From the NCBI GenBank assembly GCA_036399815.1, contig DASWMK010000182.1, positions 1 through 34,156 on the forward strand: 34,156 nucleotides of DNA, written 5' to 3'. Source of the stretch: Acidimicrobiales bacterium (lineage in GTDB: Bacteria > Actinomycetota > Acidimicrobiia > Acidimicrobiales > DASWMK01). A program made the position numbers and the translations under genes. Positions 1 through 34,156 of the stretch are shown piece by piece (within the stretch, counting starts at the first letter, position 1; every line of letters starts with the position of its first letter). The notes beneath the pieces are model-generated. The model was not told the origin of the DNA, did not search any database, and saw nothing but the letters and a program-made list of their open reading frames with translations.

Positions 1-615
1 CGGGAAGAACGGGGTCAGGTACAGCGTGTCCGCGCCCAGCGCGGCGACGTGGTCGAGGTCGGCCTCGATCCCCGGCAGGTCGCCCCCGAACAGCTGCACC
101 ATGGCGGCCCGGCCGCCCCGCACGACAGGGTCGTCCCACGCCGCCGGCGTCGCCCACGACGGCCAGCCCACCCGCGCCGCCACCCCGGTCGAGGCGAACC
201 GGTCGGGCACCACCTCGTAGACGACGGCGTCGGCCAGCCACGACGGCGGGGCCGGCGCCGTCACCAGGCGGAAGTCGTGCTCGTCGGTCGGGTCGGCCCC
301 GAGCGTGCCGTCGCCGGTCACCCAGCGCTGGCCGCCCGGGCCGGCGACGAGGAAGCGGTACCGGGTGTCGGGGTTGGCCACCTCCACGTCGGCCGCCCAC
401 CACCCCCCGCCCGCCGCCCGCCCGGCGGCCACGGCGGCCGTCCACGCCGCCTCGCCGTCCGGGGTGGTCCGCACGTGCACCTCGTCCACCCCGGCCCCGT
501 CCGGCACCCACAGCCGCACCGGCACCCGGTCGCCCAGCGCCGGCGCGGCGGCGCCGACGTACCGGGGCGAGCCGTCGTGGTGGGGGAGGGCGAGGGGCGA
601 CGGGCCGGCCGTCAC
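1..615 (-). CDS. GH13-family alpha-glycosidase, N-terminal part (cut by window edge)
   Basis: The first 205 residues of a glycoside hydrolase are readable on the minus strand, starting at a GTG (615-613) that overlaps the malG stop as GTGA. Residues 1 to about 120 form a beta-rich N-terminal module like those of neopullulanase or maltogenic amylase types. The (beta/alpha)8 barrel begins near residue 130 with VVYEVVPDRFAS, and LYLTPFFP at 198-205 matches the conserved first GH13 region. The catalytic Asp/Glu residues lie beyond the window. In the family these enzymes cleave alpha-1,4 (sometimes alpha-1,6) glucosidic bonds. Being the last visible gene of the malEFG operon, it probably degrades imported maltodextrin in the cytoplasm, since I see no signal peptide. 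The exact specificity cannot be given. Confidence 0.85.
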   Translation of the reverse strand, partial: MTAGPSPLALPHHDGSPRYVGAAAPALGDRVPVRLWVPDGAGVDEVHVRTTPDGEAAWTAAVAAGRAAGGGWWAADVEVANPDTRYRFLVAGPGGQRWVTGDGTLGADPTDEHDFRLVTAPAPPSWLADAVVYEVVPDRFASTGVAARVGWPSWATPAAWDDPVVRGGRAAMVQLFGGDLPGIEADLDHVAALGADTLYLTPFFP

Positions 616-1556
616 CCCTTGACCGCGCCCTGGGTGAGCCCGGAGACGATGTAGCGCTGGAGGAACTGGAACAGCACGACCACCGGGACGCCGGCCAGCA
701 GCGCCCCGGCCGCGAACAGGCCCCAGCGGGCGTTGAACCGGTCCGACAGGAACCGGAACAGCCCGACCGACAGGGTGAAGTTGTCCGGGTCGCCCTGGCC
801 GAGCACGGCGCTGGCGAGGATGAAGTCGTTCAGCAGCAGGATGAACGAGAGCAGGCCGACGACGGCGAGGATGGGCGCCACCAGCGGCAGGATGATCTTC
901 ACGAACACCTGGGTGTGGGTGGCGCCGTCGACCTTGGCCGACTCGTCGAGCTCGATCGGGATCGTGTCGAAGAAGCCCTTCATGAGCCAGGTGTTCACGC
1001 CCATCGCCCCGCCCAGGTAGACGAGCATCAGGCCGGCCCTCGTGCCGAGGCCGATGCTCGGGAACACGTCCTTGATGTTCGTCATGATCACGAAGATGGC
1101 GACAAACGCCAGCAGCTGCGGGAACATCTGCACCAGCAGGATCGTGAGGATGCCGCCCCGTCGCCCCCGGAAGCGCATGCGGGAGAAGGCGTAGGCGGCC
1201 GAGGCGGACAGCACGGTGATGCCGACGGCCGAGCCGCCGGCGATCACCATCGAGTTCACGAACCACTTGCCGTACGGGATGGAGCCGTCGAACAGGCGGC
1301 GGTAGTTGTCGAGCGTCGGGTGGTCGGGGACGAGCCGCTGGCTGGTGAGGCTCCCGGTCGGGTTGACCGACGCCGACACGATCCAGACGATCGGGAACAG
1401 GGCGAACGCCACCGCCGCCAGGGCGACGAGGTGGCGCCACCCGACCCGCCTGGCCCACCGGCCGGTGCCGCCGCGCGCCGTGCGGGCGACGGCCGCCCGC
1501 TCGCCCGCTCGCTGCACCCGCCCGGCCGCCGCGGCCGGCGCGTCGACGGTCGTCAT
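612..1556 (-). CDS. malG: Maltose/maltodextrin-type ABC transporter permease, MalG-like
   Basis: This 314-residue inner-membrane permease has a basic cytoplasmic N-terminus (about 1-40) and roughly six hydrophobic segments, the first near 41-62 (HLVALAAVAFALFPIVWIVS). The cytoplasmic EAA loop that docks on the ATPase is clear around residues 201-220 (ELDESAKVDGATHTQVFVKI). Length and the C-terminal RYIVSGLTQGAVKG ending are typical of MalG. The ATG at 1556 overlaps the malF stop as ATGA, which implies translational coupling. With MalF it would form the transmembrane channel fed by the MalE lipoprotein. No ATPase gene lies nearby, so a MalK/MsiK-type ATPase encoded elsewhere is inferred. Confidence 0.93.
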   Translation of the reverse strand: MTTVDAPAAAAGRVQRAGERAAVARTARGGTGRWARRVGWRHLVALAAVAFALFPIVWIVSASVNPTGSLTSQRLVPDHPTLDNYRRLFDGSIPYGKWFVNSMVIAGGSAVGITVLSASAAYAFSRMRFRGRRGGILTILLVQMFPQLLAFVAIFVIMTNIKDVFPSIGLGTRAGLMLVYLGGAMGVNTWLMKGFFDTIPIELDESAKVDGATHTQVFVKIILPLVAPILAVVGLLSFILLLNDFILASAVLGQGDPDNFTLSVGLFRFLSDRFNARWGLFAAGALLAGVPVVVLFQFLQRYIVSGLTQGAVKG

Positions 1557-3100
1557 CGCAGGTCCTCCAGCGCCCTCGTGCGGCGGAAGCTGATCGCCGA
1601 GATCGCCGCGACCATCACGAAGATCAGCATGGAGATGGCGGAGGCGAACCCGAAGTCGGCGCCCCGCCCGCCCTCGAAGGCGAGGCGGTACGTGTAGCTG
1701 ATCAGGATGTCGGTGTGCCCGGCCGGCGTCTGGGCGCCGATGATCGGCGGGCCGCCCCGGTTCAGCAGGTAGATCACGTTGAAGTTGTTGAAGTTGAAGG
1801 CGAACGAGGCGATCAGCAGCGGCGCCAGGCTGATCAGCAGCAGCGGGAACGTCACCCGCCGGAAGGCCGTCCACGCGGTGGCCCCGTCCACGTACGCGGC
1901 CTCCCTGAGCTCGTTCGGGATGGCCTGGAGCGCGCCGGTGCAGACGAGGAACATGTACGGGAAGCCGAGCCAGGTGTTGACGAGCAGCACCGACGCCTTG
2001 GCGAGGGTCGGGTCCCGCAGCCACTCCACGTCCATGCCGAGCATCCGGTTCACCGCGCCGAACTCGGCGTTGAGGAGGCCGGCCCAGATGAGCGCGGTCA
2101 TGAAGCTCGGCAGCGCGTACGGCACGACGAGCAGCGACCGGTAGACCCGCCGGCCCCGCAGCCCGGGGTGGTCGAGGGCGACGGCGAGGCCGAGGCCGAC
2201 CGCGAACGTCAGCACCACCGACAGCACGGCGAACGCGTAGTTCCACACGAGCACCCGCAGGAACGGGCCGCGGATGGCCTCCGAGTCGAGGATGCGGGTG
2301 TAGTTGTCGAGCCCGACGACGGTGCGCCAGCCCGGCTCCAGCCGGTCGCCGCCGTCGCCCCGGAACTGGCCGTCGACCGGCCGGTAGACCTCGCCGGTCT
2401 CGGTGTTCGTGATCGTGTCGGCGGCCTCGTCGTAGCGCAGCACGCTCTCGACGAGCGCGGCCGACGTCGCCGTCTGGAGCCGGATGATGCCCTCGTCGGT
2501 CGGCACCTCGAGGTCGAGCAGCTCCCGCCCCCTGGCGTTGGCGTCCCGCAGGCCGAGCGGCGACCACCCCTCGACGGCGTCGGGCGGCTCGTCCACCTCC
2601 TCGGCGCCCTCGGCGGTGCCGAGGAACGTCGTGCCGTCCTCGTCGGTCAGGTAGAGGCCGAGCTCGCCGTCGTCGGACTCGAGCGGGGTCACCGTGAACC
2701 GGGGCGCGTCGGGCGTCGCCCGCACGGAGCTGCGCAGGATCTGCTCGAGGGCCTGGTCCTTCGAGAGGATGTTGCCGGTGCTGTAGTTGGTGAACGAGAT
2801 GTAGGCCGAGTAGGCGACGGGATAGACCTGGAACGCCAGCATGAACAGCGTCCCGGGCAGGAGCCACTTGAGCGGGATGGCCCTTCGGCTCAGGTAGACG
2901 AGGTCGACGGCGACGGTGGCGACGACGGCCGAGGTCGCCGCCACCCACGCCCCCTGCTCGACGAGGCGGGGGAGGGCGAACAGCGTGGTGGCGTTGACGA
3001 CGCCGAGCAGCGCCAGCTTGGCCAGCAGCCCGGCCGTGGACCGGCTCGCGGGCCGGAGGGCGAAGGCCCCCCGGCCCCGTCGTGCCGTGGTCCCCGCCAC
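1553..3100 (-). CDS. malF: Maltose/maltodextrin-type ABC transporter permease, MalF-like with large P2 loop
   Basis: This is a 515-residue permease. Hydrophobic segments lie near 24-43, 50-70 and 78-100, followed by a long polar insert of about 165 residues (roughly 105-270), then the remaining membrane helices. Such a big extracytoplasmic loop between the early helices is the hallmark of MalF (the P2 loop that grips the binding protein) and separates it from shorter sugar permeases. An EAA motif sits at about 395-420 (ELREAAYVDGATAWTAFRRV). The gene starts 6 nt after the malE stop and overlaps malG by 4 nt. The insert is rich in Asp/Glu, as expected for a loop outside the membrane in this organism. 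Confidence 0.93.
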   Translation of the reverse strand: MAGTTARRGRGAFALRPASRSTAGLLAKLALLGVVNATTLFALPRLVEQGAWVAATSAVVATVAVDLVYLSRRAIPLKWLLPGTLFMLAFQVYPVAYSAYISFTNYSTGNILSKDQALEQILRSSVRATPDAPRFTVTPLESDDGELGLYLTDEDGTTFLGTAEGAEEVDEPPDAVEGWSPLGLRDANARGRELLDLEVPTDEGIIRLQTATSAALVESVLRYDEAADTITNTETGEVYRPVDGQFRGDGGDRLEPGWRTVVGLDNYTRILDSEAIRGPFLRVLVWNYAFAVLSVVLTFAVGLGLAVALDHPGLRGRRVYRSLLVVPYALPSFMTALIWAGLLNAEFGAVNRMLGMDVEWLRDPTLAKASVLLVNTWLGFPYMFLVCTGALQAIPNELREAAYVDGATAWTAFRRVTFPLLLISLAPLLIASFAFNFNNFNVIYLLNRGGPPIIGAQTPAGHTDILISYTYRLAFEGGRGADFGFASAISMLIFVMVAAISAISFRRTRALEDLR

Positions 3101-3106
3101 GTCGGG

Positions 3107-4453
3107 CTACTCGCCCTCTTCGATCAACGTCCTGATCTGGTCGGCGGCGTCGGTGAACGCCTGGCGGGGGTCGCCCTGGCCGGTGAGCACGAGCTGGTAG
3201 GCGTCGGTCCACGCGCTCCACACCGAGCCCATCTCGGGGATGGCGGGGAGCGGCTCGCCGTTGGCCCCGGCGGCCTGGAAGCCGGCGATGTCGGGGTCGT
3301 CGCTCACCTGCTCGAACGCCGCGGTGAGGGCCGGGGGCCGGCCGCCGGCCTCGAACAGGGCCACCTGGGCCTCCTCGTTGGCCATGAAGTCGACGAGGAA
3401 CGTCTGGGCGGCGAGCGGGTTCTCGGCCTGGGCCGACACCATGAACCCCTGCACGCCGACGAACGGCTTGGGCTCGCCGCCGGCCACCGGCGGGATGGGC
3501 TCGACCACGTACGGCACGCCGGTGGCGGCGAAGCCGGTGTCCTCCTGGGTGATGGCCCACGGGCCGGTGATGGCGAACGGGGCCCGCCCGCTGCCGAAGG
3601 ACTCGATCATCACGTCGTAGGTCGTCTCCGAGCTGATCAGCCCTTGGTCGGCCCACTGGGCGAACGCCTCGGCGGCCGCCAGCCCGCCCTCGCTGTCGAT
3701 GCCGAGGTCGGTCGGGTCGTAGCTGCCGTCGTCGCCGCGGCCGAACACGTAGCCGCCGAGCGCGGTGAACAGCGGGTAGTTGTGGAACGGGTCGCCCGGG
3801 TCCTCCTGGACGGCGAGGGGGACGTCGACCTGCCCCTCCGCCTTCAGGTCGAGGGCCGTCTGGGCCAGCTCCTCGAAGGTGGCCGGCGCCTCGGGGACGA
3901 GGTCGGTGTTGCGGATGAGGGCGACGTTCTCGACCGCGTACGGGAGGCCGTAGAGCTGGCCGTCGTAGGTGAACGCGTCGATGGCGACGGGGTTGAACTC
4001 CTCGGCCCGGTCGCCCAGGTCGACGGGGGCGACGACGCCGCTCGTGACGAGCTGGCCCAGCCAGTCGTGGGCGCCGATGATGATGTCCGGGCCCTCGCCG
4101 GCCGGCCCGGCGACGGTCAGCCGGTCGCGGATGTCGTCGAAGCCGAGCTCCTGCACGGCGACGGTGAGGTCGTTCTCCTCGCCGAACTGCTCGACGAAGG
4201 GCTGGATCACCGGCGTCCGCGTGTCGTCGGCCCAGATCACGAGGTCGGCGTCGGCCCTGACGACCTCCTCGCCCTCCTCCTCGCCCTCGGCGGCGGTGGT
4301 GGTGGTCGTCTCCTCCTCGGCCGCCTCGGTGGTGCTCGTGGTCGTCGAGTCCTCGGCCGCCGTCTCGTCGCCGTCGTCGTCCCCGCCGCACCCGGCGGCG
4401 AGCAGGGTCAGGACGGCGAGGACGGCGAGCACCAGCTTCCAGCGTGCGCGCAT
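3107..4453 (-). CDS. malE: Sugar-binding lipoprotein of the ABC transporter, MalE-like
   Basis: This 448-residue solute-binding protein starts with a lipoprotein signal: MRARWK, a hydrophobic stretch, then the lipobox LAAGC with the lipidated Cys near residue 22. A low-complexity Asp/Glu/Thr linker (about 24-68) tethers the domain to the membrane. The mature part from about 70 has the fold signature of family 1 binding proteins (DLVIWADDTRTPVI; GPDIIIGAHDWLGQLV). It would capture malto-oligosaccharides outside the cell and hand them to MalFG; the substrate is inferred from MalF and the GH13 gene downstream. AAGGGAA lies 6 nt before the ATG. A possible -10 box (TAGTGT on the minus strand, 4530-4525) gives a leader of about 65 nt, but no convincing -35 or MalR/LacI operator is visible. 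Confidence 0.93.
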   Translation of the reverse strand: MRARWKLVLAVLAVLTLLAAGCGGDDDGDETAAEDSTTTSTTEAAEEETTTTTAAEGEEEGEEVVRADADLVIWADDTRTPVIQPFVEQFGEENDLTVAVQELGFDDIRDRLTVAGPAGEGPDIIIGAHDWLGQLVTSGVVAPVDLGDRAEEFNPVAIDAFTYDGQLYGLPYAVENVALIRNTDLVPEAPATFEELAQTALDLKAEGQVDVPLAVQEDPGDPFHNYPLFTALGGYVFGRGDDGSYDPTDLGIDSEGGLAAAEAFAQWADQGLISSETTYDVMIESFGSGRAPFAITGPWAITQEDTGFAATGVPYVVEPIPPVAGGEPKPFVGVQGFMVSAQAENPLAAQTFLVDFMANEEAQVALFEAGGRPPALTAAFEQVSDDPDIAGFQAAGANGEPLPAIPEMGSVWSAWTDAYQLVLTGQGDPRQAFTDAADQIRTLIEEGE

Positions 4454-5082
4454 GGCGTTCCCTTCGGTGGGGCCGGTCGGGTCTGGCGCCGCCTCCGACC
4501 GCTGCCCGTCGGGGCGACGCCGTCACACTAGGTGCCGCCCGTCAGGGGCGTGCACGGCGCCGTCGCCAGGCCGCGCCGGTCGCCCGATCAGCGCGCGATC
4601 CATCGGCGTGCCGCGGGTGCGAGTGCGGAGTAGAAGCGGGACGCTCGCCAGCCGGGTCGCCCCGTCGCCGGCCCCCCGCCACGTCATCCGAGGAAAGCGC
4701 TCGCGCTCGCACTCGCGCCGCACTCCGCATAAGGAAGCAGTCGGCGTCAGGAAACGGCGCATGCCGCGCTTGTTCACGACTGCTCGCGCCGAATCTGGAA
4801 CTGCCAGCGTGCTGGCTCCGGACCATTACGACGCGGTGTAGCGGTGATAGCGATAGATCGATCCGTATTTACGCACTCGTCGAGGAGGCTCAACCTCGCG
4901 CGTGAGCAGGTGTGCGGCAAGAAAGCGCTGCCATACCACTTCGGCGATAGCAGATATTGCCTGGGGGGTATTCACGCTACACACACAAGAACGTCCCCGA
5001 ACGACACCTCATGAAGCAGAACCTACGGCGACGTAGACAGAGGCGCACTTAGTCCCACACTGTCGGGAGCGCCGAACGACGG
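4454..5082. other. 629-base stretch without a convincing gene, left side of AT-richer islet
   Basis: The first 100 bases are the leader and promoter zone of malE. From about 4700 the composition falls clearly below that of the flanks and stays low through the DUF4062 gene. Open frames of 84-94 codons on the minus strand (4523-4826) show no recognisable motif, no good ribosome site and Arg/Pro-rich shadow composition, so I do not call them. A small inverted repeat (CGAGG 4881-4885 with CCTCG 4894-4898) is too short to interpret. I see no tRNA, integrase or long direct repeat that would mark an element boundary. Confidence 0.5.
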
Positions 5083-6141
5083 CTACAACGAGCCGGGTCC
5101 CTTGGAGGTCTCTTCGTCGCCCTTCTGTGCGACGTCCTCGGCCTCGGGCAGTGGTTCAGCGTGCAGCGATAGTTGACGGACCTCCTTCAGTAGCTCGCGA
5201 CCTAATGAGGCGAGCGTCCAATAGTCATTATCATCATTGACTGAGTGACGTCGGGCGCTAGGTTCAACGAGCCCTAAAGCCACCAAGTCGGCCAGGATGG
5301 CCCTCACCTGATTCATCGCGGTGAGGTCCCAAGGACTATTGATTGCCGCATGCATTGCGAGCGTCTGGGACAATGAAGTCGTGGAGTCCTCTGTCACCAA
5401 TGACGGAGCAAGCCAATAGAAGATGTCAAAGAGCGAGGTCTCTGGACTGTCCTCCCAGGGTTGCGAGGGCCTCCGCCGGAAATTGTATTGAACGGTATTA
5501 CTCTCTAGGGCGCGGCGGACATCGAAAACTCGCCTTTTCTCATCGGCTCTCGACTGTCGTTTCGCGTCATCGAGTTGTTGCCGCAGGGCGGCGTTCTCGG
5601 CACTTAGCCGTGTCAGCTCCGCCATCACGGCTGGGCTCGCGACGGACGTACTCGCTCGCACCCAGCCCTCTCGTGGGTACGCCGTGAACGCCTTCATGAG
5701 CGCCACCACACATTTGGCATGCAGTTCGTCCGAATTTCTCCAGAAGTCTACGAGTCTCTCCTTGACCCGTGCTTTGAAGTCTTCAAGGCCGGCAAGCGCA
5801 ATCGGATCCTTGTCGACTCGGTCCGCGGGCCATTCAGCCTTCTCATCGATGAGGAATGCCAGTACGGGGACTCCTCTGGTTACTGCATACTCATACTCGC
5901 GGCGTGTGTAGCTCTGTCCGTCCTCAAGGGTCGACCCGTATCTATGCGCGAGTATTGCAATGTAGTAATCACTCTCATCGATGTGTCGCTGAATGATCCG
6001 CCATTGCTCCTCGTCGGCAGCGCTAAACATCTCCATGCCGACGGGAATGTGACCCATCTCTAATACGGCGCGCACAACAGTCTCGCGCTCAATTCTAAGA
6101 TCCTCATATGTCGAACTGACGAATATTTGATACTTCTGCAT
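5083..6141 (-). CDS. DUF4062-domain protein with coiled coil and C-terminal winged-helix-like region
   Basis: This 352-residue protein opens with the DUF4062 signature (QIFVSSTYEDLRIERETV, residues 5-22), continued by a HxDESDYYIAILAHRYGS-like strand-turn segment (53-70) and YEYAVTRGVPVLAFLID (83-99). DUF4062 is known as an N-terminal module of NTPase/STAND-like and defence-associated proteins; its fold is usually described as TIR-like, and its activity here is unknown. A short coiled coil follows at about 172-200 (ELTRLSAENAALRQQLDD). Residues about 270-325 look like a winged helix, with alternating helices and a DYWTLASLGRELL ending. No P-loop NTPase domain is present. The gene stands alone, in sequence far poorer in G+C than its neighbours (samples of 45% and 52% against 78%), pointing to horizontal acquisition. 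GGGGGG precedes the ATG by about 4 nt. An antiphage role is only a guess. Confidence 0.85.
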   Translation of the reverse strand: MQKYQIFVSSTYEDLRIERETVVRAVLEMGHIPVGMEMFSAADEEQWRIIQRHIDESDYYIAILAHRYGSTLEDGQSYTRREYEYAVTRGVPVLAFLIDEKAEWPADRVDKDPIALAGLEDFKARVKERLVDFWRNSDELHAKCVVALMKAFTAYPREGWVRASTSVASPAVMAELTRLSAENAALRQQLDDAKRQSRADEKRRVFDVRRALESNTVQYNFRRRPSQPWEDSPETSLFDIFYWLAPSLVTEDSTTSLSQTLAMHAAINSPWDLTAMNQVRAILADLVALGLVEPSARRHSVNDDNDYWTLASLGRELLKEVRQLSLHAEPLPEAEDVAQKGDEETSKGPGSL

Positions 6142-6179
6142 CTACCCCCCGGAACAAAAACCGGCACAGTGCCTAGAGC

Positions 6180-6185
6180 ATTGTA
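6180..6185 (-). promoter_or_regulatory. Probable -10 box for the DUF4062 gene
   Basis: Read on the minus strand the hexamer is TACAAT inside GCTATACAAT, one of the best sigma-70-type -10 matches in the window, and it lies in AT-richer DNA just upstream of the DUF4062 start. It would give a leader of about 30-35 nt carrying the GGGGGG ribosome site. The -35 position reads ACCCCA-like and is poor. A small hairpin (CCCC-GAT-GGGG, 6197-6207) overlaps the -35 area. Confidence 0.4.
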
Positions 6186-6294
6186 TAGCGGGAGCCCCCC
6201 GATGGGGTTGGACGGACGGTTTCATGCGAGAAGAAGGCAAGTCAGGCCGCCCGACCTCGTGGTGCACCGGCCGATCGTCGCATCGCGGCCTCGG

Positions 6295-6300
6295 TACAGT
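6295..6300 (+). promoter_or_regulatory. TACAGT -10-like box, leaderless start of the MDMPI-like gene
   Basis: TACAGT ends 8 nt before the GTG at 6309, while no Shine-Dalgarno-like purine run precedes that GTG. With a start site 6-8 nt past the box the transcript would begin at or next to the start codon, as in leaderless actinobacterial mRNAs. Confidence 0.45.
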
Positions 6301-6308
6301 CCGCCGCC

Positions 6309-7118
6309 GTGCGCGACCTCGCCGGCGAGCTCCTCGACGCCATCGACCGGGCCGGCGGCCAGGTGACCGACCTTCTTCGCTCGGCCGCCCCGGGCGACGC
6401 CGAACGCCGGCTGCCGGGGTCGTCGTGGACGGTCGGCGACACGGCCGCCCACCTCGCCGACGGCACCGGGTCCTACGTCGACTACCTCAACGGCTCCACC
6501 GAGTCGTGGGCCGACCTGAGCGACCTGCCCGGCGGGTCCCTGGCGGCCAGCAACGCCCGCCACCTCGCGGAGGTCGCCGACCGCGACCTCGGGTCCCTCG
6601 CCGACGCCATCGACGCCCGGCTGGCCGAGGTCGCCGTGGCCGCCGGGGCGCTCGACGGCGACGACCGGGTGTTCTGGCACGGGCTCGACGTCCCCCTCGC
6701 CACCTTCCTCGCCGCCGGCCTCGGCGAGCTGCTCGTCCACGGGCTCGACATGGCGAAGGTGCTCGAGCGGCCGTGGCCCATCCCGCCGGGCGAGGCCGCC
6801 ATGGTCGCCGAAGGCCTGGTGCCCCTCCTGCACCTGCTCGTGGCCGAGGAGGCGGCGAAGGGCGTCCGCGTGACCTACGAGCTCCGCCTACGCGGCGGCG
6901 GGACGGCGACCCTGGCGTTCCGCGATGGCGCGCTGGACGCCCGCATGGGGCCGGCCCCCGACGCCGACTGCCGGGTCAGCGCCGACCCGGTCGCCTTCCT
7001 CCTCGTCGCCTACGGCCGGCGCAGCCAGTGGTCCGCCGCCGCCACCGGCAAGCTCCTGGCGTGGGGCCGCAAGCCGTGGGCGGCGTTCCGCCTGACGAGC
7101 CTCCTCGTCCCGCCCTGA
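6309..7118 (+). CDS. Maleylpyruvate isomerase (MDMPI)-type N-terminal plus SCP2-like C-terminal protein
   Basis: This 269-residue protein belongs to the mycothiol-dependent maleylpyruvate isomerase / DinB-like group. The N-terminal four-helix bundle (about 1-165) keeps a plausible metal triad, His48 (TAAHLADG) and Glu140/His144 (GELLVHGLDMAK), matching the His, Glu-x3-His arrangement of the zinc enzymes. The C-terminal third (about 180-269) resembles an SCP2-type pocket (CRVSADPVAFLLVAYGRRSQ). Most family members are uncharacterised thiol- or metal-dependent proteins, so the isomerase reaction should not be assumed. GTG at 6309 is used; it has no ribosome site but a -10 box 8 nt upstream. It is 19 nt before the AlkB-like gene. 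Confidence 0.85.
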   Translation: MRDLAGELLDAIDRAGGQVTDLLRSAAPGDAERRLPGSSWTVGDTAAHLADGTGSYVDYLNGSTESWADLSDLPGGSLAASNARHLAEVADRDLGSLADAIDARLAEVAVAAGALDGDDRVFWHGLDVPLATFLAAGLGELLVHGLDMAKVLERPWPIPPGEAAMVAEGLVPLLHLLVAEEAAKGVRVTYELRLRGGGTATLAFRDGALDARMGPAPDADCRVSADPVAFLLVAYGRRSQWSAAATGKLLAWGRKPWAAFRLTSLLVPP

Positions 7119-7125
7119 GCGTCCC

Positions 7126-7131
7126 TAGGCT
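7126..7131 (+). promoter_or_regulatory. TAGGCT -10-like box, leaderless start of the AlkB-like gene
   Basis: TAGGCT is followed by 6 nt and then the GTG at 7138. This places the transcription start on the start codon. The box is in the 19-nt gap after the preceding stop, so the AlkB-like gene may have its own promoter besides any read-through. Confidence 0.45.
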
Positions 7132-7137
7132 GGGGCG

Positions 7138-7737
7138 GTGGCCCTGGCCTGGCAGCCGACCCTGTTCGGGGCGAGCGCGCCGGCGGCCGACGCCGGCTTC
7201 GCCACGCTCGCCCGCACCGACCTCGACGGCGAGGCCTGGGTCGACCACGCCCCCGGCTGGCTGACCGGCGCCGACGACGTGTTCGCCGAGGCCCTCGAGC
7301 GGGCGCCGTGGGAGGGCCGCACCGTCCGCATGTACGACCAGCGCCTCGAGCAGCCCCGGCTCACGGCCCACGGCTGGGACGCGGCCCCGGCCGTGGTCGA
7401 GGACATGCGCCGGCTGCTGTCCGACCGCTACGGCGTCGACCTCGTGTCGGTGGGGTGGAACCTCTACCGCGACGGCCGGGACAGCGTCGCCTGGCACGGC
7501 GACCGGGTGGCGAGGACGATGCCGACGGCGACCGTCGCCATCGTCTCCCTTGGCGGCCGGCGGCGGTTCCTGCTGCGGCCGAAGGGCGGCGGCCGGTCGG
7601 TGCGCTTCGAGGTCGCCTCGGGCGACCTGCTGGTGATGGGCGGCAGCTGCCAGCGCACCTGGCAGCACAGCATCCCGAAGGTGGCGGTGGCCGCGCCCAG
7701 GATCTCGATCACCTTCCGCCACGCCTACGACCGCTAG
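7138..7737 (+). CDS. AlkB-like 2-oxoglutarate/Fe(II)-dependent dioxygenase
   Basis: This 199-residue protein carries the complete AlkB signature: NLYRDGRDSVAWHGD with Fe ligands His120 and Asp122, the distal His177 (TWQHSIPK) and the 2-oxoglutarate-binding Arg188 and Arg194 in PRISITFR. The family removes alkyl lesions such as 1-methyladenine and 3-methylcytosine from nucleic acids by oxidative demethylation, releasing formaldehyde. The length and compact layout fit single-domain bacterial or ALKBH2/3-like enzymes. The stop overlaps that of the convergent hutI gene by three bases (7734-7737 zone), leaving no room for a terminator. DNA or RNA repair is inferred from the family. Confidence 0.93.
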   Translation: MALAWQPTLFGASAPAADAGFATLARTDLDGEAWVDHAPGWLTGADDVFAEALERAPWEGRTVRMYDQRLEQPRLTAHGWDAAPAVVEDMRRLLSDRYGVDLVSVGWNLYRDGRDSVAWHGDRVARTMPTATVAIVSLGGRRRFLLRPKGGGRSVRFEVASGDLLVMGGSCQRTWQHSIPKVAVAAPRISITFRHAYDR

Positions 7738-8915
7738 GCGGGCTCGACCTCCTCGCCGCCGAGCCACACCCGCGACGGCCGCAGCCCGAACGCCCACGCG
7801 AACGCGCCCTCGTGGTCGGCGTCCCAGGCGACGAGGTCGGCCAGCCGCCCCGGCTCGACCACGCCCCGGTCGGAGGCCCGCAGCGACCGGGCGCCGCCGG
7901 CCGTGGCGGCCGTGAGCGCCTCGTCCACCGACAGCCCGAACACGGCGACGGCCAGCGCGACCACCAGGCTCATCGACGTGATCCCGCTGGTGCCGGGGTT
8001 GTGGTCGGACCCGAGGGCGAGGTGGACGCCGGCGTCGGCCAGCGTCCGGGCCGGCGGCGTGGCGCCGAGGGACAGCGCCGTGCCCGGGCAGAGCACGGCG
8101 GTGACGCCGGCGGCGGCCAGCGCAGCCGCGTCCTCGGCCGTGGCCCGCAGCAGGTGGTCGGCCGACGCCGCGCCGACCTCGGCGGCGAGGAGCGACCCGC
8201 CCGTCCTGGCCAGCTCGTCGGCGTGGACCCGGGGCACGAGGCCGGCCGCCGCGCCCTCCGTGACCACCCGGCGGGCCTCCTCGACCGTGAACGCGCCCTC
8301 GTCGCAGAACACGTCGACGAAGCGGGCGCCGGCCGCCGCCGCCTCGCCGGCCCACCCGGCCGCCTCCGCGGCGTAGTGGTACTGCTCGCGCTCCCACTCC
8401 GGCGGGACGGCGTGGGCGGCGAGGAACGTGACCGCGATGCGGGGCACGCCGGGCCGGCCGCTCACCCGCCGCAGCAGCCGCACGGCCGCCACCTCGCCCT
8501 GGCGGTTCAGGTGGTAGCCGGTCTTGGCCTCGACCGTGGTCGTGCCGGCCCGCAGCCAGGTGGCCAGGCGCCTGGCCGTCGCCGCCTCGAGGTCGCCCAC
8601 GTGGGCCGCCCGGGTCGAGCGGACCGTCGACCGGATGCCGCCGCCCTCGGCCGCCACCTGCGCGTACGGCACGCCGGCGCTGCGCCGGGCGACCTCGGCC
8701 GACCGGGGCCGGGCGTACACGGGGTGGGTGTGGGCGTCGACGAGCCCGGGCGTGAGCAGGCAGCCGCCGAGGTCGACCACGTCCGGGTCGCCGGGCGCGT
8801 GGGCCGCCGGCCCCACCCAGGTGATGCGGTCGCCCTCGATGGCCACCGCGGCGTCGTCGAGCGTCCCCTGCGGCCCCGCCGTGAAGAGGCGCCCGATCCC
8901 CGTGATGACCGTCAT
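7734..8915 (-). CDS. hutI: Imidazolonepropionase
   Basis: This 393-residue amidohydrolase opens the ring of 4-imidazolone-5-propionate to N-formimino-L-glutamate in histidine degradation. The metal-binding DAHTHP (His62, His64), PYAQVAAEGGGIRSTV, TTTVEAKTGYHL, AHAVPPEW, VDVFCDEGAF, HADEL and GSDHNPGT motifs follow the HutI order, including details that separate it from generic amidohydrolases. KTGYHL replaces the commoner KSGYGL. The ATG at 8915 overlaps the GH15 stop as ATGA, so the two are probably co-translated. No hutH, hutU or hutG is visible, so the other steps must be elsewhere. Confidence 0.92.
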   Translation of the reverse strand: MTVITGIGRLFTAGPQGTLDDAAVAIEGDRITWVGPAAHAPGDPDVVDLGGCLLTPGLVDAHTHPVYARPRSAEVARRSAGVPYAQVAAEGGGIRSTVRSTRAAHVGDLEAATARRLATWLRAGTTTVEAKTGYHLNRQGEVAAVRLLRRVSGRPGVPRIAVTFLAAHAVPPEWEREQYHYAAEAAGWAGEAAAAGARFVDVFCDEGAFTVEEARRVVTEGAAAGLVPRVHADELARTGGSLLAAEVGAASADHLLRATAEDAAALAAAGVTAVLCPGTALSLGATPPARTLADAGVHLALGSDHNPGTSGITSMSLVVALAVAVFGLSVDEALTAATAGGARSLRASDRGVVEPGRLADLVAWDADHEGAFAWAFGLRPSRVWLGGEEVEPA

Positions 8916-10744
8916 AGGGGGGCGGACCGTACCAGCGGCGCGTCCCCCGGCCGGGGGCCGCACCGCCGCTCGGCCGCCCCGCCGCCGGTGACGGACAGGT
9001 TGGTCACCGTGTTCACGAGCGAGACGTGCGAGAAGGCCTGCGGGAAGTTGCCGAGCATCCGGCCCGACGCCGGGTCGTACTCCTCGGACAGCAGGCCGAC
9101 GTCGTTGGCGATGGCCCGCAGCCGCTCGAACAGGCGCACGGCCTCGTCCCGCCGCCCGAGGAGGGTCCAGCAGTCGGCCAGCCAGAACGTGCACATGAGG
9201 AACGCGCCCTCGGCCGCCGGCAGGCCGTCGAGGTCGGGGTGGGGCACGTAGCGGCGGACGAACCCGTCGTCGACGAGCTCGGTGGCGACCGCCTCGACCG
9301 TGTTGACCACCCGCGGGTCCGACGCCGGCAGGAACCCGACGAGGGGGATGCGCAGCAGGCTGGCGTCGAGCTCGGTCGACCCGTAGTGCTGGACGAACAC
9401 GCCCCGGTCGTCCACCCCCCGCTCGAGCACCTCGGCCCTGATCTCGACCCCGAGCCGCCGCCACCGGTCGACCGGCCCGTCGGTGCGGTGCGCCTCGCAG
9501 GCCCGGGCCGCCCGGTCGGCCGCCACCCACGCCATCACCTTCGAGTGGGTGAAGTGGCGGCGCGGCCCCCGCACCTCCCAGATGCCCTCGTCGGGCCGGC
9601 GCCAGTTGCCCTCGAGGAAGTCCATGAGCGCCTTCTGAAGGGCCCACGACTCCTCGTCGGCGTCGATCCCGTGCTCGCGGGCCTGGTGGAGGGCGTCGAG
9701 CACCTCGCCCCACACGTCGAGCTGGAACTGGTCGGCGGCGGCGTTGCCGACCCGCACCGGGCCGGACCGCTCGTAGCCCGGCAGCCAGTCGACCGTCCAC
9801 TCCGGCAGCCGGCGCTCGCCGCCCACCCCGTACATGATCTGGAGCCTCGACGGCTCGCCGGCGACGGCCCGCAGCAGCCAGTCCCGCCACGCCACCGCCT
9901 CGGTCGTGAAGCCGGCGCCGAGCAGGCTGAGCAGGGTGAACGTGGCGTCGCGGAGCCAGCCGTAGCGGTAGTCCCAGTTCCTCGGCCCGCCCAGCTGCTC
10001 GGGCAGCGACGTGGTCGGGGCGGCCACGATGGCGCCGGTCGGGTGGTAGGTGAGCGCCTTCAGCACGACGAGCGAGCGGCGGACGTCGGCCGCCCAGTCG
10101 CCCTCGTAGCGGCACTGGGAGACCCACGCCTCCCACCACCGCTCGGTGTCGGCCACGGCCCGGAACGGGTCGCACCGCTCGGGCGGGGCGAGGTGCGACG
10201 GGTGCCAGCTGAGCGTGAAGGGCACCCGGTCGCCGGCGCCCACGGTCACGTCGGCGACGGTGGTGAGGTCCTCGCCCCTCGTCGGCACCGGGGTGTCGAG
10301 GAACAGCGACTCGGGGCCGCAGATGGCCCGCAGCCGGCCGTCGGGCATCCGCCGGACCCAGGGCACGTCCTTGCCGTAGTCGAAGCGGACGACGAGCTCC
10401 ATGCGGACCGGCACCCGGCCGCGGCGGCCCTCGACGACCCGGACGAGGTTGGGCTCGCCGTCGCGGATCGGCATGCAGTCGACGATCGCGACGGTCCCGT
10501 CCGCGGTGTCCATCTCGGTCTCGAGGACGAGCGTGTCGCCCCGGTAGCGGCGGCGGACGGCGGTGACGGGGGCGGCCGGGGCGATGCGCCAGCGGCCGTG
10601 CTCCGGCCCGCCGAGGAGGGCGGCGAAGCAGGCGGGCGAGTCGAAGCGGGGGAGGGCGAGCCAGTCGACCGAGCCGTCCCGGCCGACGAGCGCGGCGGAC
10701 TCGGTGTCGCCGAGCAGGGCGTAGTCCTCGATGCGGGCCGGCAC
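8912..10744 (-). CDS. GH15 family glucoamylase/trehalase-like glycoside hydrolase
   Basis: This 610-residue protein has the two-part architecture of bacterial GH15: an N-terminal beta-sandwich (about 1-215; PARIEDYALLGD, GSVDWLALPRFDSPACFAAL) and an (alpha/alpha)6 barrel (about 230-600). Barrel hallmarks are RNWDYRYGWLRDATFTL, PEWTVDWLPGYERSGPVR-like, and LLSEEYDP followed by GNFPQAFSH near 550-575. Homologues include glucoamylases and the mycobacterial type GH15 trehalases, so the substrate may be starch oligomers or trehalose. I chose the GTG at 10744 because the typical N-terminus begins there; a frame extending further upstream has no family similarity. No signal peptide is seen, so it is probably cytoplasmic. 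It overlaps hutI by 4 nt. Confidence 0.92.
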   Translation of the reverse strand: MPARIEDYALLGDTESAALVGRDGSVDWLALPRFDSPACFAALLGGPEHGRWRIAPAAPVTAVRRRYRGDTLVLETEMDTADGTVAIVDCMPIRDGEPNLVRVVEGRRGRVPVRMELVVRFDYGKDVPWVRRMPDGRLRAICGPESLFLDTPVPTRGEDLTTVADVTVGAGDRVPFTLSWHPSHLAPPERCDPFRAVADTERWWEAWVSQCRYEGDWAADVRRSLVVLKALTYHPTGAIVAAPTTSLPEQLGGPRNWDYRYGWLRDATFTLLSLLGAGFTTEAVAWRDWLLRAVAGEPSRLQIMYGVGGERRLPEWTVDWLPGYERSGPVRVGNAAADQFQLDVWGEVLDALHQAREHGIDADEESWALQKALMDFLEGNWRRPDEGIWEVRGPRRHFTHSKVMAWVAADRAARACEAHRTDGPVDRWRRLGVEIRAEVLERGVDDRGVFVQHYGSTELDASLLRIPLVGFLPASDPRVVNTVEAVATELVDDGFVRRYVPHPDLDGLPAAEGAFLMCTFWLADCWTLLGRRDEAVRLFERLRAIANDVGLLSEEYDPASGRMLGNFPQAFSHVSLVNTVTNLSVTGGGAAERRCGPRPGDAPLVRSAPL

Positions 10745-10805
10745 GGGCGACGGTCTACCCCCGCAGCCACCGCCGCCGTCGCCGCCGGGAGTGACTAGCC
10801 CGTTC

Positions 10806-10840
10806 GGGCCACCCCGCATGGCCGAAAGGAGCCATGGCCC
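10806..10840. other. Nested inverted repeat between capA-like and GH15 genes
   Basis: ATGGC (10818-10822) pairs with GCCAT (10831-10835), and GGGCC (10806-10810) pairs with GGCCC (10836-10840), leaving a 7-nt one-sided bulge and an 8-nt loop. Both flanking genes read on the minus strand, so the hairpin may be a CapA-side terminator without a T-tract or a structure in the GH15 leader. The remaining bases of 10745-11025 hold no gene I can support. Confidence 0.35.
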
Positions 10841-11025
10841 GGCTGTGGACGAACCGCCATACTTTCCCGGCGACAAGGGGCCCAGGGGAGGCCTCGCCGG
10901 TCCGGGGGACCGCATCGGGGGTTGCGGTACGCGGGGGACACCGGGCCGCCGGCAGGCGGTGGCTGGGAGGGAGGGCCCAGCCGACCACCACCTCCCCTGG
11001 CCCCTCGCTCGCGTCCGGGCCCGCG

Positions 11026-12174
11026 TCAGGCGTCGAGGTCGGTGCACTCCCGCAGCTGGTCCCAGTAGGCGAGCGCGGCGTCCGCCTCGTCGCCCTCGAG
11101 CGGGTGGTGCAGCCCGTCGACCAGCACGCCGGGGAGGAACCGGTAGCCGTCGACCCGCCTGCCGGTGACCGTCACCTCCAGCACGCCGGTGTTCACCGAC
11201 AGCGGCGTGCGCTCCATGAACGTGAAGTTGCCGAGCCCGTAGGCCACGAACGCGTCGCCGAGCATCCCCGCGCCCTGGAGCACGTGGGCGTGCCCGCCGA
11301 CGACGAGGTCGGCCCCGGCGGCCACGAGGTCCCCGGCCAGGTCCTGCTGCACCTCGGTCGGGCAGGACTGCTGCTCGACCCCCCAGTGCAGGAACACGAC
11401 GACCGTGTCGCTGTCCTCCCTCGCCGCCCGCACCTCCTCGACCAGGCGGTCGACCCGCTTGGCCGACGCCAGCCCCGGCTCGTCGCCCTCGGCCGTCCAC
11501 TCGTCGATCAGGAAGTCGTCGAGCACCTGGGTGGCGGCGATGACGGCGATGCGCTGGCCGTCGACGGTCGTGCGGAACGGGGCGTAGGCCTCATCCTCGG
11601 TGCGGCCGGCCCCGATGACCGGGAAGCCGGCGCTCGCCGCGAGGTCGAGGGTGTCCTCCAGCCCGTCGACCCCGTAGTCCATGCCGTGGTTGTTGGCCAC
11701 GGAGGCGACGTCGACCCCGGCCGACTGCAGCGCGTCGAACGCCGCCGGAGGGGCCCGGAACGTGAACTGCTTGGGCGCCGGCGTCCCGCCCTCGGTCACC
11801 GCCGTCTCCAGGTTGACGACGGCCAGGTCGGCGGCGGACAGGGTCGGGGCGACGAGGGCCATGACCGAGGACGGGTCGGCCAGCAGCCGGGCCTCGATGG
11901 ACCGCTCGAAGTGGACGTCGCCGCCGAAGGCGATCGTCACCGGGTTGCCGCTGCCGAGCGGGTCGGCCGTCGTGGTGGTGGACGGGGCGGTGGTGGTCGG
12001 CGCGGCCGAGGTGGTCGTCGTCGGGACCGGCCCGGCCGACTCGCCGTCCGGGCCGGCGACGGCCCACACCGGCCCGCCGACGGCGACGGCGGCGACGACG
12101 GCGACCGTCACCCGCCGGCGGAGGTAGACCCGCCGGGGCAGCCGGCGCGGCCGGCGGGGCGCGGCGGTCGCCAT
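11026..12174 (-). CDS. CapA-family (poly-gamma-glutamate synthesis type) metallophosphatase-like protein
   Basis: This 382-residue protein has an Arg-rich N-terminus, a single hydrophobic segment (about 23-40), and a Thr/Ser/Pro linker (about 50-70) before the catalytic region, so it is probably anchored and faces outside. The domain shows the CapA motif series: IAFGGDVHFERS (81-92), VVNLETAVT, ASVANNHGMDYG, VVVFLHWGVE and GGHAHVLQG. These Asp/His/Asn positions make up a calcineurin-like dimetal site. In capsule operons CapA takes part in poly-gamma-glutamate export or attachment; with no capB/capC nearby its substrate here is unknown. It starts 7 nt after the DAHP synthase stop. Confidence 0.88.
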   Translation of the reverse strand: MATAAPRRPRRLPRRVYLRRRVTVAVVAAVAVGGPVWAVAGPDGESAGPVPTTTTSAAPTTTAPSTTTTADPLGSGNPVTIAFGGDVHFERSIEARLLADPSSVMALVAPTLSAADLAVVNLETAVTEGGTPAPKQFTFRAPPAAFDALQSAGVDVASVANNHGMDYGVDGLEDTLDLAASAGFPVIGAGRTEDEAYAPFRTTVDGQRIAVIAATQVLDDFLIDEWTAEGDEPGLASAKRVDRLVEEVRAAREDSDTVVVFLHWGVEQQSCPTEVQQDLAGDLVAAGADLVVGGHAHVLQGAGMLGDAFVAYGLGNFTFMERTPLSVNTGVLEVTVTGRRVDGYRFLPGVLVDGLHHPLEGDEADAALAYWDQLRECTDLDA

Positions 12175-12181
12175 GCCGGCC

Positions 12182-13519
12182 TCAGCCCCGGAGGAGCTCC
12201 GCCACCCGGAACGCGAGGTCGAGCGACTGGCGGGCGTTCAACCGCGGGTCGCACATGGTCTCGTAGCGCTCGTCGAGGCGGGCGTCGTCGATGTCGTCGG
12301 CCCCGCCGAGGCACTCGGTCACGTCGTCGCCGGTGAGCTCGACGTGGATCCCGCCCGGCCAGGTGCCCTCGGCCCGGTGGGCGGCGAAGAACCCGACCAG
12401 CTCCCGCTCGATGTCGTCGAGGTGCCGGGTCTTGCGCCCGCCCGGCGCCATGAACGTGTTCCCGTGCATCGGGTCCGACGCCCACACGACCGGGTGGCCG
12501 GCGGCCGTGACGGCCCGGAGCAGCGGCGGGAGGCCGTCGCCGATGCGGTCGGCGCCCATCCGGATGATGAGGGTGAGCCGCCCCGGCCGGCGCTCGGGGT
12601 TCAGCCGCTCGCACAGGGCGACGACCTCGCCGGGCGTGGCCGTCGGCCCGACCTTCACCCCGACGGGGTTCCCGACGCCGGACAGGAACTCCACGTGGGC
12701 CCCGTCGAGCTGGCGGGTGCGGTCCCCGATCCAGAGCATGTGGGCCGAGCAGTCGTACCAGTCGCCGGTGAGGCTGTCCCGCCGGGTGAGCGCCTCCTCG
12801 TAGCCGAGGAGCAGGGCCTCGTGGCTCGTGTAGAAGTCGACCTCGTGCAGCATCGGCTGCACGGCGACGTCGATCCCGCAGGCCCGCATGAACCGCATGG
12901 CCCGGTCGATCTCGTCGGCCACCACCTCGTAACGCCGCCCCTCGTGGCTCGACGCCACGAACTCCTGGTTCCAGGCGTGGACCCTCGACAGGTCGGCGAA
13001 GCCGCCCTTGGTGAACGCCCTGAGCAGGTTCAGGGTGGACGCCGACTGGTGGTAGGCGCGCACGAGGCGGTCGGGGTCGGGCGTGCGGGCCGCCTCCGTG
13101 AAGACCGGGTCGTTCACCATGTGGCCCCGGAAGACGGGCAGGTCGACGCCGCCCACGGACTCGACCGAGCCGCTCCTCGGCTTGGCGAACTGCCCGGCGA
13201 TGCGGCCGACCTTCACCGCCGGCACCCCGGCCGAGTAGGTGAGCACGACGGCCATCTGGAGGACGACCTTGAGCTTGTCCCTGATGGCGTCGGCCGAGAA
13301 GCTGTCGAAGGACTCGGCGCAGTCCCCGGCCTGGAGCAGGAAGGCCCGGCCGGCGGCGACCTCGGCCAGCGCCTCCGTCAGGTGCCTCGCCTCGCCGGCG
13401 AACACCAGCGGCGGGTAGCCGGCGACGACCTTGCAGGCCGCGTCGTAGGCGTCGGCGTCCGGCCAGTCGGGCTGCTGGGCGGCCGGCAGCTCGCGCCACG
13501 ACGTGGGGGACCAGGGCAC
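12182..13519 (-). CDS. aroG: Class II 3-deoxy-D-arabino-heptulosonate-7-phosphate (DAHP) synthase
   Basis: This enzyme joins phosphoenolpyruvate and erythrose 4-phosphate, the first step of the shikimate pathway. The 445-residue form starting at GTG 13519 aligns with class II (plant/mycobacterial AroG) proteins: [75 protein letters not shown] and [15 protein letters not shown] at 13555 would add 12 residues lacking family similarity, so I prefer the GTG; neither has a good ribosome site. Compared with M. tuberculosis AroG (about 462 residues) the N-terminal regulatory extension is shorter. It sits in a minus-strand run with a PPOX protein and a sigma factor upstream. Confidence 0.94.
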
Positions 13520-13572
13520 GTCACCAGGGTGGCCCAGGCCGGCGGGCGGCTGCAATGCGGTCGGGCGCCGGG

Positions 13573-13974
13573 TCAGGCCGGGTCGAGCGTGATGCGGATC
13601 GCGACCCGGCGCTCCCGGCGCAGCGAGTCGCGGAAGTCGTCCCAGTCGGGGTGCTCGCCGGCGGCCTGGCGGTAGAGGTCGACCAGCGGCTGCTCGGCGT
13701 CGGGCAGCTCGACGATCTCAGCGGTGCCGTCGGCCTGGACCCACGGCCCGTAGAACCGGTCGGTGAAGGCGCAGAGCGTGGCGCGGGGGTCGCGGCGCAG
13801 GTTGGCGACCTTGGCCCGGTCCGTCGTGGCGCTGATCACGACCCGCCCGTCCTCGTCCACGCCGGCGACCACCGGCGACGCCTGGAGGCGGTCGCCGGAG
13901 GAGCGGCGGGTGACGAGGACCGTGTGGTGGTGCTCCCGCAGGAAGGCGCGGACCTCGTCGGGGGTGCTGGCCAC
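13573..13974 (-). CDS. PPOX-class (pyridoxamine oxidase-like) F420/flavin-binding protein
   Basis: This 133-residue split-barrel protein resembles the short actinobacterial F420-dependent PPOX-class proteins (Rv1155-like): [13 protein letters not shown] at 12-24, [19 protein letters not shown], then [19 protein letters not shown] at about 50-68 and the closing [13 protein letters not shown]. Family members bind F420, FMN or haem-type ligands as small dimers and reduce various substrates; the cofactor cannot be decided here. The GTG at 13974 follows the sigma factor stop by 7 nt, so the two are probably one transcript. Confidence 0.88.
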
Positions 13975-13981
13975 CGCTCGG

Positions 13982-14818
13982 TCAGGCGGCGTCGGTGTCG
14001 ATGCGGTTGGCGGCCTCGTCGCGCACGGCGCTGACGGCCCGCTTGACCAGCCGGCGGGCGGCCTCGGCGGTCACGCCCAGCTCCTCGCCGACCTCCCGGT
14101 AGCTGCGCTTGCGGCCGTCGTGGAGGCCGAAGCGCTGCTCGACGGCGTAGCGGGCCCTCGCGTCGAGGACGCCGAGCAGGTCGGTCACCATCTGCTCCTC
14201 GGCCCTGGCCAGCACCTCGGCCTCGGGGCCGGGGGTGGCGTCGGGGAGGATGTCGACCAGCTCGTTGCTGTCGTCGTCGCCGATCGTCCGGTCGAGCGAC
14301 GTCGGCGTGGTGAGGCGGTGGAGCAGCGCGTGCTCGTCGTCGAGCTCGTCGCCGTCGCCGGCCACCTGGCGGAGGGCGGCGCGGAGGCTGGCCGAGCGGT
14401 CACCGGGCAGGCGGACGAGGCTCGCCTTCTGGTCGAGGGCCCGGCCGATGGCCTGGCGGATCCAGAAGGTGGCGTAGGTGGAGAACTTGAACCCCTTGCG
14501 CCAGTCGAACTTGTCGACGGCGTGCTCGAGGCCGAGGTTGCCCTCCTGGATGAGGTCGAGCAGCTCCATGCCGGGGGGCAGCGGGTAGCGGCGGGCGACG
14601 CTCACGACGAGGCGGAGGTTCGCCCTGATGAACCGGTCCTTGGCGCGGGCCGCGGCGCGCACCTTGCGGCGCAGCGCCGGGTCGTGCTCGCCCGCCTCGA
14701 TGCGGGCGGCCGCGAGGCGGCCCTGCTCGATGATCTGCGACAGCTCCCGCTCCTCGGCGGCGGTGAGGAGGGGGACGAGGCCGATTTCGTTGAGGTACTG
14801 GCCGACGGAATCGCTCAT
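13982..14818 (-). CDS. Sigma-70 family RNA polymerase sigma factor, group 2-like
   Basis: This 278-residue sigma factor has region 1.2 (residues 3-35, DSVGQYLNEIGLVPLLTAAE), region 2 (about 60-130, including ANLRLVVSVARRYP, LDLIQEGNLGLEHAVDKFDW and the -10-recognising KGFKFSTYATFWIRQAI), region 3 (about 130-205) and region 4 (about 213-270) with helix-turn-helix SYREVGEELGVTAEAARRLV. No long acidic region 1.1 is present, so it is a non-essential primary-like (SigB/HrdA type) rather than the housekeeping factor. AGGTG stands just before the ATG. Its 95-bp upstream gap is shared with the divergent NuoF-like gene and holds a 7-bp inverted repeat that could be an operator. Confidence 0.93.
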   Translation of the reverse strand: MSDSVGQYLNEIGLVPLLTAAEERELSQIIEQGRLAAARIEAGEHDPALRRKVRAAARAKDRFIRANLRLVVSVARRYPLPPGMELLDLIQEGNLGLEHAVDKFDWRKGFKFSTYATFWIRQAIGRALDQKASLVRLPGDRSASLRAALRQVAGDGDELDDEHALLHRLTTPTSLDRTIGDDDSNELVDILPDATPGPEAEVLARAEEQMVTDLLGVLDARARYAVEQRFGLHDGRKRSYREVGEELGVTAEAARRLVKRAVSAVRDEAANRIDTDAA

Positions 14819-14833
14819 GGCACCTGGTTTGAA

Positions 14834-14859
14834 CGGGAATTACTGATGTGTCATTCCCG
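14834..14859. promoter_or_regulatory. CGGGAAT-N12-ATTCCCG inverted repeat, possible operator
   Basis: A perfect 7-bp inverted repeat with a 12-nt spacer lies between the divergent sigma factor (start 14818) and the NuoF-like gene (start 14914). The half-site spacing (19 bp centre to centre, about two helical turns) fits a dimeric repressor or activator. It is 15 nt from the sigma ATG and would overlap any promoter for that gene. As RNA it could also form a hairpin in the sigma leader. Confidence 0.45.
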
Positions 14860-14913
14860 GATCGACGTCGAGCATTCGGGATCGCGCCGTACCCGGGAAG
14901 GAATGGTTGCAAC

Positions 14914-16185
14914 ATGTCCACGCCTGTCCTCCTTCCCTACCCACCGGTGACTTCTGTCACCGACTACGTCGAGCAGCGGGGCGGCGGCCGGGGGCTGGCC
15001 CGGGCGAGGGCGCTCGGACCGGGCGGCACGATCCAGGAGGTCGCGCTGTCCGGCCTGCGGGGGAGGGGCGGCGCCGGCTTCCCGACCGGGCGGAAATGGC
15101 GGTCGATCAGGGACGGGGCCGGGGCCGGCGTCCCCCGCTACGTCGTCGCCAACGGGGCCGAGGGCGAGCCGGGGACCTGGAAGGATCGGGCCATCCTCCG
15201 CTCCGACCCGTACCAGGTGGTCGAGGGGGTGGCCATCGCCGCGCTGGCCGTCGGAGCGGAACGGGCGTACCTCGCGGTGAAGGAGCGGTTCGTCGACGAG
15301 CGGGACGCCCTCGCCCGGGCGCTCGCCGAGATGGCGGCCGCCGGCCTGGCCGGTGACGTGCCGATCGACCTCGTCGCCGGCCCCCAGGCGTACCTGTTCG
15401 GCGAGGAGACCGGCCTGCTCGAGGTCATCGAGGGCAACGCCGCCCTGCCCCGGCTGTACCCGCCCTACCAGCACGGCCTGTTCGCCACGGCGGCCGGCAC
15501 GCCCAACCCGACCCTCGTCAACAACGTCGAGACCCTCGCCATGGCGGCCCACGTGCTGGCCAACGGGCCGGAGTGGCACCGGTCGGCGGGCACCGAGGAG
15601 TCCCCCGGCATCGTCGTCTGCACGGTGAGCGGCGACGTGGTGGCGCCGGCGGTCGCCGAGGTGGCGCTGGGCACGCCCCTCGGGCAGGTGATCGACGAGG
15701 TCGGCGGCGGGGTGGCCCCCGGCCGGTCGGTGAAGGCGGTGCTGTCTGGCGTGTCGAACCCGGTCCTCCGGGGCGACCAGCTCGACGTCCCGGTCAGCTA
15801 CGAGGGGATGGCGGCGGCGGGCACCGGGCTCGGTTCGTGCGGGTTCGTCGCGTTCGACGACACGGCGAGCATGGTCGAGGTGGCCGTGCTGGCGTCGCGG
15901 TTCCTCGCCGACGAGTCCTGCGGGCAGTGCCCGCCCTGCAAGCTCGGCACGGCGGCCATCACCGGCCTGCTCGAGCGGGTGGCGGCCGGCGCCGCCGACG
16001 AGGCCACCTTCGAGCAGCTGCACCGCTGGCTCGTCCAGGTGACCGACGGGAACCGCTGCTATCTCCCGGTCGAGGAGCAGCGGCTCGTGTCCAGCCTGCT
16101 CCAGACCTTCCCCGAGGACTTCGTGGTCGGGCTGGAGGGCCGGCCGGTGCCGTGGCGGGGCCTCACCTGGCCGGACCTCGCCTGA
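14914..16185 (+). CDS. Orphan NuoF-like (51-kDa subunit type) FMN/Fe-S protein
   Basis: This 423-residue protein follows NADH dehydrogenase subunit F: a Gly-rich FMN/NAD site (GLRGRGGAGFPTGRKW near 45-60 and VVANGAEGEPGTWKDR near 77-92), an SLBB-like middle (about 230-310) and a C-terminal 4Fe-4S site with Cys336, Cys339, Cys342 (SCGQCPPCKLGT) and Cys382 (DGNRCYLP). The family passes electrons between NAD(P)H, FMN and a cluster. No other Nuo, hydrogenase or formate dehydrogenase subunit is adjacent, so its partner is unknown. I use the ATG at 14914, preceded by GGAAGGA; a GTG at 14848 would add 22 unrelated residues and lies inside the inverted repeat. Confidence 0.9.
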   Translation: MSTPVLLPYPPVTSVTDYVEQRGGGRGLARARALGPGGTIQEVALSGLRGRGGAGFPTGRKWRSIRDGAGAGVPRYVVANGAEGEPGTWKDRAILRSDPYQVVEGVAIAALAVGAERAYLAVKERFVDERDALARALAEMAAAGLAGDVPIDLVAGPQAYLFGEETGLLEVIEGNAALPRLYPPYQHGLFATAAGTPNPTLVNNVETLAMAAHVLANGPEWHRSAGTEESPGIVVCTVSGDVVAPAVAEVALGTPLGQVIDEVGGGVAPGRSVKAVLSGVSNPVLRGDQLDVPVSYEGMAAAGTGLGSCGFVAFDDTASMVEVAVLASRFLADESCGQCPPCKLGTAAITGLLERVAAGAADEATFEQLHRWLVQVTDGNRCYLPVEEQRLVSSLLQTFPEDFVVGLEGRPVPWRGLTWPDLA

Positions 16186-16195
16186 CCGGCTGCTT

Positions 16196-16201
16196 TAGGA
16201 T
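16196..16201 (+). promoter_or_regulatory. TAGGAT -10-like box, leaderless start of nadD
   Basis: TAGGAT is followed by 7 nt and the GTG at 16209. It lies in the 23-nt gap after the NuoF-like gene and no ribosome site is visible, so nadD and the genes after it probably start a leaderless transcript here. Confidence 0.5.
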
Positions 16202-16208
16202 CGCCGGT

Positions 16209-16826
16209 GTGCCCCCCGCCAACGGCGCCCGGATCGGCGTGTTCGGCGGCACGTTCGACCCGCCCCACGTCGGGCACCTGGTGACGGCGGTCAACGTCCG
16301 CCACGCGCTCGCCCTCGACGTCGTGCTCCTGGTGGTGGCCAACGAGCCGTGGCAGAAGGTGGGCGCTCGCATCGTGACCCCGGCGGCCGATCGGTTGGCC
16401 ATGGTGCGCGCCGCGGTCGGCGAGGTCGACGGCATCGAGGCCAGCGCGATCGAGATCGAGCGGGGCGGCCCGTCGTACACGGCGGACACCCTGGCCGAGC
16501 TGGCCCGCCGGCACCCTGGCGCCGCGCTGTTCCTCGTGCTCGGCAGCGACGCCGCCGCCGGGCTGTCGACCTGGGACCGGGTCGACCAGGTGCGGCGCAT
16601 GGCGACCGTCGTCGTGGTCGACCGGCCCGGCGGTGCCACGCCCGCCCTCGACGGGTGGCGCTGCGAGCGGGTCGAGGTGCCCCGGCTGGAGGTGTCGAGC
16701 ACCGACCTGCGGGCCAGGGTGGCCGACGGCCGCCCGCTCGACTACCTGATCAGCCCGGCCGTCATCGACTGCATCAGGGGGCGGGGGCTGTACGGGTCGC
16801 TGGCGGCCGCCGCCGAGCGGACGTGA
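16209..16826 (+). CDS. nadD: Nicotinate-nucleotide adenylyltransferase
   Basis: This 205-residue enzyme transfers AMP from ATP to nicotinate mononucleotide to make deamido-NAD, a required step of NAD synthesis. The nucleotidyltransferase signature GVFGGTFDPPHVGHL (residues about 9-23) with its HxGH-type ATP site is complete, as are GSDAAAGLSTWDR, the late SSTDLRARVADGRPL motif and YLISPAVIDCI. GTG 16209 begins six residues before the core strand, and an out-of-frame GTG lies two bases earlier. The stop overlaps the next gene as GTGA. The order nadD, LytR_C protein, rsfS is common in actinobacteria, and this supports all three calls. Confidence 0.95.
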   Translation: MPPANGARIGVFGGTFDPPHVGHLVTAVNVRHALALDVVLLVVANEPWQKVGARIVTPAADRLAMVRAAVGEVDGIEASAIEIERGGPSYTADTLAELARRHPGAALFLVLGSDAAAGLSTWDRVDQVRRMATVVVVDRPGGATPALDGWRCERVEVPRLEVSSTDLRARVADGRPLDYLISPAVIDCIRGRGLYGSLAAAAERT

Positions 16827-19303
16827 GCGAACCGGAGCCGCCCGACGGCGGCGGCGGGGGCGGCGGGTCGCTCGCCGCCCGCCTCCGCAGCCTGGTCGCC
16901 GCCCTCGACGCCGCCGCCCACCGCGACCGCACCCCGACCCCGAACGGCGAGACCGCGGGCGCGACGGCCGACGCCGACGCCGGCGCCGAGGCGCCGACTG
17001 CGCCCGACGAGCCGCCGCCCGTCGACGCGGCGATCGAGGCGCCGGCTGCGGCCGATGAGTTGCCGTCGGTCGACGCGCCGACCGAGGCGCCGTCCGAGGC
17101 CGACGAGCTGTCGCCCGTCGGCGCGCCGAACGAGCCGCCGCCCGTCGACGCGACGACCGAGGCGCCGTCGGCGGCCGACGAGTTGCCGCCGGTCGACGCG
17201 ACGACCGGGGCGCCGTCCGAGGCCGACGAGCCCCCGCCGGTCGACGCGGCGACCGAGGCGCCGCCCGCGGCCGACGAGTTGCCGCCCGTCGACGCCGCCA
17301 TCGAGGCGCCGCCTGCGCCCGACGAGCTTCCGCCGGTCGATGCGGCCACGGAGGCGCCGGCCGCCGGTGACGAGCTTTCGCCGGTCGACGCCGCCGTTGC
17401 AGTGCCGCCCGCGGCCGACGAGGTTCCGCCGGTCGATGCGGCCACCGATGCGCCGACCGCCGAAACCGGCCCCGCGCCCGTCGATGCGCCGGCGGAGGTG
17501 GACGAGCGTCCGCCGGCCGACGCCGTCGCCGAGGCGCCGTCCCCCGAGCCCGACCTGGCCGAGGCCGAAGCCGCCGTCGAGTCGGCACCGGACGCCGGCG
17601 AGCCCGAGCCGGTCGCGGTCGAGGCGCCCGCGGTCGAGAGCCCGTCCGAGGCGGGCGGGGCTGCACCCGTCGATGCCGCGGCCGGGGCGCGACCCGCCGT
17701 CCCCCAGCCGGACCTGCCCCCTGTCGAGACGGCCGGGGAAGCCCCCGTGGAGGCAGGCGACCCGGAGCCGGCCCAGCCCGGTGTGGCGGCGGCCGAGCCC
17801 GAGCCCGGCGAGGCCGTCGTCGCGGCCGCGCCGCAGGCGGGCGAGCGGGAGCCGGTCGGCATCCCGGCCGAGACGCCGGAGCACCCGACGGACCCGACCG
17901 CTGGCGATGCCGTGCAGCCGGCGCTGTTCGACGCCGCGCCCGTGGCGACGGTCGCCCCGCCGCCCGAGCCGGAACCGGTCCTCGCCCCGGCGGCCCCGCC
18001 CCAGCCGGCCCTCTTCGACGCACCCCCGCCCCCGATCCCGGCCCCCGCCCCGGCCGCGCTGTCGACCGGCGAGCGGGCCAGGCGGCGCAAGCGGCAGCGG
18101 CGGCGCAAGCGGCTGCGCACCGTCGCCTTCCTGCTGACCCTCGTGGTGCTCATCGCCGCCATCCCCGTCCTCGCCGTCTGGGGCGTCCGCACGATCTCGG
18201 AGAGCAACGAGGGCCGGGTCATCGAGCCGGAGACCGACGCCAGCGCGCCCGGCTTCGAGGCCGTCGTCGACCCGACGCCGACCCTCCTCCTCGCCCACGA
18301 GGACGCCGACGGCGGGCTGGCCGGCCTGACGATCCTCGCCCTCGGCCTCGACGACGAGGGCGGCGACGTGTTGTTCGTCCCGACCGGCACGATGGTCGAG
18401 ATCCCGAGCTTCGGCCTCGACCGCCTGTCCGTCGCCTTCGACCGGGGCGGCCTCGACCTCGTCCGCCAGTCGTCGGAGAACCTGCTCGGCATCAGCTTCA
18501 CCGAGGCCGTGCGCATCGACCCGGCCCGGTGGGAGGAGCTGGTCGCGCCGGTGGCGCCCATCCAGGTCGTCAACCCCGACCCGATCGAGGTGGTCGACGA
18601 CGACGGCCGCGTCGACGTCGCCTTCCCGGCTGGCACCATCGACGTCACCGCCGACCAGGTGTCCGAGCTGCTGTCGCTCGAGTCGGTCGACGAGACCCAG
18701 CTGGCCCGGCTCGTCCGCCACCAGGCGTTCTGGGAGGCGTGGCTGGACGCCGTCGCCGCCTCGCCCAGCGCGGACGCCGTGCCCGGCGAGGTGTCGACCG
18801 GGCTCGGCCGGTTCGTGCGGGGCCTGTCGGAGGGCGACGTCGTCTACGAGACGCTGCGGGTCGAGACCATCAGCGCCTCGATCTCCGACGGCGAGGAGGC
18901 CTACCAGGCGGACCGGGACGCCGTCGCCGCCCAGATGAGCGAGATCCTGCCGTTCGCCGCCGCACCGGAGGGCGGCGACCGGGCGAGGGTCCGCATCCTG
19001 AACGGGACCGGCGAGCCCGGCCTGGCCCAGTCGGTGACCTCGGTGCTGGTGCCGGCGGGGGCCGAGATCACCGTCGTCGGCAACGCCGACACCTTCGACT
19101 ACGACACCACCCAGGTCGTGTTCTACGACCAGGCCGAGGAGGCCGTCGCCGAGCGCCTGCGGGACGCGCTGGGGGTGGGCGAGGTGGTGTTCAGTCGCGT
19201 CCCGAACGACGCGGTGGACGTTACGGTGGTGGTCGGCAGCGACTTCGAGCCGCCCGCCGCAGAGGACGGCGCCGACGAGGCAGGGAGCGATTCCACTGGT
19301 TGA
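16823..19303 (+). CDS. Membrane protein with Pro/Ala/Glu repeats, degenerate LCP-like and LytR_C regions
   Basis: This 826-residue protein has four parts. Residues 1-56 are Gly- and Ala-rich. About 57-232 carry a 16-residue periodic repeat (APPAADELPPVDAATE type), and to about 420 the sequence stays Pro/Ala/Glu-rich and disordered. Basic RRRKRQRRRKRLR then precedes one membrane helix (about 433-455), leaving the long repeat in the cytoplasm. The outer part shows LCP-like landmarks (TLLLAHEDADGGLAGLTIL, FVPTGTMVEIPSFGLDRL, LVRQSSENLLGISFTEAVRI) but no Arg/Asp catalytic signature, then a LytR_C domain from about 722 (RVRILNGTGEPGLAQSV). Active LCP enzymes attach glycopolymers to the wall; this one probably only binds or regulates. 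The GTG at 16823 overlaps the nadD stop. Confidence 0.85.
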   Translation: MSEPEPPDGGGGGGGSLAARLRSLVAALDAAAHRDRTPTPNGETAGATADADAGAEAPTAPDEPPPVDAAIEAPAAADELPSVDAPTEAPSEADELSPVGAPNEPPPVDATTEAPSAADELPPVDATTGAPSEADEPPPVDAATEAPPAADELPPVDAAIEAPPAPDELPPVDAATEAPAAGDELSPVDAAVAVPPAADEVPPVDAATDAPTAETGPAPVDAPAEVDERPPADAVAEAPSPEPDLAEAEAAVESAPDAGEPEPVAVEAPAVESPSEAGGAAPVDAAAGARPAVPQPDLPPVETAGEAPVEAGDPEPAQPGVAAAEPEPGEAVVAAAPQAGEREPVGIPAETPEHPTDPTAGDAVQPALFDAAPVATVAPPPEPEPVLAPAAPPQPALFDAPPPPIPAPAPAALSTGERARRRKRQRRRKRLRTVAFLLTLVVLIAAIPVLAVWGVRTISESNEGRVIEPETDASAPGFEAVVDPTPTLLLAHEDADGGLAGLTILALGLDDEGGDVLFVPTGTMVEIPSFGLDRLSVAFDRGGLDLVRQSSENLLGISFTEAVRIDPARWEELVAPVAPIQVVNPDPIEVVDDDGRVDVAFPAGTIDVTADQVSELLSLESVDETQLARLVRHQAFWEAWLDAVAASPSADAVPGEVSTGLGRFVRGLSEGDVVYETLRVETISASISDGEEAYQADRDAVAAQMSEILPFAAAPEGGDRARVRILNGTGEPGLAQSVTSVLVPAGAEITVVGNADTFDYDTTQVVFYDQAEEAVAERLRDALGVGEVVFSRVPNDAVDVTVVVGSDFEPPAAEDGADEAGSDSTG
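16991..17510 (+). repeat. In-frame 48-bp (16-residue) tandem coding repeat
   Basis: About ten to eleven imperfect units with consensus AP-x-A-A-D-E-L-P-P-V-D-A-A-T-E repeat in one frame; one unit (near 17130-17160) is truncated. The core DELPPVDA is the most constant part. Unit length is 48 bp, so copy-number changes keep the frame. Such acidic Pro/Ala segments are disordered spacers. Confidence 0.8.
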
Positions 19304-19346
19304 CGGAGCGAGGGGGACCGGTCGCACCGACCGCTCCCACGAGTGG

Positions 19347-19709
19347 GTGGTCGTGGCGGCCAGGGCGGCGGCCGACAAGCAGGGAGCGGACACCCTGGTG
19401 CTGGAGGTCGGTGAGGTGCTCGCCATCACCGACTGGTTCGTGATCACGAGCGGTCGCAACCCGCGGCAGGTGCGGACGATCGCCGAGGAGGTCGAGGAGC
19501 AGATCACCGTCCGGGGCGGCCCGAAGCCCCTCCGGATCGAGGGCCTCGACGACCGCCGCTGGGTGCTCCTCGACTACGGCCCGTTCGTCGTGCACGTCTT
19601 CCTCGACGAGGCCCGGGCCTACTACGAGCTCGAGCGCCTCTGGCGCGACGTCCCCCGCCTGGACTGGGCCGGCGACGACGCGCTCGCCGAGGCGGCCGCC
19701 GCCGAGTAG
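19347..19709 (+). CDS. rsfS: Ribosome silencing factor RsfS
   Basis: This 120-residue protein binds ribosomal protein uL14 on the large subunit and blocks subunit joining in starvation. The family core is complete: ADKQGADTLVLEVGEVLAIT (8-27), DWFVITSGRNPRQVRTIAEE, LDDRRWVLLDYGPFVVHVFL and the C-terminal YYELERLWRDVP. The start is uncertain. GTG 19347 is the first canonical in-frame start but cuts the usual N-terminal helix and has no ribosome site close by. The frame stays open and homologous-looking upstream (RSHEWVVVAARAA), where only non-canonical ATT 19290 or CTG 19296 could serve, the former after an AGGGAG run. It is the third gene of the nadD block. Confidence 0.93.
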   Translation: MVVAARAAADKQGADTLVLEVGEVLAITDWFVITSGRNPRQVRTIAEEVEEQITVRGGPKPLRIEGLDDRRWVLLDYGPFVVHVFLDEARAYYELERLWRDVPRLDWAGDDALAEAAAAE

Positions 19710-19727
19710 CCGCGGCCGTCCGGGTCC

Positions 19728-21869
19728 TCAGACGGCCTGGACGACCACCACCGCGACGTCATCGTCGAGCACCCCGTCGGCGAAGGCGCGCACGCTGTCG
19801 TCGATGGCGTCGGCGATCGCCTCGGCGTCCTGCCCGGCGAGGCCGCTCAGCAGCGCGGCCAGCCGCTCGTCGTCGTAGAAGTCACCGCCGCGGTCGCGGG
19901 CCTCGAGCACCCCGTCGGTGACCACCACCAGCGTGGCGCCCGGGCGCAGCTCGACGAGGCTCGGCGTGAACTCCACGTCGGCGACGACCCCGAGCAGCGG
20001 GTTGCGCGCCGCGGCCGGGGTGACGGTGCCGTCCGGGTCGAGCACGAGGGGCGGCGGGTGGCCCGCGCCCACCAGCTCGACGGTGGTCGGCTCGCCGTCG
20101 CCCGCCGGGTGCACGAGGGCGAAGACCGCGGTGCAGAAGCGGGAGTCGTCGACGTCGGCGAGGACGTTGGCGTTCACCTCGGCGGCGATGGCCGCCGGCC
20201 CGTACCCCGCCCTGGCCAGCGCCCGTGACGTGTACCGGACCTGGGCGTTGAGTGCCGCCGCCGACGGCCCCCGCCCGCAGACGTCGCCGACCACCAGCAG
20301 CCAGCGACGGTCCTCGAGCGGCACGAAGTCGTAGAAGTCGCCGCCGACGGCGACCCCCTCCCCGGCGGCGCGGTAGCGGGCCGCCACCTCCACGCCGCGC
20401 AGGGCCGGCGGCGGCAGGGGCGCGAGGCCGGCCTGGAGCGCGTCGGCGATCGTCCGCGCCCGCCCGTAGAGCAGCGCCCGCTCCAGCGCGGACGCCGCCT
20501 GCGCGGCGAACGCCTGGAGGAGGACGTCGTCGCCGTCGGTCGCCCTCCGGTCGCCGGCCCACGCCCACACGAGCACGCCGAGCACCTGTCCGTGGGCGAT
20601 GAGGGGGACGTACGTGACGGTCCTGCGGGCGCCGTCGTGGACGGTCAGCGCCCGGCGGGACCGGACCGCCTCCGCCATGGGCACGCCGTCGGCGCCGAGC
20701 GGGACCGTCCGGCGGGCCGCCTCGCCCGCGTCGCCGACGGCCTCGACGACCCGAACCTCGTGGGCGCCGTGGTCGACCACGGCCAGCACGCCCGCGCTCG
20801 CGCCGACGGCGGGGACGCTCTCCTGGAGGACCCCGCGGCCCACGTCCTCGACGGTGGCCGCGGCCACGAGCCGGGCGGCCGACCGCTGGAGCTGCTGGGT
20901 GCGGTCCGCCGCCCGCCTGGCCTGGTCGAACAGGCGGGCGTTGTCGGCCGCCGTCGCCGCCCGCTCGGCCAGCTCCTCGGCGAGCAGCAAGGCGTCGCCC
21001 TCGAGCTCCCGGCCGCCGCCGACGCTCAGCCCGAGCACCCCGATCACCCGGCCCCGGGCCACGAGCGGGACGGCCAGGCCTGCCTCGACATCGAGCTCGC
21101 GCAGCAGGCGCAGGTGCTCCTCGTCGTCGGCGAGCGCCGACAGCACGTCGTCCGACATGGGGGCGAGGAGCTGCGACTGGCCGGTGGCGATGGCGGCGCC
21201 GAGCCCCAGCGGGCCGGCCCGCAGCGGATACCGGTCGAACACCGTCGCCGCCGCCCGCTCCCGGCGGCGGTCGACGTGGCGGACGGCGGCGACCCGGTAG
21301 GTCCCGTCGGCCTCGACGGTGAACAGGATGGCCCCGTCGGCGATGCGGGGGACGGCCAGCTCGACCAGCCGGGAGAGGGTCTCGCCGAGCTCGAGCGACT
21401 CGGCCAGCACGGCGGACGCGTCCGCGAGGAAGGCGAGGCGGGCCATGGCCTGCTCCCGCTCGACCTCGGCCAGCTTGCGGTCGGTGACGTCGACGACGCA
21501 GCCGATCGTCCCGGTGACGTTCCCCGCCGCGTCGAGGGTGACGTCGCCTCGCCCCTGGATCCAGCGCACGGTGCCGTCCGGCCACACGATGCGGTGGTCC
21601 ATCGTGTACGGGCGGGCCTCGGCGACGGCGGCCCGCACCGCCGACTGCACGGCCTCCCGCTCGTCGGGGTGGAGGCGCGAGACATAGGCCTCGTAGGTCC
21701 CGTCGAACCCGCCCGGCGGGAACCCGAAGATCTCCTCCAGCCGCGCGTCCCACTCGACCCGCCCGCTCGCCATGTCCCACTGCCACGTCCCCATCCGGCC
21801 GGCGTCGAGCGCCAGCCGCAGGTGGTCGTCGCGGGCCCCTCGCTCGGTGGCGGGGGTGGGAGACGTCAC
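19728..21869 (-). CDS. PAS-GAF-GAF sensor with SpoIIE-type PP2C phosphatase domain
   Basis: This 713-residue soluble sensor phosphatase has a PAS domain (about 15-135; GTWQWDMASGRVEWD, RIVWPDGTVRWIQGRGDV), a first GAF (about 150-315), a second GAF (about 330-475) and a SpoIIE/RsbU-type PP2C domain (about 490-713). The phosphatase keeps the metal-binding Asp residues in VGGDFYDFVPLEDRRW (about 507-522), VVGDVCGRGPSAA and the terminal DDDVAVVVVQ. Such proteins dephosphorylate anti-anti-sigma factors and so release an alternative sigma factor after a signal. No anti-sigma or STAS gene is near; a sigma factor gene lies at 13982-14818, but a link is speculative. GTG 21869 follows a CAGGAT box by 7 nt, and the gene converges on rsfS. 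Confidence 0.93.
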   Translation of the reverse strand: MTSPTPATERGARDDHLRLALDAGRMGTWQWDMASGRVEWDARLEEIFGFPPGGFDGTYEAYVSRLHPDEREAVQSAVRAAVAEARPYTMDHRIVWPDGTVRWIQGRGDVTLDAAGNVTGTIGCVVDVTDRKLAEVEREQAMARLAFLADASAVLAESLELGETLSRLVELAVPRIADGAILFTVEADGTYRVAAVRHVDRRRERAAATVFDRYPLRAGPLGLGAAIATGQSQLLAPMSDDVLSALADDEEHLRLLRELDVEAGLAVPLVARGRVIGVLGLSVGGGRELEGDALLLAEELAERAATAADNARLFDQARRAADRTQQLQRSAARLVAAATVEDVGRGVLQESVPAVGASAGVLAVVDHGAHEVRVVEAVGDAGEAARRTVPLGADGVPMAEAVRSRRALTVHDGARRTVTYVPLIAHGQVLGVLVWAWAGDRRATDGDDVLLQAFAAQAASALERALLYGRARTIADALQAGLAPLPPPALRGVEVAARYRAAGEGVAVGGDFYDFVPLEDRRWLLVVGDVCGRGPSAAALNAQVRYTSRALARAGYGPAAIAAEVNANVLADVDDSRFCTAVFALVHPAGDGEPTTVELVGAGHPPPLVLDPDGTVTPAAARNPLLGVVADVEFTPSLVELRPGATLVVVTDGVLEARDRGGDFYDDERLAALLSGLAGQDAEAIADAIDDSVRAFADGVLDDDVAVVVVQAV

Positions 21870-21915
21870 GCCCCGAATCCTGCCGCGCGCGAGGGCACGC
21901 GAGGGCGACGGGCGG

Positions 21916-22602
21916 TCAATCGCCCATGCCGTCGAGCCAGGCGAGCGCGAGGTCGACGACGTGGAGGGGGACGGCGTGCCCGCCGGGGAACTCCTCGTAG
22001 CGCACGTCCAGGCCGGACTCCCGCAGCAGGCGGGCGACCCGGCGGCCGCAGCGGTCGATCGGCAGCACCCGGTCGGCCACGCCGTGGGAGACGAACACCC
22101 GGGGCGACCCGCGCACGGTGGCCGGCGCGGCGAAGCCCGGCGAGAAGGCGACGAGGGACGGGAACAGGTCGCCGTTCGTCAGGCCGAGGGAGAGGGCGTA
22201 GGAGGCGCCGTCGGAGAACCCGCCGATGGCGACCCGGTCGGCGGCCACGGCGTACCGCTCGAACGTGTCGGCCAGGCCGGCGTCGATGCGGGCCGCGTCG
22301 GGGCCGAAGCCGCCGACGAGCAGGTCCCAGGTGGCGGCGCCCGAGTCGGGCGCGAGGACGATCAGGCCGGCGTCGTCCAGCCGGGCGCCGAGGAGGTCGA
22401 CGGCCTGGCGGGCGCGGCCGCCCGCGCCGTGGAGGAGCACGATGAGCCCGCGAGGGTCGGGCGGGACGTAGCGCAGCCCGACGGGGAGGCCGCCGACCTC
22501 GAGCGTGTGCAGCCCGCTGGGTCCGCCGCTCGCCGGCGCGCCGCCACCGGGCCGGGCGCCGAGCCGGCCGTCGCTCGGGTCGCCGCCCCGGTTGCCGCGC
22601 AT
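21916..22602 (-). CDS. Alpha/beta hydrolase, phospholipase/carboxylesterase-like
   Basis: This 228-residue hydrolase has the oxyanion strand LIVLLHGAGGRA, the nucleophile elbow GGFSDGASYAL (Ser in GFSDG), the acid Asp in SHGVADRVLPID and the catalytic His in FPGGHAVPLHVV. The layout and length match the phospholipase/carboxylesterase or dienelactone-hydrolase-like group. The substrate is unknown, and no signal peptide is clear. I use ATG 22602; GTG 22635 directly after the upstream stop would add 11 Arg/Gly-rich residues and cannot be excluded. The first 35 residues are Gly/Pro-rich linker. Confidence 0.85.
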   Translation of the reverse strand: MRGNRGGDPSDGRLGARPGGGAPASGGPSGLHTLEVGGLPVGLRYVPPDPRGLIVLLHGAGGRARQAVDLLGARLDDAGLIVLAPDSGAATWDLLVGGFGPDAARIDAGLADTFERYAVAADRVAIGGFSDGASYALSLGLTNGDLFPSLVAFSPGFAAPATVRGSPRVFVSHGVADRVLPIDRCGRRVARLLRESGLDVRYEEFPGGHAVPLHVVDLALAWLDGMGD

Positions 22603-22635
22603 CGGGCCCGCTGTACCCCGCCTGCGGCGCTCCAC

Positions 22636-23052
22636 TCAATCCGGGATGGCGAGGTACGCCTCGGTCAACCAGCCGAGGATCTCCTCGTCGAGGTCGTCCG
22701 GGTCGCGGACGTTGACGACGTGGTACCAGCGCCCGCCGTGGGGGATCGGCTTGCGGGTGATCCGGGGGTGGCGCACGACGCGGGGGAGCGAGAACGAGAG
22801 GGCGACCCAGCGCTGCATCGGCCGGAGCTGGGCGAAGGTGCCGGACCGCTTGAGGAAGATGCCGACCGACACGGGCTCGACGTGCACCGGCCCGACGCCG
22901 GCCAGGTGGGCCATGACCGCGTCGAACACCGGCCGCTCGTGCGGCGGCCCCGTCGAGAAGTACTCGTCGAGCGACATGGCCGGCGCGCACTCGTGGGTCT
23001 GCCCGCGGCGCGCGAACCGCCGCCCGCACGCCGGGCACTCCCACACCGCCAT
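22636..23052 (-). CDS. DUF5655-type protein with N-terminal zinc-binding motif
   Basis: This 138-residue protein begins with a small zinc-ribbon-like motif, Cys6, Cys9, His20 and Cys22 ([10 protein letters not shown]...THEC), followed from about residue 27 by the DUF5655 region ([45 protein letters not shown]). The function of the family is not known. It ends directly before the esterase frame, so the two are probably one operon. TAGAC lies about 10 nt before the ATG with no ribosome site. Confidence 0.75.
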
Positions 23053-23089
23053 GCCGACCGTCTACCAGGGCGGGGCGACGGCCCGCCGG

Positions 23090-23278
23090 TCAGGTGGTGG
23101 CGTTGCCGCTGGAGTCGGTGTTCTCGCCGGTGCGGTCGTCGTACGGGGGCACCAGCCCGCCCGGCTCCTCCTCGCCGCCCGGCTGCGGGTTCGGCCCCCG
23201 CGAGGCCCGCCCGCCCGGCTGCACGTCCCGGTTCCCGCCCTCGGGGTTCCGGCCGGGGTCGTCCTTGGTGTCCGACAT
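23090..23278 (-). CDS. Small Gly/Pro/Asp-rich disordered hypothetical protein
   Basis: This 62-residue protein is made almost only of Gly, Pro, Asn, Asp, Glu and Ser, with no hydrophobic core, membrane helix or Cys, so it is expected to be disordered. I accept it as a gene because AGAGGAGGAG, containing a perfect AGGAGG (23288-23283), stands just before its ATG, one of the best ribosome sites in the window. No homologue or role is recognised. Confidence 0.7.
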   Translation of the reverse strand: MSDTKDDPGRNPEGGNRDVQPGGRASRGPNPQPGGEEEPGGLVPPYDDRTGENTDSSGNATT

Positions 23279-23387
23279 CGCTCCTCCTCTGGGTAGGGCG
23301 ATGCCGGTGGCGTACCCACGGGGGCGCCGCGGCAGGCGTCGACCTGTCGTGCCGACGACCCGCCACGGCGCCCACGCGAGCGGACGG

Positions 23388-23810
23388 TCAGCAGGCGTAG
23401 GTGCTGCCGCGCGTGCCGTCCCGGTAGTCGAGCAGGCTGTCGCTGACCCACCCGGACACGCCCGTGGTCGTGTCGCGGAGGTAGGTCCACGTGCTCCACC
23501 CGTTCACCGTGTCGCCCACGGCCCAGCAGTGGTAGTCCACGTTGTGGGTCAGCTGGCCCTGGCCGAGCGCCGTGCACGAGGTGTGCGGGCCCGTCCTGAT
23601 GTAGACGCCGCTGGCGTCGAAGAACTGCCCCGCGCGGGGGTCGAGGTTCGAGTGCGCATGGGTGCAGCTGCGGGTGCCGGCACCGTCGGCGGTCGCCGCC
23701 GCCTTGGCGCCCGTCGGCCGCGGCTGGCCGGCGTCGGCCGGCACGACGAGCACACCGAGCAGCATGGAGGCGGCGGCGAGCGCGCCGAGGACGAGGTTGC
23801 GGAGTCGCAT
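23388..23810 (-). CDS. Small secreted SH3-like (bacterial SH3-type) protein
   Basis: This 140-residue protein has a Sec signal peptide (MRLRNLVLGALAAASMLLGV, then VVPADAG with likely cleavage after ADA near residue 27). The mature part resembles a bacterial SH3-type domain: GVYIRTGPHTSC at about 73-84, DYHCWAVGDTVNGWSTWTYL and GVSGWVSDSLLDYR. Four Cys residues could form disulfides outside the cell. Such domains bind peptidoglycan or act as host- or toxin-like secreted modules; no enzyme domain is present. I chose ATG 23810, preceded by AAGGGGGG; an upstream frame start (23864) would precede the signal peptide. Two inverted repeats lie upstream. Confidence 0.85.
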   Translation of the reverse strand: MRLRNLVLGALAAASMLLGVLVVPADAGQPRPTGAKAAATADGAGTRSCTHAHSNLDPRAGQFFDASGVYIRTGPHTSCTALGQGQLTHNVDYHCWAVGDTVNGWSTWTYLRDTTTGVSGWVSDSLLDYRDGTRGSTYAC

Positions 23811-23849
23811 GAATTCCCCCCTTGACGAGGCGGGGCGAGAGGAAACGTC

Positions 23850-23873
23850 CTGGCGACCGCGCACGATCGCCAG
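23850..23873. promoter_or_regulatory. CTGGCGA-N10-TCGCCAG inverted repeat upstream of the SH3 gene
   Basis: A perfect 7-bp inverted repeat with 10-nt spacer lies 40 nt upstream of the secreted SH3 protein start. The half-site spacing of 17 bp fits an operator, or the sequence may fold in the 5' leader. Confidence 0.35.
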
Positions 23874-23941
23874 ACGAGAGGTGGTGCCCGCCGTTCTCCG
23901 CCCGCTCCGCCGCTGGTGTCCGGGCCGACGATTCGCTCGGT

Positions 23942-23963
23942 ACGGGTTTCAGCGTAAACCCGT
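23942..23963. other. Perfect 8-bp stem-loop ACGGGTTT-cagcgt-AAACCCGT
   Basis: An 8-bp perfect stem with a 6-nt loop stands in the divergent gap, about 130 nt from the SH3 gene. It has no T-tract on either side and no upstream gene that would need a terminator, so an operator or recombination-type site is as likely as a terminator. GATTCG occurs on both sides (near 23931 and 23969). Confidence 0.45.
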
Positions 23964-24262
23964 GGGGCGATTCGTCAAGCCGTCAGTGTGAGCGCCGACG
24001 GACGGGTGAGCGTCCGCGGCGACACCGGCGGCACCAGCCGGCGCGCGGCGACCCGCGCCCGCGTTGCCACTCCGTCGGACGTGTCGAGAACTCGGAGCAG
24101 TTTCTCCCGAGCATCTCGACGCCGTAGGGGGAGCTGCGTCCTCGACAGAAAGAGCACGACGATCTAGGGTGCGCGATCCGCGAAGAGCGGCCCGGCCTGC
24201 GGCTGCAATCTGGACAGCTCTTCGATGCACCCAACGTGGTGCCATCCCAGGAGAGGGCGCGC

Positions 24263-25051
24263 ATGTCGAACGAGGCCACCGACGCCGGACGTGCCGTGCG
24301 GGAGCTGCACGAGAAGCTCGCCGACGCCATCGAGGCGCGGTCCAATGACCCTCGCATCCGGGCAGTGCGACGTGAGTTCCTCTCCGGCATCGACGTTCCG
24401 GAGGGCGCCCGCGTGCTCGAGATCGGCTCCGGGACCGGTGCCGTGACCCGTGAGCTCGCGCAGTTGGCGAACGTCGCGCACGCCACGGGGGTCGACACCT
24501 CCAAGGTCTTCGTCGCACGCGCCCGTGAGCTCGCCCAGGGCGTCGAGAACGTCTCGTTCGAGGAGGGCGACGGCCGCCGCACGCCGTTCGACGACGAATC
24601 GTTCGACGTCGTCGTCCTGCACACCGTCATCTGTCACGCTCTCGTCCCTGAACAGCTGATCGCGGAGGCCTTCCGCGTCCTGCGATCGGGTGGCCTCGTG
24701 GCGATCCTCGATGCCGACGACGCGACGGTCGCCATCGGGGACTCCGACCCGCTCCAGGCGTGTATCGACGTCTTGCCGGTCCAGAACCTCGGTCTGGTGC
24801 GTCGAGTGCCTGCGATGCTCGAGGAATACGGGTTCGAGGCGTTGCCCATGCGGTGCCACGGGTACGTCGAGGCTCCGGAGGGTGGCCTCATGCTCGCCTG
24901 GATCGACCGAGGAGCGGAAGCGCTCGTCAAGCTCGACCGAATCGGCAAGGAGCTCGCCGACGCCCTGCGAGCAGAAGCCCAGCGCCGGAGTGCGTCCAAG
25001 TCGTGGTTCGGGCACATTTCGTTCTTCAGCGCGGTCGGTCGCAAGCCCTGA
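24263..25051 (+). CDS. SAM-dependent methyltransferase (class I)
   Basis: This 262-residue Rossmann methyltransferase has motif I VLEIGSGTG at 51-59, an acidic strand-2 end (TGVDTSK near 75), DGRRTPFDDESFDVVVLHTV (motif II/IV area near 110-125) and RVLRSGGLVAILDADD after it. The N-terminal 45 residues are helical and would cap the substrate site. AGGAGAGGG sits before ATG 24263. It is the first gene of a four-gene block of lower G+C with the small peptide, a sulfotransferase and an MBL protein, suggesting O- or N-methylation of a shared small molecule or peptide. The substrate cannot be read from the sequence. Confidence 0.88.
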   Translation: MSNEATDAGRAVRELHEKLADAIEARSNDPRIRAVRREFLSGIDVPEGARVLEIGSGTGAVTRELAQLANVAHATGVDTSKVFVARARELAQGVENVSFEEGDGRRTPFDDESFDVVVLHTVICHALVPEQLIAEAFRVLRSGGLVAILDADDATVAIGDSDPLQACIDVLPVQNLGLVRRVPAMLEEYGFEALPMRCHGYVEAPEGGLMLAWIDRGAEALVKLDRIGKELADALRAEAQRRSASKSWFGHISFFSAVGRKP

Positions 25052-25100
25052 CCGCCGTCCATCGAGGTTCACCCGTCATCGGAGATGGATCTCCCAAACG

Positions 25101-25106
25101 AGGAGG
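25101..25106 (+). promoter_or_regulatory. AGGAGG ribosome-binding site of the small peptide gene
   Basis: A perfect AGGAGG ends 5 nt before GTG 25112. It decides the start: the in-frame ATG at 25085 lies upstream of it and has no comparable site, so translation most likely begins at the GTG. Confidence 0.7.
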
Positions 25107-25111
25107 ATGCG

Positions 25112-25264
25112 GTGCCTGACGGCTTCGACGCCGAGATCGAGATCGCGAGCGCGAGGGACATCGTCTCGAACGCAGCCGTGACCAGCAGCACCATGAAGTT
25201 CCAGGACCTCTACGCGGCGCTGGACGTCGAAGACCTCGCGGAGACCTATGTCTTCCGGCACTAG
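25112..25264 (+). CDS. 50-residue acidic peptide, candidate precursor or small partner of the tailoring cassette
   Basis: A short gene lies between the methyltransferase and the sulfotransferase (60 nt after one, 37 nt before the other). From GTG 25112 it encodes 50 residues; an ATG at 25085 would give 59. It is acidic, has no Cys, no signal peptide and no membrane segment. The C-terminal third reads FQDLYAALDVED (30-41) then LAETYVFRH (42-50). Tyr34 and Tyr46 are both close to acidic residues, the context preferred by tyrosylprotein sulfotransferases. The perfect ribosome site and its place in a collinear block support a real gene. I do not recognise the family. It may be a peptide substrate of the neighbours or a small accessory protein; no radical SAM, RRE or cyclase is visible. 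Confidence 0.7.
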   Translation: MPDGFDAEIEIASARDIVSNAAVTSSTMKFQDLYAALDVEDLAETYVFRH

Positions 25265-25301
25265 GCCGGTGTAGGCAGCTTCCCGATCGAGGCGCGCTCC
25301 G

Positions 25302-26174
25302 GTGGAGGGTCCCGTCGAGGCCGACTCCGTGAGCAACGGTCCGGTGTTCGTCGTCGGCATCGTCCGTTCCGGCACGTCGCTCATGAGCATGATGCTGTCG
25401 GCGCATCCCGCGTTCGCGGTCGCGCCGGACCTGCACTACATCCACCATTGGGTTCGGCGCCACCGCCACCTCGAGCTCTCGCGGCCGGCAGACTTCGAAG
25501 AGTTCTGGGCGGCATTCAGCGGAAACGAGCGCTTCGGCTACCTCGGGGTCGACGCCGACGACGTGCGTCGGTACATCGAGGCCACGCAGCGCTTCAGCTT
25601 TCGCGGCGTCTACCTCTCGATCCTCGAGACCTTCGCCGCCAACCTGCAGAAGCGTCGCTGGGGCGAGAAGACGCCGTTCACCGCGAACCATCTCGACACG
25701 CTCTTCGGCTGGTTCCCCGACGCCCGGGTGATCTACATGCTGCGCGATCCGCGGGCGGTCGTCAGCTCGCTGCGGAAGATCCCCTGGCTCGCCGACGTGG
25801 GCGTGCCGACCCACGCACGGTCGTGGGCCACGGGCGTGGGTCGGGCGCTCGCCGATGACGGCGATCCACGCGTCCTGCGGGTGCGGTACGAGCGTCTCGT
25901 GCATCGACCGACCGACGAGCTCGCCCGGATCTGCCGGTTCCTCGACGAGGAGTACTCGCCCGAGATGCTGACCGGTCGACCTGCGCTCGGAACGTGGGCA
26001 CTCAGAGATCGGGAAGGGTGGGAGCGGACGCACCTGAGCGCCGCCCTGGGCCCGGTCCACGATGCCTCCGTCGAGCGATGGAGGCGAGAGCTGGCGCCGG
26101 GTGAGGTCGAGCTGATCGAGGAGATCTGCGGGCCCGTCATGCAGCAAGCCGGGTACTCGCCCTCGGAGACCTAG
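25302..26174 (+). CDS. PAPS-dependent sulfotransferase
   Basis: This 290-residue protein carries both PAPS-binding elements: the 5'-phosphosulfate loop GIVRSGTSLMSMM (19-31) and the 3'-phosphate motif with Arg148 and Ser155 in VIYMLRDPRAVVSSLRK (143-159). RWGEKTP (119-124) between them is typical of the Sulfotransfer_3-like group, which includes tyrosylprotein- and natural-product sulfotransferases. It moves a sulfuryl group from PAPS to a hydroxyl or amine. The start is GTG 25302; GTG 25329, nine codons on and after a GAGG, is also possible. No signal peptide is seen, so it acts in the cytoplasm. Its neighbour on the 5' side is the small tyrosine-bearing peptide. Confidence 0.92.
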   Translation: MEGPVEADSVSNGPVFVVGIVRSGTSLMSMMLSAHPAFAVAPDLHYIHHWVRRHRHLELSRPADFEEFWAAFSGNERFGYLGVDADDVRRYIEATQRFSFRGVYLSILETFAANLQKRRWGEKTPFTANHLDTLFGWFPDARVIYMLRDPRAVVSSLRKIPWLADVGVPTHARSWATGVGRALADDGDPRVLRVRYERLVHRPTDELARICRFLDEEYSPEMLTGRPALGTWALRDREGWERTHLSAALGPVHDASVERWRRELAPGEVELIEEICGPVMQQAGYSPSET

Positions 26175-26206
26175 GTGTCCGACGCGAGACCTGGTCGGGA
26201 GACGCC

Positions 26207-27538
26207 GTGCGGGTGACCGTCCTCGGCCACGCGAGCCTGCTCTTCGAGACGGCGAACGAGCGGATACTGCTGGACCCGGTCCTGCGCACCACGGCGTTGC
26301 TCGGGAGCGTCGTCCATCAGTATCCACGGGCGCTCGCCCTCGAACGCCTGCCGACTCCGACCCTGCTCGTGGTCACGCATGCTCACTACGACCACTTCGA
26401 CCCGGAGACGCTCGCGGAGCTGCCGAAGGGCATCCCGGTGGTGGTGCCGCCTGATCCGAGGCTGGCGGAGCAACTCCGACGCCTCGGGTTCGCCGAGCTC
26501 CGAGTCCTGGAGCCGTGGGGCCACACCGAGCATGGCTCGGTTCGGTTGACGGCGACACCGTCGGAGGCGCACGTGTCGGAGTTCGGTCTCCTGGTCGAGA
26601 CCGATGATGCCCGGCTCTGGCACATGTCCGACGCGGAGCCACCTGTCGGTACGTCATCGAGGATCCTGTCCGAGCTCGGCGAGGTGGACGTCGTCTCGGT
26701 GAAGTACCAGCCCCCGGACCCACTCCTGAACTTCCTGCACAACCTCGGCTCGAGCTTCGATCGCAGGTCGACGGCTCGCTGGCTGGAAGAAGCCTGCGCC
26801 TGCCGCCCGAAGCTCGCCTTTCCGTATGCGTCCGGGCTCTGCCTGACACAAGAGCACGCGTGGCTGAATCGGTACGCCTACCCGTTCTCTCCGGAACAGG
26901 TCGCCGCGGTGCTCGACGAGCGACTCACGGGCATCGGCCGATCCGCCGTGGTCAGGCCCGGCGACGTGATCTCGATGGGGTCCGGGCCGGTCGAGCTCGA
27001 GCGGCAAGCGAGCGACGTCGTGCGGCAGTGTGGCGAGGAGACACCGATCGACTGGGAGCCGATCGAGATCGACCGTCTGGGCACGCTCTCTCGGCCCGCC
27101 GACAAGACGGCCGTCACCGAGCAACTGACGGAGATCGTCGCCGGCGGAGAGTTCTCCGCATGGCTACGGGCGAACCCGAAGCTGCTCAAGCCGTTTCACG
27201 AATGGCGCGTGCTCTGTCAGTTCGTGGTCCATCTGGACGAGACCGAACGCCTGTACTTCCAGGCGGACTTCACGGGCGGCACCCCGGAAGGCCGCCTCGG
27301 AAGGAGTGGCGCGGCGAACTACTTCCTGCACGTCGGCGGCGACGCGGCGCGGCGTCTGCTCGGTGGGCACGCCTCGTCGGCCGAGGTGATGTATCAAGGC
27401 CAGGTCCGGGTCTTCGAGCGCATCGTCTCGGTCCGAGACGGCAAGGTCGACGCGCCGGACGTGGAGCACGTGTACGGGACCTTCCCGGATCCCTTCCTGT
27501 GCTTCGCGACCGCCCGGGCCAGGCTGGCGAAGCCGTAG
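26207..27538 (+). CDS. MBL-fold metallohydrolase with long unassigned C-terminal region
   Basis: This 443-residue protein starts with a metallo-beta-lactamase fold of the UlaG/CMAH-like kind: VTVLGHASLLFET (3-15), the metal motif THAHYDHFD with His58, His60, Asp62 and His63, and WHMSDAEPP holding a bridging Asp. The domain ends near 250-260. The next 190 residues do not match any family I know; VLCQFVVHLDETERLYFQADF and GRSGAANYFLHVGGDAARRLLGG weakly suggest an SCP2-like sterol-carrier fold. MBL proteins hydrolyse esters or lactones or perform oxidations, so the reaction is open. GGGAG precedes GTG 26207 and the gene is 32 nt after the sulfotransferase. It ends 30 nt from the tRNA-Ala. Confidence 0.87.
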   Translation: MRVTVLGHASLLFETANERILLDPVLRTTALLGSVVHQYPRALALERLPTPTLLVVTHAHYDHFDPETLAELPKGIPVVVPPDPRLAEQLRRLGFAELRVLEPWGHTEHGSVRLTATPSEAHVSEFGLLVETDDARLWHMSDAEPPVGTSSRILSELGEVDVVSVKYQPPDPLLNFLHNLGSSFDRRSTARWLEEACACRPKLAFPYASGLCLTQEHAWLNRYAYPFSPEQVAAVLDERLTGIGRSAVVRPGDVISMGSGPVELERQASDVVRQCGEETPIDWEPIEIDRLGTLSRPADKTAVTEQLTEIVAGGEFSAWLRANPKLLKPFHEWRVLCQFVVHLDETERLYFQADFTGGTPEGRLGRSGAANYFLHVGGDAARRLLGGHASSAEVMYQGQVRVFERIVSVRDGKVDAPDVEHVYGTFPDPFLCFATARARLAKP

Positions 27539-27543
27539 GAGGG

Positions 27544-27558
27544 CGGTCCGGAGGACCG
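27544..27558. terminator. Terminator-like hairpin between the MBL gene and tRNA-Ala
   Basis: CGGTCC (27544-27549) pairs with GGACCG (27553-27558) across a 3-nt loop. It lies between the MBL stop (27538) and the 3' end of the opposing tRNA (27568), so it could stop transcripts from either side. No T-tract follows, which is common in high-G+C actinobacteria. Confidence 0.45.
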
Positions 27559-27567
27559 ACACCCGGG

Positions 27568-27640
27568 TGGAGCTGAGCGGACTCGAACCGCCGGCCTCTT
27601 GCATGCCATGCAAGCGCTCTTCCAACTGAGCTACAGCCCC
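27568..27640 (-). tRNA. tRNA-Ala(GGC)
   Basis: Read on the minus strand, the 73-nt gene has a 7-bp acceptor stem (GGGGCTG with CAGCTCC, one G-T pair), the D-arm TAGCTCAGTTGGAAGAGC, the anticodon stem CTTGC/GCAAG around loop ATGGCAT with anticodon GGC (reads GCC and GCU Ala codons), and the T-arm GGCGGTTCGAGTCCGCT. The discriminator base is A. The genome continues CCC, so the 3' CCA is not encoded. The lower-G+C cassette 24263-27538 ends at its 3' side. Confidence 0.95.
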
Positions 27641-27653
27641 GAACGAGCCACCC

Positions 27654-27659
27654 AGCGTA
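27654..27659 (-). promoter_or_regulatory. TACGCT -10 box for tRNA-Ala
   Basis: TACGCT on the minus strand ends 13 nt before the tRNA 5' end, giving a leader of about 7 nt, normal for a tRNA gene. The -35 position is not close to TTGACA. It shares a 70-bp divergent gap with leuS. Confidence 0.4.
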
Positions 27660-27698
27660 CCAGCCGGAATCGGCCCCGGAGACCTCCGGAGGCGTCGG

Positions 27699-27704
27699 TA
27701 CGAT
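27699..27704 (+). promoter_or_regulatory. TACGAT -10-like box, leaderless start of leuS
   Basis: TACGAT is followed by 6 nt and ATG 27711, with no purine-rich ribosome site between. The spacing puts the transcript start on the ATG. No T-box leader fits in the 70 bp available. Confidence 0.5.
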
Positions 27705-27710
27705 GCCGGG

Positions 27711-30164
27711 ATGGCCGACGGCTACGACCCGCAGGCGGTCGAGGAGAAGTGGCAGCGCCGGTGGCGTGACGAGGGCACCTACGAGGTCGAGAACGACGAC
27801 ACGCGCCCCCACTTCTACGCGCTCTGCATGTACCCGTACCCGAGCGGGCCGGCCCACATGGGCCACGTGCGGAACTACACCTACGGCGACCTGATCGTCC
27901 GGTACCGCACGATGCACGGCTACGCGGTGCTGTCCCCGATGGGGTTCGACAGCTTCGGCCTCCCGGCCGAGAACGCGGCGATCAAGACCGGCGTCCACCC
28001 CCGCCCGTTCACCGACGACAACATGGGCAAGCTGCGCCGCAGCATCGAGCGCATCGGCGCCGTCTACGACTGGCGGCGGGAGGTCCACAGCCACGACCCC
28101 CGGTACATGCGCTGGAACCAGTGGATCTTCCGGCGGCTGTACGAGGCCGGCCTGGCCTACCGGGCGAACGCGCCGGTGAACTGGTGCCCCGGCTGCCAGA
28201 CGGTGCTGGCCAACGAGCAGGTGCTGCCGGACGGGACGTGCGAGCGGTCGGGGGACACGGTCGAGCGCCGCGAGCTGGAGCAGTGGTTCTTCCGCATCAC
28301 CGCCTACGCCGACCAGCTGCTCGACGACCTGGAGGACCTGGTCTGGCCCGAGCGGGTGAAGACCATGCAGCGCAACTGGATCGGGCGGTCCGAGGGCGTC
28401 GAGTTCGACCTGCCCGTGCAGGGGCGCGAGGACCTGGCCATCCGCGTCTTCACCACCCGCCCGGACACGAGCTTCGGGATGACCTACGCCGTCCTGGCCC
28501 CCGAGCACCCGCTGGTCCCCGAGCTGACGACGGACGAGCAGCGGGGCGAGGTCGACGCCTTCGTCGGGCAGGTGCGCCTGGAGTCCGAGCTCGAGCGGCT
28601 GTCGGGCGAGGGCCCCCTGGACAAGCGGGGCGTGTTCACCGGGTCCTACGCCGTCAACCCGTTCACCGGCGACGCCATCCCCGTCTACATCGCCGACTAC
28701 GTGCTGATGACCTACGGCTCGGGGGCGATCATGGCCGTCCCCGGCCAGGACCAGCGGGACTGGGACTTCGCCGAGGCCTACGGGCTGCCCATCGTGCGGA
28801 CGGTCGAGCCGCCCGAGGACTGGGACGGCGAGGCCTACACGGGCGACGGGCCGGCCATCAACAGCCAGTGGCTGGACGGGATGCACGTCGCTGCGGCCAA
28901 GGAGGCCGCCATCCGCTGGATCGAGGACAAGGGCATCGGCCACCGCACGGTCAACTACCGGCTGCGGGACTGGCTGCTGTCCCGGCAGCGCTACTGGGGC
29001 TGCCCGATCCCGGTCGTCTACTGCGACGAGCACGGCGTCCAGCTGGTGCCCGAGGACGAGCTGCCCGTCCAGCTGCCCGACGACGTGGAGTTCATGCCGA
29101 CGGGCGAGTCGCCGCTGCGGTTCCACGAGGGCTTCCTGCGCACCACCTGCCCGGTGTGCGGCGGGCCGGCCACCCGCGAGACCGACACCATGGACACCTT
29201 CGTCGACTCGTCCTGGTACTTCCTGCGCTACTGCGACCCGTGGGACGACGAGCACCCGTTCGACCCGCACGCGCTGCGGGCCTGGATGCCGGTCGACCAG
29301 TACATCGGCGGCATCGAGCACGCCATCCTCCACCTGATGTACGCCCGCTTCTGGGTGAAGGCCCTGGCCGACCTGGGCGTCGCGCCGAAGGAGCTGCGGG
29401 AGCCGTTCTCCCGGCTGTTCACCCAGGGGATGATCCGGCTCGGCGGCACGAAGATGTCGAAGTCCAAGGGCAACCTGCGGGCGCCCGAGGAGTTCTTCGA
29501 GGACGTCGGCGCCGACGCCCTGCGCCTGCACGTGCTGTTCATGGCCCCGCCGCCCGACGACGTGGACTGGACCGAGGCCGGCGTGGAGGGCGCGTCGCGC
29601 TTCCTGCACCGGCTCTGGCGGCTGGGCACCGGCGCCGCGCCCGGCCGGGTGGAGGACCGGGAGCCGACGGCCGAGGACGACGAGGTCGAGCGCTCGACCC
29701 ACCGCCTGATCGCGAGGATCACCGACGAGTTCGAGCGGTGGTCGTACAACACGGCCGTCGCCGGCTTCATGGCGTTCACCAACGAGCTGTACCGGTACGT
29801 GCAGTCGCCGGCCGGGGCGCGCACGGCCACCCTGGACGCGGCCGTCGACACCGTGCTGCTGCTGCTGGCGCCCATGGCCCCGCACGTCACCGCCGAGCTG
29901 TGGGAGCGGCGCCACCCCGGCGAGCACGTCCACGACCAGCGCTGGCCCGTGGCCGACGAGACCAAGCTGGCCTGGTCGACGGTGACGATGGTCGTCCAGG
30001 TGAACGGCAAGGTGCGGGACCGCATCGAGGTCGACGCGGCGATCGACGCCGAGGAGGCCGAGCGGCTGGCCCTCGCCTCGAAGCGGGTGCGGGACCTGCT
30101 CGACGGCGACGAGCCCCGCAAGGTCATCGCCCGGCCGCCGCGGCTCGTCAACGTCGTCGCCTGA
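27711..30164 (+). CDS. leuS: Leucyl-tRNA synthetase
   Basis: This 817-residue class Ia synthetase charges tRNA-Leu. The HIGH motif appears as HMGH at 49-52 ([17 protein letters not shown]) and KMSKS at 581-585. [14 protein letters not shown] and the [15 protein letters not shown] block precede the CP1 editing domain (about 220-400; [20 protein letters not shown] and [17 protein letters not shown]), which removes mischarged amino acids. A zinc-ribbon-like CPVCGG lies near 479. The C-terminal anticodon-binding helices and [11 protein letters not shown] complete a full-length bacterial LeuRS. A GNAT gene starts 13 nt after the stop and is probably co-transcribed. Confidence 0.98.
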
Positions 30165-30177
30165 GCCGGCCGGCGCC

Positions 30178-30675
30178 GTGATCCTGCGTCCGGCCGGGGC
30201 CGGCGACGTCGACTTCCTGCACGCCATGCTCTACGAGGCCGCCCACTGGTCGCCCGACCGGCCCAGGATGGACCGGGCCGAGGCGCGGACGCACCCTCGC
30301 ATGGCCCACTACGTCGACGGCTTCCCCCGGCCCGGCGACGCGGGCGTGGTCGCCGAAGAGGACGGGCGGCCGATCGGCGCGGCCTGGTACCGGCGCTTCT
30401 CCGCCGACGCGCCGGCCGACGGCTTCGTCGCCGAGGACATCCCGGAGGTGGCGATCGCCGTCGTCGCCGAGGCGCGCGGCCGGGGGGTGGGCACCGCCCT
30501 CCTGACCGCCCTGCTCGACCGGGCCGCGGCCGAGGGCCTCGGCGCGGTGAGCCTCAGCGTGGAGGACGCCAACCCGGCCCGCCGGCTCTACGAGCACGTC
30601 GGCTTCGAGCGGGTCGGCGGCACCCCGGGGTCGAGCACGATGGTCCACCGGCTGGGGGGTCGCCCCGGCGGGTAA
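30178..30675 (+). CDS. GNAT-family N-acetyltransferase
   Basis: This 165-residue protein has the GNAT order: an N-terminal ILRPAGAGDVDFL strand-helix (2-14), a beta-rich middle (GVVAEEDGRPIGAAWYRRF, 56-74), motif A with the acetyl-CoA pyrophosphate loop at AEARGRGVGTALL (97-109) and motif B NPARRLYEHVGFERVG (132-147). It transfers an acetyl group from acetyl-CoA to an amine; the acceptor is unknown. The GTG at 30178 follows leuS closely and the next gene begins 10 nt after the stop, so leuS, this gene and the AMP ligase may share a transcript. Confidence 0.9.
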   Translation: MILRPAGAGDVDFLHAMLYEAAHWSPDRPRMDRAEARTHPRMAHYVDGFPRPGDAGVVAEEDGRPIGAAWYRRFSADAPADGFVAEDIPEVAIAVVAEARGRGVGTALLTALLDRAAAEGLGAVSLSVEDANPARRLYEHVGFERVGGTPGSSTMVHRLGGRPGG

Positions 30676-30685
30676 CCCCCGGGCC

Positions 30686-32362
30686 ATGCCCTGGGTCACA
30701 CCGGCCGTGACGACGCTCGCCGCCCGCATCGAGGCCGCCGCCACCGGCACCCACGCGCTGACGTTCGTGACCGGTGGCGACCCCGACCCCGTGCCCTGGG
30801 CCCGTCTGCACGAGGACGCCATGGCCATGGCGGCCGGCCTCCAGGCCAGGGGCGTCGGCCCCGCCGACCACGTCGCCATCCTCGGCCCCACCAGCCGCCC
30901 GCTCGTCACCGCCATCCAGGCGACCTGGCTGGTCGGCGCGACCGCCGTCGTCCTGCCCCTGCCCATGCGGCTCGGCTCCCTCGAGGAGTTCGTGTCCGCC
31001 ACCGTGCAGCGGGTGGCCAGCGCCGACGCCGCCGTCGTGCTCGTCGACCCCGACCTCGCCCCGTTCCTCGAGGGCCGCCCGTCGCCGGCGCCGGTCGTCC
31101 TCCTCACCGACCTCACGCCCGGCCCCGGCCGCCCCGGCCCGGCGGCGTTCCGGCGCCCGGCCGACGACCCCGGGGCGCTCGCCATCCTCCAGTTCACGAG
31201 CGGGTCGACGGCCGACCCGAAGGGCGTGATGCTCCCGCACCGCACGGTGTGCGCCAACCTCGACGCCATCGTGGCGGCCACGTCGTTCGACCGGGACGAC
31301 GACGTGCTCGTCTCCTGGCTGCCCCTCTACCACGACATGGGCCTCGTCGGGCTGCTGGCGACGGCCATGACCACCGGCTGCGACCTCGTCCTCGGCGCCC
31401 CGCAGGACTTCCTCGCAGCCCCGGGCCGGTGGATGGAGTGGATCTCGGCCTACGGTGGCACCGCCACCGCCGGCCCGAACTTCTCCTACGTGCTCGCCAC
31501 CCGGGCGCTGCGCCGCCAGAGCGGGCTCGACCTGTCCCGGCTGCGCATCGCGCTGAACGGCGCCGAGCCCGTCGACCCGTCCACCGTCGAGGCCTTCTGC
31601 GAGGCGGGCGCGCCGCACGGCATGCGGCCGGGGTCGGCCTTCCCCGCCTTCGGGATGGCCGAGGTCGCCATCGCCGGCACCTTCCCCGAGCCCATGTCCG
31701 GCCTGCGCGTCGACCCCGTCGACCGGCGGGTGCTCGAGTCCGAGTCCTACGCCGCGCCGGCCGCCGCCGGCCAGCCCGGCACCCGGGCGCTGCCCCTCCT
31801 CGGGCGGGCCGTTCCCGGCCTCGAGATCCGGGTGGTCGACCCGGCCGACGGCACCGTCCGCCGCGAGCGCGAGGTCGGCGAGCTCGAGATCAGGGGCACG
31901 TCGGTGACCCCCGGCTACTACCGGCGGCCGGACGCGACGGCCGAGAGCTTCCGGGGCGACTGGCTGCGCACCGGCGACCTCGCCTACCTCGTCGACGGTG
32001 AGCTCGTCGTGTGCGGGCGGATCAAGGACGTGATCATCGTCGGCGGGCGCAACGTGTTCCCCGAGGACGTCGAGCGGGCCGTCGCCGGCATCGACGGCGT
32101 GCGGGCCGGCAACGTGATCGCCTTCGGCATCGACAGCCGACAGGGCAAGCAGTCCCTCGTCGTGGTGGCCGAGTCCAAGGCCGAGGACCACACGCTCGTG
32201 CGCAAGCACGTCGCCGAGCGGGTGCGGGAGGCGGTCGGCCTGCCGGCGAAGGACATCGTCCTCGTCGCCCCCGGCACCCTGCCGAAGACGTCGTCGGGCA
32301 AGCTCCAGCGCTCGTTATGCCGCCAGCGCTTCCTCGGCGGCGACCTCCAGCCCGTCGGCTGA
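30686..32362 (+). CDS. Fatty-acyl-AMP ligase/acyl-CoA synthetase-like AMP-binding enzyme
   Basis: This 558-residue ANL-superfamily enzyme activates a carboxylate with ATP to an acyl adenylate. The P-loop-like motif is ILQFTSGSTADPKGVMLPH (about 168-186). WLPLYHDMGLVG (about 211-222), PNFSYVLATRAL and the sequence around FPAFGMAEVAIAG are characteristic of FadD32-like fatty-acyl-AMP ligases. The hinge and C-terminal domain contain LRTGDLAYLVDGELVVCGR-like (about 427) and KTSSGKLQRS with the catalytic Lys (about 533-542). Some family members pass acyl-AMP to a carrier protein; none is next door, so CoA or a distant ACP remains possible. It converges on the HAD gene with a 3-nt gap. Confidence 0.9.
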   Translation: MPWVTPAVTTLAARIEAAATGTHALTFVTGGDPDPVPWARLHEDAMAMAAGLQARGVGPADHVAILGPTSRPLVTAIQATWLVGATAVVLPLPMRLGSLEEFVSATVQRVASADAAVVLVDPDLAPFLEGRPSPAPVVLLTDLTPGPGRPGPAAFRRPADDPGALAILQFTSGSTADPKGVMLPHRTVCANLDAIVAATSFDRDDDVLVSWLPLYHDMGLVGLLATAMTTGCDLVLGAPQDFLAAPGRWMEWISAYGGTATAGPNFSYVLATRALRRQSGLDLSRLRIALNGAEPVDPSTVEAFCEAGAPHGMRPGSAFPAFGMAEVAIAGTFPEPMSGLRVDPVDRRVLESESYAAPAAAGQPGTRALPLLGRAVPGLEIRVVDPADGTVRREREVGELEIRGTSVTPGYYRRPDATAESFRGDWLRTGDLAYLVDGELVVCGRIKDVIIVGGRNVFPEDVERAVAGIDGVRAGNVIAFGIDSRQGKQSLVVVAESKAEDHTLVRKHVAERVREAVGLPAKDIVLVAPGTLPKTSSGKLQRSLCRQRFLGGDLQPVG

Positions 32363-32365
32363 CGG

Positions 32366-33166
32366 TCAGCCCGCCCGCTCGGCGATCAGCCGCTCCACCA
32401 CCAGGGCGACGCCGTCCTCGTCGTTGCTCGCCGTCACCTCGTCGGCCGCGGCGAGCACGTGGCGGTGGGCGTTGGCGACGGCGACGCCCCGGCCGGCCCA
32501 GCCGAGCATGGACAGGTCGTTCGGCATGTCCCCGAAGGCGACGGCGTCGTCCGCGCTCAGCCCGTGCTCGGCGGCCAGCTCCTCCAGGGCGACGGCCTTG
32601 CTGACCCCGGCGGCGGAGATCTCGAGCAGCCCCGACGAGCTGGCGTGGGTGAGCGTGGCCAGGTCGCCGACCACCTCCCGCGCCGCCCGCAGCAGCTCGT
32701 CGGCCCCCATCGACTCGTGGCGGACGAGCAGCTTCGCCATGGGCGCGGCGACGAGCTCGTCGGCGTGGGCGACCAGCACGTCGTCGGGCACCGAGGCCCT
32801 CGTCCGGTAACCAGGCTCGCGCCCGAACGCCATCCCCCGCTCGACGGCGAAGGCGAGGTCGGGCAGGGCGTCGCGCAGCCGCCGCACGACGTCGGCGGCC
32901 GTCGCCGGGTCGATCGGGTTCTCGCGGACGATCTCGCCCCGCTCCAGGTCCCACACGACCGCGCCGTTGGCGCAGATGGCGAGGCCCGTGCGGCCGAGCT
33001 CCTCGGCGACCGGCGCCATCCAGCGGGGCGGCCGGCCGGTGACGACGACGACGAGGGCGCCGGCGTCCTCCGCCGCGGCCAGCGCCGCCCTCGTCCGGTC
33101 CGACACCGTGCCGTCGGAGCGCAGGAGGGTCCCGTCGAGGTCCGACGCCACCAGCCACGACGCCAC
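32366..33166 (-). CDS. Cof-type HAD-IIB phosphatase
   Basis: This 266-residue HAD hydrolase shows motif I ASDLDGTLL (Asp9 nucleophile, Asp11 acid/base), motif II VVVTGRPP (38-45), motif III Lys in GVSKAVALEELA and motif IV AFGDMPNDLSML near 212-222. The C2B cap lies between motifs II and III (about 80-190). Relatives dephosphorylate sugar phosphates, flavin mononucleotide precursors or similar; the substrate is undetermined. The GTG at 33166 is 1 nt after the upstream oxidoreductase stop, implying translational coupling. Confidence 0.93.
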   Translation of the reverse strand: MASWLVASDLDGTLLRSDGTVSDRTRAALAAAEDAGALVVVVTGRPPRWMAPVAEELGRTGLAICANGAVVWDLERGEIVRENPIDPATAADVVRRLRDALPDLAFAVERGMAFGREPGYRTRASVPDDVLVAHADELVAAPMAKLLVRHESMGADELLRAAREVVGDLATLTHASSSGLLEISAAGVSKAVALEELAAEHGLSADDAVAFGDMPNDLSMLGWAGRGVAVANAHRHVLAAADEVTASNDEDGVALVVERLIAERAG

Positions 33167-33167
33167 G

Positions 33168-34156
33168 TCAGGCCGCCTTGAGGCCCTCCATCACCCGCCG
33201 CCACCGTTCGGGGTCGCTGCGGTAGGGGGCGTAGAAGCTGATGCGGTCGACGACGTCGCCGTAGCGCTCGGACAGCCCGGCGGGCACGTCCTCGGGCTCG
33301 GCGACGACGGCGAAGGTGCGGAGGACGTCGTCGTCGATCAGGTCGCCCATGGCCTGCCACTGGCCCCGCTTCGACAGCCGGTTGAGCTCGTCCTGGAGCT
33401 CGCCCCAGCCGTGCAGCTCGAGCACGCCCCGGTAGGCGGGGGTCGACCCGTAGAAGGCGATCTGCTGGCGGACGGCGGCCGCCGACCTCGCCATGTCCGC
33501 CTCGTCGGCGCCGGTCACGACGAAGGCCGGCCCGCTGATCTCGAACTCGTCGAGGGTCCGGCCCGAGCGCTCCAGCCCCCGCCGCAGCGCCGGGAGCGTG
33601 ACCTCGCGGAGGTAGGCCTCGGTGGTGAACCCGTGGCAGAGGAACCCGTCGGCCACCTCGCCGGCGACCTCGGTCATCCGCTCGCCCACGCCGGCGAGGA
33701 ACACCTTCGGGTGGCCGTGCCGGCTCGGGCCCGGGTCGAAGAACGGGGTCATGAGCGTGTGCGTGTAGAAGTCGCCCCGGAAGTCGAGCCGCTCGCCGGT
33801 GTCCCAGGCCCGCCAGATGGCGCGGACGGCGAGGATGAACTCCCGCATGCGGGCCGCCGGCGACGACCACGGCATGCTGAACCGCTTCTCTACGTGCGGC
33901 TTGATCTGGGACCCGAGGCCGAGCACGAAGCGGCCGCCGGAGAAGGCGTGGAGGTCCCAGGCCGTGTGGGCGACGGTCATCGGGCTGCGGGCGAAGGCGA
34001 CGGCGATGCCGGTCCCGAGCTCCACCCGCTCGGTCGCCTCGGCGGCGAGCAGCAGGGGCAGGAACGGGTCGTGGCTGGTCTCGGGGGACCAGACGCCGTC
34101 GTAGCCGGCCTCCTCGGCGTCCCTGGCCGACGCGCCCGCCTCGCGCAGGCTCCCCG
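33168..34156 (-). CDS. LLM-class F420-type oxidoreductase (5' end beyond window)
   Basis: The C-terminal 329 residues of a luciferase-like monooxygenase-family protein are present. The frame is open to the window edge, and the visible start reads SLREAGASARDAEEAGYDGV, the usual family beginning just after strand 1. VELGTGIAVAFARSPM, WDLHAFSGGRFVLGLGSQ and KVFLAGVGERMTEVAGEVAD follow. In actinobacteria this branch (MSMEG_2256-like) typically uses coenzyme F420 to reduce or oxidise small substrates; the cofactor and substrate are not proven here. A GTG at 34025 would give a shorter protein, but the homology upstream shows it is internal. Confidence 0.92.
   Translation of the reverse strand, partial: GSLREAGASARDAEEAGYDGVWSPETSHDPFLPLLLAAEATERVELGTGIAVAFARSPMTVAHTAWDLHAFSGGRFVLGLGSQIKPHVEKRFSMPWSSPAARMREFILAVRAIWRAWDTGERLDFRGDFYTHTLMTPFFDPGPSRHGHPKVFLAGVGERMTEVAGEVADGFLCHGFTTEAYLREVTLPALRRGLERSGRTLDEFEISGPAFVVTGADEADMARSAAAVRQQIAFYGSTPAYRGVLELHGWGELQDELNRLSKRGQWQAMGDLIDDDVLRTFAVVAEPEDVPAGLSERYGDVVDRISFYAPYRSDPERWRRVMEGLKAA

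Follow-up and report, generated by a model that had tools for sequence, protein, structure and literature searches.

The window analysed here, a stretch of 34,156 nucleotides, carries a compact row of four plus-strand genes that ends just short of a tRNA gene. The relevant features, in order of position, are these:

19347..19709, plus strand: rsfS (PF02410, 2.4e-29), which in relatives bounds the variable interval on the side away from the tRNA
24263..25051, plus strand: methyltransferase gene (P0001), class I SAM-dependent, 262 aa
25101..25106, plus strand: Shine-Dalgarno sequence AGGAGG of the peptide gene, read as acgaggaggatgcg GTG
25112..25264, plus strand: peptide gene (P0002), 50 aa, orphan, acidic, putative precursor
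25302..26174, plus strand: sulfotransferase gene (P0003), PF13469, at most 290 aa
26207..27538, plus strand: MBL-fold gene (P0004), 443 aa
27566..27640 (ARAGORN) or 27568-27640 (Rfam RF00005, 65.7 bits), minus strand: tRNA-Ala(GGC)

An initial annotation described four collinear genes with gaps of 60, 37 and 32 nt ending 30 nt from the tRNA 3′ end. The open reading frame coordinates agree with this arrangement, the last stop lying 27-29 nt from the tRNA, and the three enzyme families that it named are recovered by Pfam as PF08241 (8e-25), PF13469 (Sulfotransfer_3, 1.5e-31) and PF12706 (Lactamase_B_2, 1.8e-14). A Shine-Dalgarno-like AGGAG precedes the ATG of the methyltransferase gene, and a GTG at 25329 is a possible alternative start for the sulfotransferase. 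Spacing and common strand suggest that the four genes form one transcript. The same annotation reported lower G+C in the cassette, 62% against 77%, values taken from single sequence lines. The difference is clear at codon position 3, where the cassette genes have a GC3 of 0.85-0.92 and neighbouring genes 0.94-1.00 (leuS 0.996; upstream genes other than leuS 0.94-0.99), but the contrast in total G+C is smaller than claimed (0.63-0.69 for the cassette genes, 0.714 for leuS).

On comparison with relatives, the interval between rsfS and tRNA-Ala that holds the cassette is a variable insertion site. The tRNA-Ala(GGC) gene is syntenic with leuS, lying upstream of it in 15 of 19 relatives, and the stretch between it and rsfS measures 46-131 bp in three relatives and 1.7-3.0 kb in four others, against 7.9 kb here. 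Moreover, none of 58 further genomes from the order yields a match to the MBL protein over its full length. Together with the GC3 shift these observations favor the horizontal acquisition proposed earlier, and the cassette was probably acquired in this way. Site-specific integration at the tRNA and carriage by a virus were both considered and rejected: no exact repeat of at least 14 bases of the tRNA 3′ region occurs elsewhere in the window and no integrase was seen, so that the type of element is unproven, and viral contigs contain no relative of the MBL protein or the peptide. Presumably a variable interval flanking a tRNA could also collect unrelated acquired genes with no joint function, and the four-gene combination was seen only once in all genomes examined. 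We nevertheless regard such a chance pile-up as very improbable, given that the four genes share one strand, gaps of 32-60 nt and a uniformly atypical GC3, whereas the rest of the interval is encoded on the opposite strand, for the most part with native GC3.

The earlier report of a 50-residue peptide among the enzyme genes is well founded, and codon usage and translation signal mark its frame as truly coding rather than a product of chance. The GTG start is preceded at 5 nt by a perfect AGGAGG, the strongest ribosome-binding site among the cassette genes, and G+C at codon positions 1/2/3 is 0.61/0.37/0.92. A codon score trained on the three cassette enzyme genes gives 0.715 bits per codon for the peptide gene and 0.45-0.52 for the enzyme genes, and a score as high was reached by none of 60 comparison ORFs (40-80 aa) from elsewhere in the window. 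The predicted product is acidic, with Tyr34 and Tyr46, no Cys and a C-terminal ETYVFRH. It matches no Pfam or NCBIfam family, and no homologue was found in plasmids, its own genome, 198 Actinomycetota genomes, viral contigs or any of the fetched loci. The best outside match (L167, 39% over 41 aa) was rejected as chance because that ORF runs antisense to a dapD-like gene.

The PDB matches of the methyltransferase include the RiPP methyltransferase LahSB (6uak, 2.4e-13), but many generic methyltransferases score just as well, and the likeness is not counted as evidence for that reason. The sulfotransferase contains the PAPS-binding motif GIVRSGTSLM and matches the CurM sulfotransferase at 3.2e-10 and the protein-tyrosine sulfotransferases TPST2 and TPST1 at 1e-9 to 8e-9; by profile it appears to resemble the protein-tyrosine enzymes, with CurM about equally close. 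Its best genomic relatives (31-37% identity) include several in tandem sulfotransferase arrays, and no homologue of the MBL protein or the peptide was found beside them. The usual substrates of PF13469 sulfotransferases are small molecules or glycans, and CurM, the best match by a hair, is a polyketide sulfotransferase. These features, the tandem arrays among the nearest relatives, and the occurrence among wider MBL relatives of Rieske-fused proteins for which no RiPP link was seen, would all suit a set whose three enzymes tailor a lipid, glycan or polyketide, the short ORF being either incidental or a small structural protein. However, the small ORF sits within a compact gene row, with a ribosome-binding site stronger than that of any other gene in it, and the full-length relatives of the MBL protein are strongly tied to RiPP clusters, the closest of them to a YcaO-TfuA pair. 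On balance tailoring of a small molecule is unlikely.

The MBL-fold protein consists of an MBL domain (residues ~1-265) and a C-terminal region (~266-443) that received no fold assignment. An AlphaFold model of residues 1-266 has a pLDDT of 83.6 and its MBL fold is confirmed by Foldseek/VIA; a model of the whole protein (pLDDT 49.5) was set aside. The fold in the original designation "MBL hydrolase" is therefore correct, but the hydrolase label, and with it a standard hydrolase function for P0004, is open to doubt, since P0004 lacks two of the canonical metal-binding histidines. Invariant among the 12 full-length family members are the HxHxDH motif at 58-63 (H58, H60, D62 and H63 in P0004), S119, E125, D142, W219 and N221. 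The positions of the canonical third His of site 1 and last His of site 2 are occupied in P0004 by A121 and A208; the last His is absent from all 12 members and the third from 11 of them (L153 has one), whereas nearly all hydrolase-type MBLs in the same alignment have both. H122 in P0004, one residue past the third-His position, is not conserved. In profile searches of the PDB the best scores are to FrsH (1.6e-12) and CmlA (1.6e-11), which are only slightly ahead of the hydrolase NAPE-PLD (5.6e-11), with SaxA at 1.6e-8. The VIA/Foldseek Z scores are tied (UPF0173 23.4, CmlA 22.7, metallo-beta-lactamase 2wym 22.7), and therefore fold comparison cannot rank oxygenase against hydrolase. Relative to the diiron site of CmlA and FrsH, P0004 keeps HxHxDH and D142, and the equivalent of CmlA E377 may be E120 or the invariant E125, the alignment being gapped there.

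Several lines of evidence connect this family to peptide modification and support the peptide-modifying role suggested at the outset. The closest relative of P0004 (L032, 57% identity over 434 aa) is encoded immediately behind a YcaO-TfuA pair (YcaO 1e-71, TfuA 2.7e-44), its gene beginning 10 nt past the stop of the pair. The full-length family has 10 members in 242 cyanobacteria, and RiPP core or export genes lie nearby at 7 of these 10 loci versus 1 of 13 control loci with N-terminal-only MBL proteins (Fisher p = 0.003; 0.014 after collapsing three near-identical Pseudanabaena-type loci); the other three full-length loci have no RiPP marker. Beyond the seven cyanobacterial members, L114 and L032 also lie in RiPP clusters. 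The closest cyanobacterial relative (37%, 300 bits) adjoins a LanB dehydratase (PF04738, 2.9e-26), a Trp halogenase and an NHLM exporter; a Nostoc plasmid relative is flanked by SagB and NHLM export genes, in a neighbourhood that also has Nif11 precursors and a TOMM leader-binding protein; and a Pseudanabaena plasmid relative accompanies LanM and Nif11 precursors. No description of an MBL-fold family recurring in RiPP clusters was found in the open-licence papers searched. A Streptomyces protein, L116, was left out of the family count because its similarity (28% over 217 aa) covers the MBL domain only; its gene sits with YcaO and MNIO genes.

In the RiPP clusters of the P0004 family small precursor genes lie close to the MBL gene, an arrangement that bears on whether the peptide might instead be a small accessory protein, serving the three enzymes as carrier, scaffold or regulator and not as substrate. 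Such a role would agree with a short, acidic product in which neither a repeated nor a Cys-rich core is evident and which belongs to no recognised leader family. The precursor genes of the related clusters argue against it, as does the absence of any known carrier signature in Pfam or NCBIfam, and we consider it improbable. In the cassette, likewise, a short predicted precursor gene adjoins modifying enzyme genes with gaps of at most 60 nt, and one of the enzymes comes from a RiPP-associated family. The co-occurrence check proposed earlier fails, because neither the four-gene set nor a detectable peptide homologue was found in any other genome examined. No exporter or protease was found by Pfam in the rsfS-tRNA interval, and no transporter between rsfS and leuS; an exporter and a leader protease are common in RiPP clusters and not strictly required. 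A Pfam scan of the cassette, which divergent RREs escape, detected no RRE/PqqD-like leader-recognition domain. A thioamide RiPP of the YcaO-TfuA type is rejected because the cassette's genome (96.7% complete) contains no YcaO.

In sum, we lean toward reading the cassette as a small orphan operon of RiPP type, acquired horizontally, in which the peptide is the substrate and the three enzymes modify it. Because the MBL family of P0004 recurs in modified-peptide clusters, the most likely product of the set is a new peptide that carries modifications, perhaps including sulfation. The sulfotransferase, the methyltransferase and the non-canonical MBL-fold metalloenzyme would modify the 50-aa peptide or a residue toward its C-terminal end. 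The sulfotransferase may, like bacterial RaxST and animal TPSTs, sulfate a Tyr, here Y34 or Y46; P0004 would oxidise, by a hydroxylation like that of CmlA and FrsH, rather than hydrolyse; the methyltransferase may cap or decorate the product; and export and leader removal would fall to genes elsewhere in the genome. If true, this adds one more peptide-sulfating cassette to the few known bacterial cases and, beyond that, points to one MBL-fold enzyme family recurring in thioamide, azole, LanM and LanB RiPP clusters. A further proposal, which we offer tentatively and think less likely true than false, is that P0004 forms, with its full-length relatives, a separate non-Rieske family of MBL-fold RiPP-tailoring enzymes that have CmlA-like oxidative chemistry and serve RiPP classes of both actinobacteria and cyanobacteria, and that the cassette yields an undescribed sulfated, oxidised RiPP. 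An altered hydrolase site within RiPP clusters leads to a testable claim of new RiPP chemistry, probably oxidative.

Relevant comparisons include the raxX-raxST genes of Xanthomonas, where a 60-aa precursor peptide is encoded beside a tyrosylprotein sulfotransferase that gives a sulfated-tyrosine peptide, and which have spread horizontally (PMC6637879). The cassette too has a small peptide gene beside a sulfotransferase gene, but its pair lies between genes for a methyltransferase and an MBL-fold enzyme, and the interval lacks the RaxA/RaxB secretion genes. Mycobacterial YcaO-TfuA clusters are reported to encode precursor peptides in the vicinity of a sulfotransferase and a type III PKS (PMC6511847). 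The likeness to actinobacterial YcaO-TfuA thioamidated RiPP clusters lies in the position of L032 directly after such a pair, whereas the cassette's genome has no YcaO and no type III PKS is present among the genes examined. The Nif11/NHLM RiPP clusters of the Nostoc sp. C057 plasmid and Pseudanabaena galeata pPg_03 encode a homologous full-length MBL protein (24-27% over ~420 aa), and, unlike the cassette, have LanM, LanB and YcaO/SagB core enzymes, dedicated exporters and Nif11 leaders; the paper describing the pPg_03 cluster mentions neither "MBL" nor "lactamase" (PMC11356792). Rieske-fused MBL proteins of Actinomycetota (e.g., Tsukamurella P0011) are homologous to P0004 residues 1-265 (HHalign probability 99.6), and a C-terminal Rieske CxH...CxxH is present in 14 of 14 such proteins examined versus 0 of 12 members of the P0004 family. 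The MBL-fold diiron beta-hydroxylases CmlA and FrsH take as substrates the carrier-bound amino acids of nonribosomal synthetases and have ~250 extra N-terminal residues, so that residue 1 of P0004 aligns with FrsH residue 252; P0004 instead begins with the MBL domain and adds a C-terminal region. They are nonetheless its closest solved relatives by profile, and share with it the HxHxDH motif and the Asp that follows.

The initial annotation described four genes in a row on a single strand, separated by 60, 37 and 32 nt, and this arrangement is confirmed. The window is one entire contig (G000:C182); the draft genome it comes from spans 4.16 Mb and has a completeness of 96.7%.

24263-25051, plus strand, methyltransferase
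25112-25264, plus strand, 50-aa peptide
25302-26174, plus strand, sulfotransferase
26207-27538, plus strand, MBL-fold protein (P0004)
27566-27640, minus strand, tRNA-Ala(GGC)

The enzymes belong to the class I methyltransferases, the PF13469 sulfotransferases and the MBL fold; the peptide has no family match. Between the stop codon of the last gene and the 3′ end of the opposite-strand tRNA (Rfam 65.7 bits) there are 27 nt. The cassette is most likely of an orphan RiPP type, and its most valuable part is the recurrent RiPP-associated, apparently under-described MBL family to which P0004 belongs.

The peptide ORF is very likely a gene, with translation predicted, because three features of the frame agree: GC per codon position is 0.61/0.37/0.92, AGGAGG lies 5 nt ahead of the GTG start, and the codon-usage score, with the three enzyme genes of the cassette as training set, is 0.715 bits per codon, compared with -0.59 and -0.68 in the remaining forward frames and at most 0.28 among 60 window ORFs of 40-80 aa, none of which matches it. 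The alternative longer start, an in-frame ATG at 25085, has no AGGAGG-type site. No homologues were found in the genomes and loci searched, leaving the peptide an orphan. Both of its tyrosines have an acidic residue two positions before them (DLY, ETY).

Relatives of P0004, picked by similarity to it and independently of neighbourhood, recur among RiPP genes. A pattern scan of an 84,980-species collection, which detects close relatives only, returned one, a protein 57% identical in an uncultured Thermomonosporaceae MAG (locus L032). Its gene starts 10 nt past the stop of TfuA, itself directly downstream of YcaO (PF02624 1e-71, PF07812 2.7e-44), and since the contig ends within YcaO, a precursor gene could lie beyond it. 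Adjoining these genes is a 736-aa protein (L032:3643-5853, minus strand) without a Pfam match, its N-terminal half CHAT-type peptidase-like by eye, a possible leader protease. Full-length relatives found by tblastn lie on a Nostoc plasmid, amid Nif11 and NHLP precursors, a TOMM leader-binding protein, SagB and NHLM exporters, and on a Pseudanabaena galeata plasmid, amid LanM, Nif11 precursors, a second MBL gene and NHLM exporters. A five-sequence profile found 10 full-length members among 242 cyanobacterial genomes. Within ~20 kb surrounding each locus, RiPP core or export genes accompany 7 of these 10 versus 1 of 13 N-terminal-only MBL loci (Fisher p 0.003; 0.014 with three near-identical loci collapsed), using a marker set drawn mostly from two of these clusters and so biased to cyanobacterial matches, with controls likewise cyanobacterial. 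At L153, the closest cyanobacterial member (37%, 300 bits), the MBL gene adjoins a LanB dehydratase, a tryptophan halogenase and an NHLM exporter. At L147 (2884-10727; G875:C17) the MBL gene occurs with three Nif11-type precursors, a tryptophan halogenase and a UPF0489 arginase-family gene, a candidate cluster for a halogenated, ornithine-containing RiPP.

Two further loci hold both an MBL gene and YcaO. At L158:9897-13210 (G875:C26), a TfuA-YcaO pair adjoins a cyanobacterial MBL gene with N-terminal-only similarity to P0004. On Streptomyces europaeiscabiei plasmid NZ_CP109155.1 (L116:3689-12389), YcaO, an MBL-fold protein, a DUF692 multinuclear iron enzyme and LuxE/LuxC-like acyl genes accompany a 53-aa peptide in which FPFR occurs four times, apparently an unusual RiPP cluster whose cores are repeated.

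The metal site of the family departs from that of hydrolases. H58, H60, D62, H63, S119, E125, D142, W219 and N221 are invariant across 12 full-length members. Aligned hydrolase-type MBLs have the third His in 12/13 and the last His in 13/13; P0004 has Ala in both positions (A121, A208), the last His is missing from all 12 full-length members and the third from all except L153. H122, one residue past the third-His position, is non-conserved. In profile comparison, the MBL-fold diiron oxygenases FrsH (1.6e-12) and CmlA (1.6e-11) are the closest solved structures, ranking above NAPE-PLD (5.6e-11) and SaxA (1.6e-8). In CmlA, Glu E377 is part of the metal site (see the title of entry 5kil); E120 or E125 of P0004 might be its counterpart in a loosely aligned region. 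Residues 1-265 are homologous to Rieske-fused MBL proteins (HHalign 99.6%), with the Rieske motif in 14/14 of those versus 0/12 P0004-type members. A good AlphaFold model of residues 1-266 (pLDDT 83.6) confirms the MBL fold but does not tell oxygenases from hydrolases. With the model neutral, the altered His ligands and the FrsH/CmlA profile rank favour a putative oxidative chemistry.

Over its PAPS loop and residues 107-287, the sulfotransferase aligns with protein-tyrosine sulfotransferases (1e-9); the match to CurM, a polyketide sulfotransferase, is about as good (3.2e-10). The precedent of RaxST (PMC6637879) makes tyrosine sulfation of the peptide plausible. The methyltransferase sequence is generic and fits no specific type. 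In the most likely pathway the peptide would be synthesised from a gene beside its modifying enzymes, the sole step with direct sequence support. For the subsequent steps, each weaker than the last, we infer that sulfate would be placed onto one tyrosine, that the MBL enzyme might oxidise a residue or residues that are also methylated, and that leader cleavage and export might proceed through functions encoded outside the interval.

A search for the same four genes together elsewhere, the check that the initial annotation proposed, found no second genome among those searched, so the cassette fails that check. Searches with P0004, or with its C-terminal part, gave no second full-length member in samples of 295 and 395 further genomes of Actinomycetota, nor any in the 342 further genomes of the family to which L032 belongs. 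Sulfotransferase relatives (31-37%) have neither peptide nor MBL protein alongside. Rare sister cassettes could have escaped, because the pattern scan is limited to close relatives and the phylum searches were sampled.

The lower G+C of the cassette is borne out, most clearly at the third codon position (GC3 0.85, 0.92, 0.88 and 0.87 in gene order; leuS 0.996, nearest upstream genes 0.94-0.99). Among same-order relatives the same tRNA-Ala precedes leuS in 15 of 19 loci, with rsfS beyond it in 7 of the 9 read further out, at 46, 114 and 131 bp in three and at 1.7-3.0 kb, filled with other genes, in four. In the window the distance is 7.9 kb, with opposite-strand genes first (a PAS/GAF/SpoIIE regulator, an esterase, a DUF5655 protein and a secreted protein, GC3 mostly native) and the cassette after. 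These differing distances and the lack of a full-length MBL match in 58 other genomes of the order support predicted insertion of the cassette into a variable interval and, with the GC3 shift, its proposed horizontal acquisition. Neither a direct repeat nor an integrase was found. Across this Actinomycetota order, the rsfS/tRNA-Ala/leuS interval (window 19728-27538 and L206-L214, loci of same-order relatives) serves as a variable insertion site, with cargo unrelated between families. Elsewhere in the window, the gene for a 352-aa DUF4062 protein (PF13271 6.7e-30) lies on an isolated 55-58% G+C island within the 75% G+C contig (5083-6141, minus strand); it too was probably acquired and is perhaps defence-related. 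An ARAGORN tRNA-Ala call at 14608-14700 (plus strand) is a likely false positive, lying inside a sigma-70 gene (13982-14818, minus strand) with no Rfam confirmation.

Within open-licence papers, the scope of the search, no description of an MBL-fold RiPP enzyme of the P0004 type was found, which is weak evidence of novelty. Among known systems, a YcaO-TfuA thioamide cluster is ruled out for the cassette, since YcaO is absent from the genome. Like raxX-raxST, the cassette sets a small peptide beside a TPST-like enzyme; it differs in lacking the rax secretion genes and in carrying two further enzymes.

Follow-up and report, generated by a model that had tools for sequence, protein, structure and literature searches.

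A short acidic open reading frame lies upstream of a sulfotransferase gene in an Acidimicrobiales bacterium, which raises the question of whether the frame is a gene and what the neighbouring enzymes do to its product. The window, which is the whole stretch of 34,156 nucleotides analysed here, corresponds to one whole contig of its genome. Four genes follow one another on the + strand in the order methyltransferase, peptide, sulfotransferase and MBL-fold enzyme, with the peptide gene in second place (Table 1). The initial annotation proposed that the sulfotransferase modifies the peptide on tyrosine, in the manner of the RaxX/RaxST pair, and that the methyltransferase may modify it as well. 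Taken together, the results indicate that the small gene is real and that its operon is probably imported. The product is best read as the probable precursor of a ribosomally made and post-translationally modified peptide (RiPP). Sulfation would be one likely modification, and the tyrosine site is hypothetical.

Table 1. Coordinates of the operon and of the features at its right edge.
Feature	Position	Strand	Basis or remark
Class I SAM-dependent methyltransferase	24263..25051	+	Pfam Methyltransf_11, E 8.5e-25
Ribosome-binding site AGGAGG, peptide gene	25101..25106	+	Sequence
Peptide gene, probable RiPP precursor	25112..25264	+	50 aa from GTG 25112; 59 aa from ATG 25085
Sulfotransferase, 290 aa	25302..26174	+	Pfam Sulfotransfer_3, E 1.5e-31
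MBL-fold enzyme, 443 aa	26207..27538	+	Pfam Lactamase_B_2, E 1.8e-14; profile matches FrsH, CmlA
tRNA-Ala (GGC)	27566..27640	-	ARAGORN and Rfam; 3' end faces the operon
Leucyl-tRNA synthetase	27711-30164		Beyond tRNA-Ala

The intergenic gaps are 60 nt from the methyltransferase to the GTG of the peptide gene, 37 nt from the peptide gene to the sulfotransferase and 32 nt from the sulfotransferase to the MBL-fold enzyme. The methyltransferase has AGGAGAGG upstream of ATG 24263, and a longer frame is possible from GTG 24236; the sulfotransferase may start at GTG 25329, which has GAGG ahead of it. A consensus scan of 23800-27720 found neither a promoter nor a terminator, and repeats within the operon resembled those expected by chance in coding sequence. 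The third-position GC content of the four operon genes is 0.86-0.88, whereas flanking genes at 21916-23864 and 27711-33166 have 0.94-1.00. This lower value and the presence of a tRNA-Ala at the right edge suggest an imported block, and the four-gene operon has probably been acquired from elsewhere. The tRNA-Ala is a possible edge of the imported island. No attachment-site repeat was found; a 10-base match at 23013 to the region of the tRNA-Ala was taken as chance. ARAGORN also reported a tRNA-Ala at 14608-14700, which lies antisense in a sigma-factor-like frame (13982-14818), has no Rfam support and is probably false. Divergent from the operon, the - strand at 23388-23864 encodes a small protein that matches SH3_3 weakly (E 0.0085) and seems, by reading, to carry a secretion signal.

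The features that had drawn attention to the peptide gene are all present. Direct reading and computation agree on the AGGAGG, its 5-nt spacing from GTG 25112 and the open frame to the TAG at 25262-25264, and the peptide is acidic and free of Cys and carries Tyr34 and Tyr46 (Tyr 43 and 55 when counted from ATG 25085), as had been claimed. The 50-aa form has a computed pI of 4.07 and a charge of about -7, and the 59-aa form beginning at ATG 25085 a pI of 4.05 and a charge of about -11. Because GGAG abuts ATG 25085 directly and leaves no spacer, GTG 25112 is the better start and the 50-aa form is preferred. The acidic surroundings of the tyrosines are borne out in part: two acidic residues lie within five positions of each Tyr, but a basic one does too, and the acidic setting is therefore modest. 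AlphaFold2 predicts a helix over residues 23-45 of the lone peptide at middling confidence (pLDDT 66.7).

Could the frame be a chance opening in the 250-base gap rather than a gene? Its length is unremarkable, as a + strand open reading frame of at least 59 aa arises in 10% of dinucleotide shuffles of that gap, and length by itself is weak evidence for a gene; the lack of any homologue found also fits a chance frame. Codon statistics argue strongly the other way. A codon model was built from the three genes next to the peptide gene, and on this model the peptide reaches 0.70 bits per codon. None of 1350 similarly long windows in a wrong frame scores as high (maximum 0.63), and in a leave-one-out comparison the value comes near the top of the right-frame windows (n=270; median 0.36, maximum 0.72). 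The GC content by codon position counted from the GTG (0.61/0.37/0.92) resembles that of the neighbouring genes, and AGGAGG stands at its 5-nt spacing. A chance frame is thus highly improbable, and we regard the gene as very probably genuine.

Searches for relatives of the peptide returned nothing credible. Among 147 other genomes, those listed all belonging to the same order, 13 match at E<=1 (best 0.06), and among 375 other genomes of the phylum, 19 match at E<=0.5 (best 0.0028). Plasmid matches have E values of 7 or worse, viral contigs gave none, and neither Pfam nor NCBIfam contains a matching family. The weak matches mostly fall inside long frames of other proteins, such as one in G708 (E 0.0045, 885-aa frame). 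Two candidates were rejected as chance: the match in G146 (E 0.3) is antisense to a chloride-channel-like frame, and that in G434 (E 0.0028) is antisense to a 371-aa frame.

The main and best clue to the role of the operon is the MBL-fold enzyme, which the initial annotation had left out of its reading. Among 397 genomes of the order (own genome included), only G264 besides the window matches it over the full length (37% identity), and a set of 375 genomes from the class, again with the own one among them, adds full-length relatives in G779 and G803. Among 72,556 plasmid records, two relatives span 80% or more of the query; no relative was found in viral contigs. Three of these five full-length relatives lie in RiPP settings. 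On plasmid p057_G of Nostoc sp. C057, the gene for the relative (27% identical) has a YcaO/leader-binding protein and a SagB-type dehydrogenase on one side and NHLP exporters on the other, and precursors of the Nif11 and NHLP types are encoded around it. The relative on plasmid pPg_03 of Pseudanabaena galeata (24% identical) is accompanied by LanM, Nif11 precursors and NHLP exporters. In G264, the genes for the MBL-fold enzyme, a peptide of 101-117 aa and a B12 radical SAM enzyme form a row, and the locus also has a divergent DMATS-type prenyltransferase (Trp_DMAT, E 4.6e-13). The best NCBIfam model for the radical SAM enzyme is a RiPP maturation radical SAM C-methyltransferase, at 89.4 bits and under its cut-off of 281.85. 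From these genes the G264 locus looks like a RiPP cluster and would be a candidate for a prenylated RiPP. The two remaining relatives, in G779 and G803, are 61% identical to each other and have no visible RiPP setting, as no RiPP gene was seen nearby.

Two further observations concern these loci. The G264 peptide between the MBL gene and the B12 radical SAM gene (G264:C204; L030:4858-12000, L020) is Gly-rich and ends in SGGTIMCPW; it does not align with the window peptide. The Pseudanabaena plasmid encodes a second, N-terminally extended MBL-fold protein (L108:4100-5557) next to Nif11 precursors and two 2OG-Fe(II) oxygenases. This second protein is without the C-terminal region and was dropped from the four-row family alignment.

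The chemistry of the MBL-fold enzyme can be approached from its metal ligands. The enzyme retains HxHxDH and Asp142. The canonical His residues at positions 121 and 207 are present in 14 of 14 generic MBLs (rows picked from 32 loci) versus none of four aligned members of the window enzyme's family, which instead carries Glu/Asp120 and Glu125 in the first of these regions, along with D142. A scan of genome contigs with patterns from the MBL pair alignment matched the general HxHxDH motif in 32 generic MBLs and was of no use for the operon. By profile, the closest solved sequences are FrsH (3.3e-12) and CmlA (6.7e-10), followed by hydrolases such as NAPE-PLD (3.1e-9) and SaxA (1.5e-8). PMC7794379 presents both FrsH and CmlA as diiron enzymes that carry out beta-hydroxylation. 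In the comparison of folds, CmlA (Z 22.6, rmsd 3.1, 227 aligned residues) is tied with ordinary MBL hydrolases (Z 22-23.5). Because of this tie, we infer rather than assert a hydroxylase role, and the MBL-fold enzyme is possibly a hydroxylase.

The likeness to CmlA and FrsH covers the MBL domain, for which they are the closest solved sequences, and may extend to the ligand set, where the family lacks the canonical His and has acidic residues. In contrast, the substrates of CmlA and FrsH are amino acids held on NRPS carrier domains, and both enzymes possess a long N-terminal region, whereas the window enzyme, whose iron binding is putative, has an extra C-terminal region (residues about 290-443) that is unmatched in them. 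The AlphaFold2 model is good only in the N-terminal domain, with a mean pLDDT of 60.7 and values under 50 for residues 260-314 and 384-443. The Pseudanabaena relative gives a weak Alkyl_sulf_C match under the cut-off (E 0.0077), which presumably hints at an SCP2-like fold.

The sulfotransferase keeps both PAPS-binding motifs, RSGTS at residue 22 and RDPRAVVSS at residue 148. Its best solved relative is CurM (3.1e-10), a polyketide sulfotransferase, and the next are protein-tyrosine sulfotransferases 2 and 1, human ones among them (1e-9 to 8e-9). These matches do not distinguish a peptide substrate from a small molecule. The host can probably supply the sulfate donor, as its genome has an APS kinase match of 222.6 bits within a frame of 658 aa. 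At E<=1e-30, the sole other sulfotransferase in 298 genomes is that of G169 (36%), which adjoins a flippase-like gene and no peptide. Among the related sulfotransferases on plasmids, some are NoeE and others have genes that overlap one for a glycosyltransferase; a Nonomuraea match lies in a record without annotation at that place.

The peptide gene, very probably a genuine one, shares its operon with genes for a sulfotransferase and a methyltransferase, and relatives of the MBL-fold enzyme occur in RiPP clusters. The best interpretation is therefore a peptide that is modified by the neighbouring enzymes. The genetic part of that proposal stands, while the peptide as substrate is drawn from the settings of the MBL relatives. 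On balance, we regard the 50-59 residue peptide as probably the precursor of a RiPP. Its acidic N-terminal part would serve as the leader and its C-terminal part, around MKFQDLYAALDVEDLAETYVFRH, as the core, on which the methyltransferase, the sulfotransferase and the MBL-fold enzyme of the operon would act. The MBL-fold enzyme may oxidise the core, possibly as a diiron-type hydroxylase. The sulfotransferase would sulfate either the hydroxyl of a Tyr or one newly introduced by the MBL-fold enzyme, and the methyltransferase would add a methyl to a further group; the order and sites of these steps are conjectural. Sulfation of the peptide by the neighbouring enzyme is plausible. Leader removal and export would presumably depend on proteins encoded elsewhere; none of the four genes is a visible export or protease gene, as previously noted. 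Against the RiPP reading, neither Pfam nor NCBIfam identified a class-defining RiPP enzyme (YcaO, LanM/LanB, radical SAM, P450 or ATP-grasp) among the four genes. A bolder and rather unlikely version would make the operon a minimal, unnamed kind of RiPP, in which a methyltransferase, a sulfotransferase and a diiron-type MBL hydroxylase share one precursor, the MBL-fold enzyme hydroxylates the core and the sulfotransferase caps the hydroxyl; its MBL family would then be a RiPP tailoring enzyme shared by cyanobacteria and the host's order.

A RaxX-like scheme, in line with the original suggestion, would have the sulfotransferase place sulfate on Tyr34, Tyr46 or both and the product exported as a signal; several observations agree with it. 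Like raxX, a short precursor gene stands beside a sulfotransferase gene, PAPS would come from host core genes (the APS kinase being in place), and the window sulfotransferase has both PAPS-binding motifs. The acidic peptide with two tyrosines adjoins an enzyme that has protein-tyrosine sulfotransferases 1 and 2 among its solved relatives, and its length is similar to that of the 60-residue RaxX described in part of PMC6637879. The same paper, however, describes for raxX-raxSTAB a double-glycine leader and the peptidase/exporter RaxB. In contrast, there is no Gly-Gly anywhere in the 59-aa sequence and hence no such leader, there is no RaxA/RaxB-type exporter-peptidase among the four genes, and Peptidase_C39 has no match in the own genome (96.71% complete); the locus is therefore not a RaxX system. 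The additional methyltransferase and MBL-fold enzyme have no counterpart in raxX-raxSTAB. The modest acidic setting of each tyrosine, the failure to find peptide homologues and the ranking of CurM ahead of any tyrosylprotein sulfotransferase also weigh against tyrosine sulfation of a signal peptide, which is hypothetical for the window peptide and improbable overall.

A different possibility is that the substrate of the three enzymes is a lipid or another small molecule, with the peptide serving the operon as a small protein of accessory or regulatory function. The rank of CurM and the association of related plasmid sulfotransferases with NoeE or a glycosyltransferase gene would fit such a role, as would the two MBL relatives outside any visible RiPP setting and the helix predicted in the lone peptide. 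But no scaffold-making enzyme is present among the four genes, and the majority of the MBL relatives, three of five, do lie in RiPP settings; this explanation is rather unlikely.

The RiPP reading has precedents in part. Sulfotransferases in RiPP clusters are already in print. According to extracts of PMC13417212, in which the sulfotransferase is a tailoring enzyme on a ribosomal peptide, 17 biarylitide clusters in a set of 277 clusters encode a sulfotransferase, namely five of the six clusters of one biarylitide clade and 12 others; the same source cites a paper on sulfonated lanthipeptides. Sulfotransferases are also reported in lasso-peptide clusters (in passages of PMC8498205 and PMC4289311) and in clusters from pan-genomic mining (in a passage of PMC7794033). 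Unlike the sulfonated lanthipeptide and biarylitide clusters, the window operon has no lanthipeptide synthetase or P450 among its four genes. The Nif11/NHLP clusters of cyanobacteria share with it a full-length MBL-fold relative but differ in their Nif11/NHLP leaders, YcaO/SagB or LanM enzymes and NHLP exporters, none of which occurs in the window operon. A literature search combining RiPP, sulfotransferase and metallo-beta-lactamase or 'MBL fold' found no paper, and in the one paper returned when Nif11 was included, metallo-beta-lactamase was absent from the main text. Sulfotransferases acting on ribosomal peptides are described as relatively understudied, with few characterised members, in part of PMC13417212. 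If the RiPP reading is true, the operon is a very small cluster for testing peptide sulfation, and it draws attention to a family of MBL-fold enzymes whose metal ligands are altered and which is found repeatedly in RiPP clusters.

A PqqD-like leader-recognition domain was also sought in the four genes, with no match in Pfam, which diverged domains can escape. In the own genome, one PqqD match exceeds the cut-off, on another contig and with a different gene set. This match, a PqqD-like protein of 88 aa near the start of contig C3 (G000:C3; L119:223-2126), is followed by a protein that, by reading, resembles a B12-type radical SAM enzyme, and the pair may belong to a second RiPP cluster, distinct from the operon.
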